From Zasmidium citrigriseum (lineage: Eukaryota; Ascomycota; Dothideomycetes; Mycosphaerellales; Mycosphaerellaceae), in contig NHNW01000015.1 of the NCBI GenBank assembly GCA_002786025.1, forward strand, positions 186,001 through 250,000: a stretch of 64,000 bases of DNA, in the 5' to 3' direction. Made by a program: the position numbers and the translations under genes. Positions 1 to 64,000 of the stretch are shown here, in pieces. Under the pieces are notes generated by a model. The model ran no database searches. It worked only from the letters and a program-made list of their open reading frames with translations, and was not told where the DNA came from. The stretch's first letter is position 1. Every line of letters begins with the position of its first letter.

Positions 1-1199
1 GTCACGCTCGCCCTCGAAGTACTGCTGCTTCTTCTCGAGGGTGGCGCAAAGACAGTCGAGAGGAGTGCCGCGTGGCTCGATCTTGTCGTCACTGAAAAGA
101 CCGTACCACCGCAGACCTGCGAGAATGCGCTCCTTCTCTTCGGTGTTCTTGAATTTGGTCTTGGAGTCGACGGCCCAGGCGAGATCCTGCTCCTTGTGGC
201 TGCTGGAGCCGACGATCTTGCCGAACGCCTCCTTCCAGGAGATAGGGGACTTGAGGAAGTCCTGCTCTTGGTCGCTGAGGAGACCGAGATCCTGGAAGGT
301 CTGAACGATGGCTGGGTTGCCCTGGTAGCGGAGCGTTCCTCGAATAACGGTCTGAGCCTCTGGGATCTCGTATCGCTCCCGGAATGGGGTGCTGTCTCTG
401 TTGGGGTAGGCCTCGAAAGCGAAGCCTGGGTAGATGAAGTATGGCTTGGCAGTGCTCATCAGCTCTGGGCCTGGGGTAGTCTCGACTTTGCCGTCCTTGT
501 AGTACTTGGCGGTGTTTCTGGCAGCCAAAAGCACACCACGTGGAGACCACGAGAACTTGTAACCGAGTGGGTTGTCAGAGTTCTCTGGAGCTGGGAGACC
601 TCCGCAGAAGGACCAGAAGCCGGTGATCTTGCCACCTTGCTGGTGAACTTCGGAGATGGTCTTGACGGCGTACAAGTGGTCGATACCTGGGTCGAGACCA
701 ATTTCGTTGAAGACAGTGATGCCGGCATCCTTGGCTGGCTTGTCGAGAGCCATCATGGCGTCAGACACGTAGGAAGTGGTGACGACATGCTTCTTCTGGT
801 TGATGGCGGCCTGGATGACCTGGGCGTGGAAGGTGTATGGGATCAAGGAGATGACCAAGTCGACCTTGGCAATCGCAGCCTCGAGAGCCTCCTTGTTGTT
901 GACATCGATAGAGATGGCATTGGCGTGCTTGAGGCCCTCGCAGAGCTTCTTTGCGCTGTCCAAGGTGCGGCAGGCTGTCGAACGTCAGTGCTAGTCAAAG
1001 TAAGGTGCTCACGATTTGACACACCGACAGTGACCAGAACATTGGCCTTGTCAAGCTCGACGGCGGCTGGTCTCGTGACGAAACCGGAGCCGAGGAGGAG
1101 TACCTTCCTATTGCAGACAGTCAGCACGCCGCCATTGCCTCAAGTGAATGTTTCCAAAGAGTCATACTGTGCTCTGCTGTTCTGGAGTTCGGTGGCCAT
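1..1199 (-). CDS. LYS9: Saccharopine reductase (NADP+, L-glutamate-forming), 3' end cut by window edge
   Basis: Penultimate enzyme of the fungal alpha-aminoadipate lysine pathway; it condenses aminoadipate semialdehyde with glutamate to give saccharopine. Exon 1 (1168-1199) encodes MATELQNSRA. Intron 1 is 1108-1167 and intron 2 is 975-1024. Exon 3 stays open from 974 to base 1, so the C-terminus lies outside the window. A Rossmann motif (KVLLLGSGFVTRPA) opens the enzyme, followed by VTVACRTL, DLVISLIPYTFHAQV, NEIGLDPGIDHLYA and FCGGLPAPENSDNPLGYKFS, all characteristic of the LYS9/Lys3 family. Frames close exactly across both introns. The promoter is shared with the divergent MFS gene at 1650. 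Family assignment is secure; only the C-terminal part is unseen. Confidence 0.95.
1157..1165 (-). promoter_or_regulatory. Possible CpcA/Gcn4 site inside LYS9 intron 1
   Basis: The minus strand reads ATGACTCTT, the form of the Gcn4 element known from yeast HIS3. It lies eight bases into intron 1 of LYS9, a gene of the type controlled by general amino acid control. One 9-mer is weak evidence, and its place in an intron rather than upstream is unusual. Confidence 0.25.
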
Positions 1200-1649
1200 C
1201 TTGACGGTGTTGTTGCAGTCGATCAAGATGGTAGAAGGAGGTCAATGCTTTATAGAACGTCGAGAGACTACGGCGTTCGAAGGCGGTGATTCGCAACAGT
1301 CACCACTGCACAAATTTCTAGCCAACGCCGACGCCGGAAGCCAAGACCGACGTCGACATTTGCACAAGCCACAATAATTAAGGCTCGTCCCGCCAACGCC
1401 TCGATCCTCGCGAACTCGTTTTGACTTTGCGGGGCTCAATACACGTGACGCCAGATGGGCGTGTCTGACAACAGCAGCGCGTTGACAGGCCAGGTGTTCA
1501 ACCCCCAAAGCCGAGGAGTTCCAGCCATTGTCCACTGCGCGCCGGCGCGTAATTGCTTATGCCCGCGTGAATACTAAAACACTCTTGCCCGTGGTGTTGG
1601 GACTGGAGGGTCTCCGTACTGTTTTTCGTCTTGGAGAGCAAGCACAACC
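1200..1649. other. Divergent promoter region, LYS9 / MFS transporter
   Basis: About 450 bases between two start codons that point away from each other. No ORF worth calling and no clear repeat. It must hold both promoters and 5' leaders. Confidence 0.6.
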
Positions 1650-3069
1650 ATGGCAGCCGAAGCTCAGAGTGCCGTCTCGCCGCAGATGCGAAAGAAGGTC
1701 CTGAAAGTGCTCGTTATATCCCTGATACTTGATTTGGTAAGTTTAGCTGGAGCTTTTGATGAAACTGATGGGAACTGACTCGGTACAGATATCTTTCACA
1801 TTCATCCTTCCTCTCTTTCCCAAACTGCTCGAGTTTTACCGCAATGAGGAGACCAAGTCAGATGGGACCTTGCTGTCACAAATTCTCTACGGATTGAACG
1901 CATACAAGTCGTCTTTCAAGAGACCCGTCAGCGACCGACATGACATTGTATTGCTTGGAGGAGCTCTTGGCTCGTTATTCTCTCTTTGCCAGGCAATCGC
2001 ATCACCTATCATTGGAGCCTTGTCAGATCGCTATGGCCGACGAACTGCTCTTCTGTGGGCTATGGTTGGCAACATTGCCTCTGTGGCTCTCTGGTGTGCT
2101 GCATCGGACTTCAGAACTTTCCTAGCCAGCAGGATCGTTGGAGGTCTCAGCGAAGGCAACGTTCAGCTTGCTATTGCCATTGCCACTGATATCTCGACTG
2201 ATCAAGACCGCGGCAAGACGATGGCTTTGGTAGGAGCTTGCTTCTCCATTGCTTTCACCTTTGGCCCGGCCCTCGGAGCTTTCCTCGCCAATATCAGCAC
2301 AGTGGCAGCCAATCCATTCGCCACCGCTGCAGGCGTTTCGCTCGTCCTAATTGTCACCGAAACAGCCTATCTCTACTTCGCTCTTCCCGAAACGAATCTC
2401 AAGAGCCAGCAGACCAAGCAGAACGGCAGCACCGAGAAGCCCAAGCCATCCGCAAAGGCCGAGCGAACGAACTCCCACCTCCTCCTTAATCTGACGCACT
2501 TCTCCTTCATCCTGTTCTTCAGCGGCATGGAGTTCTCGCTCTCATTCATGACCTACGACCTCTTCTTCTACGAATCGAAGCAGTCTGGTCGAATGATGGG
2601 ATTTATCGGATTAGTAGCAAGTCTTCTGCAGGGTGGAGTCACACGACGAATGCATCCCTTGAGGGTGGTCCAGCTGGGCGTGGTAAGCGCAGCCGCGGCA
2701 TTCTTCACGCTTGCGAAGTTACAAAGCGAGAAGACGCTGTACGTTGCTGCTACTATGCTCGCAATTACCAGCAGCACAGTTGTCACCGGCCTGAACAGTC
2801 TGTCGAGTTTCGAAGCGAGCGTGGACGATCGTGGAGCCAAGCTGGGCAACCATAGGAGCTTCGGACAGGCTGGAAGAGCATTGGGACCACTGCTATTCTG
2901 TTCACTCTACTGGTGGGCTGGAAGAGACACAGCATACATCATTGGCGGCTCGGGCATGGTAGCAGTCTGTGGACTGGTGTTTGGTGGTCTGAAGCCGCCG
3001 AAAGGACTGGAAGTAAAGAAGCCAGCGAAGGCCAACGCAAACGGCAGTGCAGTAAAAAAGGCAGCTTAA
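1650..3069 (+). CDS. MFS transporter, TETRAN/MFSD10-like
   Basis: Predicted 455-residue, roughly 12-helix membrane transporter. Exon 1 is 1650-1736 (MAAEAQSAVSPQMRKKVLKV and first helix), intron 1737-1788, exon 2 1789-3069. The first ATG has good context (AACCATGG). The MFS motif A appears at about residues 104-113 as GALSDRYGRR, followed by SRIVGGLSEGNVQLAIAIAT. A charged cytoplasmic loop near residues 205-235 separates the two halves, and the tail is lysine/alanine-rich. The FFSGMEFSLSFMTYDLFFY segment resembles the tetracycline-transporter-like group (human MFSD10, yeast YCR023C). The substrate is unknown, and vacuolar or plasma membrane location cannot be told from sequence. Confidence 0.85.
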
Positions 3070-3261
3070 AACGGGCACGGGAATCGGGTGTAAATGGTGT
3101 ATGTAAAGCATTTGTAGATACCCGGTTGGATACACAGAATGCAAGCAATTTACTCCACGCGTGATTTCGTGACTGCCCCGCGTCGAGTGAATCTTTGAAT
3201 CCTCGACCTCACGTCTTGATCTCGGACTACCACGCGACTAGCACGATCTTCAACATCCACA

Positions 3262-4509
3262 ATGCCGGCCCCAGTCGAGCTGGCATTGTCCTCCCTGCTA
3301 CCTACAGTCGCCTTTCTTCCTCCCGATCTCATCAGTCTTGCGAGCTCACTCCTCGCACAATCACGCGCCAAAGCCGCGTCGTTGAAGCCAGAAGAAGAGA
3401 TCGGCCGTACCTACGCTTGCGCGCATATCGCCTGCGAGAGATTGAAGAAGCGGCTAGATTTGGAGATTGGCAAGCCTGCACCACCTGTCAAACCGCGAGT
3501 CTACGAGAAATTGTACAGATACCTCGACGGCGCATTGACGACGACCATACCGCGGACGCCAACTACAAATCGCGTCAAGGATGCTATTGGGAACGTTAGT
3601 GGCAGTGGGAGAGGAAGTGCCAGAGGCGATGGAACTCCCAGCAGAAGAACTCAAGACTGGAAGACGCCGACAACAAGTACGAGAAAGAGGACAAGAGACG
3701 AGGTGGACGAGAAGCAAGATGGCGCGGTGCCAGAATTTGTGATGCCCATGATTCGCACGATCTGCAAGACGAATGGTGTGCCACCTGCTGCTCCGCATGT
3801 TCTTGTAGGGGTGACATCCGTGGTTCAAGAGATAGTATCGAGAACACAGAAAGCAAGTGCGGATCCGCCGAGTAAGAGGAGGAGGAAGACGCCGCAGTCG
3901 GCAAAGTCGAATACTTCTGCGACAGCAATACCGGCGGGGAATGGAAGTATTGAGACCAGCAAGTGGCCGGCCTTGGCAATTGCGTTGCAGCTATTCACTG
4001 CGGCGAGGATGAAGGGAGTTGAGGTCGATGATGAGAGTATCAGGACTATGCAGAAGAGGGCGACTGAGGCTGTGAAGAAGTTCTGTGAGACTAAGAAAGA
4101 CTCATTACCTGCGGAGCTGGTGAACGGCCTCAAGAAACTGGATTCGAATATCAAGTTCTACGTGCTGGAAGCGGACGACAGCGGCTGGCTTGACATGGAC
4201 TGGTACAAGAACGTTCCCGAAGCGCAGGATGAGGAGCCTGAAATCGAGGAGAGTGACTTAGACAACGACAGCGAAGACCTAGCGGCGAAGAAGAGACCCT
4301 ACAAAACTCCACTGAGACGAAAAGAAAAGCATGGAGGGAAAGCCGCAGATCCCTCGATCGATGAACCGGGTGCCGCTGGCCTGCTGCCCGGTCTAGGAAC
4401 CATGTTCCAGTCTGCTGTGGACTGGCTCAGCGAGGACAGAAGATGGGAGTACTCGCAGTGGAAGAAAGAGATGATGAAAGAGATCAACGCCATGGAGCAA
4501 GAAGTATGA
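3262..4509 (+). CDS. ORC6: Origin recognition complex subunit 6
   Basis: Intronless, 415 residues. Smallest subunit of the complex that marks replication origins and loads MCM helicase in the nucleus. The N-terminal part (about residues 1-90: LLPTVAFLPPDLISLASSLL, then RTYACAHIACERLKKRLDLE and YEKLYRYLD) matches the first TFIIB/cyclin-like fold of fungal Orc6. A serine/threonine/arginine-rich segment follows (about 95-145, several TP/SP sites suitable for CDK), then a second helical region (160-290) with WPALAIALQLFTAARMKG, then an acidic stretch near 315-335 and a short C-terminal helix of the kind that anchors Orc6 to the complex. It runs convergent with ketopantoate reductase, whose stop is 124 bases away. 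Confidence 0.85.
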   Translation: MPAPVELALSSLLPTVAFLPPDLISLASSLLAQSRAKAASLKPEEEIGRTYACAHIACERLKKRLDLEIGKPAPPVKPRVYEKLYRYLDGALTTTIPRTPTTNRVKDAIGNVSGSGRGSARGDGTPSRRTQDWKTPTTSTRKRTRDEVDEKQDGAVPEFVMPMIRTICKTNGVPPAAPHVLVGVTSVVQEIVSRTQKASADPPSKRRRKTPQSAKSNTSATAIPAGNGSIETSKWPALAIALQLFTAARMKGVEVDDESIRTMQKRATEAVKKFCETKKDSLPAELVNGLKKLDSNIKFYVLEADDSGWLDMDWYKNVPEAQDEEPEIEESDLDNDSEDLAAKKRPYKTPLRRKEKHGGKAADPSIDEPGAAGLLPGLGTMFQSAVDWLSEDRRWEYSQWKKEMMKEINAMEQEV

Positions 4510-4633
4510 TCACCAACGACAGACTAATGAAACCAAATCAGGGGGCCACCGGGCTATGAAGTTGTGATTCTTCTACTTATCTTCTATCTCTTATCACCGA
4601 CGCGTCTCTAACATGCATGCTGACCTGATAGAC

Positions 4634-5647
4634 TTATTGAACAGTCATTATCGGCTTCCAACCATCGCTTTCGCTCTTCGACGTGGCAAAGTCTCTCGCC
4701 TTCGCCAGGACATAGAGCATCTTCAAATACGGCGTCTCCACCTCCAACTCCTCAGCCTTCCTCACTGCGTTACCCAAGATGGCCTCAACTTCGATATTCC
4801 TCCCATGCCGAATGTCGACAAGCATACTTGGTTCCTTCCCACCAGTCTTCAACCGATCCAAATGCCTCGCCATATGCTCCTCAATCTGCCTCTCGGTAAT
4901 CGCACCCTCATAACCCGCCTTCGCAGCAAGTCTCCCAACCTCCCTCATAACCTCCTTGGCCATCCCCACCGCATACTCCGAAGACCGCAAATAATTTGCA
5001 TCATCACACAAAGTCAACGCCGTAATGGGATTGAAACAAGCATTCAACCCCAACTTGTTCCACCTCCGAACCTGGATATCCTCATGCACAGGAGCCTTGG
5101 CCCCTCCCTTCGCAAACAGTTCCGAGAGCCTCACTGCTGCTTGCTTCGCCTCTGGACCAGCATTGGCAGGAAACGTCCCAATCTCGAATTCCTCCAACGG
5201 CGTCCCATGCTCGACGATCCCAGGCTCCACCTGCGTCGTAGGCAAATACACCACCCCGGAGATTATTGGATTGGCGGAGTAGGAGTACTGCTCCGCATAA
5301 GCCTCCTCTATTGCAATCCCATTCTGCGCGAGCACAATCGCCGTTCTTTGCGGCGTAACAGCGTCCTCAATCAATTCCGCCGTGCCCGGGAATGCCTTAC
5401 TACACACAAGAACGTAATCGAAAGGTCCGTAAGCTTCAGCTTCTGCACATGTCCGAACAACGTTGGGACGTGTACGAATGTGGCCCCATTTTACCGATCG
5501 TACGAGGATTCCGTTTTCGTTTACGGCTGTGTAGTTTGTGCGGCAGACGGTTGTTATGTTGGCGCCGCCACGCGAGAGGAGGGAGGCGTAGATGCAGCCT
5601 ACGCCGCCGGTGCCGAAGATGAGGATTTTGGGTGGTGGGAGGGACAT
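4634..5647 (-). CDS. 2-dehydropantoate 2-reductase (ketopantoate reductase family)
   Basis: NADPH-dependent reduction of ketopantoate to pantoate, on the route to pantothenate and CoA. Intronless; 337 residues from the ATG at 5647 (MSLPPPKILIFGTGGVG). An in-frame ATG 26 codons upstream exists, but the Rossmann strand begins directly after the chosen start. Motifs: nucleotide-binding GTGGVGCIYA, LAQNGI, the catalytic-lysine/asparagine segment RRWNKLGLNACFNPITAL, and the C-terminal substrate-binding segment PSMLVDIRHGRNIEVEAILG. Length and motif order fit the ApbA/PanE family. Fungi carry several paralogues, some acting on other 2-keto acids, so the exact substrate is inferred. Confidence 0.85.
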   Translation of the reverse strand: MSLPPPKILIFGTGGVGCIYASLLSRGGANITTVCRTNYTAVNENGILVRSVKWGHIRTRPNVVRTCAEAEAYGPFDYVLVCSKAFPGTAELIEDAVTPQRTAIVLAQNGIAIEEAYAEQYSYSANPIISGVVYLPTTQVEPGIVEHGTPLEEFEIGTFPANAGPEAKQAAVRLSELFAKGGAKAPVHEDIQVRRWNKLGLNACFNPITALTLCDDANYLRSSEYAVGMAKEVMREVGRLAAKAGYEGAITERQIEEHMARHLDRLKTGGKEPSMLVDIRHGRNIEVEAILGNAVRKAEELEVETPYLKMLYVLAKARDFATSKSESDGWKPIMTVQ

Positions 5648-5868
5648 GGTCGGGTTTGAGACATTGTTGTGGCTGGTGTTGGGGGTGGTTTGGGGTGTTG
5701 TTATCTGGTGTGCTTTGGTGAGCATTCATCTCGCCGAGTTCGGTGGAGCGCAGTGCGAGGTGTCGGTATCCAATGCCGAGCAAGGATTATATGGACAAGG
5801 ATCTGTTGTCGACATTAATGGTAGTCTATGAAGCTGCGTGGCCTCTGACAATCATCGTATACCTCCTA

Positions 5869-7404
5869 CTATAGAGCATATCTGAACTCAAGATTCTTTA
5901 GATCCGTCTTATCCTGGAACTCATGATTCTCCTCCACCTTGTACTCCTCTCCAAGCCGTTCCCTCTCCTGATCCCTCTCCTTGTTCCGCCTCACGAACAC
6001 CCATCTCATCGCTACCAAGTCTAACGTGATTAAGAAGTAAAGAATGACAATCGAGATCTTAGCAGGCAGATACCGCGGTGCATCTTTGGCTTGGAAGGTC
6101 TGGGGAGAGATGATGTTGCCAATCGTGTACGCAATCGTGCCAATGACAGCAACAGTAACTTTCTTCGTCGAGCCAGCGACGTTCGAAGCTTGCAGACCGA
6201 GGATTGTCGTCCATCCGATTGGAATTCCACCCGAGAGGTAGTAGCCGATGAGAGCAGGTACTTTGTCCGTCGTGGCCATGAGAATCGCCCCGATAATGGC
6301 AGGAATATGTCCCGCGACGCAGGCGTATAGGCGCTGATCGAACTTCATTGCGATGTATGTGAGGCCAACGAGGGCGACGATCTCGTAGGCTCCCAGTGGC
6401 GTCACCAACAGCAAGGACTCCTTGCTTGTGTACCCCATGCCCTTGACGAGAATGTTGCCGAACGACGTGGCGATGCTGTTCGGAATATTGGCTGCGAAGA
6501 CCCAGAATGCGTACAGCCAAGTCATAGGATCCGTCAAAGCCTCGCGGAACTGTTCCCATTTGAATGTCCGTGATCCAATCCCTTGCTCATTGTGTCGTAT
6601 ACGTTCGATGTGGAGAGCTTTCTCGCCTTCACTGAGGAAGCCAGCCGAAGCAGGCGAGTCTGGCATTACGAACCAGAAGCTGATTCCGATCAAAGCCGTG
6701 AGCAGTCCTAGGAACAGGAAGATAATCTGCCAACCTTTCAGAGCAGCGTGGACATCACCACCGACATGATTGGCGACTCCATACGCAAAGTAGCCGCCGA
6801 ACATCTGAGCAACACCGCACATGGAGAACCATATCCCGACTCTGAATGCTTGCTCTTCCTTCGTGTACCATTGCGACGTGAAGATGACCCAAGCCGGTAC
6901 GATCGCCGCCTCTGCAGCACCGAGGAGGAATCTACATGCAAGGAGAGAACCAAAGCTCTTGCAGGCGGCCAGACAGGCAAGCACAGCGCCCCAGATCGTG
7001 ACGTTCACAGCCACGTACTTGGCCAAGGGGAAGAGCTGTATGAGTCGAATGGTCGGGAACTCGAATGCTAGCTGTCCAAAGAAGAAGATGCTGGCGACCC
7101 AGTTGAATTGATTGCCCTGCAGGTGTGTTGATTCGAGAAGGCCAGTGACGCTACCGTAGGAGATGGCTGTTTTGTCGATGTATTGCAGAAAGTAGACAAT
7201 GCAGATCAATGGCATGATGTGCAGATCAATCTTTCGTAGCAGCTTTTTCTCGCGTTCTCGATCTCGCTGGACTGCTCCTGGTGCGTTGAGAATTGCAAGG
7301 GCGGCATCATGTCCGGAAGTCTTCTCGAGATTGTTGACGCTTTGAGTTGTCGAGTCCGGATTTTTCGAGTCTCTCATAGCGTGGCTGATCTCGGCTGAAC
7401 CCAT
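5869..7404 (-). CDS. MFS anion:cation symporter, Dal5/allantoate permease-like
   Basis: Intronless, 511 residues, with the full 12-helix plan of the fungal Dal5/TNA1 family, which imports allantoate, nicotinate and similar organic anions at the plasma membrane. Recognisable family segments are KIDLHIMPLICIVYFLQYID in helix 1, ASIFFFGQLAFEFPTIRLIQ, the helix 4-5 stretch CRFLLGAAEAAIVPAWVIF, and MPDSPASAGFLSEGEKALH in the central loop. The C-terminal tail is strongly charged. The upstream region holds four TGAGTC elements. A second, more distant member of the same family lies at 53642. The substrate cannot be assigned from sequence. Confidence 0.85.
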   Translation of the reverse strand: MGSAEISHAMRDSKNPDSTTQSVNNLEKTSGHDAALAILNAPGAVQRDREREKKLLRKIDLHIMPLICIVYFLQYIDKTAISYGSVTGLLESTHLQGNQFNWVASIFFFGQLAFEFPTIRLIQLFPLAKYVAVNVTIWGAVLACLAACKSFGSLLACRFLLGAAEAAIVPAWVIFTSQWYTKEEQAFRVGIWFSMCGVAQMFGGYFAYGVANHVGGDVHAALKGWQIIFLFLGLLTALIGISFWFVMPDSPASAGFLSEGEKALHIERIRHNEQGIGSRTFKWEQFREALTDPMTWLYAFWVFAANIPNSIATSFGNILVKGMGYTSKESLLLVTPLGAYEIVALVGLTYIAMKFDQRLYACVAGHIPAIIGAILMATTDKVPALIGYYLSGGIPIGWTTILGLQASNVAGSTKKVTVAVIGTIAYTIGNIISPQTFQAKDAPRYLPAKISIVILYFLITLDLVAMRWVFVRRNKERDQERERLGEEYKVEENHEFQDKTDLKNLEFRYAL

Positions 7405-8376
7405 ATTGGCGGTTTTGTAGAGAGAAAGATGTCGCAGCCAGACACTCGCAATCGTTGGAAAGCGTACGAAAGAAGAGCGTGGAGTGAAGAGGTCTTCTAC
7501 TACTTGCCAGGTGCGAATATGTGTCTCTCAACGTCGCATTGATCAAAGTGCCATGGCTCCACAACCGAAGCGAATAGCTCGATGATTGGGACACTTCTAT
7601 GCCTGTGATTGATGCGCCAAAGACAACTCCTGCAGCACGTCATCAGATCCTGAACTCACGTTTTTCGCATTGCTTCTTCCAGTTAGGATGATATTATTCT
7701 GTCGGTGTTTGAGTCAAACACGGAGAGCGTTCTTGAGTCTTGAGACACCGAATAGATGGAAATCAAATGCTCTCTGAGCGTGGGGTGTGTGCCTGTGGAA
7801 CTCGTTTGAGTCTTGAGTCTTCGAAAGCTCGCCGCGCAAGAGGAGTTCGGCGTTCGTAGTCCCATATCGGATCTCATCTTTTTACACATCGTTCCAATTG
7901 GTGAATTAAACGTGATGATATGACGTCGCATAGAACGTATATCAGCTAACGAAAGCGATTGTTGTTGTTGTAAAAGAAAAGAAAGCTGGAGGTGAAGTCA
8001 CAAGCCATTTGGTGATCCAATTTGACACTGCGAAAGTCGCGGCACTTTGGCCATCGTTCGACTTCACCAATCCGTCTACGCCTTGAGACCTTGCAAGAGG
8101 GACATGAATTCAACACCAAACTGCCGACTGCAACAAATCTTGAGAGAAAAGAATCTCTGATCCACAAACTGCGAATCTGTACCGATCCATCGGATCTGGA
8201 GGGACCTTCCTCGTGGACTCAATACACTTTCCCCGGACAACAAACACGAACACTTCAACGATGCTGCCGTGACAAGAACGAAAAGAAGAAGACATCCTTG
8301 AAACTATCGATACCCGTATTTGGCTCTTGAAGTTTTACGGCCTGAATCAGGCCTACCGCCGTGCGGCCTGCCCACC
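7405..8376. other. Divergent intergenic region, Dal5-like / amidase
   Basis: About 970 bases between divergent start codons. No convincing ORF. It contains the TGAGTC cluster at 7710-7819 (separate entry). Confidence 0.6.
7710..7819. promoter_or_regulatory. Cluster of four TGAGTC elements (AP-1/Gcn4-type cores)
   Basis: TGAGTC occurs at 7710 (as the full TGAGTCA heptamer), 7734, 7807 and 7814. TGAGTCA is the consensus for bZIP factors of the Gcn4/CpcA and Yap/AP-1 types. The cluster is about 300 bases upstream of the Dal5-like permease and about 560 upstream of the amidase gene. That it controls either gene is inference. Confidence 0.4.
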
Positions 8377-9357
8377 ATGAAAATCGCCATCCTCCAATTC
8401 AACCCCATCCTAGGCCGCGTTGACCACAACATCCGCCATGCAGAACACATCCTCTCCTCAACCCAAGTCCACATGGACCTCCTGGTCCTCCCCGAAATGG
8501 CCTTCTCAGGGTACAACTTCAGCAGCCTAGACGCCATCCGGCCCTTCCTAGAACCCACCGCCGCAGGCCCAACAGCACAATGGGCGGCCAAAATCGCCGC
8601 CGCACGAAATTGCACTGTCATGGTCGGCTACCCCGAGATCCACTCCTTGAAGAACCCAGACGGAACGATAACGACGACAAACTACAATTCTACAGTGACG
8701 GTGGCGCCGAATGGAGAGATTCTGTCGAATTATCGAAAGTCTTTTCTGTACTATACGGATGAGACGTGGGCGGCTGAGGGTTTCAAGTCTACGCCGATGG
8801 GGATGCCTTTCTTTGCAGGGCAGTTGGGCAGTTTGGGGAATGTGGGACATGGGATTTGTATGGATATCAATCCGTATCGATTCACGGCGCCCTGGTCAGA
8901 TTACGAGTTCGCAACGACAATGTTGAGGAATAAAGTCCGGTTGGTGGTGCTGAGCATGGCCTGGTTGACTAGATTGCTACCAGAAGACTGCCAGACGAAT
9001 CCTGAGAGGCCGGATATGGAGACTGTGGCGTACTGGCTGGAGAGGTTCTGGCCGTTCGTGGACTCGCAGCCGCATGACTCGATTGTGGTGGTGTTTGCGA
9101 ATCGATGTGGGAGTGAAGGAAGCTCGAAGGGTCATGTGCCTATGGAGCATGGGACCGAGATTGAGATTGGCGATCGCGTGTCGTATGCGGGATCGAGTTG
9201 TGTGATGAGGTTTCAGAGTGGATCGGTGAAGCTTTGGGAGCATTATACAGGACCGAAGAAGGGGGACGTGGGATTGCTGGGCAAAGGCGAGGAGGGTATG
9301 TTGGTGGTTGATACGGGCAGTCCGGCGAGTTTCCTCCTGCAGCAGAAGACGGGTTAG
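8377..9357 (+). CDS. Carbon-nitrogen hydrolase, Nta1-like N-terminal amidase
   Basis: Nitrilase-superfamily amidase, 326 residues, intronless. The start is placed at ATG 8377 (CACCATGAAA), because the family begins at MKIAILQFNPILGRVDHN; the frame is open 19 codons further upstream but that part is unconserved. The catalytic triad is visible: Glu in LVLPEMAFSGYNF, Lys in NYRKSFLYYTDETWAAEG, and Cys in GHGICMDINPYRF. These motifs match fungal protein N-terminal asparagine/glutamine amidase Nta1, which deamidates N-terminal Asn/Gln and feeds the Arg/N-degron pathway. Alternative: another nitrilase-branch amidase. Confidence 0.85.
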   Translation: MKIAILQFNPILGRVDHNIRHAEHILSSTQVHMDLLVLPEMAFSGYNFSSLDAIRPFLEPTAAGPTAQWAAKIAAARNCTVMVGYPEIHSLKNPDGTITTTNYNSTVTVAPNGEILSNYRKSFLYYTDETWAAEGFKSTPMGMPFFAGQLGSLGNVGHGICMDINPYRFTAPWSDYEFATTMLRNKVRLVVLSMAWLTRLLPEDCQTNPERPDMETVAYWLERFWPFVDSQPHDSIVVVFANRCGSEGSSKGHVPMEHGTEIEIGDRVSYAGSSCVMRFQSGSVKLWEHYTGPKKGDVGLLGKGEEGMLVVDTGSPASFLLQQKTG

Positions 9358-9670
9358 TGGCTCCGCTACCTCTGCGGCGAGGAGGACAGGACAATGTGAT
9401 GCAGCGATTCTTAGGCCATGAATGCAGCAGGTTTTGGTCATTTTCAGAGGGTTTTCATTGCGTGTCCGCTATCTCCTCAGCAAGACATTCGTAGAGCATG
9501 CCATCGCGTGTTTGTGTGCGCGATCTCAACGCCGTAGAAGCCCCAGTAATGCATCCATCATATCTGCTTCTCGCCATCCATCCCATCGCACCAAAGTCCC
9601 TGCTCGCTCTTGTTGAGGTTGTGGTATCGCATGATGTCCTCCGCTCGAGTTCGTCGTGGGTGCGAGTGAT
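9358..9670. other. Convergent intergenic region, amidase / eL39
   Basis: 313 bases between two 3' ends. Nothing coding seen. Confidence 0.5.
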
Positions 9671-9961
9671 TTAGATGCCGATGCGGGTCTTGCGCCAGTG
9701 CCTCCTCTTGGCATTGTAGCTGTGGCATGTTAGTTCAAGATCATTTCCGCTCGTCGTCTTGCCGCGATCTCGAGCGACGGTTCAGAGGAGATCGTACCGG
9801 ATGGTGTTGCCAGTCCTAAGGCGGATCCATTGTGGGATTGGGCGGTTCTGCTTCTGCGCCTTTGCGAGCTTCTGCTTCGTCTTGAAGGACTTGTGGGACT
9901 GCGGGCGCCGTCAGTCAATTGTGTCCAATCTCTCCTCCTCGTGTGCGATACGTACAGGCAT
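9671..9961 (-). CDS. RPL39: 60S ribosomal protein eL39 (three exons, 6-nt first exon)
   Basis: The 51-residue protein begins [19 protein letters not shown] and ends [13 protein letters not shown], matching eL39, a tiny basic protein at the exit tunnel of the large subunit. Exon 1 is just ATGCCT (9956-9961), intron 9899-9955, exon 2 9798-9898, intron 9720-9797, exon 3 9671-9719. Lengths 6+101+49 give exactly 52 codons with the stop. Both introns have GTACG donors and AG acceptors. The core [20 protein letters not shown] is diagnostic. The gene is easily missed because no exon is longer than about 100 bases. Confidence 0.93.
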
Positions 9962-10292
9962 CGTGACGGTGCTCGGCGATGTCTTCTCGGTGGGTGTGTC
10001 GTCGCTCCTGGACTTGAGTTTGGGAAGCGGCGACGAACTCGTCGAAATGAGTGGTGTCTTAGGCTTGGCGGCAAGTCAGCCGAGAGATGCACGTGACCGT
10101 CGGCATCGCGCAAGCCGACCGTTACTCTGCCAACTGCACTGTTTTCTGCCCTGACATCAGACCCAAAACCGACTTTGCTCCGGATCAGGTTATTAAAGAC
10201 GACACTTCTTCTCCCGATCGCTGTTACACAAGCAAGCAATCCCTCGCTCCATACAGTCGCATCCCAGGTTTCAGAACTTACACTCGAACATC

Positions 10293-10693
10293 ATGGCCGC
10301 TGCTCTTACCGACCGCGACACCAACGTCCAGATGACTGCCCAAACCGAGTCGAACGAGAAGCCGCAGCAGAAGAGCGCCGGGGAGGAGAACAAGCAGCGC
10401 ACATTGCAGCAGCAGATCGCGGACCAGAACAACAACAAGCAATCGGGCAACTACATCAGCCCCTCAGATGCAATTCTGAGTCCCGCGAGTCAGAAGTTGG
10501 CGGGTTTCAAGCAGAGGCAGATCAACAAGCAGCAGTGAGTTTCAAAACAGGCCTTTGCCCCAGAACGGGAATGAACTAATGATGTTGTTAAAGGAATGGC
10601 AAGACCCCAACTGCGCGCTCGCTCTTCTCTAGAACAGCGAGCAGCGTGAGCAATGCCTCGCTCGAAGATGCTGAGGACGTCGCCTCGAAATGA
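10293..10693 (+). CDS. Spo12-family protein
   Basis: Predicted 113 residues in two exons: 10293-10534, intron 10535-10593, 10594-10693. The frame closes exactly. The segment NYISPSDAILSPASQKLAGF followed by SLFSRTASS resembles the conserved core of filamentous-fungal Spo12-like proteins (an SP-rich motif, a KL-x-x-[FY]-[KR] run, then a short SLF motif). Yeast Spo12 promotes mitotic exit through the FEAR network and acts in the nucleolus. The rest is polar and low-complexity (many Q, N, K), consistent with a disordered protein, and the SP sites suit CDK phosphorylation. Assignment rests on one short motif. Confidence 0.7.
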
Positions 10694-11269
10694 TCGCCGT
10701 TAGTCGACCAGCATCACCTACGCCGTGGACCACCCCTCACAAGGACGAGCGGCGCCCATGCATCACGAATGATTTCTTTTTGGCGTTTGATTTGATGGCT
10801 TGGACTATGCTCGCAGACTGCTTGAGCTTTCTTTTGGGGATTCCTGGGTACATCAGATTGAAGACACTCTTTCGTCTTTTTCGTTGAGTTTGTTTTGGAC
10901 ACTTGCAGCACAAAGATACCACTGGAACGATAGAAGAGGGCTGGGAGGAAGGAGACGAAGCAGCATTGGAACGGCATGGTTGATCGCAGACTGTAATGTG
11001 GTAATGCAATGTTTATGAAGAGTCGAATCTTGTGAATCCACATTATGCATTTTGATGAGCTGACAGCTGTTGGGCCGTCTTGCCTCGTAGCTCTACCGTC
11101 AGTTCTGGCCGCCTAGCACTTTTCGCTCATCTATGGCAAGCAGCCTCCCACGCAAAGCAAGTAAAATCTTCCGTCAATCAAGCACCACGCTTCCACGCTT
11201 TCCATCGATGTCCTCTGAACGCCGCTCAATGCAAAGGCCCGACCCTCATTCGAACAGTACAGGAGATGA
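10694..11269. other. Convergent intergenic region, Spo12-like / WHIM protein
   Basis: About 580 bases between two 3' ends. Short ORFs on both strands show no coding character. Confidence 0.5.
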
Positions 11270-13402
11270 TCACGACATGTCCATCGCGACGCCCTCCCGT
11301 GGAACCAAGTGGCCGTTGAGGCCGAGCCCATTTGGAGCGTCAGGTACCTTGGAGTATTGTTCGACGTCAAGATGAGCAGAAGGCAGGATGACTTGCGGCT
11401 CCGAGTGTGCTGCAGTGGACGGCAGAGGAACAGCAGAGCCAATGCTGCCCTGTGTCTTCGAGTCCTCGCTCATGGCCGCGCCGGGCTTAGTCGCCTCGGT
11501 TGACTCTGCTGGGGGAGGAACTCGTACCATCGGGTGGCTTGGGGCTTCGTCATTTACCTCCTGCTTGGTCAAACCAGGCTCGATGGACGGCTTCCGTGAA
11601 TCGCTGGGAACTCTCAACTTGACCATGATGCTTCGAGGTGGGCCGCGCTGGATCTCGCTATCGTCTTCGTCGTCACTGGGCTCCTCCTCCTCTTCGTCAG
11701 CATCGGGCATCTCTTCGTCGCCCGAGCCGTTCTTGTCAGAGTCCCACTCATCACCAGCATCATCCTCATCGCTCATTTCGTCGATCGAATTGTAGCCGTC
11801 GATATGCTTCCGCTTACGAGGATTGCTGGCACCGTTCGTAGCTCCACCAGACCTAGTGGCTCTGCCTCCACCACGTACCGGCTCGGAGTCGTAGCTTCCT
11901 GCTCGGTCGTCGTAGTCGGGAGCAAGCTCGTCGGTGCTGATTACGTTGTTACTGAGCAGACTCTCGCCGTACTCGCCCTGGCGAGGACGCTTGGTCTGCC
12001 GGCCGCTGGCAGTGTAGGTTGGGCCAGTCTCGAAAGGGGTGCTGCGAGCTGACTGGTGGCGGGTCGATCGTCGAGTAGAGGTGGCGTCCGACATGAACTC
12101 GTCCCCATCCTCTTCTTCCTCGAAGTTGTACCGGGTGCGCTTGCCTCGGGTTCGGCCTTCGTAGATGCCAAAGCCAGGTTCTGGGCGAGTAAAGGCAGCC
12201 CGGCGCTGCTGGCGATACTCTCGCCGCCGACGCTTCTGTACCACTGTTAGCATCATGCAATCAATAGCACGCTAGAACCAAGCATACCTCCTCGGTGGCC
12301 TCAAAGGTAGGCACAGCGTTGAGCATTTGGTTGGCCAGTCTGCGCGCAGCCTGTGATCGGTCCTCTTTCTCCAACTTCTCTGCCACTGCCTTGACCTCAT
12401 CGATAGTACCAGCGACGCTCCACCAATGTGCGTTTCTGGTGTATCGGTTGCCCTCCCTGTAGACCCTGAAGTTGGTGTCATCCAGGCCTTGGATCAAGAA
12501 GTACCTCCTCTTGTCTCCGTCGAGTCCCCATGGCTGGACAGACAATGGCTGATTCACGTCGTCGTTGTGTCGTTGCTGCTTGTACTTGTCCTTGATCATG
12601 CCTGAGACGACTTCGGAGGAGGAGAGCGACCAGAGGACAAGGGTACGGAGGAGGTCAAGCTGGTAAGCTGTCAGTATGCTTTCGGCCATAACGCGTGCCA
12701 CTTCGGGACGTACTCTCTCTGCCGGAGTCATGTTGTTGAAGTCCTTGCCTCCGTGCAGTGGGTTCTGGAAGCCCCATTTGCGAGGCCATTGGCTCTTGTG
12801 AGAAGCAACCGCCTCCTCGAGTGCTCGACCATGATGTCCACGTCTGTAAATCGCACATGTCTGTCAGCAAATGCTCGTGATATACTGGTGCGCCTCGCGC
12901 CAGTCTCAGATATGTATGGTCCTTCAATCCCTCCCATGCAGGGTATACATACTCCACAGGCTTCTTTCTATTCAGGACCAGACCCAGAAGCGCACACAGC
13001 AGACTCTGGATCTCTGGGCTCGGTATACTGTCCACAACTCCCCGCTCGATGTCTTGAGGTCCGAAGTGTGGTGTCTTGCCGGGGAACGCTTCTTGGAATC
13101 GCGATCGGAACATTACTATGAACTGCATCCAAAAAGTCAGTGGACGTGTTCTGACAGTCGCACACGCGTCCTGAGCGCGCCATCTCGTGTTCAAAGGGTC
13201 GGCGACTCACGGCAATGTCGGGGTTATCTGCTAGGACCTCTTCGTGAGGTGGTGATGGGGGTCTCTTGGGCCGAGGGGGCGAGACCACGGGCGGTGGAGC
13301 GACGAGTTTGGTGGCCTTCTTTGCCTTGACGAAGATGGGCGCAAGTTTTTGGACCTCCTCTTCAGGCGCCGACGACAGCGAACTGTCCGAGTCCGACTCC
13401 AT
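11270..13402 (-). CDS. DDT/WHIM-domain chromatin-remodelling-associated protein
   Basis: Predicted 609 residues, five exons: 13211-13402, 12953-13122, 12714-12843, 12288-12659, 11270-12235; phases fit throughout. The N-terminus is acidic/serine-rich, then proline-rich. Residues about 65-120 (FIVMFRSRFQEAFPG to LLGLVLNRKKPVE) form a DDT-like helical module. Next come a WHIM1-like stretch (LRTLVLWSLSSSEVVSGMI) and a WHIM2-like stretch (QPWGLDGDKRRYFLIQG), modules used by ISWI-family and RSF1/CECR2 partners to bind linker DNA. A basic helix (KRRRREYRQQRRAAFTRPEP) precedes a long acidic, disordered tail with a DEEEEEPSDDEDD-type run. It is probably a nuclear nucleosome-spacing factor; the complex it joins is not determinable. 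Neighbours give no functional clue. Confidence 0.8.
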
Positions 13403-14778
13403 GGTGGGCGTGGGTGATGTGTGGTGGTGTTGCGAAGTCGAAAGTGTCAGGCACGGAGTTGGAAGCTAAGGGTGGAAGATAGCGTCACGAATTCAACGGC
13501 GGGCGAGGAGGCACATTTGCGTGACTAAGCGACGGCAGGGCTTGGGACGACAGGCAGGTGATCAAAGGGTCATGTTTGCTATTCACTATCTAGATCTGCG
13601 ACGCACAAAGACTGTCTGGCGCTTTTCTGCGAGTTTGATCTTGCTGCTCGATCGGTCGCGGCGTTCATTCGCGATTTCGTGTGGTTTGGTGCATGCCAGA
13701 GGCCGCTGTAGGATTCCAGCATACCAGCAATCAGCGCATGCTCACGATCCACCTGAGAACTGTTGTATGATCTCGAGTCGGGCCCAGAGGAATGCTCGCA
13801 GTTGTACGCTTTTGCTGCGGGATTCTGGAGAGGAGAATGCGACGCCGGGCGGGTCATAGAGTACTGTAGTGAGAGGGCGAGTGCCAGGCGTCCGAGATAG
13901 GCTTCGATGTGTTCCTCTGTGCCGAAAATCGATAGTCATCGTCATGGGTATCACGCCCATGAGAATACAGCCTCAACGGTCGAAGTCTTGTGCTTCGCGA
14001 TTCTTCTTGTTCTTGCTCGTATTTCACTGAGTCTAATGCTCGACTAGAGCCTTTGCGAGTTGCTTGTCCACGGTTTGATGGAATCGTGTTTTGACTATCC
14101 GCTGCCAGACATCTGACCCGTCTTAGGAAGCCATAGGCTCCCGCGAATATTGGCGTGGTGGTATCAACACTGTCACCGGGTTTGAAAAGTGCCAGAGTAG
14201 ACTTCGACGTCGCTTCTCGACATTTGAGCATGCAATACTGCCGCGCCGAACGCATCGCTGGAAAATTGGTCCTTAATCCAGCCGCCACTTCTCGCCCAGC
14301 TTTGTAGATCCTGGATTCGGTGGTGCTTTCTCGGTCGCAACAAAGGATGCTGATCATCTTAAGACTTCGCGCAATCTTGACACAACTCCCACACCATGCG
14401 CAATCTTTCAAATTCTTGATGATAAGATGAAGGAAACATGAAAAATCCTCTTACTGATTGCAATCATGTGCAAATATCACCTGAAAGTCAGCAAAACGCG
14501 ATGAAAAAGCGTGTCTCGTCCATTGAAAAGAGCAGTATTTTATGGGCTCTGGTACGGCATTATCTGAAGAAGATGCTGTGTCCTGGGAGTGTGGAAGAAG
14601 GACTTTGCAGGAGAGTGCGCGAAGAGCGAAGTCCAAAGCTCGGGCGGGATGAGCCGCGCGCTAGCCCCGAGTCAGGCGCCAAGAGTCCACAGACGAAAAG
14701 GTCGGCTTGCTTCGATCGCAACTTCCTGTCAAGTCTGCAGGACAACACCGCCAACACACCCATCCGCCAGCGCTCAAG
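13403..14778. other. Divergent intergenic region upstream of uL2
   Basis: About 1.4 kb between the WHIM-protein gene and uL2, transcribed away from each other. A 185-codon minus ORF (13854-14411) resembles nothing I know, has no clear coding bias and is probably chance. Otherwise nothing seen. Confidence 0.5.
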
Positions 14779-15714
14779 ATGGTATGCAGCAATCAGAAAG
14801 AGGCGAATGTATGTGGATAACTGTACTGACGGCATCAGGGTCGTGTCATCCGCAACCAGAGGAAGGGCCGTGGCTCCATCTTCACTGCCCACACCCGTAC
14901 GGAAACACCTGCTGCGATTCGAGACTCGATCATCATACTAACTGCGTTTTCAAGGCCTCAACAAGGCTCCTGCGAAGTTCCGAACCTACGACTACGCCGA
15001 GCGCCATGGCTACGTCCGTGGTGTCGTGAAGGAGATTGTTCACGATGCCGGCCGTGGCGCACCTCTCGCTAAGGTCGTCTTCCGCAACCCATACCGGTAC
15101 AAGCTGCACACCGAGACCTTCATCGCCAACGAGGGCATGTACACCGGCCAATTCGTCTACGCCGGCAAGAACGCCTCGCTCACGATCGGCAACATCCTCC
15201 CACTCGGCTCCGTTCCTGAGGGTACCGTTGTGACCAACGTGGAGGAGAAGATTGGCGACCGTGGTGCTTTGGGCAGGACCTCTGGAAACTACGTCACCGT
15301 CATTGGCCACAACCCAGACGAGGGCAAGACTCGTGTCAAGCTCCCATCTGGTGCGAAGAAGGTTGTCAAGAGCTCGGTCCGTGGCATGATTGGTATTGTC
15401 GCTGGTGGTGGCAGAACCGACAAGCCTCTCCTCAAGGCTTCCCGCGCGAAGCATAAGTTCGCCGTCAAGCGCAACTCGTGGCCCAAGACTCGTGGTGTTG
15501 CCATGAACCCCGTCGACCATGTAAGAAGATGCGCCAAGTTTTGGGGAGAGAGGGAAGTTGCTAATATACTTTCTAGCCTCACGGTGGTGGTAACCACCAG
15601 CATATCGGTAAGGCCTCGACCATCTCCCGCTACGCCGCACAAGGTCAAAAGGCCGGTCTCATTGCCGCCCGGAGAACGGGTCTCCTCCGCGGTACCCAGA
15701 AGACCAAGGACTAG
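14779..15714 (+). CDS. RPL2: 60S ribosomal protein uL2 (first exon is the ATG alone)
   Basis: Large-subunit protein next to the peptidyl-transferase centre; 254 residues, the usual eukaryotic length. Exon 1 is 14779-14781, only ATG. Introns are 14782-14838, 14897-14954 and 15521-15576; exons 14839-14896, 14955-15520 and 15577-15714. The protein opens [20 protein letters not shown] and ends [13 protein letters not shown]. Conserved core: [46 protein letters not shown], and [19 protein letters not shown] spanning the last junction, which contains the conserved histidine-rich loop. Fragments of longer ORFs across this gene read through introns and should be ignored. Confidence 0.95.
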
Positions 15715-16644
15715 ATTCATCATTGAGGATGGCGGTGTTGGTGGGTTCTTTACGGTTCTGCACTGCGTTAGGAGCAGCAGCTGCATGGGTCGTAGCATAG
15801 CTGCCAAGGCAGAAAAAGGCTACAAGTTCAGATTCCTGTGCAATCCAACGAATTCATGTGCAAAAGACAATCCTCCGCAGTCTCTCAATCTTCTAGTGGA
15901 TCTCATGGTTCAGACGGCGCTTCTCGTGACTCCACTCCCGTACTTCTTGAGCTACAGCTTCGTCTTCGTCGTATCTTGCAAGACCATTGCCATGCCCCCT
16001 TCGCTGAAACAGGCGCGGCGGCAACCAAGCCTCGTGTATCTCTGCATTGTGTAGGGAGAACACCAGCGGCAACGTCGTGGTTGGCTGCCCTTTCACCCCA
16101 CAACCCCCCGCCAAAAAGTTCCCAAGGAACTCGTGTCCCTGAAAATAACATGAAACACTGAGCATCAACTGCCCACCATCTCCTCCCTCCTATCGAGAGG
16201 CGTAACACATTGTGATTCGACAGTCGTTTCTGCAAAGACCCTCTCGACGAACAGACGCGCTTACGTGGCCCGGCATTCCGATTGCTCAAGAAGGAGAACT
16301 TACGATTACTGTGTCGAAACTCTACTGTCTACACTGCCCGTCTACTTGATGAGTGGGCAGGGCGGAGCTGGCGGAAAGCAGTCTTTGCCATCGTGATCCT
16401 TGTCCGCTGCCCGCGCCCTCGTCACTCGCTTGGTTCTTCGCTACCCTCCGTTGGGGAGAAAGCAGGCTTGCTGGACTCGCCTGATCTCGCTCGCTCGCTC
16501 AATCACTCACATCCTTGGCTCGACGCTTTGTGTTTGCAAACACACGACACCACGATTTGCGCAGACGGACTCGAGGTCGGAATAATCCCGAGGAGAAAGA
16601 ACAGTAGCAGATTGAAGCTGTGAGGAGAGATCTAGGCAGCCAAG
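15715..16644. other. Intergenic region, uL2 to BAR-domain gene
   Basis: About 930 bases, both neighbours on the plus strand. No supported ORF. It holds the uL2 3' region and a CT-rich leader for the next gene. Confidence 0.5.
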
Positions 16645-18054
16645 ATGAACGTCAACAAGAAGTTCGATCGCTTGAAGCAATGGGGCAAGGAGAGGATGGG
16701 CGGCGAGGTCAAAACGGACACGACAGATGAGTTCAAGTCGCTGGAGATGGAAATGCAGCTGCGGCACGACGGTACTGCGTCCGCTCGGGCTTATCGAGGT
16801 TCTCGCTGACCACGGATTGACAGGCATGGACCGCATGAAGAAGTCGGCCGACATCTATGTCCAGCACATGTCCAAGAGGGAGAAGTACCAGGACAAGGAA
16901 CAGCAGCTGCCGGTGGGATACTTCGGTTCGACAATGGTTGCTCATGGGGACGACTTCGAGCCGGATTCTGAGTTTGGACAATGCCTCTCAATGCTTGGGC
17001 GGGCGAACGAGAGGATTGCGAGAATGCAGGAGACGTACTGCGCCAATGCCACTAGTAGCTGGCTGGAGAGCTTGGAACGATCTCTAGTGCAGATGAAGGA
17101 ATATCAGAGAGCTCGGAAGCAGCTGGATACCAGGAGACTGGCCTACGACACCGCGGCGATCAAGATGCAGAAGTCCAAGAAGGAGGACTTTCGAATGGAA
17201 GAGGAGCTCCGCTCGCAGAAGATGAAGTATGAGGAGAGCAGCGAGGATGTCTACCGGAGAATGCTGGATATCAAGGAGGCGGAAGTGGAGTCTGTTCAGG
17301 ACTTGACCAGCTTCCTGGAGGCTGAGCTGACCTACTACGACCGTTGTCGAGAGCTCTTGATGCAGTTGAAGCGAGACTGGCCAGCGTGAGTATGACCAAC
17401 AGTCACAGTTCTTCAATGCTGACATATTGCAGACAAGCAATGACCAACCAGTCCGGCACAGCCAGCCCCGTCAATGGCCTCATGCGCCGCCAAACCCGCT
17501 CACGCGCCAGCTCTACGACCGACCGCTTCGGCCGCATCGACGAAGACGAGCCTCTTGAACCTCCACCACGTCCAACAATCAGCTCCCGAGTCCCCTCAGG
17601 AGCCAACTCGCCACGCAAAGAGCTCCCAGGCTTCGACCTCCCCGTCCGCATCAACAACACCCGTAGCACCTCAACCCCTGGCTTCGAAGGACCAACCCAG
17701 CTGCGAGCAGACTCTCCAGCAGGAATGCCCCGTCTCGCCCGCGTACCCACCGAACCCTCTCATCTCCTCGGGGCGAGGTCAAACCTCCGAATCACCAAAT
17801 CTCGCGAAGCGCAGAGTCACGGCGATGTCTTCGGGGACGATCAAAGCGAATACTCAGACTCTCCTTCGACGGCATTTGATGAGCATCATAGAGCGACGAG
17901 CTGGTCGACTATGGCTCAAGACGGAGGCAGTCAAGCTCCGATAGCTGGGAAGAAAGCTCCTCCGCCTCCGCCTCCTTCGAGGGCGAAGAAGCCGCCACCA
18001 CCGCCACCGATGAAGCGCAGTGCTCTTAGTACGAGCGAGGTGCCTCAGTACTGA
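16645..18054 (+). CDS. BAR-domain protein with proline-rich tail
   Basis: Predicted 436 residues in three exons: 16645-16771, 16824-17385, 17433-18054. Residues 1 to about 235 form an amphipathic, charged helical BAR region (MNVNKKFDRLKQWGKERMGG, later ANERIARMQETY, RARKQLDTRRLAYD, LTSFLEAELTYYDRCRELL), the fold that senses or bends membranes. The family is close to fungal endophilin/amphiphysin-like BAR proteins that act in endocytosis or Golgi-to-endosome traffic. The C-terminal half is disordered and Ser/Pro-rich. It ends with two poly-proline runs (KKAPPPPPPSRAKKPPPPPP), likely ligands for SH3 domains or profilin. No SH3 domain is present. Confidence 0.85.
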
Positions 18055-18766
18055 ACAGACGATGAAAGAGGACAGTGAGGACAGCTGCAGGGGAGGAAGT
18101 GCTGAATCGTGAACGATGGGAGCTCAGATTCCTGGCCGAAGCCTGAGCACAGTTTCTTCTGGCGTTGTTGGCTATACCCATTTCTGTAGATGGTAGCGAC
18201 GGACCTTCCAAATCACTTCTCGTTCTCTTCTTATGCAATCAGCATTACCATCGGTATCACGGAAGATCTTTGTGGCTTGCATTGGTGAAGCGAGATTTTT
18301 CGGAACTCCGAACCCTGGAGACAGTTGGCGCTAGGCTGAAGCCGGAACGTTACAAATGACGAAAGAGCACATGCACAAAGCGAATCTTGAGGTCGGACAC
18401 GTGGATACAGATGAGATGAGAGAAGGGAGATGGGGGGTTTTTTTGAACTTTCATTGCAGTCGCCGTTAGATACAGCCCGCCCAAGCGCCTCTTTCGCGCA
18501 TACCAATGCATGCTGAAGAGTCATCAACAGCCGCAGGTCACCGTGAAGTGCCCCGCAGCCGTTGAGAGCAGCATGCCGTCGCAGTCATAATGTGAAATCA
18601 TAAGCCATTCATTTGCACCATCCAGCCCTTGCCTTCGCCTTGAACGCCTCGCAGCAAATCCACCGCCGTGGCAGTCGCCGCTGTGATGCATCTAGGAATG
18701 TGCCGTGCCGGAAAAAAAGAGTCGTAGTAGTATGCATGTAGTCGGAGAAGAGTATGGGCGAGCCGC
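18055..18766. other. Convergent intergenic region, BAR gene / SKP1
   Basis: About 710 bases between two 3' ends, including a short G-then-T run near 18433-18443. No coding signal. Confidence 0.5.
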
Positions 18767-19384
18767 TTAGCGATCCTCGGCCCACTCGTTCTCGCGGCGG
18801 ATCTGGTCTTCCTCTTCTGGAGTGAAGTCGTTCTGGATGTTGAACGTCTTGCGGATCTCCTCTGGAGACTTGCCCTTGATCATGTTCGCGACGGTCTTGC
18901 AGCCGACGTCGAGCAGTGCCTTGATATCCATGTAGTTGGCTGCGAGGATGATTTCGAAGAGCATCTCCTGGTCGACCTGCATAAACTTCTGGTCCCAGTC
19001 TTCGATGTCGGTGGTCTTCTTGCGGGAGTCGGCGTCGTCGTCTTGGGATGGGGCCGGGTCGTTCTTGTGGTGCTGGCACCACTCGAGGACCTTGCGCAGA
19101 ACCGCCTCGGACACCTGCGAGCTCGAGTCAGTATCATATGTAAAGGTGAGACATGGGCAAGACATTGCGACTTACGTTCATGATGGGAATGGGCTCCTCG
19201 CCGGGGGCACCAAGGTCCTCGATCATGTTCTTGATCAACATCGAGCGCTCAGCGACCTTACGCTCTGCAGTAGATGTTAGCATGTGAAGATGCGAGTCAG
19301 TAGAAGGTGCGCCGACATACCCGTCTGGATCTCGACATTGTCGGAGCTGACAAGCTTGACAGTCTCGTCGGCGGCGGCAGACAT
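18767..19384 (-). CDS. SKP1: SKP1, SCF ubiquitin ligase adaptor
   Basis: Links F-box proteins to the cullin scaffold of SCF ubiquitin ligases (Neurospora SCON-3 type). Three exons: 19321-19384, 19176-19264, 18767-19114, giving 166 residues. The N-terminal BTB/POZ-like fold is seen in [20 protein letters not shown] and [12 protein letters not shown]. An acidic/asparagine loop follows, then the dimerisation and F-box-binding helices [40 protein letters not shown], and the C-terminal [20 protein letters not shown] ending ENEWAEDR. Every landmark is conserved. A possible partner of the F-box protein encoded at 60457, though all F-box proteins share it. Confidence 0.96.
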
Positions 19385-20131
19385 GGTGATGGATGTGTTG
19401 ATGTTGTTTGATTGGTGTTGGTTGTATTTGTGTGGGCGACTGTGATGGTCGGGGGTTGTGGTGTTGCGGTCGGTGGAAGTTGTGGTGGTTGTCGGTGTGT
19501 GGAGAGGAAGAGTTGAAGCTGGCAGAAGGTGAGTAGTTATAGGTAGGAGCAGCTGTGCGGCGGGTGGTCCCTCAAACCTTATTCTGAGGCAGCCGCCGCG
19601 TGATGGTCTGTGCTTTAAGCAAACTGCAGGCGCAACAGTCACTGTTGCCTTAGAAGGCCTTAATATTCACGATTCTCACTGTGAATAGCCGCGCTCACTC
19701 ACGTCAACAATGAATGATGTTTGCGTATTGTCGTTCTGCGTGCGTTCGGTCAAAGCCGCTCAAAGAAGCTGTCACGTGCAGGCCTGTTTGCTATACAATT
19801 GTCACCGAAAATTTTATACAGTTTGAACGACTTGCAACAAGTGAGAGCACACAGAAGATATGTGTTTCTTTGCGAGAGCTCTAGGCTATAGCATGTGGCA
19901 GTTATGGGCATTATCGATTAGACAGATTGCCATCCATCATCGTTGGTCCGTGCTCAAAGACCACCAGCGCGTCTGATCTCCTGTGTCTCCCACGCGACGG
20001 TTTGTCTCATTCCATCGTTCTTCCATCAAGAAATGCAGTCTGCGACACCGCTCCCTGCACATGGCAAAGCGCGTAACAATTCAACCCTCGACGGCGTGTC
20101 TGTGCCATAATCCACTGTTCTGACCGCAATA
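19385..20131. other. Divergent promoter region, SKP1 / SMP3
   Basis: About 750 bases between divergent starts. The SKP1 side is rich in CA/TG dinucleotides (19420-19500). No ORF supported. Confidence 0.5.
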
Positions 20132-21690
20132 ATGTGGCGCAGGCTTTACCTTTGTCTGGTGCTTGTGAGGCTGTACTTCGCCCTGTCGCCGAGCTACATC
20201 CATCCCGACGAACACTTCCAAGGCCCAGAGATCATCGCTGGTGCGTAGATCTAGATGCGCGCAATGGAACAAGCTCTAATGTGATAACAGGCGAAGTGTT
20301 TGGATACCCAACGTACAAGACCTGGGAGTTTACGTCTTCCCAACCCATACGAAGCATATTCCCCTTCTGGCTCATCTATGGCTGGCCCTTGACCGTGTTA
20401 AAATGGATCTGGGAAGGACTCGGATATGGCCCAGTGCCACCTTCAATCGCCTTCTACACTCTTCGACTCTTGATGTTCCTCCTCAGCTTCATCCTTGGAG
20501 ACTGGGCCATTCATGAGCTGATGCCAGCGCCGAACCAGCGACGCTCTGCCATCATCTTGGTGGCATCCTCATATGTGACATGGACCTTCCAAACCCACAC
20601 GTTCTCAAACAGCATCGAGACGCTGGTCGTCCTCTGGTGTCTCGTTCTTATCGTTCGACTTCGAGACAATACACAAGATACCCAAGCCAGCGCCTGTGGC
20701 GTTCTGGCGTTCCTTGGAGTACTGGGCGTTTTCAATCGCATCACCTTTCCAGCTTTTCTTCTGATACCCCTGGCCCAGATCATCCCTGGCCTTTACTACA
20801 AGCCGCTTCGCATACCTGTAATGCTCTTTGTCGGCCTCTTCACTCTGGCTGTTGCCATCACAATGGACACGGAATACTACTCCGGACATCGACCTCATTT
20901 GCGAGAGCTGCACAAAGCTGCCATCATCACTCCGTGGAACAACTTGGCCTACAATGTCGACGAAGCAAATCTTGCAGAGCACGGACTGCATCCATTCTGG
21001 CAACATTTCGTCGCCAACCTTCCTCAACTCATCGGGCCTGCTCTACCTCTGTTGTTCCTCTCGAGCACGAAGAACAATCTCTTCTGGTCTGGCATCGCAG
21101 GTATTACCATATTATCTGCCTTCCCTCACCAGGAACCGCGCTTCCTACTACCAGCTATACCGCTATTACTCTCAAGCGTTCGGGTACCCAGAATCGGCGC
21201 TCGATGGTGGGCCGCTCTGTGGATCGTTTTCAACGCTCTGGCTGGTGTGCTGTTTGGGATCTACCACCAAGGAGGCGCAGTACCAGTACAAGGCTGGATT
21301 GCTCAGCAAGACAACATCTCCAACGTCTTCTGGTGGAAGACATACAGCCCGCCGAGATGGCTCCTAGACGGCAAGAACTACGATGTGAACACCACTGATC
21401 TGATGGGAATGCCTGGCGAGCAGATGCTGGATGCAATGAAGCGAGCGGCCAATTGCGAAAGTGCTGTCAACGCGACTCTACTCGTGGCACCTTCAAGCGC
21501 AACGTTCTTGGACGAATACACTGGTCCAGCAAGTCGGTCCAACGAGCTTCGCTTTGCACCTCGATGGCGCTACAGGAAACACATTGGCTTGGATGACCTG
21601 GACTTTGGAGACGATGGCGTTTGGCCGACGCTGGAGCGAGTAATTGGGAGACGAGGGCTCAAGGTCTGGCAGGTCAGTAGAAACTGCTAA
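20132..21690 (+). CDS. SMP3: GPI mannosyltransferase IV
   Basis: ER membrane enzyme that adds the fourth, side-chain mannose to the GPI-anchor precursor using dolichol-phosphate-mannose. Exon 1 is 20132-20240, intron 20241-20290, exon 2 20291-21690; 502 residues. The GT22 hallmark is in the first luminal loop, [20 protein letters not shown], which carries the catalytic Asp-Glu. Further family stretches are [33 protein letters not shown] and [17 protein letters not shown]. About nine hydrophobic segments fit the multi-spanning topology. The PIG-B/GPI10 and ALG12 relatives share the fold, but the overall match is to Smp3. Confidence 0.9.
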
Positions 21691-21978
21691 TGTAATCACT
21701 AATTGAGAAGACGTTCAAGGCTTCCCCGAAAAATTTCCTTTCTCAGATGTCGTGTTTATGTCGGCCGCGCAATCACTTGCCGTGTCCCGCTGCATGCTGC
21801 ACGGCGGTTCAGGAACGACTCCGGCGTGATCACTGCCTCCTGCCGAAGCCGACGGCATGAGGACATTCACGGTGGGGAGGAGTCACTACTTTAAGATCAG
21901 CCGACCTCAATCTATCAGCGAATTCTTCGGCTCCAACCATAGACCTACCAGCATCCTCACAAAGCGATCCTATCCGTC

Positions 21979-24102
21979 ATGTCGGCCGTTGTCCCTTTTC
22001 TTGAGCCTGATGAAGAGCATCCCGGCAACAACTCAACCTATACCGTCGCCGATGTCTTCCTTCAGGCGCTTGCAGAGGTAAGTGCCGCTTCGAGAAAGGG
22101 GTACTCTTGAGATGCTCATGGATTTCCAGGCAGGCGTCGACTACCTATTCACAGTCCTTGGTAGCGACCACCCATCATTGGTAGAGGCATATTTGAGACG
22201 CCAGAGAGATGGCAAGCAATGGCCCAAAATGCTCCATTTCCTGCACGAGGTATGAAACATAGCCCCCTTCTTCCTCTCAAAGTGGATTTTTACCTCTCTC
22301 CACGAGAGCCTTCGGTGCGAAGCTACTAGAGCCGTTGTTACACTCTCGGGCTTTCTCGAGACAGTTGGGGATTGCTAGAGGCATCATCCACTTTGACCGG
22401 AACACCGAGGGTAGAAGTATGACCAAGACCCAAGCTGACATGATACATTTAGTTCACTGCCATATCCGCCGCTGACGGCTACGCGCGCCTAACATGCAAG
22501 CCGCAATGCGTGATCGTCCACGTCGACGTCGGGACCTCTGCCCTGGGCCAAGGCGTGCATAATGCCTCCAGCGGCCGCACGCCAATGCTGATCTTCGCCG
22601 GCCTGGCTCCCTACACCTTCCACCCAGACCTTTCACAGCTCCTGGGCTCTCGCTCCGAGCATGTCCAATGGTATCAAGATGTCCCCAACCAAGGCGCCAT
22701 CGTGCAGCCCTTCGTGCGGTACTCGAACGAGATCAAATCTACGGAACACGTCAAATGCCTCGTGCACCGCGCCCTTCTCATGGCTCGAAGCGGCTCTCCT
22801 GGACCCTCGTATCTCACGGCCACCCGCGAGGTTCTCGCGGCTCCCAGCAGCGAGTCTGCAGTGACCAAGAAACTCCCAGCCCTCCCCTCCTGCCGGATTG
22901 GAGGCCTTCCAGCAGACGGGGTGGCTCTCATCGCTGACGCCCTCCTCTTCGCCTCGAAACCCCTGGTTTTCACGGGCTACCTCGGCCGCAACCACGCCGC
23001 AGTCCACCACCTCGTCCGCCTCGCCAACCTCCTCAAAGGCCTACAAGTCTTCGACTCAGAGTTTCGCGAAATGTCCTTCCCAGCCGACCATCCGGCCTGG
23101 ATCTCCCTCTCCACAGGTGGTCGCGAAGCCATTCGCGAAGCCGATGTGATTCTCGTGCTCGACTGTGATGTTCCCTGGGTGCCTACCAAGATTAACCCAC
23201 ACCATGCGGCGAGGATCTTTCATGTGGATATCGATCCGAGGAAGGAGAGGATGCAGGTGTTCGACATCCATGCTGAGGCGTCGTTCACGGCGGAGTGTGA
23301 GATTGCGTTGGAGCAGATCTATACGCATATTGCGTGCCACGAGCTCTTCGAGGAGCGGCAGACTGCTTGCCAGGAACGTGCGGAGGCGTTGACAGCCAAG
23401 CATATTCTCAAGTTGGAGACTCTTAATCTCCGCGCCATGCCACGAGTCGGAGCCAATGGAACCATCTCCGCCCACCAGCTCTTCGCATCTTTGCGGAGAT
23501 TGCTGCCCAAAGACACAACTTACCTCCACGACGCCGTAACAAACAGCGTGCCCCTCTTCGAACAACTGCAATCCACGCTGCCCGGCACCCAATTCAGCAA
23601 AGGCGGCAGCGGTCTCGGCTGGGCCGGCGGCGCAGCCATAGGCGCCAAACTCGCTCTAGACAAATACGACATCAGCAACCGACCACACGTCAAGCCCCTT
23701 GCCTCTCCACGCTCTGAAGGAGAAGGACCCCTTGTCTGCGCCATTACAGGCGACGGAGCCTTCATCTTCGGCGCTCCCACAGCAACTTACTTCGCCCAAT
23801 ACCGCTTCTCCACGCCCTTCCTCACCATCGTAATCAACAATGGAGGCTGGAAAGCTCCGCGTCAAAGCATCAACGACGTGCATCCTCACGGTCTTGCCGC
23901 TAGGACGACGGATCAGGAGATTGGGGTCGATCTCACCGGCGATGGACCGGATTACGTGGGTGTTGCGGTTGCGGCGAGTAATGGGAGTATGTGGGGCAGG
24001 AGGGTGGAATTGGGAGAGGATTTGGATGATGCGATTATGGAGGGGAGGGATGTTGTGAGTAACGAGGGACGGGGAGCGATTTTGGAGGTTGTTATTAGTT
24101 GA
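21979..24102 (+). CDS. Thiamine-diphosphate-dependent enzyme (acetolactate synthase/decarboxylase superfamily)
   Basis: Predicted 622 residues. Exons 21979-22077, 22130-22249, 22453-24102; the second intron is 203 nt, long for this window. The catalytic glutamate that activates ThDP lies in FLHE (residue 73), exactly at the exon 2-3 junction, followed by FTAISAADGYARL. The central domain has a DUF-free Rossmann-like cofactor fold (VFTGYLGRNHAAVHHLVRLA; AADVILVLDCDVPW-like). The C-terminal ThDP motif runs from GDGAFIF (about residue 506) to INNGGWKAP (about 534). The large-subunit acetolactate synthase signature is only partly kept, and there is no obvious transit peptide, so a decarboxylase or lyase on an unknown 2-keto acid is likelier than isoleucine/valine synthesis. 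Convergent with the GH43 gene. Confidence 0.8.
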
Positions 24103-24339
24103 GTGAGCTAGGGGTTTGGGTATCTTGAGATTCGTGACAAGCGAGCTGCTTTTCTTTGATTCCCCCTTGAGATGCAGAAATCGTGATATCCAAACGTCGT
24201 TATCCTGGTATCGATGGTTTTCATTGTTCTCCAAGGCCGTCTCAGCCGTCCTTCGTCCATTTTCGAATCACGTGAGGTGGGGATATCCCCACCTCACGTG
24301 ACTGCTTTCCGAAGGAGTTTCAGGCCATCAAGCCTCCAA
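24103..24339. other. Convergent intergenic region, ThDP enzyme / GH43
   Basis: 237 bases between two 3' ends, dominated by the perfect palindrome at 24268-24301 (separate entry). Confidence 0.5.
24268..24301. repeat. Perfect 34-bp palindrome
   Basis: The half-site TCACGTGAGGTGGGGAT is followed immediately by its exact reverse complement with no spacer. Each arm contains CACGTG (bHLH E-box) and GTGGGG (matches the CreA SYGGRG consensus), and the centre is GGGGATATCCCC. The flanking bases (A at 24267, C at 24302) no longer pair. In RNA it would form a 17-bp stem minus the turn, placed in the 3' region of two convergent genes. Confidence 0.9.
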
Positions 24340-25542
24340 TCAAGCAATAGCCACAGTTGTCCCACTGATCTTTAAGCCCGCGGTGTACAGAGCCCGACCT
24401 CCAGGGTAATTGGCGTGGAACACGATCTTATCACCAGTCTTAGTGATGTCCGCTCCGCCAGGGGCGTTCAGACCGCTATTACCAGTCTTGAGCAATGCCG
24501 TGGAAACGCGGGTGTATGGACCGGTGATAGAGCTCGCTGTGGCGTAGCTGACATCGTATCGTGATGTGGTGAAGCATCCGGCACTGAAGAAGAGGAAGTA
24601 GACGCCCCCCTTCTTGATCAAGACAGGGGCTTCGAGTACACCGTCATCGCTGAGGCCCTGGTGGTTGAGAAGAGTGGTCGCGGTTCCTGTCTTCGTGTAT
24701 CCGTTTGAGGCTACTGGCTGTAGTACGATTGGCGTAGCTGCAAGTGGTGGCACTTCAAGATATCAGTCGGGCTCCAATCTCGTGTTGTAATAATAATAAT
24801 CCTACCAGTGTTTCTGCACGCACCGCCATGACCCAAGGAATTGCCATCCACCTTGTACACCACATAACGTTGCCCATTGTCATCTCTGAATCCTGCGGCG
24901 TCAATGGCACCACCAATGCTCAAATCGCAAAAGAGCGGCCCGTCGGTCGGCGTGTACGGTCCCAGAACGCCCTTGGAGGTTGCGGCGCCAACGCAATGTT
25001 TAGAGTCATCTTGAACCACACTCGCACTGTAGTACATGACAAAAGTTCCATCGTCCTGGCGGAAAGTCAGCACACGATGTCACACGTAACACCGCCAAGG
25101 CTCGAGCACCGTACCAGGATGTTCACGTCGGGAGCCCAAGTGTTTGGAGCATTTTGTACCACCCAACTCGGCAGGTTCGGTAAGGCATTATACTGGCTGC
25201 CGTCTTGATTATAGACCAGTGACCATGTGTTGAAGTTGGTCGATGTGGCGACTTGGATGTGTATCTTGCTGCCGATCGTTCTCGTTGCGAAGGAGTACCA
25301 GACGTTGTTGACATTGATAATGCAGGGGTCTGGCAGTTGTATTAGGAAACTCTCCTTGCTTTGCTGACCGATGTTTGGAGGTGCTCACCTGGGAAGTTGG
25401 CCCCGTTGATCTTTGGCCCTGAGACTGCTCGTTTCGAAAGGCTTCTCTGCACGGCCTCAACCCTTCCGTCGGTGACAGGAGCAGCCAGTGATTGGTATAT
25501 GGATGAGCCCAAAAGGGAGAGCGATAACCAGAAGTTGCGCAT
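24340..25542 (-). CDS. Secreted glycoside hydrolase family 43 enzyme
   Basis: Predicted 338 residues, four exons: 25389-25542, about 25115-25329, 24806-25055, 24340-24737. The start is at ATG 25542 (an ATG three codons upstream is also in frame). A signal peptide (MRNFWLSLSLLGSSIYQSLA, cut near APV) and a KR site suggest secretion and propeptide processing. GH43 five-bladed propeller landmarks are the catalytic base Asp in NFPDPCI (residue 52), the pKa-modulating Asp in GAIDAAGF (175) and the acid Glu in GVLEAPVL (242). Family activities are arabinanase, arabinofuranosidase or xylosidase on plant cell walls; which one applies here is not determined. The neighbouring palindrome lies just past its stop. 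Confidence 0.88.
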
Positions 25543-27031
25543 GATGTCCAATAACCATCAGAAGTGAAGACTGTCCAGTAGATTCTGTCCGACCGAAGTA
25601 GCGATGGAAAGATGAGAGTAGGGGAGCTTCAGCATTCCAGAGCGTTCATTATGAATACAACTTCTCGCCGCCCAGCCCTTGACTCTGAACACACCTTCGC
25701 AGTCTGGACCCGCTTTGGCGTGACGGCTGGTCGCCAGACGGACCAGATAGATGAGCACACCACAGCACACCCAAGCCTCCGAGACAGTTGATCAGAGGAC
25801 GGTAAAGGCACGGAGAAGCGCGAGATATCGTCTTGACCGACCCACCGCTGCTTGTTCGACGTCAACCAGCAGAGCCGGGACAAGGCCAGTACCGCAGATC
25901 CAGAGATGTGCCTCGTATGCAGGGCAGAAGGTGGTGCAAAGAGTCGATGGTGAAAAGCCTCGTGACAGCGGCGTGCAGCGAACGAGCGGCGGTTCAGAGG
26001 CGTTACGTGCTGTACCGAAGCAATGATGCAAGTTGGAGGTGCGTCTGGTGGACACGGTCGGAATGCGGATTGGCAGGCATTCTCCAGGTGTGGTAACCGC
26101 GTTGGACGGACAGGCGAGTGAGGTGTTGGCAAGGACGACCCCATGGAGCACGCAATTAACGTTGCATATGGGCAATTGACTTCGGAAGTCTAACGACGGT
26201 TGATCTTCTTTACGGACGCCATCAGCCGGCGCACACACATGCTGACGATGATTCGGCTCGTCGCCTGCACGGAGTGTGACGCTCATCCATGGCGGTCGCA
26301 GCGGTGGTGACCTGGACACACAGCAGTATTGATGCGCGGCAGTAGCAGCGCACCGTGGAGATTGCGGGAAGCCGAGCAAGGCATGGCCCAAGAGACGTGT
26401 GCGCTGGCCGGGATGGCAGAGAGGAGGAAGTCTTGTCACCGCGTGCGTCCTGGCAGTGGCTCGTTGGCGTCAAGACTCAAGAAAATGTCCGTCCGGCTTG
26501 TGGTGAGGTCGAAGGGCCTGCAAAGTCAATTCTGAAACCTTCTTCCCACCCACCGCCAAGGCTCCGGCGGCGTTGACACCGGCCAGCAGCAGAAGCATCC
26601 CGTCTGCACTGTTCATCTCACGTGGCGGCATACCAACCATACGAGCTGAGAGTACGGACTCGTAAAAGGCACAGCGCCGGCGATACCAGCTGTGTGACAG
26701 TACGAGCAGTGGCTCCTCGCCAATCGAATCGACGTGACGCATTTGGAGCAGAACCTGGACTCTCGCCTCCGCCTCTCTCCATGCATTCGATGTCACCAGA
26801 CTCCACCGCCGCCATCCCCGCTCATCCGCCATGATCGTGCCCATCTCAGTTTTCCTCATGTGGCAACGTTCTTCGGACAATTGCGACTGCTGCTGCTGCA
26901 CGCCTCACGAGTCACCGCAGATCACCGCGTCGGCTACGGGCCATGCAGCCCGCTTGACGCTGCTGCTGCTTTGAGTTTGCCTGCGACTCGGAACCCTACA
27001 ACGCATCATAGGCCTTGGCATTCACACGAAC
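25543..27031. other. Divergent intergenic region, GH43 / membrane protein
   Basis: About 1.5 kb between divergent starts. ORFs up to 215 codons exist on the minus strand (25792-26439) but are arginine/serine/proline-rich shadows without family resemblance. No repeat seen. Confidence 0.5.
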
Positions 27032-28330
27032 ATGGACAACGAAGCGCCTTACTGGAGTGACCCAACCACCATGACTCTGGATGTCGCGAAACCGACCGAT
27101 CCCGAGGGCCTCACCATCGAGGCGTGGGCCCAGGGTTACATGGTGGGCAGCTTGATCATCATGGCTTGTGTCGCCGTGGCCAACATGCGGAGGCACGTTC
27201 TTCTGCACAAGCTCATCGTTATTGAGGTGAGAACAAGAAAGATTGGCTGGGTAGGATTGCCCCTGCAGTCGCTAACCAACTTGTAGCTCCTATTCGGCAC
27301 TCTTCATGGAACCTTTATCTTTACAGGTAAGTCATCAGGTTCAACCTGGGATGTTCTTGTTCTTGCCAAGCCTAACCTCTGCCGCAGACCCGCCTGTTTA
27401 CAACTGGTATTTGAGGTAGGCGCCTCAATCATCACCGTCTCCGAAACGATTCTGACATCGAACAGTGTAACTGCAATCTTCCTCAATGCGAGTTGGAGCT
27501 TACACAATGTCATCGCCTGGATGAAGAACAAGCCTTTCTTGAGCAGGAAAGCAAGTCTCTTCTACATAGGAACAGTCATCCTGGTCCAACCTTACTGGGT
27601 TCTCGAGATAGTCGCAAACTTTGTGAGTCCAATCCAACCAACTCCACTGCCGAGTCTTCGACAAGGATATCGGTAATATGGAGAGCCGTACTGATCCGTC
27701 GAACAGCTCTATTTCAGTGGGGAGAGCAGACTTTTCACTCACACGCGACCATATGAGGCCCTATGTCGAGATCCTTGGTGGGTCTTCACCGTGCTGAGCC
27801 TGTTCTGGAATATCAAATCCAAGTACGAGTTCGGCTACTGGGAACTCATCCGAGTATCACCGCGATTCGGTGTTCTCCTTGGGGCCATGCTGGTGAGTAT
27901 TGGATTCATCATTGTTGACATCTTGTCCGTGACCCACGTCATCGGCGGCAAGGCGTTACCGGATGGCCTCAACCCCTTCTGGAAGCTGGCCTTTGTGTTC
28001 AAATGCCTGTCCGATACCATGGTACTGGATGATTTCAAGGTTGCCTTGGATCGGCTAAAACACTACAAAATGCAACGAATGGGTAGCGTCCTGAGCGATG
28101 GCCTCCGAGGGGACTTTGTCGATGTCGAGCAAGCCCGAAAGAGGAGGGATGAGAATGTGCAGAATGAAATGGCCCTAGCAGAGGCGTCTTCGATATCCCG
28201 AGACTTCTCTCAGACCAAGGACTCTATGGCGACGAAAGGCGGTGAATCGGAGTTCCTCGATCTTGAGGCAGCGTTGCGGATGGGAGGTCCTGAGGGCCCG
28301 CGTGATGGGTCGTCTGGGAGCGGTGGCTGA
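27032..28330 (+). CDS. Fungal multi-pass integral membrane protein, function unknown
   Basis: I do not recognise a named family. Five exons (27032-27226, 27287-27326, 27388-27415, 27466-27622, 27707-28330) join in phase to give 347 residues; the third exon is only 28 nt. About seven hydrophobic segments span residues 30-260 (for example GYMVGSLIIMACVAVAN, LLFGTLHGTFIF, LSVTAIFLNASWSLHNVIAW, GVLLGAMLVSIGFIIVDIL). A charged cytoplasmic tail from about residue 270 ends in glycine/serine. The topology looks like fungal seven-helix membrane proteins of unknown role. The multi-exon structure with exact phasing supports a real gene. Start and stop are clear; a receptor or scaffold role would be speculation. 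Confidence 0.75.
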
Positions 28331-28796
28331 GGTGGAGTGGAGCGCGGTTTGAATCTTGGAATGTTAAAACATTGGCAATGCTCTGAAAGCAGTTGGTGGC
28401 GTTTCGTCTCCACAGGCACGGGACAGGAGAGGATGGCAGCCCAAAGCGCTTCTGCGTAACACAGTGGCTTGGAAATTGCCCGACGACGGGTCGCACGCCA
28501 CGCCAGCATCATGAGGCCTTGCCGGCTATGAGTCTGGACGTCACGACCACCAGCTGCTTATCCTGGACGATGAAAGGCCGTGTGATGGAGTGACACAAGG
28601 GGCACTAAGACTCAGTGGTTGGTGGGCGAGCAAGAACCAAAAAAAGAGGCCGCATGCGCCCAAGCCCCTGTATGTGTCTACTCAAAGGATGTACACATGC
28701 CGGAGTACTGTCATACCCGGCCCAAAAATGCTACAGCGCCGATTTTACTGAATGCAAGCTGGTCATGTTGACTGTCGGGCTCCATCACTTGAACGC
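28331..28796. other. Convergent intergenic region, membrane protein / MBL-fold protein
   Basis: About 470 bases between two 3' ends. Nothing coding seen. Confidence 0.5.
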
Positions 28797-29567
28797 TCAA
28801 AAGCCAATGCCGTTTGTTCCGAAACACCTTCCTGAAGACGAGTGGAGTTGTGCAACTTCCTCATATGGCTCTACTCTGCCTAGTGGCATAGGCCCTTCGT
28901 CGAAGTACACTCGAACGCTGTCCGGGCCCGCAAAAGCCCGCCGTAACGAAGCGACCACATGCTCGCTCACTATCAGATCTTGATCTGTGGCGCTGCTCCG
29001 ACCGGGTCGCTGCAGGGTCCATTCAAGGCCGCGACATCTCTGCACGATGGAATAAGCTCCAAAGAGATAGTTGCCAACAAGAAAAGCGCAATGGCCGGCC
29101 AAGTTAGACCCGGGGATCAGGAGACATCTGATCTGCGTCCGACCCACGGCCATGATTTCGCCGTCTTCCAGTGGGCGTTTGATAGTCGACGAGAATCCCG
29201 ACCTGGCACCATATCTCCGATCAAACAAACGAGCCATCGCATCGACCATCGCTCCTCTGGAGTACAACGCAGGTGCTTGACCCTGCCAGTCCAGTAGACG
29301 CATGCGGAGGTACCACGCGGCTGATCGAACCGCGGCTTGGCTGGCCCTGGTCTCCATGATGCATTGCACAAAGTATGCCCTTCGTTTGATGAGGGCGAGT
29401 ATGTGATCGGCCGCATTGGTAGAGATGTTGACCTCTTCTTTGCTGATGTCGCGTGTCGGATCGATAATGGCGCAGTGTTTTGTTTCCGGATCTGCGATGA
29501 CGTATTGCCAGGTGTTGGTAGTTGGGGAGTATATGCCGTGAACATACGGTTCAGCCATTTTGATCAA
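28797..29567 (-). CDS. Metallo-beta-lactamase-fold protein lacking all metal ligands
   Basis: Intronless, 256 residues (or 253 from ATG 29558). The fold aligns with the persulfide dioxygenase/Blh-type branch of the MBL superfamily: YSPTTNTWQYVIADPETKHC, IIDPTRD, ADHILALIKRRAY, METRASQAAVRSAAWYLR, PGSNLAGHCAFLVGNYLFGA. In active members the ETHxHADH motif binds iron or zinc. Here it reads ETRASQAA (72-79), so both histidines, the aspartate and the third histidine are all replaced. The PGHT histidine is Ser154, the bridging aspartate of GADS is Tyr172, and the late GHDY histidine region reads DEGP. The ORF is otherwise full length without stops. It lies downstream of a YeeE/YedE transporter on the same strand. 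Probably a pseudo-enzyme, binding or regulatory; possibly an early pseudogene. Confidence 0.7.
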   Translation of the reverse strand: MIKMAEPYVHGIYSPTTNTWQYVIADPETKHCAIIDPTRDISKEEVNISTNAADHILALIKRRAYFVQCIMETRASQAAVRSAAWYLRMRLLDWQGQAPALYSRGAMVDAMARLFDRRYGARSGFSSTIKRPLEDGEIMAVGRTQIRCLLIPGSNLAGHCAFLVGNYLFGAYSIVQRCRGLEWTLQRPGRSSATDQDLIVSEHVVASLRRAFAGPDSVRVYFDEGPMPLGRVEPYEEVAQLHSSSGRCFGTNGIGF

Positions 29568-30188
29568 GAGGCGGGTGGTTGGAGAAGAAGCTGTACCTGG
29601 CGAAGCACATTTTGATCATGATCCAGCGAGGTCTATGACAATAGAGATGTCAGGAGAAGAGCGAGGTCCCCGAAACTGGAAGTCGGCGATCAAATCCTTT
29701 GGTTCGAGCTGCGCAGGTGCAGGTCTATGCAGTCAACGACTGGCCGGCTCACAGCCTCCCGCAACACGTCGACATTGATGAGCCGACAATCGCGCCGTCT
29801 ACGATACCAAGCGAATTCGCCGTCGACGTCTTGGCTGACCCAGGACGGGCTACGGACATACCCTCGGTGTTCCAGTGAAAGTGGAAGATGTTGCTAGCTA
29901 TCTCCAACATTGCTGACGACCACTGATGGTCTAGCAAGCTCTTCAATGGCTTAGTAGCATGTCCTCGTCCGGAGAGCTCAAATCCCAGTTTGAGCGGAAG
30001 GAGGGTAGTCTTTGGGACCTCGTCAGCAGTATCGCAAGAGCCCACCTGCGCTTCAACAGGTGATGCAAACAGATCATGATATGAAATTGGTCGCGCAAGC
30101 TGGTAGCGTCATTTCAATGCGCTTGGAACAACTCTTTACTTGGACAAACGGTGTTCATTGTGCACATCCTGCGAGACTGCCACTCTGA
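29568..30188. other. Gap between the MBL-fold and YeeE/YedE genes
   Basis: About 620 bases. A plus-strand open stretch near 29650-29878 has coding-like composition (VYAVNDWPAHSLPQ onwards) but no start-to-stop gene I can support; it may be a gene remnant. A 98-codon minus ORF (29749-30045) is unrecognised. Confidence 0.4.
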
Positions 30189-31175
30189 TTACATATGCGG
30201 AAGACAAGAAACTATGGCCGTGGCAAACATCGCCGCCACAGTCACGAACGAGCCCAACGACATCCCAGCCATCCCACTGATGCCGTGTCCGGAGGTACAT
30301 CCACCCGCAAGCCTCGACCCGAAAGCGAGAAGAAATCCCCCCACCAGTGCGACTGGAAGTGACTGCTCTTTCAAAGGCACCAACTGCTCCACGGTCCCTG
30401 AAAGAGCCAACATGATTGCTTTGGCTCCGACCAAAATCGCAAGTGCAAAAGCGATGTCAGAATCCAGACCCTTCACTCCACACCCGCCGACGAGATCTAG
30501 TAGGGCTTTCCCAGCGGCTTCATACGCAGCGCTCACTCCAATCGTCTTGCCGGCCAATGTCAGCGATGCGAGTTGGCCTAGTGCGATCAACAGTCCTCCC
30601 GTGACCGGGTGCACGAGTCCACGACTTCTCGGAGCCCAGACCAGCACGACGCGGATCAGTACGAGAAGCATTGCGTTGTAGATGAAGACGGCCTCGTTCG
30701 CAGACCAGCCGGTAGCGCTCATTACCGAATGTCGCTCTCCTTCCTTCTGTGCCCCTTCGTTCGACGAGAACGACTTCCTCCATCTGGAAAACACAGCTCC
30801 ACCAACCACACCACCCGCCAGGATAGCCCGACTCCGTCCAACACCCGCCGCAACCTGCACCAGTACCGTCCCAGGACACGCTCCCGTCAACCCCATCCCA
30901 AGGCCAACCATCGCTCCACCAACAACGTGCGACTCATAGCCTTTCAACCAACCTGTGCGTCCCTGCACTGCCCGAGGCGGAATGGCTTTGTTCCCAGCTC
31001 GAGAGTTGTATATGCGTAGCATCGCGGCACTTGAAGCGGATGCTGTGAGGAGTGTTACCAGCATGTGGTAGTCTGAGAGGATGAATTGGTCCCTGATGAC
31101 TTGGGGGCTTGCAACGCCCGCGAGGGTTAGGGCAGAGCCGAATGTTATGCCTGAGATGACGAGGCCGGTCGACAT
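30189..31175 (-). CDS. YeeE/YedE-family sulfur-compound transporter
   Basis: Predicted 328 residues, intronless, with about eight to ten hydrophobic helices arranged as two related halves. Conserved cysteine motifs of the YeeE/YedE (TsuA thiosulfate uptake) family are present: GLGMGLTGACPGTVL in the first half and GSRLAGGCTSGHGISGMAGM in the second. Bacterial TsuA relays thiosulfate along such cysteines. A third cysteine segment (LVGGCGVKGLDSD) lies between. The MBL-fold gene sits downstream on the same strand; in bacteria YeeE/YedE genes often neighbour MBL-fold persulfide-handling enzymes, so a sulfur module is a reasonable reading. Lack of introns is compatible with bacterial origin but not proof. 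Confidence 0.85.
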   Translation of the reverse strand: MSTGLVISGITFGSALTLAGVASPQVIRDQFILSDYHMLVTLLTASASSAAMLRIYNSRAGNKAIPPRAVQGRTGWLKGYESHVVGGAMVGLGMGLTGACPGTVLVQVAAGVGRSRAILAGGVVGGAVFSRWRKSFSSNEGAQKEGERHSVMSATGWSANEAVFIYNAMLLVLIRVVLVWAPRSRGLVHPVTGGLLIALGQLASLTLAGKTIGVSAAYEAAGKALLDLVGGCGVKGLDSDIAFALAILVGAKAIMLALSGTVEQLVPLKEQSLPVALVGGFLLAFGSRLAGGCTSGHGISGMAGMSLGSFVTVAAMFATAIVSCLPHM

Positions 31176-32904
31176 GGTGGATGTTGTTGTCGTCTTTCCA
31201 GAGTGGAAAGAAAATCGAGGTCTTGATCTCTTTCACGGCACCGCGGGGTGGGGATTCGAGGTCTCTTTGTTCATATAAGCTCGACCAACACTCTTCATTA
31301 TCCCTCGAGGAGAGACTTTATCGAGGTAGTCGACTATTCTGGGGCTCTTGTAATTATTTATTGAAAGCTTGAACGAGGGTCGCCGACCAGCAAGCGATCT
31401 ACCCACCCCGCTGATCGCTTCGAGTGGTTGGAATTGTTCTAGCCTGCTAGCCCGAACCTTTTTCGCTTGCGTGCTCGAGCTAATGTATTGGCACGTGCGG
31501 AGCTTTTGTTCTGCGTGTTGATGGGTTCGAAGTGGACTTTGTAGGGCTATTTTCTTCTCACGTTGGGTTTCTGGAGTGCAAGCTGGCTTGTGTCGCTGGT
31601 ATACCAAGATTCCGAGTTTCACGAATGTAGGCGAGGAGACTTTCTCAAATTGTTGCGAAGAACTGTAATCCGGTGCAACTCCATACAAGGTGCATGGGAA
31701 GCTATCTTTTGAAGCGTCAAGAGATTTCGACGGAGGATGATGGACACGCTCAACCCTTTTGGGCAGCTGTACCAGTTCAACGATAGATGAACAAGCATCC
31801 CAAATACAGCAACATCGTAGTCGCCTAGAAGACTTCGGAGGGATGCCATAGCTTGACACAAAGTTGTTTGCCATGCTCGTGCAAGCGACTGTAGACCCAC
31901 ACTCGGAGTCATTATGCATCGAATCAATATAGATCCACTCCTCCCCACAACCTTAGCGAGAATGGAGTCCCCGAAGAGCCCGACCGCTTGCAGACGTCAA
32001 ACACTCGGATGACAGTACTACCGTGCTTTGAAGGGTCATTCAATGGGATGCATGTAGAGGAAGAGAATGCTTTCGCAGAGCGTGAAAGTCTGGTTGGGCA
32101 ATGTTGTAAAGAGATGAGAAGAGGGCTCAAACAAATCAGCTTCTGTGTAACCATTTCCCTAGGAGCGAGAATGGAAGGATCATGCCACGTATGGTAGAGT
32201 AGCAATACTGAGAGACAGTTGAGGTTGGAAGAGTCGCCGAGAGCCAGAACGCAGCGGGGACCAAGTCGTGATGCCAAGACGCTAGTGACCGTTGGCATAT
32301 GATCTACTGACAAGTGAATGTCTCCATCCAGGCCTCCTCGCCGACTCATATTCATTCTCCGATACGCCGCAAAGTCGAAGAGTGTTTCGACTGACGTATA
32401 GATAGAGTTGAGCACGGCAATGATGACTCGCAGGAAGCTGCTCGGATCGATTCTTCGGGGCCATGGCAAAAAGCGTAGTGCGATGAGTGAGAGACCATTG
32501 CAGCAGGCAATGACGCCATGGGTCTTCTTCAACGTCTGGATAGAAAGGCGATGCGGCTGTATGAAAAGGAGTGGAAGGGCGAAAGAAAATCAAAGACATA
32601 CAACACCTGGGATTCCCGCGAAATACTAGTCGGTCTCTTCGCAGATTGACGAACGGAGATCGAACGGGATCCAGGCGCTATCTGCCAGGTTTGTCGTATG
32701 TGGTGGAAGATCGATCAATCGCAACGGAGAAGGTTGTTGTGGAGTGTTGTGCATGTCAGAACCTGAAGTCTGGTACACTTTCAGCCAGCTGTTCTGTCAC
32801 AAGCCGCGACTTCTGCACCTCAGGCTTTCGCATCTGAACTTCGGTCTTGAGAGCGCCTCCATCTTCGAACCCAATCCTCTTCTCACCACACCTCACTCAC
32901 GATC
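31176..32904. other. 1.7-kb stretch without a supported gene
   Basis: Lies between the YeeE/YedE start and the LIN1 start. Minus-strand ORFs of 228 codons (31233-31919) and 202 codons (31924-32532) abut each other but match no family I know, and their composition looks non-coding. They could be decayed exons. It holds the divergent promoters of both flanking genes. Confidence 0.4.
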
Positions 32905-34272
32905 ATGTCCAACTCCACAACCGCCGCGCGCCCCAAACGCGCCGGCGAAACCTACGCTCGCACGCACAACGCCTCCAACAAAAAACCCCGCTTCGACCAC
33001 CGCAATCCCTCAACCCTCGCCGCCGACGCCCCAGACGAAGAAGAACAAGACATAATCCTCGACGCCGACGTAATAGGAAAATCCGGCGCCCAGCCCAAAC
33101 GCAACGCAGTAAATATCGACGGCTACGAGAGCGATTCCGACAACGACAACTTCAACGCGCGGGCGGCGGAGCGGGAAAAGAAGAACAAGAAGAGTGCGGA
33201 CGAGGAAGATGACGACATGTTTGCGGACTTGCAGGAGGAGGCGGAGGGTGATGGTGGAGAGGAGGGTGACAGAAAGAAGGGGAAGAATGTGAAATTTTTG
33301 GATCCGAGTGATATTGAGGGGCAGGTGATGAATTCGACTTCTGGAGGGAGGGTTTCTGGGGATATATTACTTGGCGGGAAGGGGAAGCGGAAAGCGAATG
33401 ATGGGGAGGATTCGGAGTCTTCGTCGGGGGATGAAGAGGAGAGGGATCGGTTGGATGAGGAGATGGAGGATGAGCTTGCGGCGGAGGTTGGGGCGGGAGG
33501 GAAGAAGAAGCATGCGCCACGGTTGGATGCTTTTAATTTGAAGGCTGAGGAGGAAGAGGGACGGTATGATGAGTCAGGGAATTTTGTGAGGAAGGCGGCG
33601 GATCCGGATGCCGTTAATGATAATTGGATGGATGGGTTGACGAAGAAGGATATGAAGCGGGCGAGGGAGGCGCAGGAGAAGAGGGAGGACGAACGACGAA
33701 GGAAAGCGTTGGCGGACGATTCAGTCCTGACGAGTGACCTGCTGTCAACGTTGATTGGGAATCTGGAGACGGGCGAGACTCCTCTCGAGGCTCTGCAACG
33801 GTTGAACAAGAATAAACCCAAAGAAACGAAAGTCCCGAAATGGAAGCAAAAGAAGCAGAAAGACAAGATGGATGTGGACGAGCCCGCCATGAACGGCAAT
33901 GGCACGGCAGTCGATCCAGTGGAAGCAACGCGAAGGAAGACCGTCGATGCCATTACAGGAGCTGCAGATGGACTGTACGCGCGTGGCCAGCACGAGATCT
34001 ACGACGCCGAACGGGAGCTGCTCATGCGACAGTATCGACGTGAGACAGGCGACGAATGGCAGCCCCCGGCCACGGAAGCTGTTCCTGGCGGGGCAGCGTC
34101 AGACGCGTGGGAGTACCGGTGGAGCGATGCCCGAGATGGCGGAGATATCCACGGGCCGTATGACGCAGCAACCATGAAGGCATGGAATGATGCCGGATAC
34201 TTTGGCGAGGGTGTAGAGTTTCGAAGGGTCGGTGAAGGTGAGTGGAGCAGGCTTTTGGACCTTGATGATTAG
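32905..34272 (+). CDS. LIN1: LIN1/CD2BP2-like GYF-domain protein
   Basis: Intronless, 455 residues. Homologue of yeast Lin1 and human CD2BP2 (U5-52K), a U5 snRNP assembly factor that leaves before the tri-snRNP forms. The N-terminal two thirds is charged and disordered, with acidic runs and the family signatures NIDGYESDSDND, KGKNVKFLDPSDIEGQ, APRLDAFNLKAEEEEGRYDE and NDNWMDGLTKKDMKRAREAQ. Then come the helical SLIGNLETGETPLEALQRL-type segment and, at the C-terminus (about residues 395-455), the GYF domain: WEYRWSDARDGGDIHGPYDA, AWNDAGYFGEGVEFRRV. It binds proline-rich ligands. GC and codon use shift inside the gene, but the frame is intact. Confidence 0.9.
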   Translation: MSNSTTAARPKRAGETYARTHNASNKKPRFDHRNPSTLAADAPDEEEQDIILDADVIGKSGAQPKRNAVNIDGYESDSDNDNFNARAAEREKKNKKSADEEDDDMFADLQEEAEGDGGEEGDRKKGKNVKFLDPSDIEGQVMNSTSGGRVSGDILLGGKGKRKANDGEDSESSSGDEEERDRLDEEMEDELAAEVGAGGKKKHAPRLDAFNLKAEEEEGRYDESGNFVRKAADPDAVNDNWMDGLTKKDMKRAREAQEKREDERRRKALADDSVLTSDLLSTLIGNLETGETPLEALQRLNKNKPKETKVPKWKQKKQKDKMDVDEPAMNGNGTAVDPVEATRRKTVDAITGAADGLYARGQHEIYDAERELLMRQYRRETGDEWQPPATEAVPGGAASDAWEYRWSDARDGGDIHGPYDAATMKAWNDAGYFGEGVEFRRVGEGEWSRLLDLDD

Positions 34273-36751
34273 GTAGGCCTTGTATCTTCTCTCTATCTTC
34301 GTTGATTGACCATTTTTCTTGGTTTGACTTGTGGGCTGGCAATTCTCAAGTCAATTGGTTTGGATGTCGTTAACGCTGGCACGCGACCTTGCCGGTTCAA
34401 ACCCCTGCAATCGAAGGCTCGAAGGTCAGGGTAGATTGTGGAGACAAGTCAGATCTTGGTTCACAACATCCATCGTCCAACGTCCAACTGAAATCTCATT
34501 TTTGTTCAGCCGGCACGTCGGTTTCAGATTGGTTTCATACTCGTATGGTTCTTCGAGAAGGTGGGTTTTCCGTTGACAGGTCCAGGCCTGTGTGACCGGG
34601 AGGATGCAGATGATATGCATTGCTTCCACGTTGGTGTCAAGCGGCTACGTCTCAACGGCATGAGATAGATGCGTTCGATGCACGAGCTGGAGCTTCATTT
34701 AATACGACAGATGGTGATGGTGGTAGTCACCTGACGACGTTGAGATGCGTGATGAAGATACCATCACACAAAAGTACGCTTCGGGGTCCAATCATGGCGT
34801 GATGGAGGTGAGGGCAGAACCGAATCTGAGCCGGATGGGCAGTTTGGTGTAGCAACAAGACCCGTCAAGGTGGTTGCACTGGGCCTGCCTCACAAGGTTG
34901 CTTGCAGCTCGTGCAACACAGGGCTCCACGCTCGTAGATGCTGTGCGATCGGCTTTGAGGTGCTGGAGAGGAAGCAGTGGACAACCCCTCTTTTCTCGAA
35001 GATGCAGTGTCTTCTCTCGCGGATGCACCAGGATGCATGCGACAGATGCAGCTGGCTGGGATTAGATGCAGCATGGATGGAGAAGGTTACGTCTGCCGAC
35101 CGGAGAGAAGGTTGGAGGGCCTGTCAGCTCCCGGTTCTGAGCGGCTTTGGTTTTCGAGCCGGAGTATCGAGTACCGGTATCTTCCTCATTGTGTTGTTGG
35201 GTGTGAAGGAAGTCGTCTTGCGCACGAGGAAGGGAGAGCTCTAGGGGCGGGCCGGATCCATATCCATCCTCGTGTGCAGCGATCAGCGCGCATCGATCCA
35301 GACGGCAAAGGGAGATTCGTGAGAGGAGTCGGTGGTAATGCAGCAATGCAGCGAGTGACCTCTGGCAGCGGCGGCGGGAGGGTGTCTAGACTGAGACACA
35401 CATGGCCGTCGCTTGCGGACTGCATGCTGCTCATACGCAGCACTCGACCTGCAGGCTATCGCTAGTGAGAGCAGCTATCCATGTTGGATGCAGCTATCCA
35501 TGTTGGATGCAGCACAAGTCTGGTAGATTTTTCTGCGCTGCACGGCAGACGGAAGCAACCTATCAAACACGCAGTGTGCCGGCCGCGAGAGAGACCAGCA
35601 GCAGAAAAGTGCAGGTGAGAGATGAGTCGCCGACGACGATTGGAGGTGAGAGGTCCGCTAGAGTGGCCAGTCGGAGAATAGTTGCAGACACTGCCAACTG
35701 CTCGCCAGCACGCTGGGTTGACGAAGCATCGACCATCCATTTCGTCGACGGTCGTCAGAGGCAAAGTGGTGGCCACCTGAGCACTGGCTGCCGAAGTTGT
35801 TGAAAGGGTGAAGTCATTATTGGGCACTGGCAACGCCTGCTAGAGGGCCGTGTTGATTAGTCCAAGCCCGTAGCAGCAACGGCGTGAATTATGATGATAA
35901 TAAAAGCTGCTGGCAGATGAGTGATGAACGATGATGGCCTGCTAGCAGCTCGTAGTACCCTCTGCCCCCCTTTCACCCCTCGCAAAACGTTAGGAGGCAG
36001 CGGTTGGTGGATGCAATAACCTCCTGAGAGCCTGTCAAAGCTTGCTTGTGACCCCCGGTCTGCGTTCTGCGTGTCTCCTTCGTCCTCAGTGGCATCACTT
36101 CGCTCTTTTTTTTTCTTCCACGTCGCCGTCCGCGAAACTCACCACCGCACCCTCTCTCTCCGCCCCTCCACCACCCACACCACTACACGCGCCGCAGCTC
36201 CTGACGCTGCCTGGCGCTGCGGACGTGAGACGACATCGCTGCGACGACATCGTGCGTCTGGCTGCACTGCACTGACCGGGTGGACCAGCGTCCAATTTGG
36301 CTTCACGCAACTCGCCCTTCCCTGCTCCTCTGTCACCAAGGCAGCGCTGCCGCCCGCCTCGACGGCATCAACACACGCCCGCACACTCGCCCCGATCGCA
36401 TCTGGTTCTGGTCTGCTGCTGGCTCTGTGGCACCGCCGTTCTTTGTCCGCCGACGCTGCTGCTCCAGCTCGCGCCGCGCCACCACTGCCATCCGGCCGCG
36501 CCCACATACCCACGCTGCACTCTGCTGCACCTAATACCGCATCCGCGGCCCTCTGCATCCTCACCACCGCCCCTCCGCGCCGCCGCCAGCGTCCTGCGCG
36601 GCTTGCACCTGAGCGCTCACCACCTCCGAGCCCGCCGCCCGCATAGCACCCTCTAGCTTGCTTGGCGGCCTGCTTTAAGCCAGCAACCCAGCATTATCAG
36701 GCTTTTTCACCGCAACACCCCGTTGCACCTCAGCAACGCCCGCTCGCCACC
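34273..36751. other. 2.5-kb stretch without a supported gene; long upstream region of the PIN4-like gene
   Basis: Contains a 19-bp tandem duplication (35472-35509). From about 36060 to the start codon at 36752 the plus strand is strongly C-rich and CT-rich, as in long leaders or promoters of ascomycete housekeeping genes. Overlapping ORFs in 36071-36656 are Ser/Pro/Arg-rich shadows of that composition. A tRNA-like T-loop near 34397 was rejected. Confidence 0.5.
35472..35509. repeat. 19-bp perfect tandem duplication
   Basis: CAGCTATCCATGTTGGATG occurs twice back to back (35472-35490 and 35491-35509), followed by a third partial start (CAGC). Each unit itself contains a small imperfect hairpin (ATCCATGTTGGAT). 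Probably a recent slippage duplication in non-coding DNA. Confidence 0.9.
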
Positions 36752-38644
36752 ATGAACAACCACAACTTTGACATGTACTACGACAACCCCTCGAATCGCT
36801 CGCCCACCTCGAACCGCCAAAACTCGCTGCACCGCCAGACGTCCCGCCAGCAGTTCGAAGCCTACGGCCACCTGCCTTCGGGTCTCTACACTGCCGAAGA
36901 CCACGCTGCCAACTTCAATGGGAACAGGTTCAACGACATGCGGAACGCGACTGTGGGCGGCTACGGGAACGGCTACGACATGGGAGGCCAGTCGTGGAAT
37001 GCTGGCGCGTTTGGTCAGAACAACAGCCTGAACGGCCTGGGTGGTCTGGGGAATAGGAAGCCCCCGTCACGTGGAAATGGCCGTGCAGGAATACCTTCTG
37101 TAGGTGTTGACAGTGAGAGAGTAATGTATTAGCTGACATCAGTGTAGGCCTGGCTCGAGCAAAACCAACAGGCGCAGATGAACCCCTTCATGGGAGGCAT
37201 GGGAGGCTTCGGTGGACCAGGAATGGGACGCCAGGACATGAGCTCTGAGCCAGATGAGGAGCTCATCCCCACTGCCATCGTCATCAAGAACATTCCATTC
37301 GCCATCAAGAAAGAGCAGCTCGTGGGCATCATGACCGACATGGGTCTCCCCCTCCCATATGCCTTCAACTACCACTTCGACAACGGCGTGTTCAGGGGGT
37401 TGGCCTTCGCTAACTTCACCAACCCTGAAGAGACGGCAACGGTCATTGACGCGATGAACCACTTCGAGCTTAACGGGCGGAAGTTGCGAGTCGAGTACAA
37501 GAAGATGCTCCCAGCTGCTGAGCGTGAGCGCATCGAGCGTGAGAAGAGAGAGCGGAGAGGACAGCTCGAGGAGCAACATCGACCGATGGCACCACAGACT
37601 TTGCAGACGCAGGCATCTGCATCTTCGTTGTCGTCTCGCATGCTTGCGGGTTCCCCCTCACCAGTCTCTGCCCGCAATCAGAAGATGGGCCCTGCCGGTC
37701 TACCCAGCTCCTTTGGCGACCCGAGCGCCGGAGTTGACGTGGACCTGAACGACCCACAAGCCCTGCAGTACTACTCCAAGCTGCTGCTCTTCAAGGAGGA
37801 CACCGCGAGGGATCTGCTCGTGTTCACACCCACCTTATCACCGCCAGAGCGACGCATCGTCCACACCCTCGCACACCACATGGGCCTGGGACACATGTCT
37901 AAGGGCGAAGGCGATCGACGAGCTGTGCACGTGTACAAGGAAGGCCGGCAACGTCTCAGTCCTCCCATGCCATCTATCCCCAGCTTGCAGAACGACCAGA
38001 GGCGAGCTCTCAACCGCGCAGCAACCACGGACTTCAGCGACGTCCGTGCCAACGAGAACTACTACGGCGGCCAGAACCTCCGTCACCAAGCTTCTGGCTA
38101 TCTTGGATACCATGATTCGCCTGGTGGTCTTGCAGCCGGCAACCCTCTCCGATCTGCTAAATCGTTTGCAGATCTTCGTTCTTACACGCCTTCGCCGGTC
38201 CCTTCTACCGCCAGCTTCCCAGCTGCTCTTAGCAACAACGTTGCTCGCCTGCAAGAGTTCGGCAGAGATACCACCCAATCCAACACCCCGACTCTAATGA
38301 CCCCCACCTCTGGCCTCGCCGAGCGTGGAGATACCACCAACCTCATTAACGGACTGGGCAACATGAACCTCGGCCCTGGATTCGGCGGCAGCCCACGCGG
38401 TCTGCGAGGCTTCCCATCCTGGGACCGCGAGAACCCAGGTCCAATTGGCAGCAACAGATCTTTCAGCACCAACTACGACGACCGCTCCCGCAGTGCCATG
38501 CAGGGCGGCCCTGAACGCCAGCCACGTGGTCCCATCCCAGAGAGAGGTGCTGGATTCCCACGCCGACAGAACGGCCATGTACAACGCAACAGTGACGAGC
38601 TGTCACAGCAAAGCAGCGCTGCGGAGATTACGGTCGAGCACTAG
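36752..38644 (+). CDS. RRM and R3H domain RNA-binding protein, PIN4/Cip2-like
   Basis: Predicted 614 residues. Exon 1 is 36752-37099, intron 37100-37147, exon 2 37148-38644. The ATG has ideal context (CCACCATGAACAAC). The N-terminus is Asn/Gly/Ser-rich, low complexity. The RRM spans about residues 160-235 (IPTAIVIKNIPFAIKKEQLV, RGLAFANFTNPEETATVIDA, LNGRKLRVEYKK), followed by a very basic helix. The R3H domain spans about 320-380 (SPPERRIVHTLAHHMGLGH, GDRRAVHVYK) and binds single-stranded nucleic acid. The C-terminal 230 residues are disordered with many SP/TP sites. The yeast relative Pin4 acts in the DNA-damage/G2-M response and S. pombe Cip1/Cip2 in stress mRNA turnover. Confidence 0.87.
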
Positions 38645-39811
38645 AATTGGCGATCGATTCCGTGAGCAGCGACTGATTTGATACCCCCCACTACCATGAA
38701 AGCATGACTTACGACAAAAAGGGAACGAAGCATGACTAGCATCGAAGCATGAGAAAGAAGCGAATATCGACAGCCCCTGTCGACGCCCGCTTTTTGTACT
38801 CGGACGACGCTCAACGACGAAATCAAGACCTGATGATCGGACGACCGATATGAGAATGACAACCCCAAAATCCCCCCAACACCAAAAGTAGAGAAGATAC
38901 CTGGAGCTCGCTGCCCACCCTCACGACGACCGCAACGCCCACGACCAACGCCATGCTGCTACGTCTTGCAACATTTTTCGCATCTGCAATATGATGACGC
39001 GCTCTCGGATTGCATCGACGAGGAGAATACCTCACCAACCACGACAACGAAGAAAAGAAGAAGAAGAGACTGGGTAATAATGGAACACGGCTGTGCTTTT
39101 TGATTGAACCTTGTAAGTTTGTTTGTGCGAGTGCTTTTTTGCTGCGAGTTTTTGGGTTTTCTGCGTTGTGCATTTTAATACGGCGCTTCACGGCGAATGT
39201 TGTGGGAGGCAATGGAGCACGACGGCGAGCACGACGAGCAGAGCGAGCATGAGCAATCGAACCGAACCGACCGACCGATCGACGGATTACACCAAGAACG
39301 GACGGACTTTGGGTCCATTGCCCTCGTGCTGGCATCTGCGGTGGACGGGCGCTGAATGGGAAATCTGTGATGGGTTTGACATTGGCGAAAGCGTGTGTCT
39401 GGGAAACGGCAGAAGCAGGTTCTTGGAGAGAGGCACCACCCAACAAGTGCGGCTTGTTCTTGTTTTTGAGAGTTTGGGGAAAGAGAATTGCAAATTGTGG
39501 TTTACTGTCTGTGCGTTGCTGGTGCGAGTGTGCTTCTTTTCACTTCATGGCTCTTGATGTATTATGGTCAACGTCTTTGTGCCGTTGTTACGGGCTCCAA
39601 GAAGAAACGGTCGAGAAAGGCATTGTTTGTAACTCCCCGAGTCTTTGCTTTTTGGGCTAGATGGTGGGATTTGTTGTGCGTGTGTGCAGAATAGGACTTT
39701 GTAGTAATGGGTACGGAGACGTACTGGAAACGGGTGAAATGAAAGTGTTTCTGCCAATTCACATGGTCTTGCGATTCCAACTTGGTGACTTTTGGTGATG
39801 ATATTGCTATG
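38645..39811. other. Convergent intergenic region, PIN4-like / RPF1
   Basis: About 1.2 kb between two 3' ends. Short ORFs only, of low complexity. No repeat or RNA gene recognised. Confidence 0.5.
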
Positions 39812-41098
39812 TTACAAGCTGAACCTCGTCCGGACTTTCTCATCATGGGCTTTCCATTCCCATTCTTGTCCACTGGCTCTCTGGATGCCTTTGTCCACCC
39901 TCCTCAACTTCAGCGTGAACCTCGGACCCAGCTCCTGTAATCCTGCTCGGATGTCTTCCACGCCTTTGAGTGGTTTGCCATCGCTGCCTTGTATGCTCTT
40001 CTCACTACCCCTCTTATCCCTGAAGACGTATCGATGTCTCCGCACGAATATGTAATCTCGTTGATTGTGGAGCGTGATGACTTGACGGCCTTGAATTTCG
40101 GGGCGTGGCGGGAAAATGGATTTGAAGAGGTGCGCTGTGAGGAGACCTAAAGGCGTGCGGAAACCGTTTAGGATGAGTTCGGGGAAGTGGGAGGTTGGAT
40201 TTCCGTGGCCGGGGAGTTTATTTCCTGGGATCCAGTTCGAGATGCTGAAGTGGAACATCGGTCCATCTGGTAAATGGACGATATCGAGACCTTTGGGCTT
40301 TTTGAGGTCTTCGTTCAGTAACACGACGTGGGTGTAGCCGTGCTCGGGTTTGGAGGCGTAGGCGCAGATTTCGCGGATGGAGTATTTGTAGCTGTGGAAG
40401 TGGGCGGTGCGGCGGATATAGGTGCTGTTGGGGAAGAAGGCGGTTAGGAGCGTGGCTTCGTGGTGGAGGGTTGAGTTTATTGAGGTTGTTATGAGGATTT
40501 TGGGGTCTCGCGGTTCGTCGGGGAAGAGGGAAGAGAAGCGGGCTTTGAGGGCTTCGGGGCGGACTGTCATGTCTGTTGTTGCGCTGGGGGCGGCGGAGGG
40601 GGCGATTGAGGGTGCTTCGCTGGGAGCGCGGTTGGGTCGCTTTTTGGAGGTCTGTTCTTCGTCCTGATCGTCCTCCTCCGAATCCGAGTCCAGCATACTG
40701 TCGTGGTCGTCGTCTTTCTCACCCTCCTCTTCGTCGCTTCCTTCCACCTGCAGCTTCTCCAACGCCTCTACATTCTCGCTCGTCAACCCGTCGCCCTCTT
40801 CCGCTGGCGCATCCTTATCCAATTTCCTCCGCTTTGGATCTAGAATGTTCACACTCAGCCCCAGCCGCGCATCATCTTCGTCGCCAGCTTCCGCCTCATC
40901 CCAAGTGCGCTTCGCGTCTATCGTCTGCGGAACATTCTTTGCTCGTCTCGCTTCTCTCAGATGCGGGTTCTTGTCCTCATGCCGTCTCCGCTTTAGTCGC
41001 TCGTCTCTTTTTGTGCTCTCCTTCGCCTTCTTGGTCTTCAGGTGCTGTTCTTGTCTCTTTATCTTGTTGCCGATCTTGGTGGGATCGAAGGACGGCAT
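39812..41098 (-). CDS. RPF1: Ribosome production factor 1, Brix-domain protein
   Basis: Nucleolar factor for 27S pre-rRNA processing and 60S assembly. Intronless; 428 residues from ATG 41098 (MPSFDPTKIGNKIKRQEQHL), preferred over an ATG 14 codons upstream because the conserved N-terminus starts here. A lysine/arginine-rich N-terminal helix (KTKKAKESTKRDERLKRRRH) and an acidic stretch (EEGEKDDDHDSMLDSDSEED) precede the Brix domain (about 205-420): PKILITTSINSTLHHEATLL, PNSTYIRRTAHFHSYKY, GLDIVHLPDGPMFHFSISNW, PELILNGFRTPLGLLTAHLF, VITLHNQRDYIFVRRHRYVF and LGPRFTLKLRRVDKG. This order is typical of RPF1 rather than BRX1, RPF2 or IMP4. Confidence 0.93.
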   Translation of the reverse strand: MPSFDPTKIGNKIKRQEQHLKTKKAKESTKRDERLKRRRHEDKNPHLREARRAKNVPQTIDAKRTWDEAEAGDEDDARLGLSVNILDPKRRKLDKDAPAEEGDGLTSENVEALEKLQVEGSDEEEGEKDDDHDSMLDSDSEEDDQDEEQTSKKRPNRAPSEAPSIAPSAAPSATTDMTVRPEALKARFSSLFPDEPRDPKILITTSINSTLHHEATLLTAFFPNSTYIRRTAHFHSYKYSIREICAYASKPEHGYTHVVLLNEDLKKPKGLDIVHLPDGPMFHFSISNWIPGNKLPGHGNPTSHFPELILNGFRTPLGLLTAHLFKSIFPPRPEIQGRQVITLHNQRDYIFVRRHRYVFRDKRGSEKSIQGSDGKPLKGVEDIRAGLQELGPRFTLKLRRVDKGIQRASGQEWEWKAHDEKVRTRFSL

Positions 41099-41419
41099 TT
41101 TGGTATGCGGTTGCTGTGGACTTCGTTCACGCGACGTCAATCTCGACTGGAACTTTTCGTCGGTGGTCGGTGGTCGGCGACTCGGGAAGCTCCCCGTGTG
41201 GAGAAGCGAGGAGGCTCGTGCTCAAATTTGCGTGGGATTGTGTTTCATGAAAGAGCAGTCGAAGAAAGACTCGATCGTCTCTCAAACCCGTCATCCATCT
41301 TCAGTCACTCTTAATTCGGTAGCAAAGCATACCGAACTCTCACCAGGCGGATCAATCGCACCCCTCGACGTACCATTGAGCCCGGCCCTGAAGCTCGATT
41401 GACTCATTTTCCTTGTTGA
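41099..41419. other. Divergent promoter region, RPF1 / glycyl-tRNA synthetase
   Basis: 321 bases between divergent start codons of two translation-related genes. No ORF. Confidence 0.5.
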
Positions 41420-43660
41420 ATGCCCTCTCCAAGATTAAGAGTCACGCGTCTTCAAGATTTAAGGAACTTCACAAAACCAGCCACCACCTGGAATTGCAAA
41501 TCGAAGAACACATTTGCGCCTTCAAGACACTCCTTGCAGCTTACCGTCTGCACCCGACAGCTTTCTACTTCAGCGCCACTGCGACGAGCCTTGCCCCCCG
41601 TCAGGACACGCAATACAGGAACAGCGCCCAACATGGCGACCGACTACAAGACTCTCGCCGGCCAAGAGTTTGACCGAGCAGCATTCGAATCTCTTCTTCG
41701 ACGAAAGGTCTTCCTCTGGCAGTCTTTTGAGCCATATGGTGCCACCAAGGGTCTCTTCGACTATGGCCCGCCACTCGAGACTCTGGAGGCTGAGGTCATC
41801 AACATCTGGAGAGATCACTTCATTCGAGCAGAGAAGATGATGTCTCTGAAGTGTTCCATGCTTACGCCCTACCAAGTCCTGAAGACCTCTGGCCACGTGG
41901 ACAAGTTCGCGGACTTCATGTGCAAGGATCCCAAGACTGGCGAGATTCTGCGCTCTGACCACTTGATCAAGGATGTGATCGAGGAGAGACTGAAGGGCGA
42001 TCGGGTTGCCCGTGGTGAGAGCGTTGGTGATGAGCCAGAAGACCCGAAGAAGAAAAAGAAGTCAAAGGCTGCGAAGACCGCAGTCAAGCTGGAAGATGCT
42101 CAAGTGAAAGAGTATGAACACCTCCTCGCCACCCTCGATGACCAGACTGGTGATGACATGGGTGCAATCATCAAGAAGTACGATATCCGAAACCCATCCT
42201 CTGGCAACGAGGTCGAGCCTCCAGTTTCGGTCAACCTCATGTTCCAAACTCAGATTGGTGCTTCTGGCAAGGAGCCTGCCTTCCTACGGCCGGAGACTGC
42301 TCAGGGTCAGTTCTTGTCTTTCCAGAAGCTCGTCGAGTTCAGCGACGGCCAACTCCCCTTCGCCTCTGCCTCCATTGGTTACTCTTTCCGTAACGAGCTC
42401 TCGCCTCGGTCTGGTCTTTTGAGAGTACGAGAGTTCCTCATGGCTGAGGTCGAGCACTTTGTCGACCCTGAGAGCGGCAAGAAGCACCCTAAGTTCGCAG
42501 CAGTCAAGGATGTGAAGCTTCCTCTTCTTTCACGAGACGCCCAACAGGCTGGTGGCTCGACCCCAGTCGAAGTCCCCATCGGCGAGGCAGTTGAGAAGAA
42601 GCTTGTCGACAACGAGACTCTCGGCTACTTCCTTGTGAGAATCATGCTCTTCATGCAGAAGATTGGTGTCGACCAGAAGAAGCTACGATTCCGACAGCAC
42701 ATGGCCAACGAAATGGCACATTACGCTGCGGACTGCTGGGACTGCGAGCTTTTCACTTCCTACGGTTGGATCGAGTGTGTTGGCTGTGCAGACCGAAGCG
42801 CTTACGACTTGAGCGTGCACATGAAGGCTACTGGCCAGCCTCTTCACATTCGTGAGCCTCTTAAGGAGCCCAAGCGCGTGGAGGAGTATGTTGCGCAACT
42901 CGATAAGAAGGAATCTGGTCCGAAGTTCAAGAAGGATGCTGGCAAAGTACAGCAGGCTCTGAACGACTTGACGCAAGATGTCAAGGAGAAGTTGAGCATC
43001 AGCCTGGAGAAGGACGGCAAAGTGGAGGTTGACGTTCCAGAAATGGGCAAGGTCGAGCTCGAGAAGAAACTCGTCGCCATTCAGAAGGAAGTGAGAACGG
43101 AGACGATGCGCGAGTTCATACCCAACGTCATCGAGCCCTCCTTTGGTATTGGTCGTATTCTATACAGCTTGATGGAGCACGCCTACTGGACTAGAGAGGG
43201 TGACGCAGCGCGATCGGTAGGTCCAACACCACTTAACCCTTCAATTCACCCCAGCTAACATGTGTACCAGGTCATGTCGTTCAAGCCTACAGTCGCCCCG
43301 ATCAAGGTCCTGGTCGTGCCACTGCAGAAGGACACACGCTTTGCTCCATCGCTTTCCGAACTCGAGCAACGTCTTGACGACGAATCCCTCTCCTTCCGAG
43401 TCGATCAATCCGGTGTTAGCATCGGCAAGCGGTACTCGCGCAACGACGAGCTGGGCATTCCGTTTGGCATCACGATCGATTACCAGAGTCTCGAGGACAA
43501 TAGCTACACGCTCAGAGATCGTGACTCAACTAAGCAGGTGCGCGCCAGCCTCGATCAGATTCTGGATGCCATCAGCAAGATGGTCAAGGGCAAGGAGTCA
43601 TGGAGCGACGTGCAGAAGCGGCTGCCAGCGTTCGAGAGCAAGGAGGAGGACAAGGAGTAA
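41420..43660 (+). CDS. GRS1: Glycyl-tRNA synthetase, two in-frame starts
   Basis: Class II synthetase charging tRNA-Gly. Exon 1 is 41420-43216, intron 43217-43270, exon 2 43271-43660; 728 residues from the first ATG. A second ATG at 41633 (residue 72, context CCAACATGGCG) begins MATDYKTLAGQEFDRAAFES, the conserved cytosolic start. The first 71 residues are basic, almost without acidic residues, and include RQLSTSAPLRRALPP, a mitochondrial presequence with a plausible cleavage site. Conserved enzyme segments: FLWQSFEPYGATKGLFDYGP, AFLRPETAQGQFLSFQKLVE, SIGYSFRNELSPRSGLLRVR, GIGRILYSLMEHAYW, and the anticodon-binding domain VAPIKVLVVPLQKDTRFAP onward in exon 2. Leaky scanning would supply both compartments from one gene. 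Confidence 0.95.
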
Positions 43661-44906
43661 GATGAGAACAGCCGTCGTCACCGTCGCACAGCATGTTGAT
43701 TCCCGAAAAACGATGCGAAAGCACCTGCAGACGTGCATAAGGAGGCGCTAACGGTTGGCTGTGGAGCACGTGCGGGCAGAGACGTGGGATTTTGGCAGGC
43801 CGGTTGCACGATGGACACGAGACGCCGCGTCGGAACCGAATGCTCGTACTGGGCATTGCAGTCTCGTTTTGGCTTTCGTTCGCAGCAGCGCACGGGAGCG
43901 GGATGATAGATGTCATCAGAAGAGCGGAGATAGATGCAAACAACACGAAAGTACTTTGTGACTTGCTGCCAGCGCATTGGGCGGATAGCACAGCCGCGCA
44001 GCAGGCACGGGAGCCTCCCTCCTGCGTAGTTATGCAGGCCATGCCAGCTCATCACTTGTTAACGCTTCCCCGACAAGCAGACGGCGCTGCCTTGATTCCT
44101 ATTCGCGTGCTGCGGTATGAGGCGAGAAAAGAGTTGGCTGGGGGCTCGTGCTCGCATGTGCGTCAGTAGTGGCCGTGCGAGTGTGTAGGAAGTGCTTCTG
44201 GTGCAAGATGATGCAGGCTGCGCGCTCTGTCTTTTCTCCGACCAACACTGTAGGCCCGCCAGCTTCGACATCCACTTTGCACAGCGACTGTTCCATCTCT
44301 CTGTTGCTGCAATTGATATCCTCCTCCTCCCGCCAGTCGGGACCATTACCAAAGCCTTCCCCACTTATCCGCCTCCCCGCCGCACGGGGCTTGGCACAAA
44401 TCAAGCGAGGAAGTCGCGCCACGATTCTCATTGGTTTCATTGCCTTTCCCTCCTCAACATCATTGGCTACTTGAAGGCCTGCGACCAAGGCACCCCATTC
44501 GCGGACTGGAGTCGACTGGACGACGACGAGCTGTACGTTTGTTTATACCATGAGCAGTCGCGTCGTCGCCGCCATGCTGTTGCCAGACCTGCCCGCACCC
44601 ATGCGCGACCGCCGCTGCGACGACGTGATTCGCGTGCGCTCTGATGAGACAGTGTTGTGCTAACCATCAATTTCATGGCAGTTCCCCGCCGCAGCGCTGT
44701 ATCTTTTATCGATATCCCCACGCGACAACGAGCAAGAAGAAGACCCGAAGCTAGAGCAGCAAGGTCGGCCTTTGCGACAGTCACCGCCTCGTCCACCGCC
44801 TGCGAGACCGGCGCGCGCGACATCGTCACTGGGAAGCACAGTACAGGGACGTGTTGCGCTGTTGTCGTCCCCGCGCATTTGACCTTTCGCAAACCAGTTT
44901 CCGATC
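43661..44906. other. 1.2-kb upstream region of HapE gene
   Basis: Between two plus-strand genes. Overlapping Arg/Ser/Pro-rich ORFs on both strands look like compositional shadows. Nothing else recognised. Confidence 0.45.
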
Positions 44907-45946
44907 ATGCAGGCGCCGTACGGTGCGCCGCCTGGCCAGGTGCCTGCTGCCCAGCCCAAGAGATACGACGGAAAGAATGGTGCGCCGCTGTATGATCACA
45001 ACCATGGAGGACACTACGGAGCGAGCGCTGGTATTGCGGCTCAAGGACATGCGCCACCACCGGAGACGTTCACCGGCCATTGGCAGAACGTAAGTAAAAG
45101 TCGCGTGGGTGGTAGTGGTCGCAACTGCTGAGAGATGTGAATTCAGGTATCGCAAGGACTCAGTGGACCGTACAGAGACATCCTCAACACGTATTGGCAG
45201 AACCAGGTGACCAGACTTGAAACGGACGACCACGACTACAAGCTTCATCAACTACCGCTCGCACGAATCAAGAAGGTCATGAAGGCGGATCCTGAAGTTA
45301 AGATGATAAGCGCTGAAGCTCCCATTCTGTTCGCGAAGGGTTGCGACATATTCATCACAGAGCTAACGATGCGCGCCTGGATTCATGCCGAGGAGAACAA
45401 GCGCCGTACGCTCCAGAGAAGTGACATAGCTTCAGCTTTGGCGAAGAGCGACATGTTCGACTTCCTCATCGACATAGTACCGCGAGAGGATGCGACGCCG
45501 CAACACAAGAGACGTCCAGAGTACACTCCAGTCGGAACGTACACTGTTCCCGATCCTGCGCAAGGCGGCTCTGGACAGATCCAAGAACAGCCTCCAATGG
45601 GCGGCGAGTTCGGTGGCGTGGATCAACAGCACATGCCACCATACCAACAGCAGATGGGCGCATACCCACCGCCACAGCAACAACCGCAGTACGGAGGCCA
45701 GCAGATGTTCGATCCTAACATGTACGCACAGCAAGGGGCCTACCCAATGGGACAGATGCAGGGCATGCCACAGCAGACCGTAAGTTCGATACAAACAAAT
45801 GTTCTGAAACGACGCTGAGGAGCTGACAGCCGTAGATGTACCCTCCTCCACAACCAGGCCAGATGGGCCAGCCGTATCGGCAAGATCCACCAAGCGGGGT
45901 GGAGGATCAAGACGCAGATGGCGAGCAGGAATACACGAATGGGTAG
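44907..45946 (+). CDS. hapE: CCAAT-binding complex subunit HapE (NF-YC/HAP5)
   Basis: Histone-fold subunit of the trimeric CCAAT-binding complex, which in filamentous fungi controls iron use, redox response and development. Exons 44907-45089, 45147-45779, 45836-45946; 308 residues, phases exact. The core spans about residues 92-172: DYKLHQLPLARIKKVMKADP, VKMISAEAPILFAKGCDIFI, TELTMRAWIHAEENKRRTLQ, RSDIASALAKSDMFDFLIDI, essentially the whole NF-YC histone fold. The stretch just before it (SGPYRDILNTYWQNQVTRLE) is the conserved N-terminal helix. The tail is Gln/Pro/Met-rich (PYQQQMGAYPPPQQQPQYGG), a typical activation or disordered region, closed by a 37-codon third exon. Confidence 0.95.
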
Positions 45947-46587
45947 TGCCCACCGCTGTACCCCCCGGCGACCCCTCCGTTCTTGCGTGCTGAATACCCA
46001 TTTCAGTGGCTCCTAGATCCGAGCATCCTGAACCAGCAGTCGTCTTTGGCGGTGGGAGCGTGAGCGATTGATTGGACGCGAAGCATCCGTACAAAAGGGA
46101 GCGGATGACACTCCATAGCGTTTGGCACGAGTTGGTATGAATGATACAGAAAGCATTTTTCATCATCACCGCCTTTTCAACTTCCCGCGTGTGAGGGGTC
46201 GAAAGTCAGGACGCGAAACCGCTCGAACTGGAGAAATATTTCGAAAGTCTGCTTTTCTTCAAACAGGTGAGTAGACGAATGATATTACTGTCTTTCGGTT
46301 GCCTTGAAGTGAGTGATTAGTCTGGAGACACTCATGTGATGATACCCTGCAAAGTGAGCTGTCACTGCTGTCGGCGTCTGAGAGCCAGACCCTGGCAACT
46401 GGCGCCTCGTGGAGACGTGGGGTCGACTCAATCTCCCTCTTCGTCAAACTCCTGCACCTCCAAACTCTCAACCACACCGACTGCGCTGCGTTGAGAAACA
46501 TTTCCTCAGCTCCAGCACCTTCTTCCTCTCTTCTACACAGACTCTTCACCACCAAAACCCACACCAACCACATCTACAAGCTCCAAG
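45947..46587. other. Intergenic region, HapE to malate dehydrogenase
   Basis: About 640 bases, both genes on the plus strand. CT-rich before the MDH start. No ORF supported. Confidence 0.5.
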
Positions 46588-47891
46588 ATGAAGGCCGGTA
46601 AGTGCGGGGCACGCTCTTCCACCACTCAATGCCATTACCACCGCTGCCATTGGCGAGGCGGTGGCGGCGACATCCAGAGAATGATGCTGACGAAGTGAGC
46701 AGTCGTCGCAGGTGCCTCTGGCGGTATCGGCCAGCCATTGTCGCTGCTCCTCAAGGCCTGCCCTCTCGTCGACCACCTCTCGCTCTACGATGTCGTCAAC
46801 ACCCCAGGTGTCACCGCCGACCTTTCGCACATCTCTTCCATCGCCCAGATCGATGGCTACCTCCCCGCCGACGGCGGTATGGCCAAGGCCTTCAAGGGAG
46901 CTGACATCGTCATCATCCCAGCTGGTATTCCACGTGAGTAAACACTGTGCATACTGTGATTCTTTTGCGGCAGCGGACGGACGGACATGAGCATGTGCAC
47001 GAGCAAGAGCAAGAGCGACGGCAACACCAACGACAATACATTGTGATTTAGACTGACTCTAGGCTACGCGCTGTATAGGCAAGCCTGGCATGACCCGTGA
47101 TGATTTGTTCAAGATCAACGCCGGCATCGTCCAGGGCCTGATCGAGGGCATTGCGGACAACTGCCCAGACGCCTATATCCTCGTCATCTCCAACCCAGTC
47201 AACAGCACTGTCCCAATCGCCGCCGAGGTCCTCAAGAAGAAGGGCAAGTTCAACCCAAAGAAGCTCTTTGGTGTCACCACCCTCGACGTCGTCCGTGCCG
47301 AGACCTTCGTCCAGCAGCTCACCGGCACCAAGGACCCATCCAAGACTAAGATCCCAGTCATTGGTGGTCACTCTGGCGAGACGATTGTGCCTCTCTTCTC
47401 CAAGGCCGTTCCCTCGGTCAACATCCCTGCCGACAAGCTCGATGCTCTTACCAACCGTAAGTGCCTCCGACTTCACCCGACATCGAGCTTAAGCTTTGGC
47501 TAACATGTGCTCCACAGGCGTCCAGTTCGGTGGTGACGAGGTCGTCAAGGCGAAGGATGGTGCCGGATCTGCTACCCTTTCCATGGCCTACGCCGGCTTC
47601 CGCTTCGCTGAGCAGGTCATGAAGGCCGCTAAGGGCGAGAGCGGTATCGTCGAGCCCACCTTCGTCTACCTGCCAGGTGTTGCTGGTGGTGACGAGGTCG
47701 CTAAGGAGACTGGTCTCGAGTACTTCTCCGTCCCAGTCGAGCTCGGCAAGGAGGGTGCCGCCAAGGCTCACAACATCGTCAAGGAGGCCAACGACTACGA
47801 GAAGAAGCTTCTCCAGAAGTGTTACGAGGGTCTTAAGGGCAACATCGAGAAGGGTGTGGAGTTCGTCCACAACCCACCAAAGAAGGAGTGA
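46588..47891 (+). CDS. Malate dehydrogenase, cytosolic type (10-nt first exon)
   Basis: NAD-dependent malate/oxaloacetate interconversion. Exon 1 is only 46588-46597; introns 46598-46702, 46934-47078 and 47457-47517; exons 46703-46933, 47079-47456 and 47518-47891. Total 330 residues. It starts [20 protein letters not shown], directly at the Rossmann fold, so there is no mitochondrial presequence; cytosol (or peroxisome) is implied, although the C-terminus HNPPKKE lacks a peroxisomal SKL-type signal. Motifs: [20 protein letters not shown] with the substrate arginines, [29 protein letters not shown], and the catalytic histidine in [14 protein letters not shown]. Codon use is strongly C-ending, as expected for a highly expressed gene. 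Confidence 0.95.
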
Positions 47892-48332
47892 GTTCGGAAA
47901 AGACGTCGCCTACGAAACGAATGCTGATTGATGGCTTCAGGTAAATTTTGCTCTCCGCATACCACGCCGAAAGCTGCAGGCCCGGTGCCTTGCTAGCCCA
48001 GTCCACGATACGAAGACATGAGTTCCGAAAGATCGGTACATGAGCGTTATACAGAGGAACTGCATAGCCTGTGAAATGAGACCAAAAGCTGCTTGCATCA
48101 AAATTCGTTTCATTTTCATTGATGTGACTGAGCGCTACTTCCTGGCCCTGTGAGATGATGACTGAGGGGTATGTGCCCGTGGAGGCCGAGCGAGTGGTCT
48201 GCGGGTTGATCTATCTGGCTGATAGATTACTCCAGTCATGTCCTTGTGATCGCTCGTAGCTTGATCTGTGCTCGGAGCGCGGAGGGAGGCAAGCCTTTGA
48301 CTGCCATCCGCTTGACCTTCATGGGCATTCTA
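47892..48332. other. Convergent intergenic region, MDH / TRS33
   Basis: About 440 bases between two 3' ends. Nothing coding. Confidence 0.5.
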
Positions 48333-49239
48333 TCATGCCTTTGCTCCCTTGGTCTTGATCTGAAACGTGGCCGCTGGAATATCGGTCGTTTCTGCTGTGA
48401 TCGAGACGTCCATACCCAGGCCTTGCAAGGCACCTCTTATGACGCCGCAAGGGAAGTATAGGTACTGCAAAATACATCAGCTCCTCACGAATACTTCGAT
48501 GGGGCTGAGCGAAAAGCTGTGATGGACATACCGTCTGCGCTCTCCTCAACGCATCATCAACAGCTTTGGGCCCTGCTCTCCGATCCACACTCATCCGACT
48601 CAGCGGCTGAAATCTCGAATCCGTGAGGACGAAGACGCCGCGGTGATTTGTTTTGAGATTGTCGATTTGTTTGCGGAAGAGCAGGGTCCAGAGGTCTTTG
48701 CAGATGAATTTTATTGCATCTAGTGGCGTTTGCGGGCGGGGTTTGCCCGTGGAGAATCTAATGTTCGCGTGAGCTTCGAGTCCAATATGAATGACCTATG
48801 GTGGTAGTGGCAGGCGTACCTACCGCTCGACCAGCCCCTGTCCAACTCGATATCCCAGCCCGTCTAATCGCCAGAATACCGCTTCTCGCGTCTCGTCGTC
48901 CATTACTGTTGCCGTGCCCAGCCCCGTACTCGTCGCCGCGTCTGCACTGACTGTTCCATCTCTCGCCGAGGAGCTCGTCCCATCCGTGACTGTGACCGTT
49001 GGCGCACTGCTGTCCCTCTGCTGCTGTTGTTTCGATGCGGTAGATGGAGTGTCTTTGTTGAAGATCTTTGACTTTTTGAACTCGTCGATTAGGGCTTGTT
49101 CGCGGGCGTGTAGTTGGTCGGTTATTCTTTGGGCGAGCGGGACTAGTTCGATGAGGAGGAAGTCGAGGCAGGAGACGGAGAGTTTGGGGTTGTTGAGGTC
49201 GTCGGCTTCGGGTTGCGGGAGGGTGGTCGCTTTTGACAT
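48333..49239 (-). CDS. TRS33: TRAPP complex subunit TRS33/TRAPPC6
   Basis: Core subunit of the TRAPP tethering complexes that activate Rab1/Ypt1 at the Golgi. Exons 48824-49239, 48532-48757, 48333-48464; 257 residues, phases exact. The TRAPP fold begins LNNPKLSVSCLDFLLIELVP. A long, poly-Gln/Ser/Thr insert (about 65-115, SKQQQQRDSSAPTVTVTDG) separates the first helix from VFWRLDGLGYRVGQGLVERF. Then follow DAIKFICKDLWTLLFRKQID, NLKTNHRGVFVLTDSRFQPL and YLYFPCGVIRGALQGLGMDV, ending in AETTDIPAATFQIKTKGAKA. All are TRS33 hallmarks; the insert makes it longer than the animal protein, as is common in ascomycetes. Confidence 0.93.
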
Positions 49240-51878
49240 TTTGGCGGATTGCGTTGGTTATTGAGTCGTTCTGGACGTGCTCATGGTACTTTGCGTGGAG
49301 TTTTGCCTGAGCATTGCTCTGCTGGACAGAGGCCTGTTCAATGGGTGAGGTCATGGGTGTCACGTGGTGCCTCGGATGTTGCCGAAGGTTTGTCCGACCT
49401 CACCTCAACTTCAGCGCTGGACTCTCCAACATTCAGTGCCCACCGTCCTCGTGGAAATTCCACGGGATTGACCAGCCGCGTTCTCCGCGATGTGTCCGTT
49501 GCGCCTGTCCGGCTTTCCTTGCTCACGCACCAAGCGAGGGTGACACGACTTTCTCAGAGGAGCTATGGCAGCTCGATCACCTGCATGAGGAGTGCCAGCC
49601 GGCCACGAAGATGAGGCTTACGCGAGTCATCCAGACACACAGTCCTACTGGCAAGAAAAATGATGCGCGGTCTTGTTGAATGACCACTTCGCTTAAATAC
49701 ATTGCATATCTGCATAGGATATTTCGAAACTTGAAGGCGACCATCATCACCATGCGCATAGCTGCAATGCTGCCCGAACATCATGCAACGCGAACCCAAC
49801 AGGCTGGGAACACACGCGAAATTGAATGAATCTACGCGACCAGACCATCGATTTCAATCACATCGCCAGGCACAATCAGTCGAAGCATGGCCTTTTCTGG
49901 TGTTTTTTCCCGGCCAATGTTTCCAGGTTCAGTCCGACCCACACCTAGGCCCTAGCCTCTCATGCAGTCATTTTTTGCAGATGCTCTCGATTTTCTGTAC
50001 CTCATCACGGAGACGCGCTTGGCGCTGCTCTGGTGTTTCGCGGCCCGGATATGTCAATGCGTTGAAAGAGCTGGCGGTGGCGGGCGATTCCGACCAGGCC
50101 TTCATTTGGCTGTTGACTCCGCTGGCTTGGTTCTTGGTACTAGAGCTGCCCGAGATTGAGCTGATCGTCATGAGGCCCCTGCCGTCACCGAGGAGAGTCA
50201 GACGATGCATCTTGCAGTACCAGCGCTTCGCTCCCATACTGATCGCTGTGATCTGCCATGTCGGGCACAACGCTGCTGGATGGACTGTTCCGATCAGTAC
50301 AGTTGAAGGAGCAAATTGCTCTGGATGGATAGATCAACGTACTTTCCTCCAAGCTTCTCCTCAACGACTTTGCTCATCCTGCAGGCCGATCGAGTTCACT
50401 TCTGTATACTCCGCAAGAACTTTGAAGAAAGTGTCAACCACTCCGTGGAAGATCGAGAGAATTTATGTTGTCCGGCCTACTCCGAGTTTGCAGAAAACCC
50501 ACGCTAGCGAGGTTTGCAAACAGTATGAGAGCACAAAGGCGGTCGTCTGGCCCATTCTGAACGTGTCTCACTCTGAACCATCGCTACGCTCCGGTCGCCA
50601 GCGTACTATCGAGCAAGGACACTGGTAGATCCGACGGAAGGGTGGCAGGAAAGCCTGTGTGCTTATCTTCTTTCGCCTGGTGCTCTGAGCCTGGGCCATA
50701 GTCCGACAGCATGGCTCAACAATTTCACGTCGAATGGGTCATTTCTGCCGATGTTCGATCGCGAGGGCTCACGTGCTGGCATATCCGGCCCGTGATGAAT
50801 CACTCCAACAGAGCTGCACCGCAAGAACATGGACGTAGAACCACACCGCGAAAAGGACCTACGTCCGACGCACATCAATCCAGGCTCAGGCACGAAGTCA
50901 GCTCAGGGGTCTACCTCCTTCAAACGCTCATTTTCTCGAAGTTGCCTGGCTCCCTTCCGCACTGATTTCAATTGATGGTCTCTCATTGGCCGACCGCTTC
51001 AATACACACCGGTTTCTTGCGAAGCGGGAAGTCGGTATGCCGAGTGGGTAAGCTCACCTGGCAGGGGTAGAGCGAGCTGTGGTCAACCACACATTTGTGT
51101 ATTCGCGTGGCTGGACCAGGCATCGAAAGTCCATGCCTTTAACGTTTCATTGGGGCAAACTCCCATGCAAGGGTCTCAATCCACCAACGGCGAGAGTCGA
51201 TTGAACCCCAAGACGCAACGTCTCCGATCAGTCAGTATGTTGCAATGGCGAGGCGTCTGATGCATGCATTTACGTCCCGCCGTCCAGGATCGTCCGTGGC
51301 ACTTGCAGCCATCCATCCAGTCTTCGAGTCCCGATGCAGCTATCATTGGCCCCAGAACCCCCTCTTGTTCAGCTTATGTGGTGCATGAGGGAGCGGCCTG
51401 AGCTCAGTCGCACTCCGTCATGTCGTCTCAGCAGACCTGCAGTAGCGATCGCGACTTGGCCCATGCGTTTTCCCGCCCTTTCGCCGGTTTTCTTCGACGC
51501 CTGATTCGACAGATGCACGCTCTCCCTGGAGCTTTTTTTTTTGTGCTTCCTGTCAAGCTAATAGCACTTCGCCCATCAAATCATGCAGTGCTCAAATGAA
51601 TGAGCTGGCAGCAAAGAGGCCTGTGGCACGGCTTCTCAATCAATCTCTGTACTCCAGCAGTGTTTGTAAACTTCTGCCAACGTGTACCATGGATCTGCTG
51701 CTGCAGTGCTCATACCCGCATCTGCCTGTCCCCAAACCGGCTGCGGAGGCGTGTGTGGCTGCTCTCTGATATAGTATCGAGTAGGACCGCTCTCCCTCAC
51801 CATCCCTCAACTTAGCTACGATTCGCGCTTTCTGCAGGTACTACCTCGCCGCTGCTGCTCTTTATACTGCTTCGAAGA
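49240..51878. other. 2.6-kb stretch without a firmly supported gene
   Basis: Overlapping ORFs occur on both strands. The most coding-like is a 100-codon minus ORF at 49968-50270 (separate entry). A 281-codon plus ORF (49783-50628) covers the same bases but looks like its shadow. A tRNA-like stretch near 51035 was rejected. A T9 run sits near 51533. Promoter of the ankyrin gene lies at the right end. Confidence 0.45.
49968..50270 (-). CDS. Possible small hypothetical protein
   Basis: 100 codons, or 80 from the internal ATG. I do not recognise it. The C-terminal third (NALTYPGRETPEQRQARLRD, then EVQKIESICKK) looks like a real charged amphipathic helix, and the middle is Ser-rich. It may be the last exon of a longer minus-strand gene or chance. 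No introns or partner exons could be established. Confidence 0.25.
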   Translation of the reverse strand: MCPTWQITAISMGAKRWYCKMHRLTLLGDGRGLMTISSISGSSSTKNQASGVNSQMKAWSESPATASSFNALTYPGRETPEQRQARLRDEVQKIESICKK

Positions 51879-53240
51879 TTGATTTACCATGCACAAGAGC
51901 TCCAAGCCGCGAGGATGTCATTCCGAAGACCGTTTCGAGTCCATAAACTCTCATCAGAGGAAGACATCTTCCACCACTACCGATGGCCAGCCAGTACCGG
52001 CTCAGAAAGGGAGACCGATTCTCGAGTTGGTGGAAGGCCACGCCACATCTGGACAGCGGAGGCTTCCCGCCAGCTGATCATCTTGATCATGCACTCAGAT
52101 CTCGCATTCGACGACATTGTCACTGTCATGAAGGACAGTGATGGCAAAGGCCCTTGGTAGTTCCCTTGCCTTACTTTTGCGCTGGATCATGGGCAAGAGC
52201 TGAGACTTCATAGCAAAACCACGTGCCGCAACCATTGGCAAGAGATCTTTGGATACGACCCAAATGTTGCTCGCCTTCATCACCCTGATGGCCGGCGACA
52301 ACGAAGGGAGAAGCTAATTGCTGCATTTGAAGAGACCCAACAGCGAGCGGGATTCAACGGTACCATCTTCGCTCTGGGACAGAGGCTCCAAGGGCACGCT
52401 GAAGACAGCCCAAACACTTCTCCCTCTGCTCCCAACGGCATTGAGAGGATCGAAGACAAGGAAGACGTCCCCAGAGGCTTCTTCACTTGGCTCAAGGAAG
52501 CTGGAGCACTCGAATGCCTGGATACAGCTCCATCGCCCTGCCAAATCGATCCGTCCCACTCACCTGGAGAACACCAAAGCGACTATGACCTCATCTACAG
52601 GGTGCTCGAACGTCGTCGAGCCACTGACATTGACCTGCCATCCCTGACCGGTGTCGTGGAAAGGATGCTTGAGGACGGTGCCAGTCCAAATACTACGAAC
52701 GGGCGAGGGCAGTCGCCGCTGCATCTCGCAGTAGCCCTTGGTCACATACCAGTAATCACACTACTGCTTGAGTATGGTGCCGATTCCTTTGCAAGGACCA
52801 ACGCTGGTGACAGCATCTGGAACTTCGCTGGCAAGGCTTCACAAGCGCTTTTGGCGACAGAGCTTGACGGCAGGGACAGCCCGAGTCTGCTGGAGCGGAC
52901 TCAAGCATACGCTCGCATCGAGTTTGCAAGAAGTACTGTGCAATTCAATCCAAGTCTTGCGTTCAACAGACGCAGGTCCACGAGAGTTGAACGATCGATA
53001 TACGCAGTCTGGGGCAATGGGTATGGGAATGAGGCCCAAGCAGATGCACTGTGGGATCCGCTGTCGAATCACCATGCTTCGGCACCACCGATCGTGGCAG
53101 CTGTTGCTGCGCCGCCACAACCTCTGTTCCACCAGACAAATGATTTCATCAGTTTCGACAACTTGGTATACGGCAGTCCGTTCGACATACCGGAATATGA
53201 GGGGCTGTATCCGAGAGAAGAGGAAGAAGAGCAGACGTAA
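51879..53240 (+). CDS. Ankyrin-repeat protein with Clr5-like N-terminal module
   Basis: Two exons, 51879-52156 and 52214-53240, join in phase to give 434 residues (or 422 from the second ATG, MSFRRPF). The N-terminal part, GRPRHIWTAEASRQLIILIM followed by DLAFDDIVTVMK and KTTCRNHWQEIFGYDPN, recalls the Clr5/Myb-like helical module found at the start of many filamentous-fungal proteins. A linker rich in acidic and Ser/Pro residues follows. One to two ankyrin repeats lie at about residues 268-310 (NGRGQSPLHLAVALGHIPVI, TLLLEYGADSFARTNAGDS). The C-terminus is acidic (YPREEEEEQT). Possibly nuclear; no specific function known. A GTG codon at 52602 is internal, not a start. Confidence 0.65.
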
Positions 53241-53641
53241 TTCAGGGGTCGTGAAAGAAAGTTCCATGCAGGAAAATCGTGGCCTAAAAAGTCTTGCTAC
53301 CGGTGGTGAACTGTCGAATGGCGTGTGCGTTAGGAAGCTTAACATCCTCAACTGGAGAAGGAAGGGACGATGGATTCACTCGATGCGAGAAACTGCCTGT
53401 TTGCTCTTCGGGCCGCTTTTAGCCACCTCTACTTTGCATTCAACACAGCCTTTCTTCCTTCACCACTGACCGCTCTCACAGGTAAGTTTACATTCTGCGT
53501 CATCCCCGCCATAATAGCCGTCGCCGCTTTGAACGACTTGTCGTCGCTGCTCAAGAATCCCCGTCTTAATCCCCGCCAAGTTGTCGCCGTCCAAGGAGTC
53601 GAACACTGACAATACAGTCCAAACTCGAGGCACGGAGAAAG
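53241..53641. other. Intergenic region, ankyrin gene to Dal5-like transporter
   Basis: About 400 bases. It may hide a short 5' exon of the transporter: an AG acceptor at about 53617-53618 keeps its frame open upstream of the chosen ATG. No start there could be proven. Confidence 0.4.
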
Positions 53642-55194
53642 ATGCAGCCTCCTCTCGTAATCGACCTGCGAGTCGAGCGGCGCATCCTGCGCAAGCTCGA
53701 CCTCACTCTCATCCCAATGCTGTGGCTTCTGATGATCGTGTCGTTCGCAGACCGCAGCAACATCGGTATGGCCCGACGTATGGAGATCCTCTCATCACAT
53801 GAAACTAATGCTGTACTACAGGTAACGCGAAGATCCAAGGCATGGACAAAGACCTGCACCTGACAGGCAACAAGTACAACATGGCCGTAATGGTCTTTAC
53901 CATTGCATATATGGTCTTCGGAATTCCCGCGGGTATCCTCTTCAAGAAGGTCGGCCCTCCGTGCCTCGCTGGGATGATGGTGCTTTGGGGCATCTGCGCT
54001 CTTGGTCAAGGACTCGTCAACAGCTGGGCCGGTCTTGTGGCGCTTCGCTTCCTGATGGGCGTCTTTGAAGCCGGCTTCGTCCCTGGCTCCGCATACTTGA
54101 TCGGCTCTTACTACAAGAAGGACGAGTTCCTCAAGAGATACGCCTTCTTCTTCAGTGGCGCTATCATTGCAGGCGCTTTCAATGGCCTGTTCTCCTTTTT
54201 GCTAGCCAAGGCGGATGGTGCTGGTGGATATGCTGGTTGGAGATGGATCTTCATTGTATGTATGTGAAGCATGAGACCTCGAGAGGGGATTGACTGACAC
54301 AGGGGTCCAGGTCGAGGGCCTGATCACATGCTTCCTGGGCTTCGTGTCATTCTTCGCCCTCCCTAGCTTTCCAGAGAAGACGACCCTTTTCAACGACAGC
54401 GACAAAGTTGTCCTCCTCGAACGCTTACGGCAAGACGGCGGTTACTACGAACACGATGACATGAAGAAGCATGTCCTCGAAGCTCTGCGAGATTGGAAGA
54501 TCTGGCTCGCGTAAGTCCAACCCCATCCTTCCCACACACATCACTAACCACCACCTCTAGCACCATCGTGTATATGTCCGCTCAAGAGAACGTCTCCTCA
54601 ATCGCCGCATTCCTCCCCTCAATCCTCAAAGGCTTGGGGTACACCTCCGTCTCCGCCCAAATCCACTCGATCCCCGTCTACTGCACCGCCTTCGCCATGA
54701 CGCTCCTTTGTGCCTCTCTTAGCGAAAAACTTCGGCAGCGGTACTACTTCGCCCTCTTCGGCGGCATACTCAACCTCACTGGTCTCGCTCTCCAGCTCTC
54801 CTACCCTCACTCAACCAACATCCGATACATGGGCACCTTCTTCATGACCACAGGCTGCTACGTTGTCATGCCGATCATGGTCGTTTGGAACGCGATCAAT
54901 GTGGGTAAGGGGTACAAGAGGGCTGTGTCGTTTGCTATGACGACCGCGGTGGGCAATTGTGGTGCTTTGATCTCGAGTAACGTTTACATTACGGAGGAGG
55001 CGCCTTTGTATCGGACGGGGTTCTCGGTTGGGTTGGGTATGAGCTGTCTGTCGATTGTGGCGATGACGGTGCTGTATGTTGGACTGTTGATGGGCAATGC
55101 GAGGAAGGCGAAGGAGGTCGAGAGCTTGCCAACAAGCGCGTATGACGACGAGAAGGGAGGCGATGAGGATCCCCATTTCAGATACCAGCTATAG
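53642..55194 (+). CDS. MFS anion:cation symporter, Dal5/TNA1-like
   Basis: Predicted 463 residues in four exons: 53642-53765, 53822-54255, 54311-54510, 54561-55194, all in phase. The family pattern is clear: RILRKLDLTLIPMLWLLMIV with FADRSNIGNAK in helix 1, NMAVMVFTIAYMVFGIPAG, the MFS helix 4 segment ALRFLMGVFEAGFVPGSAYL, and SYYKKDEFLKRYAFFF. The central loop carries LPSFPEKTTLFNDSDK and the C-terminal tail is acidic. Relatives import nicotinate, pantothenate, allantoate or other carboxylates at the plasma membrane. The N-terminus is short for the family, so an upstream coding exon remains possible. Convergent with the THR1-AIRS fusion gene, 140 bases between stops. Confidence 0.85.
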
Positions 55195-55334
55195 CCGCAT
55201 GCTGGAGACTGAAGGGGAGCGGTAGAGGTTGGAGAGGCTTTGAGCAAGCAGGAATGGCGAGAAAAGTGTCTTTTGAAATGTGCCAATTGCAACCGAAAGT
55301 AACTCACAAAAGCTCAAGAGGAGGGTTGCCCCTC

Positions 55335-57573
55335 CTATCTATCCCAATGCTCAAAGTTCCTCAGTATCACACCCTCGTCTTTCCGAGACACCAGCTTTCC
55401 GACCCTGTATACCTTCTCTCCCGCGCCCTCCAGCGCCTTTGTAGCATCAGCAGCCAGGCTCTCCTTCACGACGATTATCATGCCCAGACCAGTGTTCCAC
55501 GTCCTAGCGAACTCTCGACTGCTCACATTTCCCGCCTTCTTCAGCCACATGAGCACCTCGGGCACTGGCCAAGCAGAAGCATCGACTTCCGCTGCGAGGT
55601 TCTTGGGCAGCATACGGGGGATGTTGTCTTCCAGACCACCGCCTGTGATGTGTGCCATTCCGAGTAAGAGATCTTTCTGCACGGCCGCGAGGAGTGGCTT
55701 GACGTATATCCGCGTGGGAGTAAGCAAGCTGTGGCCGACGGTCTTGCTCGCGTCCCAGGGCGCCTTATCGGTGAAGTCAAGGCCCTTTCTTTCGAGGATC
55801 TTTCGCACGAGGGAGAAACCATTCGAGTGGACGCCGTTGCTGGGTAAGCCGAGAAGAACATCTCCTTCTTGCATGGCGTCCTTGACGGGCAGAACTTTCT
55901 GACCCTTCTTGATGGCGCCCGTAGCAGCGCCTCCTGCATCGAACTCGTTGCCTTGGTACATACCGGGCATCTCTGCGGTCTCGCCTCCCACTAGAGCGCA
56001 CCCAGCCTCTTTACAGCCTTTTGCTACGCTCTCGACGAATGAGACTGCGTCAGGAACGTTCAGAGTCGAGCAGGCGTAGTAATCCATAAATGTCAGGGGC
56101 TCAGCACCTTGCACCACCAGGTCATTTACGTTCATAGCCACGAGGTCGATGCCAACAGTCGAGAAGTCGTTCATAGCGAAAGCGATCTTCAGCTTGGTAC
56201 CGACGCCATCGATGGCCTGGATGAGCATCGGCGCCTCCTCGTATCCTGCCCCTGCAAGATCAAGAGCACCGCCGAATCCGCCAATCTCAGCATCTGCGCC
56301 TGGTCGCCGAGTCGATGCCACAGCAGCTTTGATCGACTTGACAAGCTCGTTACCGGCATCTATCGAGACACCAGCATCGGCGTACGTCATGCCGCCGCCC
56401 TGCGCCTTTGAAGCAGATTCCTGCGAGATGGTAAGACCATCGTAGGCAGGTTCAAGCAACTTCCACTCGCATGAGATTTTCTCATTCTTGAATTGCTGGA
56501 TGATGTATTCGGCAATCTGTTCGAAGTTTTGAGTCGCCAGAGCAAGGATCGTGGGTCCAGCTCCGGACAGGCAGATACCGAGCAGACCTGGATGTGTGGA
56601 AGGAGTGACAGATGACAGAATCTCAGTCAAACCGGGAATGAGAGACTTTCTGTAGGGCTGATGGATCTTGTCCTGCATGCCATCATAGATGAGCTCTGGG
56701 TTGGGAGGGCTTTGGCCAAGTGCTGTCGTCAGAAGTGCGACTCTCTGAAGATTGTAGATCGTGTCAGCTTTTTCATAGGAAGTCGGCAGTACTCGTCTCG
56801 CATCAGCAGTCGCGACCTCGAAGTCTGGAATGATGGCTATGCACTTGATCTCCTTGGCCCAGGGAAATCGAATGTGTTTGCCGATGTTGAGTGGCGGAAC
56901 AGGTGGCTTCAGTCCGGTGTCCTCGCCACCCTGTGGTGCTGGCAGCACTTCTGCGAGAGGAATCTCCCTCCGCTTGAGATCTTCAGGGTTGAGCTCCTTG
57001 AGATAGCTGCCCACGAAGCCACCATACAGCGCTGCAGCGACATTGTCAGGATGTCTCTCGATCATGAGACAGAAGTCCAAGATCCGGTCCTTGGTGAGGT
57101 TGAGCTTGCCAACCTCGCTTCCCAATGCCACACCAGCGACAACGGCGGCTCCAGAAGATCCCAGTCCTCGGCCCAAGGGAATTGGGTTGATAATGTGGAC
57201 ATGTGTATTGGCCGGGAAAGCCCGTTGCTCGTGACATCGCAGGACGTAAAGCGCAGTCTGAGTGATGAGATTCCGTTCTGGTTCAAGGGCAACATTCTCC
57301 TTGCCTAAACCTTCATATGTGATCCGGCAGTTGTATGGTGCTCCAGAGGATTGCTCGTCGCCGACTGTGACCTTGAGTTCGAGCCATACTGAAAGTGCGA
57401 GACCGATCACATCGAAGCCCGGGCCTGATTCTCTCAGTGTTTGCACTCATATGTAAACTTTCGTTTGGCATACCGATGTTTGCTGAAGAGCACGGAACCC
57501 CTACCGACTGTCAGCCATTGCACGCGAAGTGGGACGTCGTTGCCGCAATACTGATGGAGGTCGTTGTTGCCAT
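55335..57573 (-). CDS. Homoserine kinase fused to AIR synthetase (phosphoribosylformylglycinamidine cyclo-ligase)
   Basis: One 712-residue reading frame. Exon 1 57552-57573 (MATTTSI), intron 57501-57551, exon 2 57474-57500, intron 57425-57473, exon 3 55335-57424. Residues 1 to about 355 are a complete homoserine kinase (THR1, GHMP fold): IRVPCSSANIGPGFDVIGLA at the N-terminus, the ATP loop PIPLGRGLGSSGAAVVAGVA, RHPDNVAAALYGGFVGSYL, and GICLSGAGPTILALA. Residues about 362-712 are a complete AIR synthetase like the C-terminal half of fungal ADE5,7: MTYADAGVSIDAGNELVKSI, IGGFGGALDL, DGVGTKLKIA, VGGETAEMPGMYQ, SNGVHSNGFSLVRKI, HITGGGLEDNIPRML. No stop, frameshift or intron separates them; a linker of about ten residues does. 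The GARS half of ADE5,7 is absent. Normally these are separate proteins for threonine and purine synthesis. Confidence 0.9.
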
Positions 57574-57913
57574 TCTGGCGACTTCGACGGGATGTCAACA
57601 ATCAATTTTCCGCCTTTGAGAAAGAGCAATTGCTTCAAATTTGGGTGTAGGATTCGAAAAGACTCCGGAATGAGTCGTCGGTCGAGCTCTTCAAAAATGT
57701 CTCGAGAGAAGTCACGAAATTCAGCCACAAGTGGCGGCAATATATGGCCCGTGCACGAGCTTATTTTGACGGCGGTTGATGAAGTTGATGCCAGTCGCAC
57801 TCATCAGATGCTACTGAGACTGGTGAGAGGTGACGGAATTGCAGTGATAAAATATAATGTCGGCTATTTCACCGAGTAACGAGTTGCTATGTCATGTGCC
57901 AGAAGCGAGCAGC
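57574..57913. other. Intergenic region between fusion gene and NHX1
   Basis: 340 bases, both genes on the minus strand. A 99-codon minus ORF (57501-57800) starts here and overlaps the first exon of the fusion gene out of frame. It is unrecognised; it could act as an upstream ORF if the leader reaches that far. Confidence 0.4.
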
Positions 57914-60049
57914 TTACGAATTCCCACCACTCGAGCTTCCATGCCCTCTGCTGGATGAAGCACCTCCGGGGTCCAACAATAAATGAGGCTTCAAGAAGTT
58001 CTCATCCAACTTGTTAAAGAGCGTGCCCGCATCCTCCCCTGTTGCGTTCAGGATTTGTGAGATAGCTCCCCTTGCAGTAAGGCCGCCCGTTGTTTGGCCA
58101 CTGGACTCGTTTCGAGTTCCTGAGACTGGATAAGATCCCAAGTCGTCTTGGTCTTGCTGACGTTGTGGAGACCTTCGCGCCGCCGGAGGCAGGTCAAGGT
58201 CGTCATTTTCGTCATCGCTGAGATTGCTCTCATCTTCTTGATAGAGTAGCCCTTGCTCGGCTTGATTGTGAGGGTCACCTCTCCGTACGCGAGAGCTGTT
58301 TCGCCTCTCGAGATCGGGCTGGATGGGCGGCGTGCCTGCGATGTTCCCAGAGCTGTAGCTGGCAGTGCCGGCTCTACTTCGATGAGCAACATTGTCATCC
58401 AGGCCAATCGTACCATTGCCGTAGCCGACGGTGCTACCCTTCGGCGTATGACCAAACGCAGAGCCATTCTTCCGCGAGAATGCTCCTGAATGTGGTACAG
58501 GCTCAATGTCGAACTCATCGTCACTATCGATCTCTTCCACTACACCCGTGCGGATGTTTAGGATCTCTAGCATACGAGCTGTGGTCCCTCCGAAGATGAT
58601 GACAGTCAACACAACTGTCACCAAGACTGTCGCTCGTAATGCTCTCCCAGCAGGTCCGGTCAATCCAGCCGCCAGTGCAACTCCAACAGCCCCACGTAGG
58701 CCTGCCCAGAACAACATCATCTTCCAATTGGCCGGCAATTCCTCTGCAACGTTTTCTTGTCCTCTTCTCCTAGCTCTGTAGCGAATGAACCAGTTGATCA
58801 AGCCTGCAAGTGGGAACACGGCGCACCATCGTGCGACACAAATTCCGATCAAGGTGACCAGAATGAAGAGTGGCTTGTACTCCAGTTCGCGTTCGGTGAA
58901 AAGCGATAGTCCAAGATAGATAAAGATGAAGTTCTCGGTCAACTGGGCCATCAGAGAGAACGTGAACTTGGTTGTAAGCTGGGTGCGGCGCGACATGTTG
59001 TGGTAGGCGTAGTGTTTGAGGCATATGCCGCAGAACAGCAGAGCCACGATACCTGATGAAGCATTAGCGGGTTGGAATTGCAAATGGTGCTTCTCAACAT
59101 ACCACTCATATGAATCGCATTGGTGAAGAAGTACGATGCGTAAGCGATCAGGATAATCAGACAGCTCTCAATCTTCGGATCCCTCCTGATGTGCGTGAAT
59201 TTGAGTAGCAAGCTGGTCCCCAGTCCGATGATGATCCCGATCGCCAGACTGCCAAAGAAGACCAGCAAAAAGAGCCCAATACTTTCGAACAGGCTCAGAA
59301 CAGTCAACTTGCCAGCCTCGTCCGCACTTTTGTAGTTCTGAGCGGTTTCGAACAAGACAATGGCAATTGCATCGTTCAGGATACTCTCGCCGAAAATGAC
59401 GGTGTACAGCTTTGGGTCAACCTTGTATGTATTGAAGATTGCGAGAATCGTGACGGGATCGGTAGCGGAGAGCGTCGCGCCAACGGCCAGGGCATCGACG
59501 AATGTAATGTTGAGTCCCTCCAAGGGTATCCGTGTCCATAGCCATAGAATCACACCCAGGACAATGGCCGATATGAAGGTCCCCGCAAAGGCGAACGTGA
59601 GAATACTGCCAATGTTGCGGAAGAAGTTGCCCTGTATCCAAACATCAGCAATCCCGTTCCTCCTCCTTCTTTGCCTCTTATTCACGCACCTGATGCAACT
59701 CATACCCACTCGCCAAAATAATCGGCGGCAGCAAAAGATTAAAAAAGAACTGATAATCAAAAGTCACGACGTCCAGCACGCTATTGACCTGAGTCAACCG
59801 CAGTATCAGGCCAATAACCATTCCCGCGAAAATCGATATGACCGTCTCGTGCACCGCCTGGATTTTCTTGCTCCTCAGAACATAGCTCATAAAGAAGGCC
59901 ATGATCAGCAGGACGATCAGGATCAGGAGAGCCCATGATGAGTATATCTCTTTCTGGCCCGCTTCGGGGTTCTCTTCGTCGTCCGGGTCGGCGGTTTCGC
60001 GAGCGGCGAGGCGACTCACGCCGTAGAGGAGTCCGAGTGACAAGCCCAT
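57914..60049 (-). CDS. NHX1: Endosomal/vacuolar Na+(K+)/H+ exchanger
   Basis: Cation/proton antiporter of the CPA1 family that sets luminal pH in late endosomes and vacuoles. Exons 59690-60049, 59103-59631, 57914-59052; 675 residues. About 12 helices. Diagnostic stretches: FFNLLLPPIILASGYELHQ (amiloride-site helix), GATLSATDPVTILAIFNTYK, and the ion-binding Asn-Asp of FGESILNDAIAIVLFETAQN. Then SLMAQLTENFIFIYLGLSLF and the arginine-bearing MLFWAGLRGAVGVALAAGL. The hydrophilic C-terminal tail (about 450-675) is Ser/Asp-rich, with an acidic EEIDSDDEFDIEP patch and a Gly/Ser end. The N-terminus may act as a signal sequence, as in yeast Nhx1. Confidence 0.93.
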
Positions 60050-60456
60050 GGTGGCCGTGGGGGAGGAGTGTTATTGTACGCGCATGCTCATCGGAGCCAG
60101 ATCGAGGGGAGGGGGTTCGATGCGGCGATTTGGGGCGATGTGTATATTTCTCAAGACAGCGGTGATTTTAGTAGAGCGCAAGCAGGCTTTGCAATGGCTC
60201 AGTAAGGACCGTCGGCTGGTGGGATAGTCGGTGCCTGGGCGTAGTCGATGTAGTAGTGCGGCGTGTGATGCAGCTTCAGGACACTTGGATTCACTTCCGG
60301 CCTGGCGCAGCGAACCGCTGCAGGACGCTTGGGCCATGCGGAGATCCCGCGATTCCGCCGTGGCTTGCACGTGCTTCGACTTCACCTCCCAGGCTCCTAC
60401 TTCAGATTTCTCTAGAGTATGTTTCTTAAACATTTACCACGCACATCGGAATCAAC
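60050..60456. other. Divergent promoter region, NHX1 / F-box protein
   Basis: About 410 bases between divergent starts. No supported ORF. Confidence 0.5.
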
Positions 60457-62415
60457 ATGACTGGCCTTCGTCTTGACGATCTCCCAGCGGAGCTACTCCT
60501 AGAAATCAGCGAATACCTTGACGTCACCCACAAGCCAAGCCTCAAAGCCCTCTCCCTCACCAACAAGACACTCCTCTCCCCAACTTCCTCAACTCTATTC
60601 CGAAAGATCAACTTCCACGTCTCCAGCCCGGAATCTTGCGTCGAAATGGTTCAAAAATGGAAAGAGATCCTCCTTCGACGAGGTTGCCTCCAAGCCGTCC
60701 GAACCATCGAAATTGACGGCTTCATGGCCAGCGAAGACGATCAAAACGCATTCCAGGCGTGCGCGTACTGCCGCGGTATTTTTGGCGAATTCATATTTGA
60801 ATACGGCCTCCACGACCACGGAAATGTCATGAATCTGGAGGCCGAAGACGAAGCGTTCGTCCCAATCTCTACATTCATTACAGACCTCCCCCACGTCGGC
60901 GACGTGATCTGGCGCTGCCACAACGTCGTAGCGCAGTGCGTACTCAATGCCGCGAGAGATCTAGGATCGTCACTGCGACTTCATGTCCATGCCTTGAGAC
61001 TGTTGCATCTCAACACAAACGAAATCGGCGTCCGCGAATTGCAAATCCTGAGATCGACAAATTTGCATGCTCTGACTGTTCACTACATCGCATTGGAGAT
61101 GAACGGAGTATGGTCAGATCATAAACCAAAACGAACCATCTCGAAATTGATCGCTGGCCTCGCGCCAAACCTGAAAGATCTAACGACACTCGGCTGCACC
61201 AACAAGATGTTCTCCCCCGACCACCAATCGCCCCTGCTAAATCTCAATCTCGTCGAGCAGCGCACAGAAAAGTTCCATCTCGCCCGACTGGAAAGTCTGC
61301 GCCTCGCCCCCAAAACGCAAATCGACGAGGAAGATGTTCCAATTTGGTACAGTCTCATCGATCCTGCAAGCCTTCGTGTGCTCGAACTTAACGCTGTACT
61401 GTCAAACCCACTGTTCCGATGGATGTCGACCAATGCTCAATTTGACCGTCTCCAGGATCTCACTTTCTCTTTCGACAACACCGGACATCAGACGCCAGTA
61501 AGGGAAAGGCCCTCAAGAGCCGATGACCTTCATATGTGGTTGAGCAAACTGCCCAAGTTGACGGCACTGAGGCTGAGCGCTCCTCTCTGTCCCGAATATG
61601 TCCGAGTATTTGAGGCAGCCCTCGATTATCATGGGCAAACGTTGCGAGAACTCGCTGTCCGTCCTCCTTTGTATGCCACAAACTCGCGAGAAGATGCGTG
61701 GACGATATTCGAAGTTGATACGGACGTCTTGGTGATGATATCTCAGGCCTGTCCAAGTCTTGAGGAACTTCACATCCCACTTCGGCGGAGACATTTTGAC
61801 CGAACCGAGACGCAGTTGTACGAAGCATTAGCTGCTTTCCCAAAACTGACCAACATTTCGCTGCAGTTCGATTGTGGCTGCTGGGGCTTGGACGCTGTAG
61901 CACGAGACACCGGGCTAGATCGGACCGACGAGGATCGTGAGCCGTGGAATGAAGTCTACATGGGCCCCAATATTACCCAAGGAAGAGTCAAGCGAGCGCT
62001 CATCAATGCGGCGGTTGACGAATGTCTTGCAAAGCAAGTCTGGACCGCGATATCTTCGAACAAGGTCGGATCCGCGCTCAGATCCCTTCAAATAAAGGCC
62101 ATGGACAGTGAAGGTATTGGCACCACGCCGGTGGATCTGCGCCAGGCTCGTGCATTTCGCAGACATTACAACGACCTCTCCGCTATGTTTCAAGAGCTCG
62201 AGCGTACATATGTTGTCTCCAGGGGCATTCGGGACGACAGTGATGAGTTGATCGTTCGTGAGGTTGGCCGCGACAAGCGTGAATCGCAGAGGTGGGATGT
62301 GTGCCATCCGAATGGGCCTGAGATGGAGTTGTTCAGGAGCATATGGCCACAGATTGGCGAGGATAGTGATTGGCGCGGCGATTGGCGTAGTTTTCCGCCT
62401 GCAGCATTGATGTGA
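60457..62415 (+). CDS. F-box protein with leucine-rich, LRR-like body
   Basis: Intronless, 652 residues. The N-terminal F-box (TGLRLDDLPAELLLEISEYL, then ALSLTNKTLLSPTSSTLF) fits the Skp1-binding consensus, so the protein is probably a substrate receptor of an SCF ubiquitin ligase. The rest has irregular leucine-rich segments (LRVLELNAVLSNPLFRWM, LTALRLSAPLCPEYVRVFEA, LEELHIPLRRRHF, FPKLTNISLQFDCGCWGLD), typical of the large, fast-evolving fungal F-box families. No catalytic motif. Substrate unknown. The length and the sustained frame support a real gene. Its 3' end faces the transcription-factor-domain gene, only 13 bases from that gene's stop. Confidence 0.8.
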   Translation: MTGLRLDDLPAELLLEISEYLDVTHKPSLKALSLTNKTLLSPTSSTLFRKINFHVSSPESCVEMVQKWKEILLRRGCLQAVRTIEIDGFMASEDDQNAFQACAYCRGIFGEFIFEYGLHDHGNVMNLEAEDEAFVPISTFITDLPHVGDVIWRCHNVVAQCVLNAARDLGSSLRLHVHALRLLHLNTNEIGVRELQILRSTNLHALTVHYIALEMNGVWSDHKPKRTISKLIAGLAPNLKDLTTLGCTNKMFSPDHQSPLLNLNLVEQRTEKFHLARLESLRLAPKTQIDEEDVPIWYSLIDPASLRVLELNAVLSNPLFRWMSTNAQFDRLQDLTFSFDNTGHQTPVRERPSRADDLHMWLSKLPKLTALRLSAPLCPEYVRVFEAALDYHGQTLRELAVRPPLYATNSREDAWTIFEVDTDVLVMISQACPSLEELHIPLRRRHFDRTETQLYEALAAFPKLTNISLQFDCGCWGLDAVARDTGLDRTDEDREPWNEVYMGPNITQGRVKRALINAAVDECLAKQVWTAISSNKVGSALRSLQIKAMDSEGIGTTPVDLRQARAFRRHYNDLSAMFQELERTYVVSRGIRDDSDELIVREVGRDKRESQRWDVCHPNGPEMELFRSIWPQIGEDSDWRGDWRSFPPAALM

Positions 62416-62428
62416 CCGCCATGCGACT

Positions 62429-63847
62429 TCATGCCGTCTGTACCTGCATGAATCCATGGCTCTTCAATGCATCCCCAGCTGCTTGACACCATCGCCACTT
62501 TGGCTCATCTCCTTGCCTCTTGTACCACTGAGCAGCCAGCTCAATCGGTGCTGGGCAGCACATCAAGCCGACGAAGCCTTGTGTAGGCAATGACATGTAT
62601 GCTAACGACATGCAGAGCTTGTCTGCGCACTCGTCTGCGATTCGAGTCTGTGTCTCGATGCCTTGGCCGCAGAAGTCGTACTCGAAGGGGAAAGCCTTCT
62701 TACCAACGGCTTGTCGAATATTCAAGTGCATGGTTCGTAGAGCGAGCAAACACATCCAGTAGTACACGTGCTGCAAAGCCGTGAAGATGTCGGAGAAAGA
62801 ATGCGCGTGTGGGAAGGTGGATCTGTCGATTCCAGAAACGATCAAAGAGCCTTCGAAGCGTTCGATCGCAGTAGTGCGGTATATCGTCGCCCACTCGTGA
62901 GAGTACATATACTCGAAAGCACGGTGGAGCACTGCTTCGCCGTTGACAAGCCTCTCCAGAACATCAGCGACGGCGTCTGGCTTTGCCTTGTGGCCTTGTC
63001 GACGAACGAACTCTCCATGCTGGAGAATCTCTGGTATGCGCCCGTAAATGTGAAGACAGTCTGACTCCAATCGAAGGTCCTCGACTGTCTCTGTGGAAAG
63101 GCTCTCCTTAGATGCTTCGCCGTCAAAGTTCATGAGACCGTTCCAGAGGCCGAAAGGTATACGAATTTGTCGAGATAAGATCCAGCCAGCTTGCTCTGCA
63201 GAACGGCGATGCTGACTGGAAGGGACAATGCTCATGAGAGTCTTCAACCCCGTCATGTGCTTGCGCCAGTCGTTATGCTGTGCAGCAATGCACTCAAACA
63301 ACTCGCAGCACTGTAGAATATGTATGATGGTCATGAAGTAAAATGGCTCCGCAGCTTCAGATGCTGCATCGAGGTCTCTACGAAGAGATTGGAGTGCTCG
63401 TGGGTACAGTCTGCAGGCCTCGTGGAGGAAGTCTTCGTTGCCGCTTGCATTGCCGTTGATGAGGAGAACAAGAGTATCGAGAGACAGTGCGAGCGTGGTA
63501 CTGAAGCATCTTACTTCCAGCACTGATATGTGGCAGGTGTTGTCGGCGGATACTTCGCACCAGTAATTGTCGTAGAAAACCGCTTGAAGTCCCAAGCGTT
63601 CGACTTCTGGGCTCACGAAGCGGATGACATCTTGCGGCAGTGTGAAAGCAACGATCTTGCGCCTCTGATCCTTTGAGTGCTTTTTTACTCTCCAGTGATC
63701 ATTTCGCCGCAGGGACGCGGATCCACGTTCGGAGTCTGTGCTTGATTTTCGCCCAGTGGAGGAACTCTCGTCGGATGTGGAGTCAGGCAATGGCAAGCGT
63801 AATCTCATGGTTTCGGGAGTCGTAGATGCAAAGGGTATGAGTGTCAT
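62429..63847 (-). CDS. Fungal-specific transcription-factor-domain protein, 5' end uncertain
   Basis: The frame from ATG 63847 gives 472 residues. The N-terminus is Ser-rich, then a basic run (RRNDHWRVKKHSKDQRRKIV), followed by helical segments typical of the DUF3468/fungal_trans_2 type regulatory domain (VLEVRCFSTTLALSLDTLVL, YFMTIIHILQCCELFECIAA, HNDWRKHMTGLKTLMSIV, FTALQHVYYWMCLLALRTMH). No Zn2Cys6 cluster is visible. The frame stays open upstream of the ATG (FEKTTSKQPADIGTATDTM) to an AG at about 63956, so a DNA-binding exon may lie beyond the window, or the protein lacks one as some relatives do. Role: probable transcriptional regulator. Confidence 0.7.
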   Translation of the reverse strand: MTLIPFASTTPETMRLRLPLPDSTSDESSSTGRKSSTDSERGSASLRRNDHWRVKKHSKDQRRKIVAFTLPQDVIRFVSPEVERLGLQAVFYDNYWCEVSADNTCHISVLEVRCFSTTLALSLDTLVLLINGNASGNEDFLHEACRLYPRALQSLRRDLDAASEAAEPFYFMTIIHILQCCELFECIAAQHNDWRKHMTGLKTLMSIVPSSQHRRSAEQAGWILSRQIRIPFGLWNGLMNFDGEASKESLSTETVEDLRLESDCLHIYGRIPEILQHGEFVRRQGHKAKPDAVADVLERLVNGEAVLHRAFEYMYSHEWATIYRTTAIERFEGSLIVSGIDRSTFPHAHSFSDIFTALQHVYYWMCLLALRTMHLNIRQAVGKKAFPFEYDFCGQGIETQTRIADECADKLCMSLAYMSLPTQGFVGLMCCPAPIELAAQWYKRQGDEPKWRWCQAAGDALKSHGFMQVQTA

Positions 63848-64000
63848 GGTGTCAGTAGCAGTGCCGATGTCAGCAGGTTGCTTTGATGTCGTCTTCTCAA
63901 AGCAGGAACCACTAATTCTCCAAGGTAATCTGATATGGAATAAGTGGTCTCTGAAGACCTACTAATCGGAAAAAGAGGATTCATGCAGAGAAGATGGCTG

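Follow-up and report, generated by a model that had tools for sequence, protein, structure and literature searches.

A homoserine kinase–AIR synthetase fusion in Zasmidium citrigriseum and related fungi, with GARS in a separate gene

ADE5,7, which carries GARS and AIR synthetase (AIRS) domains in one polypeptide, is the textbook bifunctional enzyme of fungi, and fungal homoserine kinase (HSK), THR1, is known as a stand-alone enzyme. Other multi-domain proteins of interest here are described in two reports: the Fusarium protein FPSE_07765, which has aminotransferase and homoserine kinase domains and a possible bacterial origin (PMC3460631), and a fusion of spermidine synthase and saccharopine reductase in basidiomycetes (PMC10051792). 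In the window (the whole 64,000-nucleotide stretch of Zasmidium citrigriseum DNA that was analyzed), HSK is fused to AIRS. This arrangement is one of known enzymes in a fusion for which we found no description in the literature searched; that literature was open-licence, with subscription journals mostly outside it, and Leonard and Richards 2012, a survey of gene fusions and fissions in fungi, may list the fusion.

The fusion gene lies on the minus strand, where positions 57446..55335 form one open frame of 703 codons in the open reading frame list. Two predicted introns upstream of this frame restore the HSK N-terminus (MATTTSIRVPCSSANIGPGFDVIG) and give a protein of 712 residues from a predicted ATG at 57573, in agreement with the coordinates 55335..57573 proposed in the first-pass annotation. 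The features are as follows.

55335..57573, minus strand: complete coding sequence of the HSK–AIRS fusion, from the open reading frame, exon joining and family matches; spliced protein 712 aa
57552..57573, minus strand: predicted exon 1 (MATTTSI..), from splice sites in the sequence and the HSK N-terminal motif
57501..57551, minus strand: predicted intron 1, 51 nt, GT..AG, from sequence
57474..57500, minus strand: predicted exon 2 (..VPCSSANI..), from sequence
57425..57473, minus strand: predicted intron 2, 49 nt, GT..AG, from sequence
56436..57424, minus strand: HSK part of exon 3, last residues ..LLEPAYDG; TIGR00191, 308.9 bits; GHMP domains
56391..56435, minus strand: 15-residue linker, poorly conserved and predicted disordered, from conservation fraction and pLDDT
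55338..56390, minus strand: AIRS part, first residue an in-frame Met (MTYADAGV..); TIGR00878, 399.2 bits; PF00586 and PF02769; Foldseek match 5vk4
55337-55335, minus strand: stop codon of the fusion gene

Several other open frames surround the gene. A Na+/H+ exchanger (PF00999, 70.7 bits) at 57914-59083 lies directly upstream on the same strand, and transporter-like open frames on the plus strand (53842-55194) converge on its 3' end; one piece of these, 54493-55191, has no Pfam match. An open frame of 652 codons at 60457-62412 (plus strand) is also without any Pfam match.

Both enzymes are represented by complete domains in the fusion protein. The HSK half matches the NCBIfam thrB equivalog TIGR00191 at 308.9 bits (cut-off 168.25) over residues 8-342 of the open reading frame, covering model positions 13-303 of 304, and the missing start is encoded in predicted exons 1 and 2. 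The AIRS half matches TIGR00878 (purM, equivalog_domain) at 399.2 bits (cut-off 236.35) over residues 353-686, covering model positions 1-330 of 332. The Pfam domains GHMP_kinases_N, GHMP_kinases_C, AIRS and AIRS_C all scored above their cut-offs, and profile searches with Pfam and NCBIfam detected no GARS domain in the fusion protein. The protein thus lacks the combination of GARS and AIRS in one polypeptide by which ADE5,7 is recognized, and instead shows the marks of a bifunctional fusion: two complete domains, one open frame and conservation among relatives. We also scanned seven signature motifs, three of HSK and four of AIRS, in the best 120 of 4599 relatives. Five were present in all 120 and two, ERHPDN and HITGGG, in 119; among the HSK motifs, PLGRGLGSS and HQPYR were found in 120/120 and ERHPDN in 119/120. 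The D, H and two R positions that we take to be the homoserine contacts in the M. jannaschii structure line up in the HSK half and were invariant in 19 sequences. These results uphold the statements of the first-pass annotation that HSK and AIRS are fused in one frame (both now above curated cut-offs) and that the GARS half is missing; its assignment to Dothideomycetes is correct as well.

Structural comparisons gave a clear result for the AIRS half. In a sequence search of solved structures, homoserine kinases matched the first half of the protein and AIR synthetases the second. A first structure model, built from a 19-sequence alignment, was poor (mean pLDDT 57.5). A second, from an alignment of 75 sequences (the window, 56 fusions and 18 ADE5,7), reached pLDDT 75.5 and pTM 0.54, with a good AIRS half (mostly pLDDT >90) and much of HSK poorly modelled; given the low pTM and the poor HSK modelling, the packing of the two halves cannot be read from the models. 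The best Foldseek matches of the AIRS half among solved structures were PurM structures, which places it in the PurM fold, and the closest was 5vk4 (TM-score 0.94 by target). Of the 50 rows shown, the top ones were AIR synthetases, followed by other members of that superfamily, and none was a homoserine kinase, a half that was itself poorly modelled. Against viral models, Foldseek gave only low-TM matches, the best being FGAM-synthase-like herpesvirus proteins.

The fusion is common among related fungi. All of the best 120 of 4599 protein matches, at 76-91% identity, contained GHMP and AIRS domains; the search took no candidates below 0.55 of the query length, which places stand-alone fungal THR1 outside this comparison. 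The first-pass annotation had presented the fusion as an oddity of a single gene, while suggesting a search for the same architecture in relatives; that search leads us to regard it as widespread and old. The sharing of one architecture by all 120 of these relatives excludes a chance join. It also bears on an artefact of assembly or gene modelling, to which we give a negligible probability, as the frame is open in the DNA itself and the same 120 come from many independent genomes and metagenomes. Assembly error was rejected on the ground that independent genomes carry the same fusion.

At least 22 genera were named with the fusion among these best 120 matches, including Zasmidium, Zymoseptoria, Pseudocercospora, Dothistroma, Hortaea, Teratosphaeria, Baudoinia, Acidomyces, Peltaster, Delphinella and Aureobasidium. 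For 6 of the 22 the lineage was looked up: Zasmidium, Hortaea and Dothistroma belong to Mycosphaerellales, Aureobasidium and Delphinella to Dothideales, and Peltaster to Dothideomycetes of uncertain order. With the other 16 placed where we presume them to belong, the fusion was seen only in Dothideomycetidae and close allies among the matches listed; Pleosporales, Botryosphaeriales, Venturiales, Mytilinidiales and Myriangiales lie outside these best 120. Because both Mycosphaerellales and Dothideales carry the fusion, it should date back at least to their common ancestor, unless it arose twice. The fusions of Dothistroma and four metagenome relatives share a short insertion near the HSK end, before the last strand, which is 7 residues long in two of them by alignment and was judged by eye in the other three. 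Scans of bacterial and archaeal genomes with fusion peptide patterns, which detect close relatives only, gave no confirmed relative, and in viral contigs the same patterns found two matches to the AIRS part only, at 37-38%.

In the Z. citrigriseum genome, both enzymes seem to be supplied by the fusion gene alone. In the assembly searched (44.4 Mb in 148 contigs, of unstated completeness), this gene was the single match to TIGR00191 and also to TIGR00878. AIRS_C occurred elsewhere only twice, both times in one frame of 1372 codons on contig 139, which we read as FGAM synthase from its size and the two AIRS_C copies. The first-pass annotation had raised a spare AIRS domain as an option. Because no other gene in the assembly matches purM, the AIRS half is not spare, and on current evidence purine synthesis depends on it. 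Later purine steps are present as AIRC (AIR carboxylase) and SAICAR synthetase, the latter as three exon-like pieces, one read across a stop. For the following step of the threonine route, presence is only probable: none of the seven matches to the threonine synthase model reached the cut-off, and the top three, which are consecutive on contig 46, look like one gene split by introns.

The annotation had also proposed looking for ADE5,7 elsewhere in the genome. GARS_A matched once, in a separate gene on another contig.

Contig 72, 3978-5153, minus strand: stand-alone GARS gene, 430 residues, one predicted intron

This gene ends directly after the GARS domain, and the next open frames are other genes. 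Since the sole GARS copy lies in a separate gene that ends in this way, ADE5,7 is, as read from the assembly, split in Z. citrigriseum. The predicted intron (GTAGGT..TAG) is near the start of the GARS gene, and the next open frame on the same strand past it (contig 72, 2356-3267) looks by eye like an O-methyltransferase.

Stand-alone GARS genes extend more widely across Dothideomycetes than the fusion matches listed. The best 120 of 7999 matches to the GARS protein were 323-514 residues long and all lacked the AIRS motif. The search by design took in nothing above about 750 residues, so the missing AIRS is no evidence by itself. Named holders among these 120, with lineages looked up, fell in at least seven Dothideomycete orders: Mycosphaerellales, Dothideales, Myriangiales (Elsinoe), Pleosporales (Parastagonospora), Botryosphaeriales (Phyllosticta, Neofusicoccum), Venturiales (Tothia) and Mytilinidiales (Lophium). 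Twenty of the 22 fusion genera were also named with stand-alone GARS, the two absent from these names being Acidomyces and Rachicladosporium. Two stand-alone GARS labelled Quercus suber sit among the Dothideomycete ones and are probably fungal contamination of the cork oak assembly.

Intact ADE5,7 showed a different distribution. We used the GARS followed by the AIRS of Z. citrigriseum as query, and all of the best 120 of 7990 matches contained both domains. Species names were given for 40 of these and none for 80, and no Dothideomycete was among the 40 named; lineages were looked up for five (Xylona, Watsoniomyces, Zalerion, Hyaloscypha and Caeruleum), and the other named ones we take to be non-Dothideomycete as well. 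An intact Dothideomycete ADE5,7 would be expected near the top of such a list, and the lack of a named one there, taken with stand-alone GARS in at least seven orders, leads us to regard the split of ADE5,7 as probably common to all Dothideomycetes.

Sequence comparisons suggest that the AIRS half descends from a fungal ADE5,7. Its identity is 73.9-91.2% to other fused AIRS among the best relatives listed, 59.8-68.0% (median 63.2) to the AIRS halves of the best 120 of 7990 ADE5,7 matches, which are of ascomycete type, and 48% to the best solved AIR synthetase, a bacterial one, in a structural alignment. For the GARS of Z. citrigriseum, identity is 65.0-93.5% with other stand-alone GARS and 60.8-68.5% with the GARS halves of ADE5,7. 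Stand-alone AIRS does exist in bacteria, so that the fungus could have acquired this half from there rather than from its own ADE5,7; we consider this extremely improbable, given the higher identity of AIRS to ADE5,7 halves than to the best bacterial structure and the matching pattern in GARS. In unrooted trees, fused AIRS separated from ADE5,7 AIRS (128 sequences, support 0.996) and stand-alone GARS from ADE5,7 GARS (141 sequences, support 0.999). We note that the trees have no outgroup and that sequences were picked by closeness to the query, with near-duplicates and short rows dropped beforehand (AIRS 241 to 128, GARS 241 to 141). Their topology fits one split and one fusion, followed by vertical descent. 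Together with the sole GARS being separate and AIRS lying closer to ADE5,7 halves than to solved AIR synthetases, the orders with separate GARS and the lack of a named Dothideomycete ADE5,7 support a relocated ADE5,7 half, which was among the origins first suggested.

The linker is the least conserved part of the protein. It comprises 15 residues between ..LLEPAYDG and MTYADAGV.., somewhat longer than the roughly ten first estimated for it, and 12-21 in the best 120 of 4599 relatives. Across 19 sequences, the mean fraction of the majority residue was 0.467 in the linker versus 0.872 in HSK and 0.832 in AIRS. Residues 343-352, within the linker, had pLDDT below 50 in the second model, and the linker is predicted to be disordered. 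That relatives differ in linker length yet preserve the reading frame speaks, on evolutionary grounds, for a single polypeptide.

The first residue of the AIRS half raises the question of a second product. Among the best 120 of 4599 fusions it is Met in 114 and Leu in 6, whereas at the same position the best 120 of 7990 ADE5,7 matches have Leu in 116 and Met in 4. Such a contrast, among the matches listed, would be expected if an internal promoter or start also yielded free AIRS, beginning at the in-frame Met (56390), beside the fusion. We consider two products very unlikely. On the AIRS tree the junction Met was lost four times among fusions, as in the 6 of 120 with Leu, and gained three times among ADE5,7, so the site drifts. 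Its context is weak (GGCGGCATGACG), and it is preceded in the predicted mRNA by 18 ATGs in any frame, of which one is the main start and 17 are others; reinitiation is therefore unlikely. If AIRS was briefly its own gene before fusing, a Met would be expected too; the junction Met may be the start codon of that once separate gene, a suggestive but weak indication.

Overall, we think it likely that one bifunctional enzyme is made and that it arose through a split of ADE5,7, with the AIRS half becoming attached to THR1. An ancestral ADE5,7 (GARS-AIRS) would have split in the Dothideomycete line, with GARS keeping its own gene, and the AIRS half would then have come in frame behind THR1, an order of events that we infer from the distributions above. 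The product would be a single full-length polypeptide of cytosolic type with both halves presumably active: the N-terminal half would phosphorylate homoserine, the fourth step of the route from aspartate to threonine, and the C-terminal half would close FGAM to AIR, the fifth step of purine synthesis. HSK and AIRS share no intermediate and act on unrelated substrates, so no channelling is expected, and a flexible tether probably connects the two domains. The simplest benefit would lie in producing two growth-supporting enzymes in equal amounts.

The tether could also make threonine and purine synthesis respond together, through joint oligomers, foci or the conversion of threonine to glycine. 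Elsewhere, both AIRS and HSK occur as homodimers, and in yeast threonine aldolase cuts threonine to glycine, the substrate of GARS. The fusion is moreover kept in frame in 120/120 relatives (best 120 of 4599), and yeast Thr1 and Ade5,7 are each listed among the enzymes that form punctate foci in stationary phase (PMC6874960). We nevertheless regard regulatory coupling as unlikely, since the linker is poorly conserved (0.467) and of variable length (12-21 residues), no conserved joining structure is visible and the two reactions lack a shared intermediate. A more elaborate form of this idea would have THR1 recapture AIRS, after a class-wide split of ADE5,7, as a useful control point of two routes, with oligomers or foci making threonine (and the glycine derived from it) and AIR vary together; this too we hold to be unlikely. 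A tethered bifunctional enzyme with both activities produced equally remains our preferred reading.

If this reading is correct, ADE5,7 was dismantled and one of its halves attached to an enzyme of amino acid synthesis, and this in a large clade to which well-studied fungi belong; such a change would surprise specialists in fungal metabolism. Database labels of the relatives (best 120 of 4599) are 'homoserine kinase' or 'phosphoribosylformylglycinamidine cyclo-ligase-like', and each name hides half of the protein. Knocking out the gene should leave the fungus dependent on a supply of threonine as well as adenine. For fungal phylogeny, the fusion together with a separate GARS is a candidate synapomorphy. 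It also makes it possible to ask directly whether joining enzymes of two pathways that have no intermediate in common serves a function or is simply tolerated.

Compared with known systems, the fusion is closest to fungal ADE5,7 in its AIRS half, which is homologous (63% median identity, best 120 of 7990 matches); ADE5,7 has a GARS half, whereas in the fusion GARS is left to its own gene and the partner is homoserine kinase. With THR1/ThrB (TIGR00191) it shares a complete domain with intact motifs, to which it adds AIRS at the C-terminus. Animal GART (GARS-AIRS-GARTF) and bacterial PurM share the AIRS fold (TM-scores of 0.94-0.96 by target to 5vk4, 1cli and 2v9y), but there AIRS has other partners or none. 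Fusarium FPSE_07765 likewise places an HSK domain in a fungal multi-domain protein, with a different partner and, according to that report, a different origin (PMC3460631). The basidiomycete spermidine synthase-saccharopine reductase also joins two biosynthetic routes in fungi, but its enzymes and lineage differ (PMC10051792).
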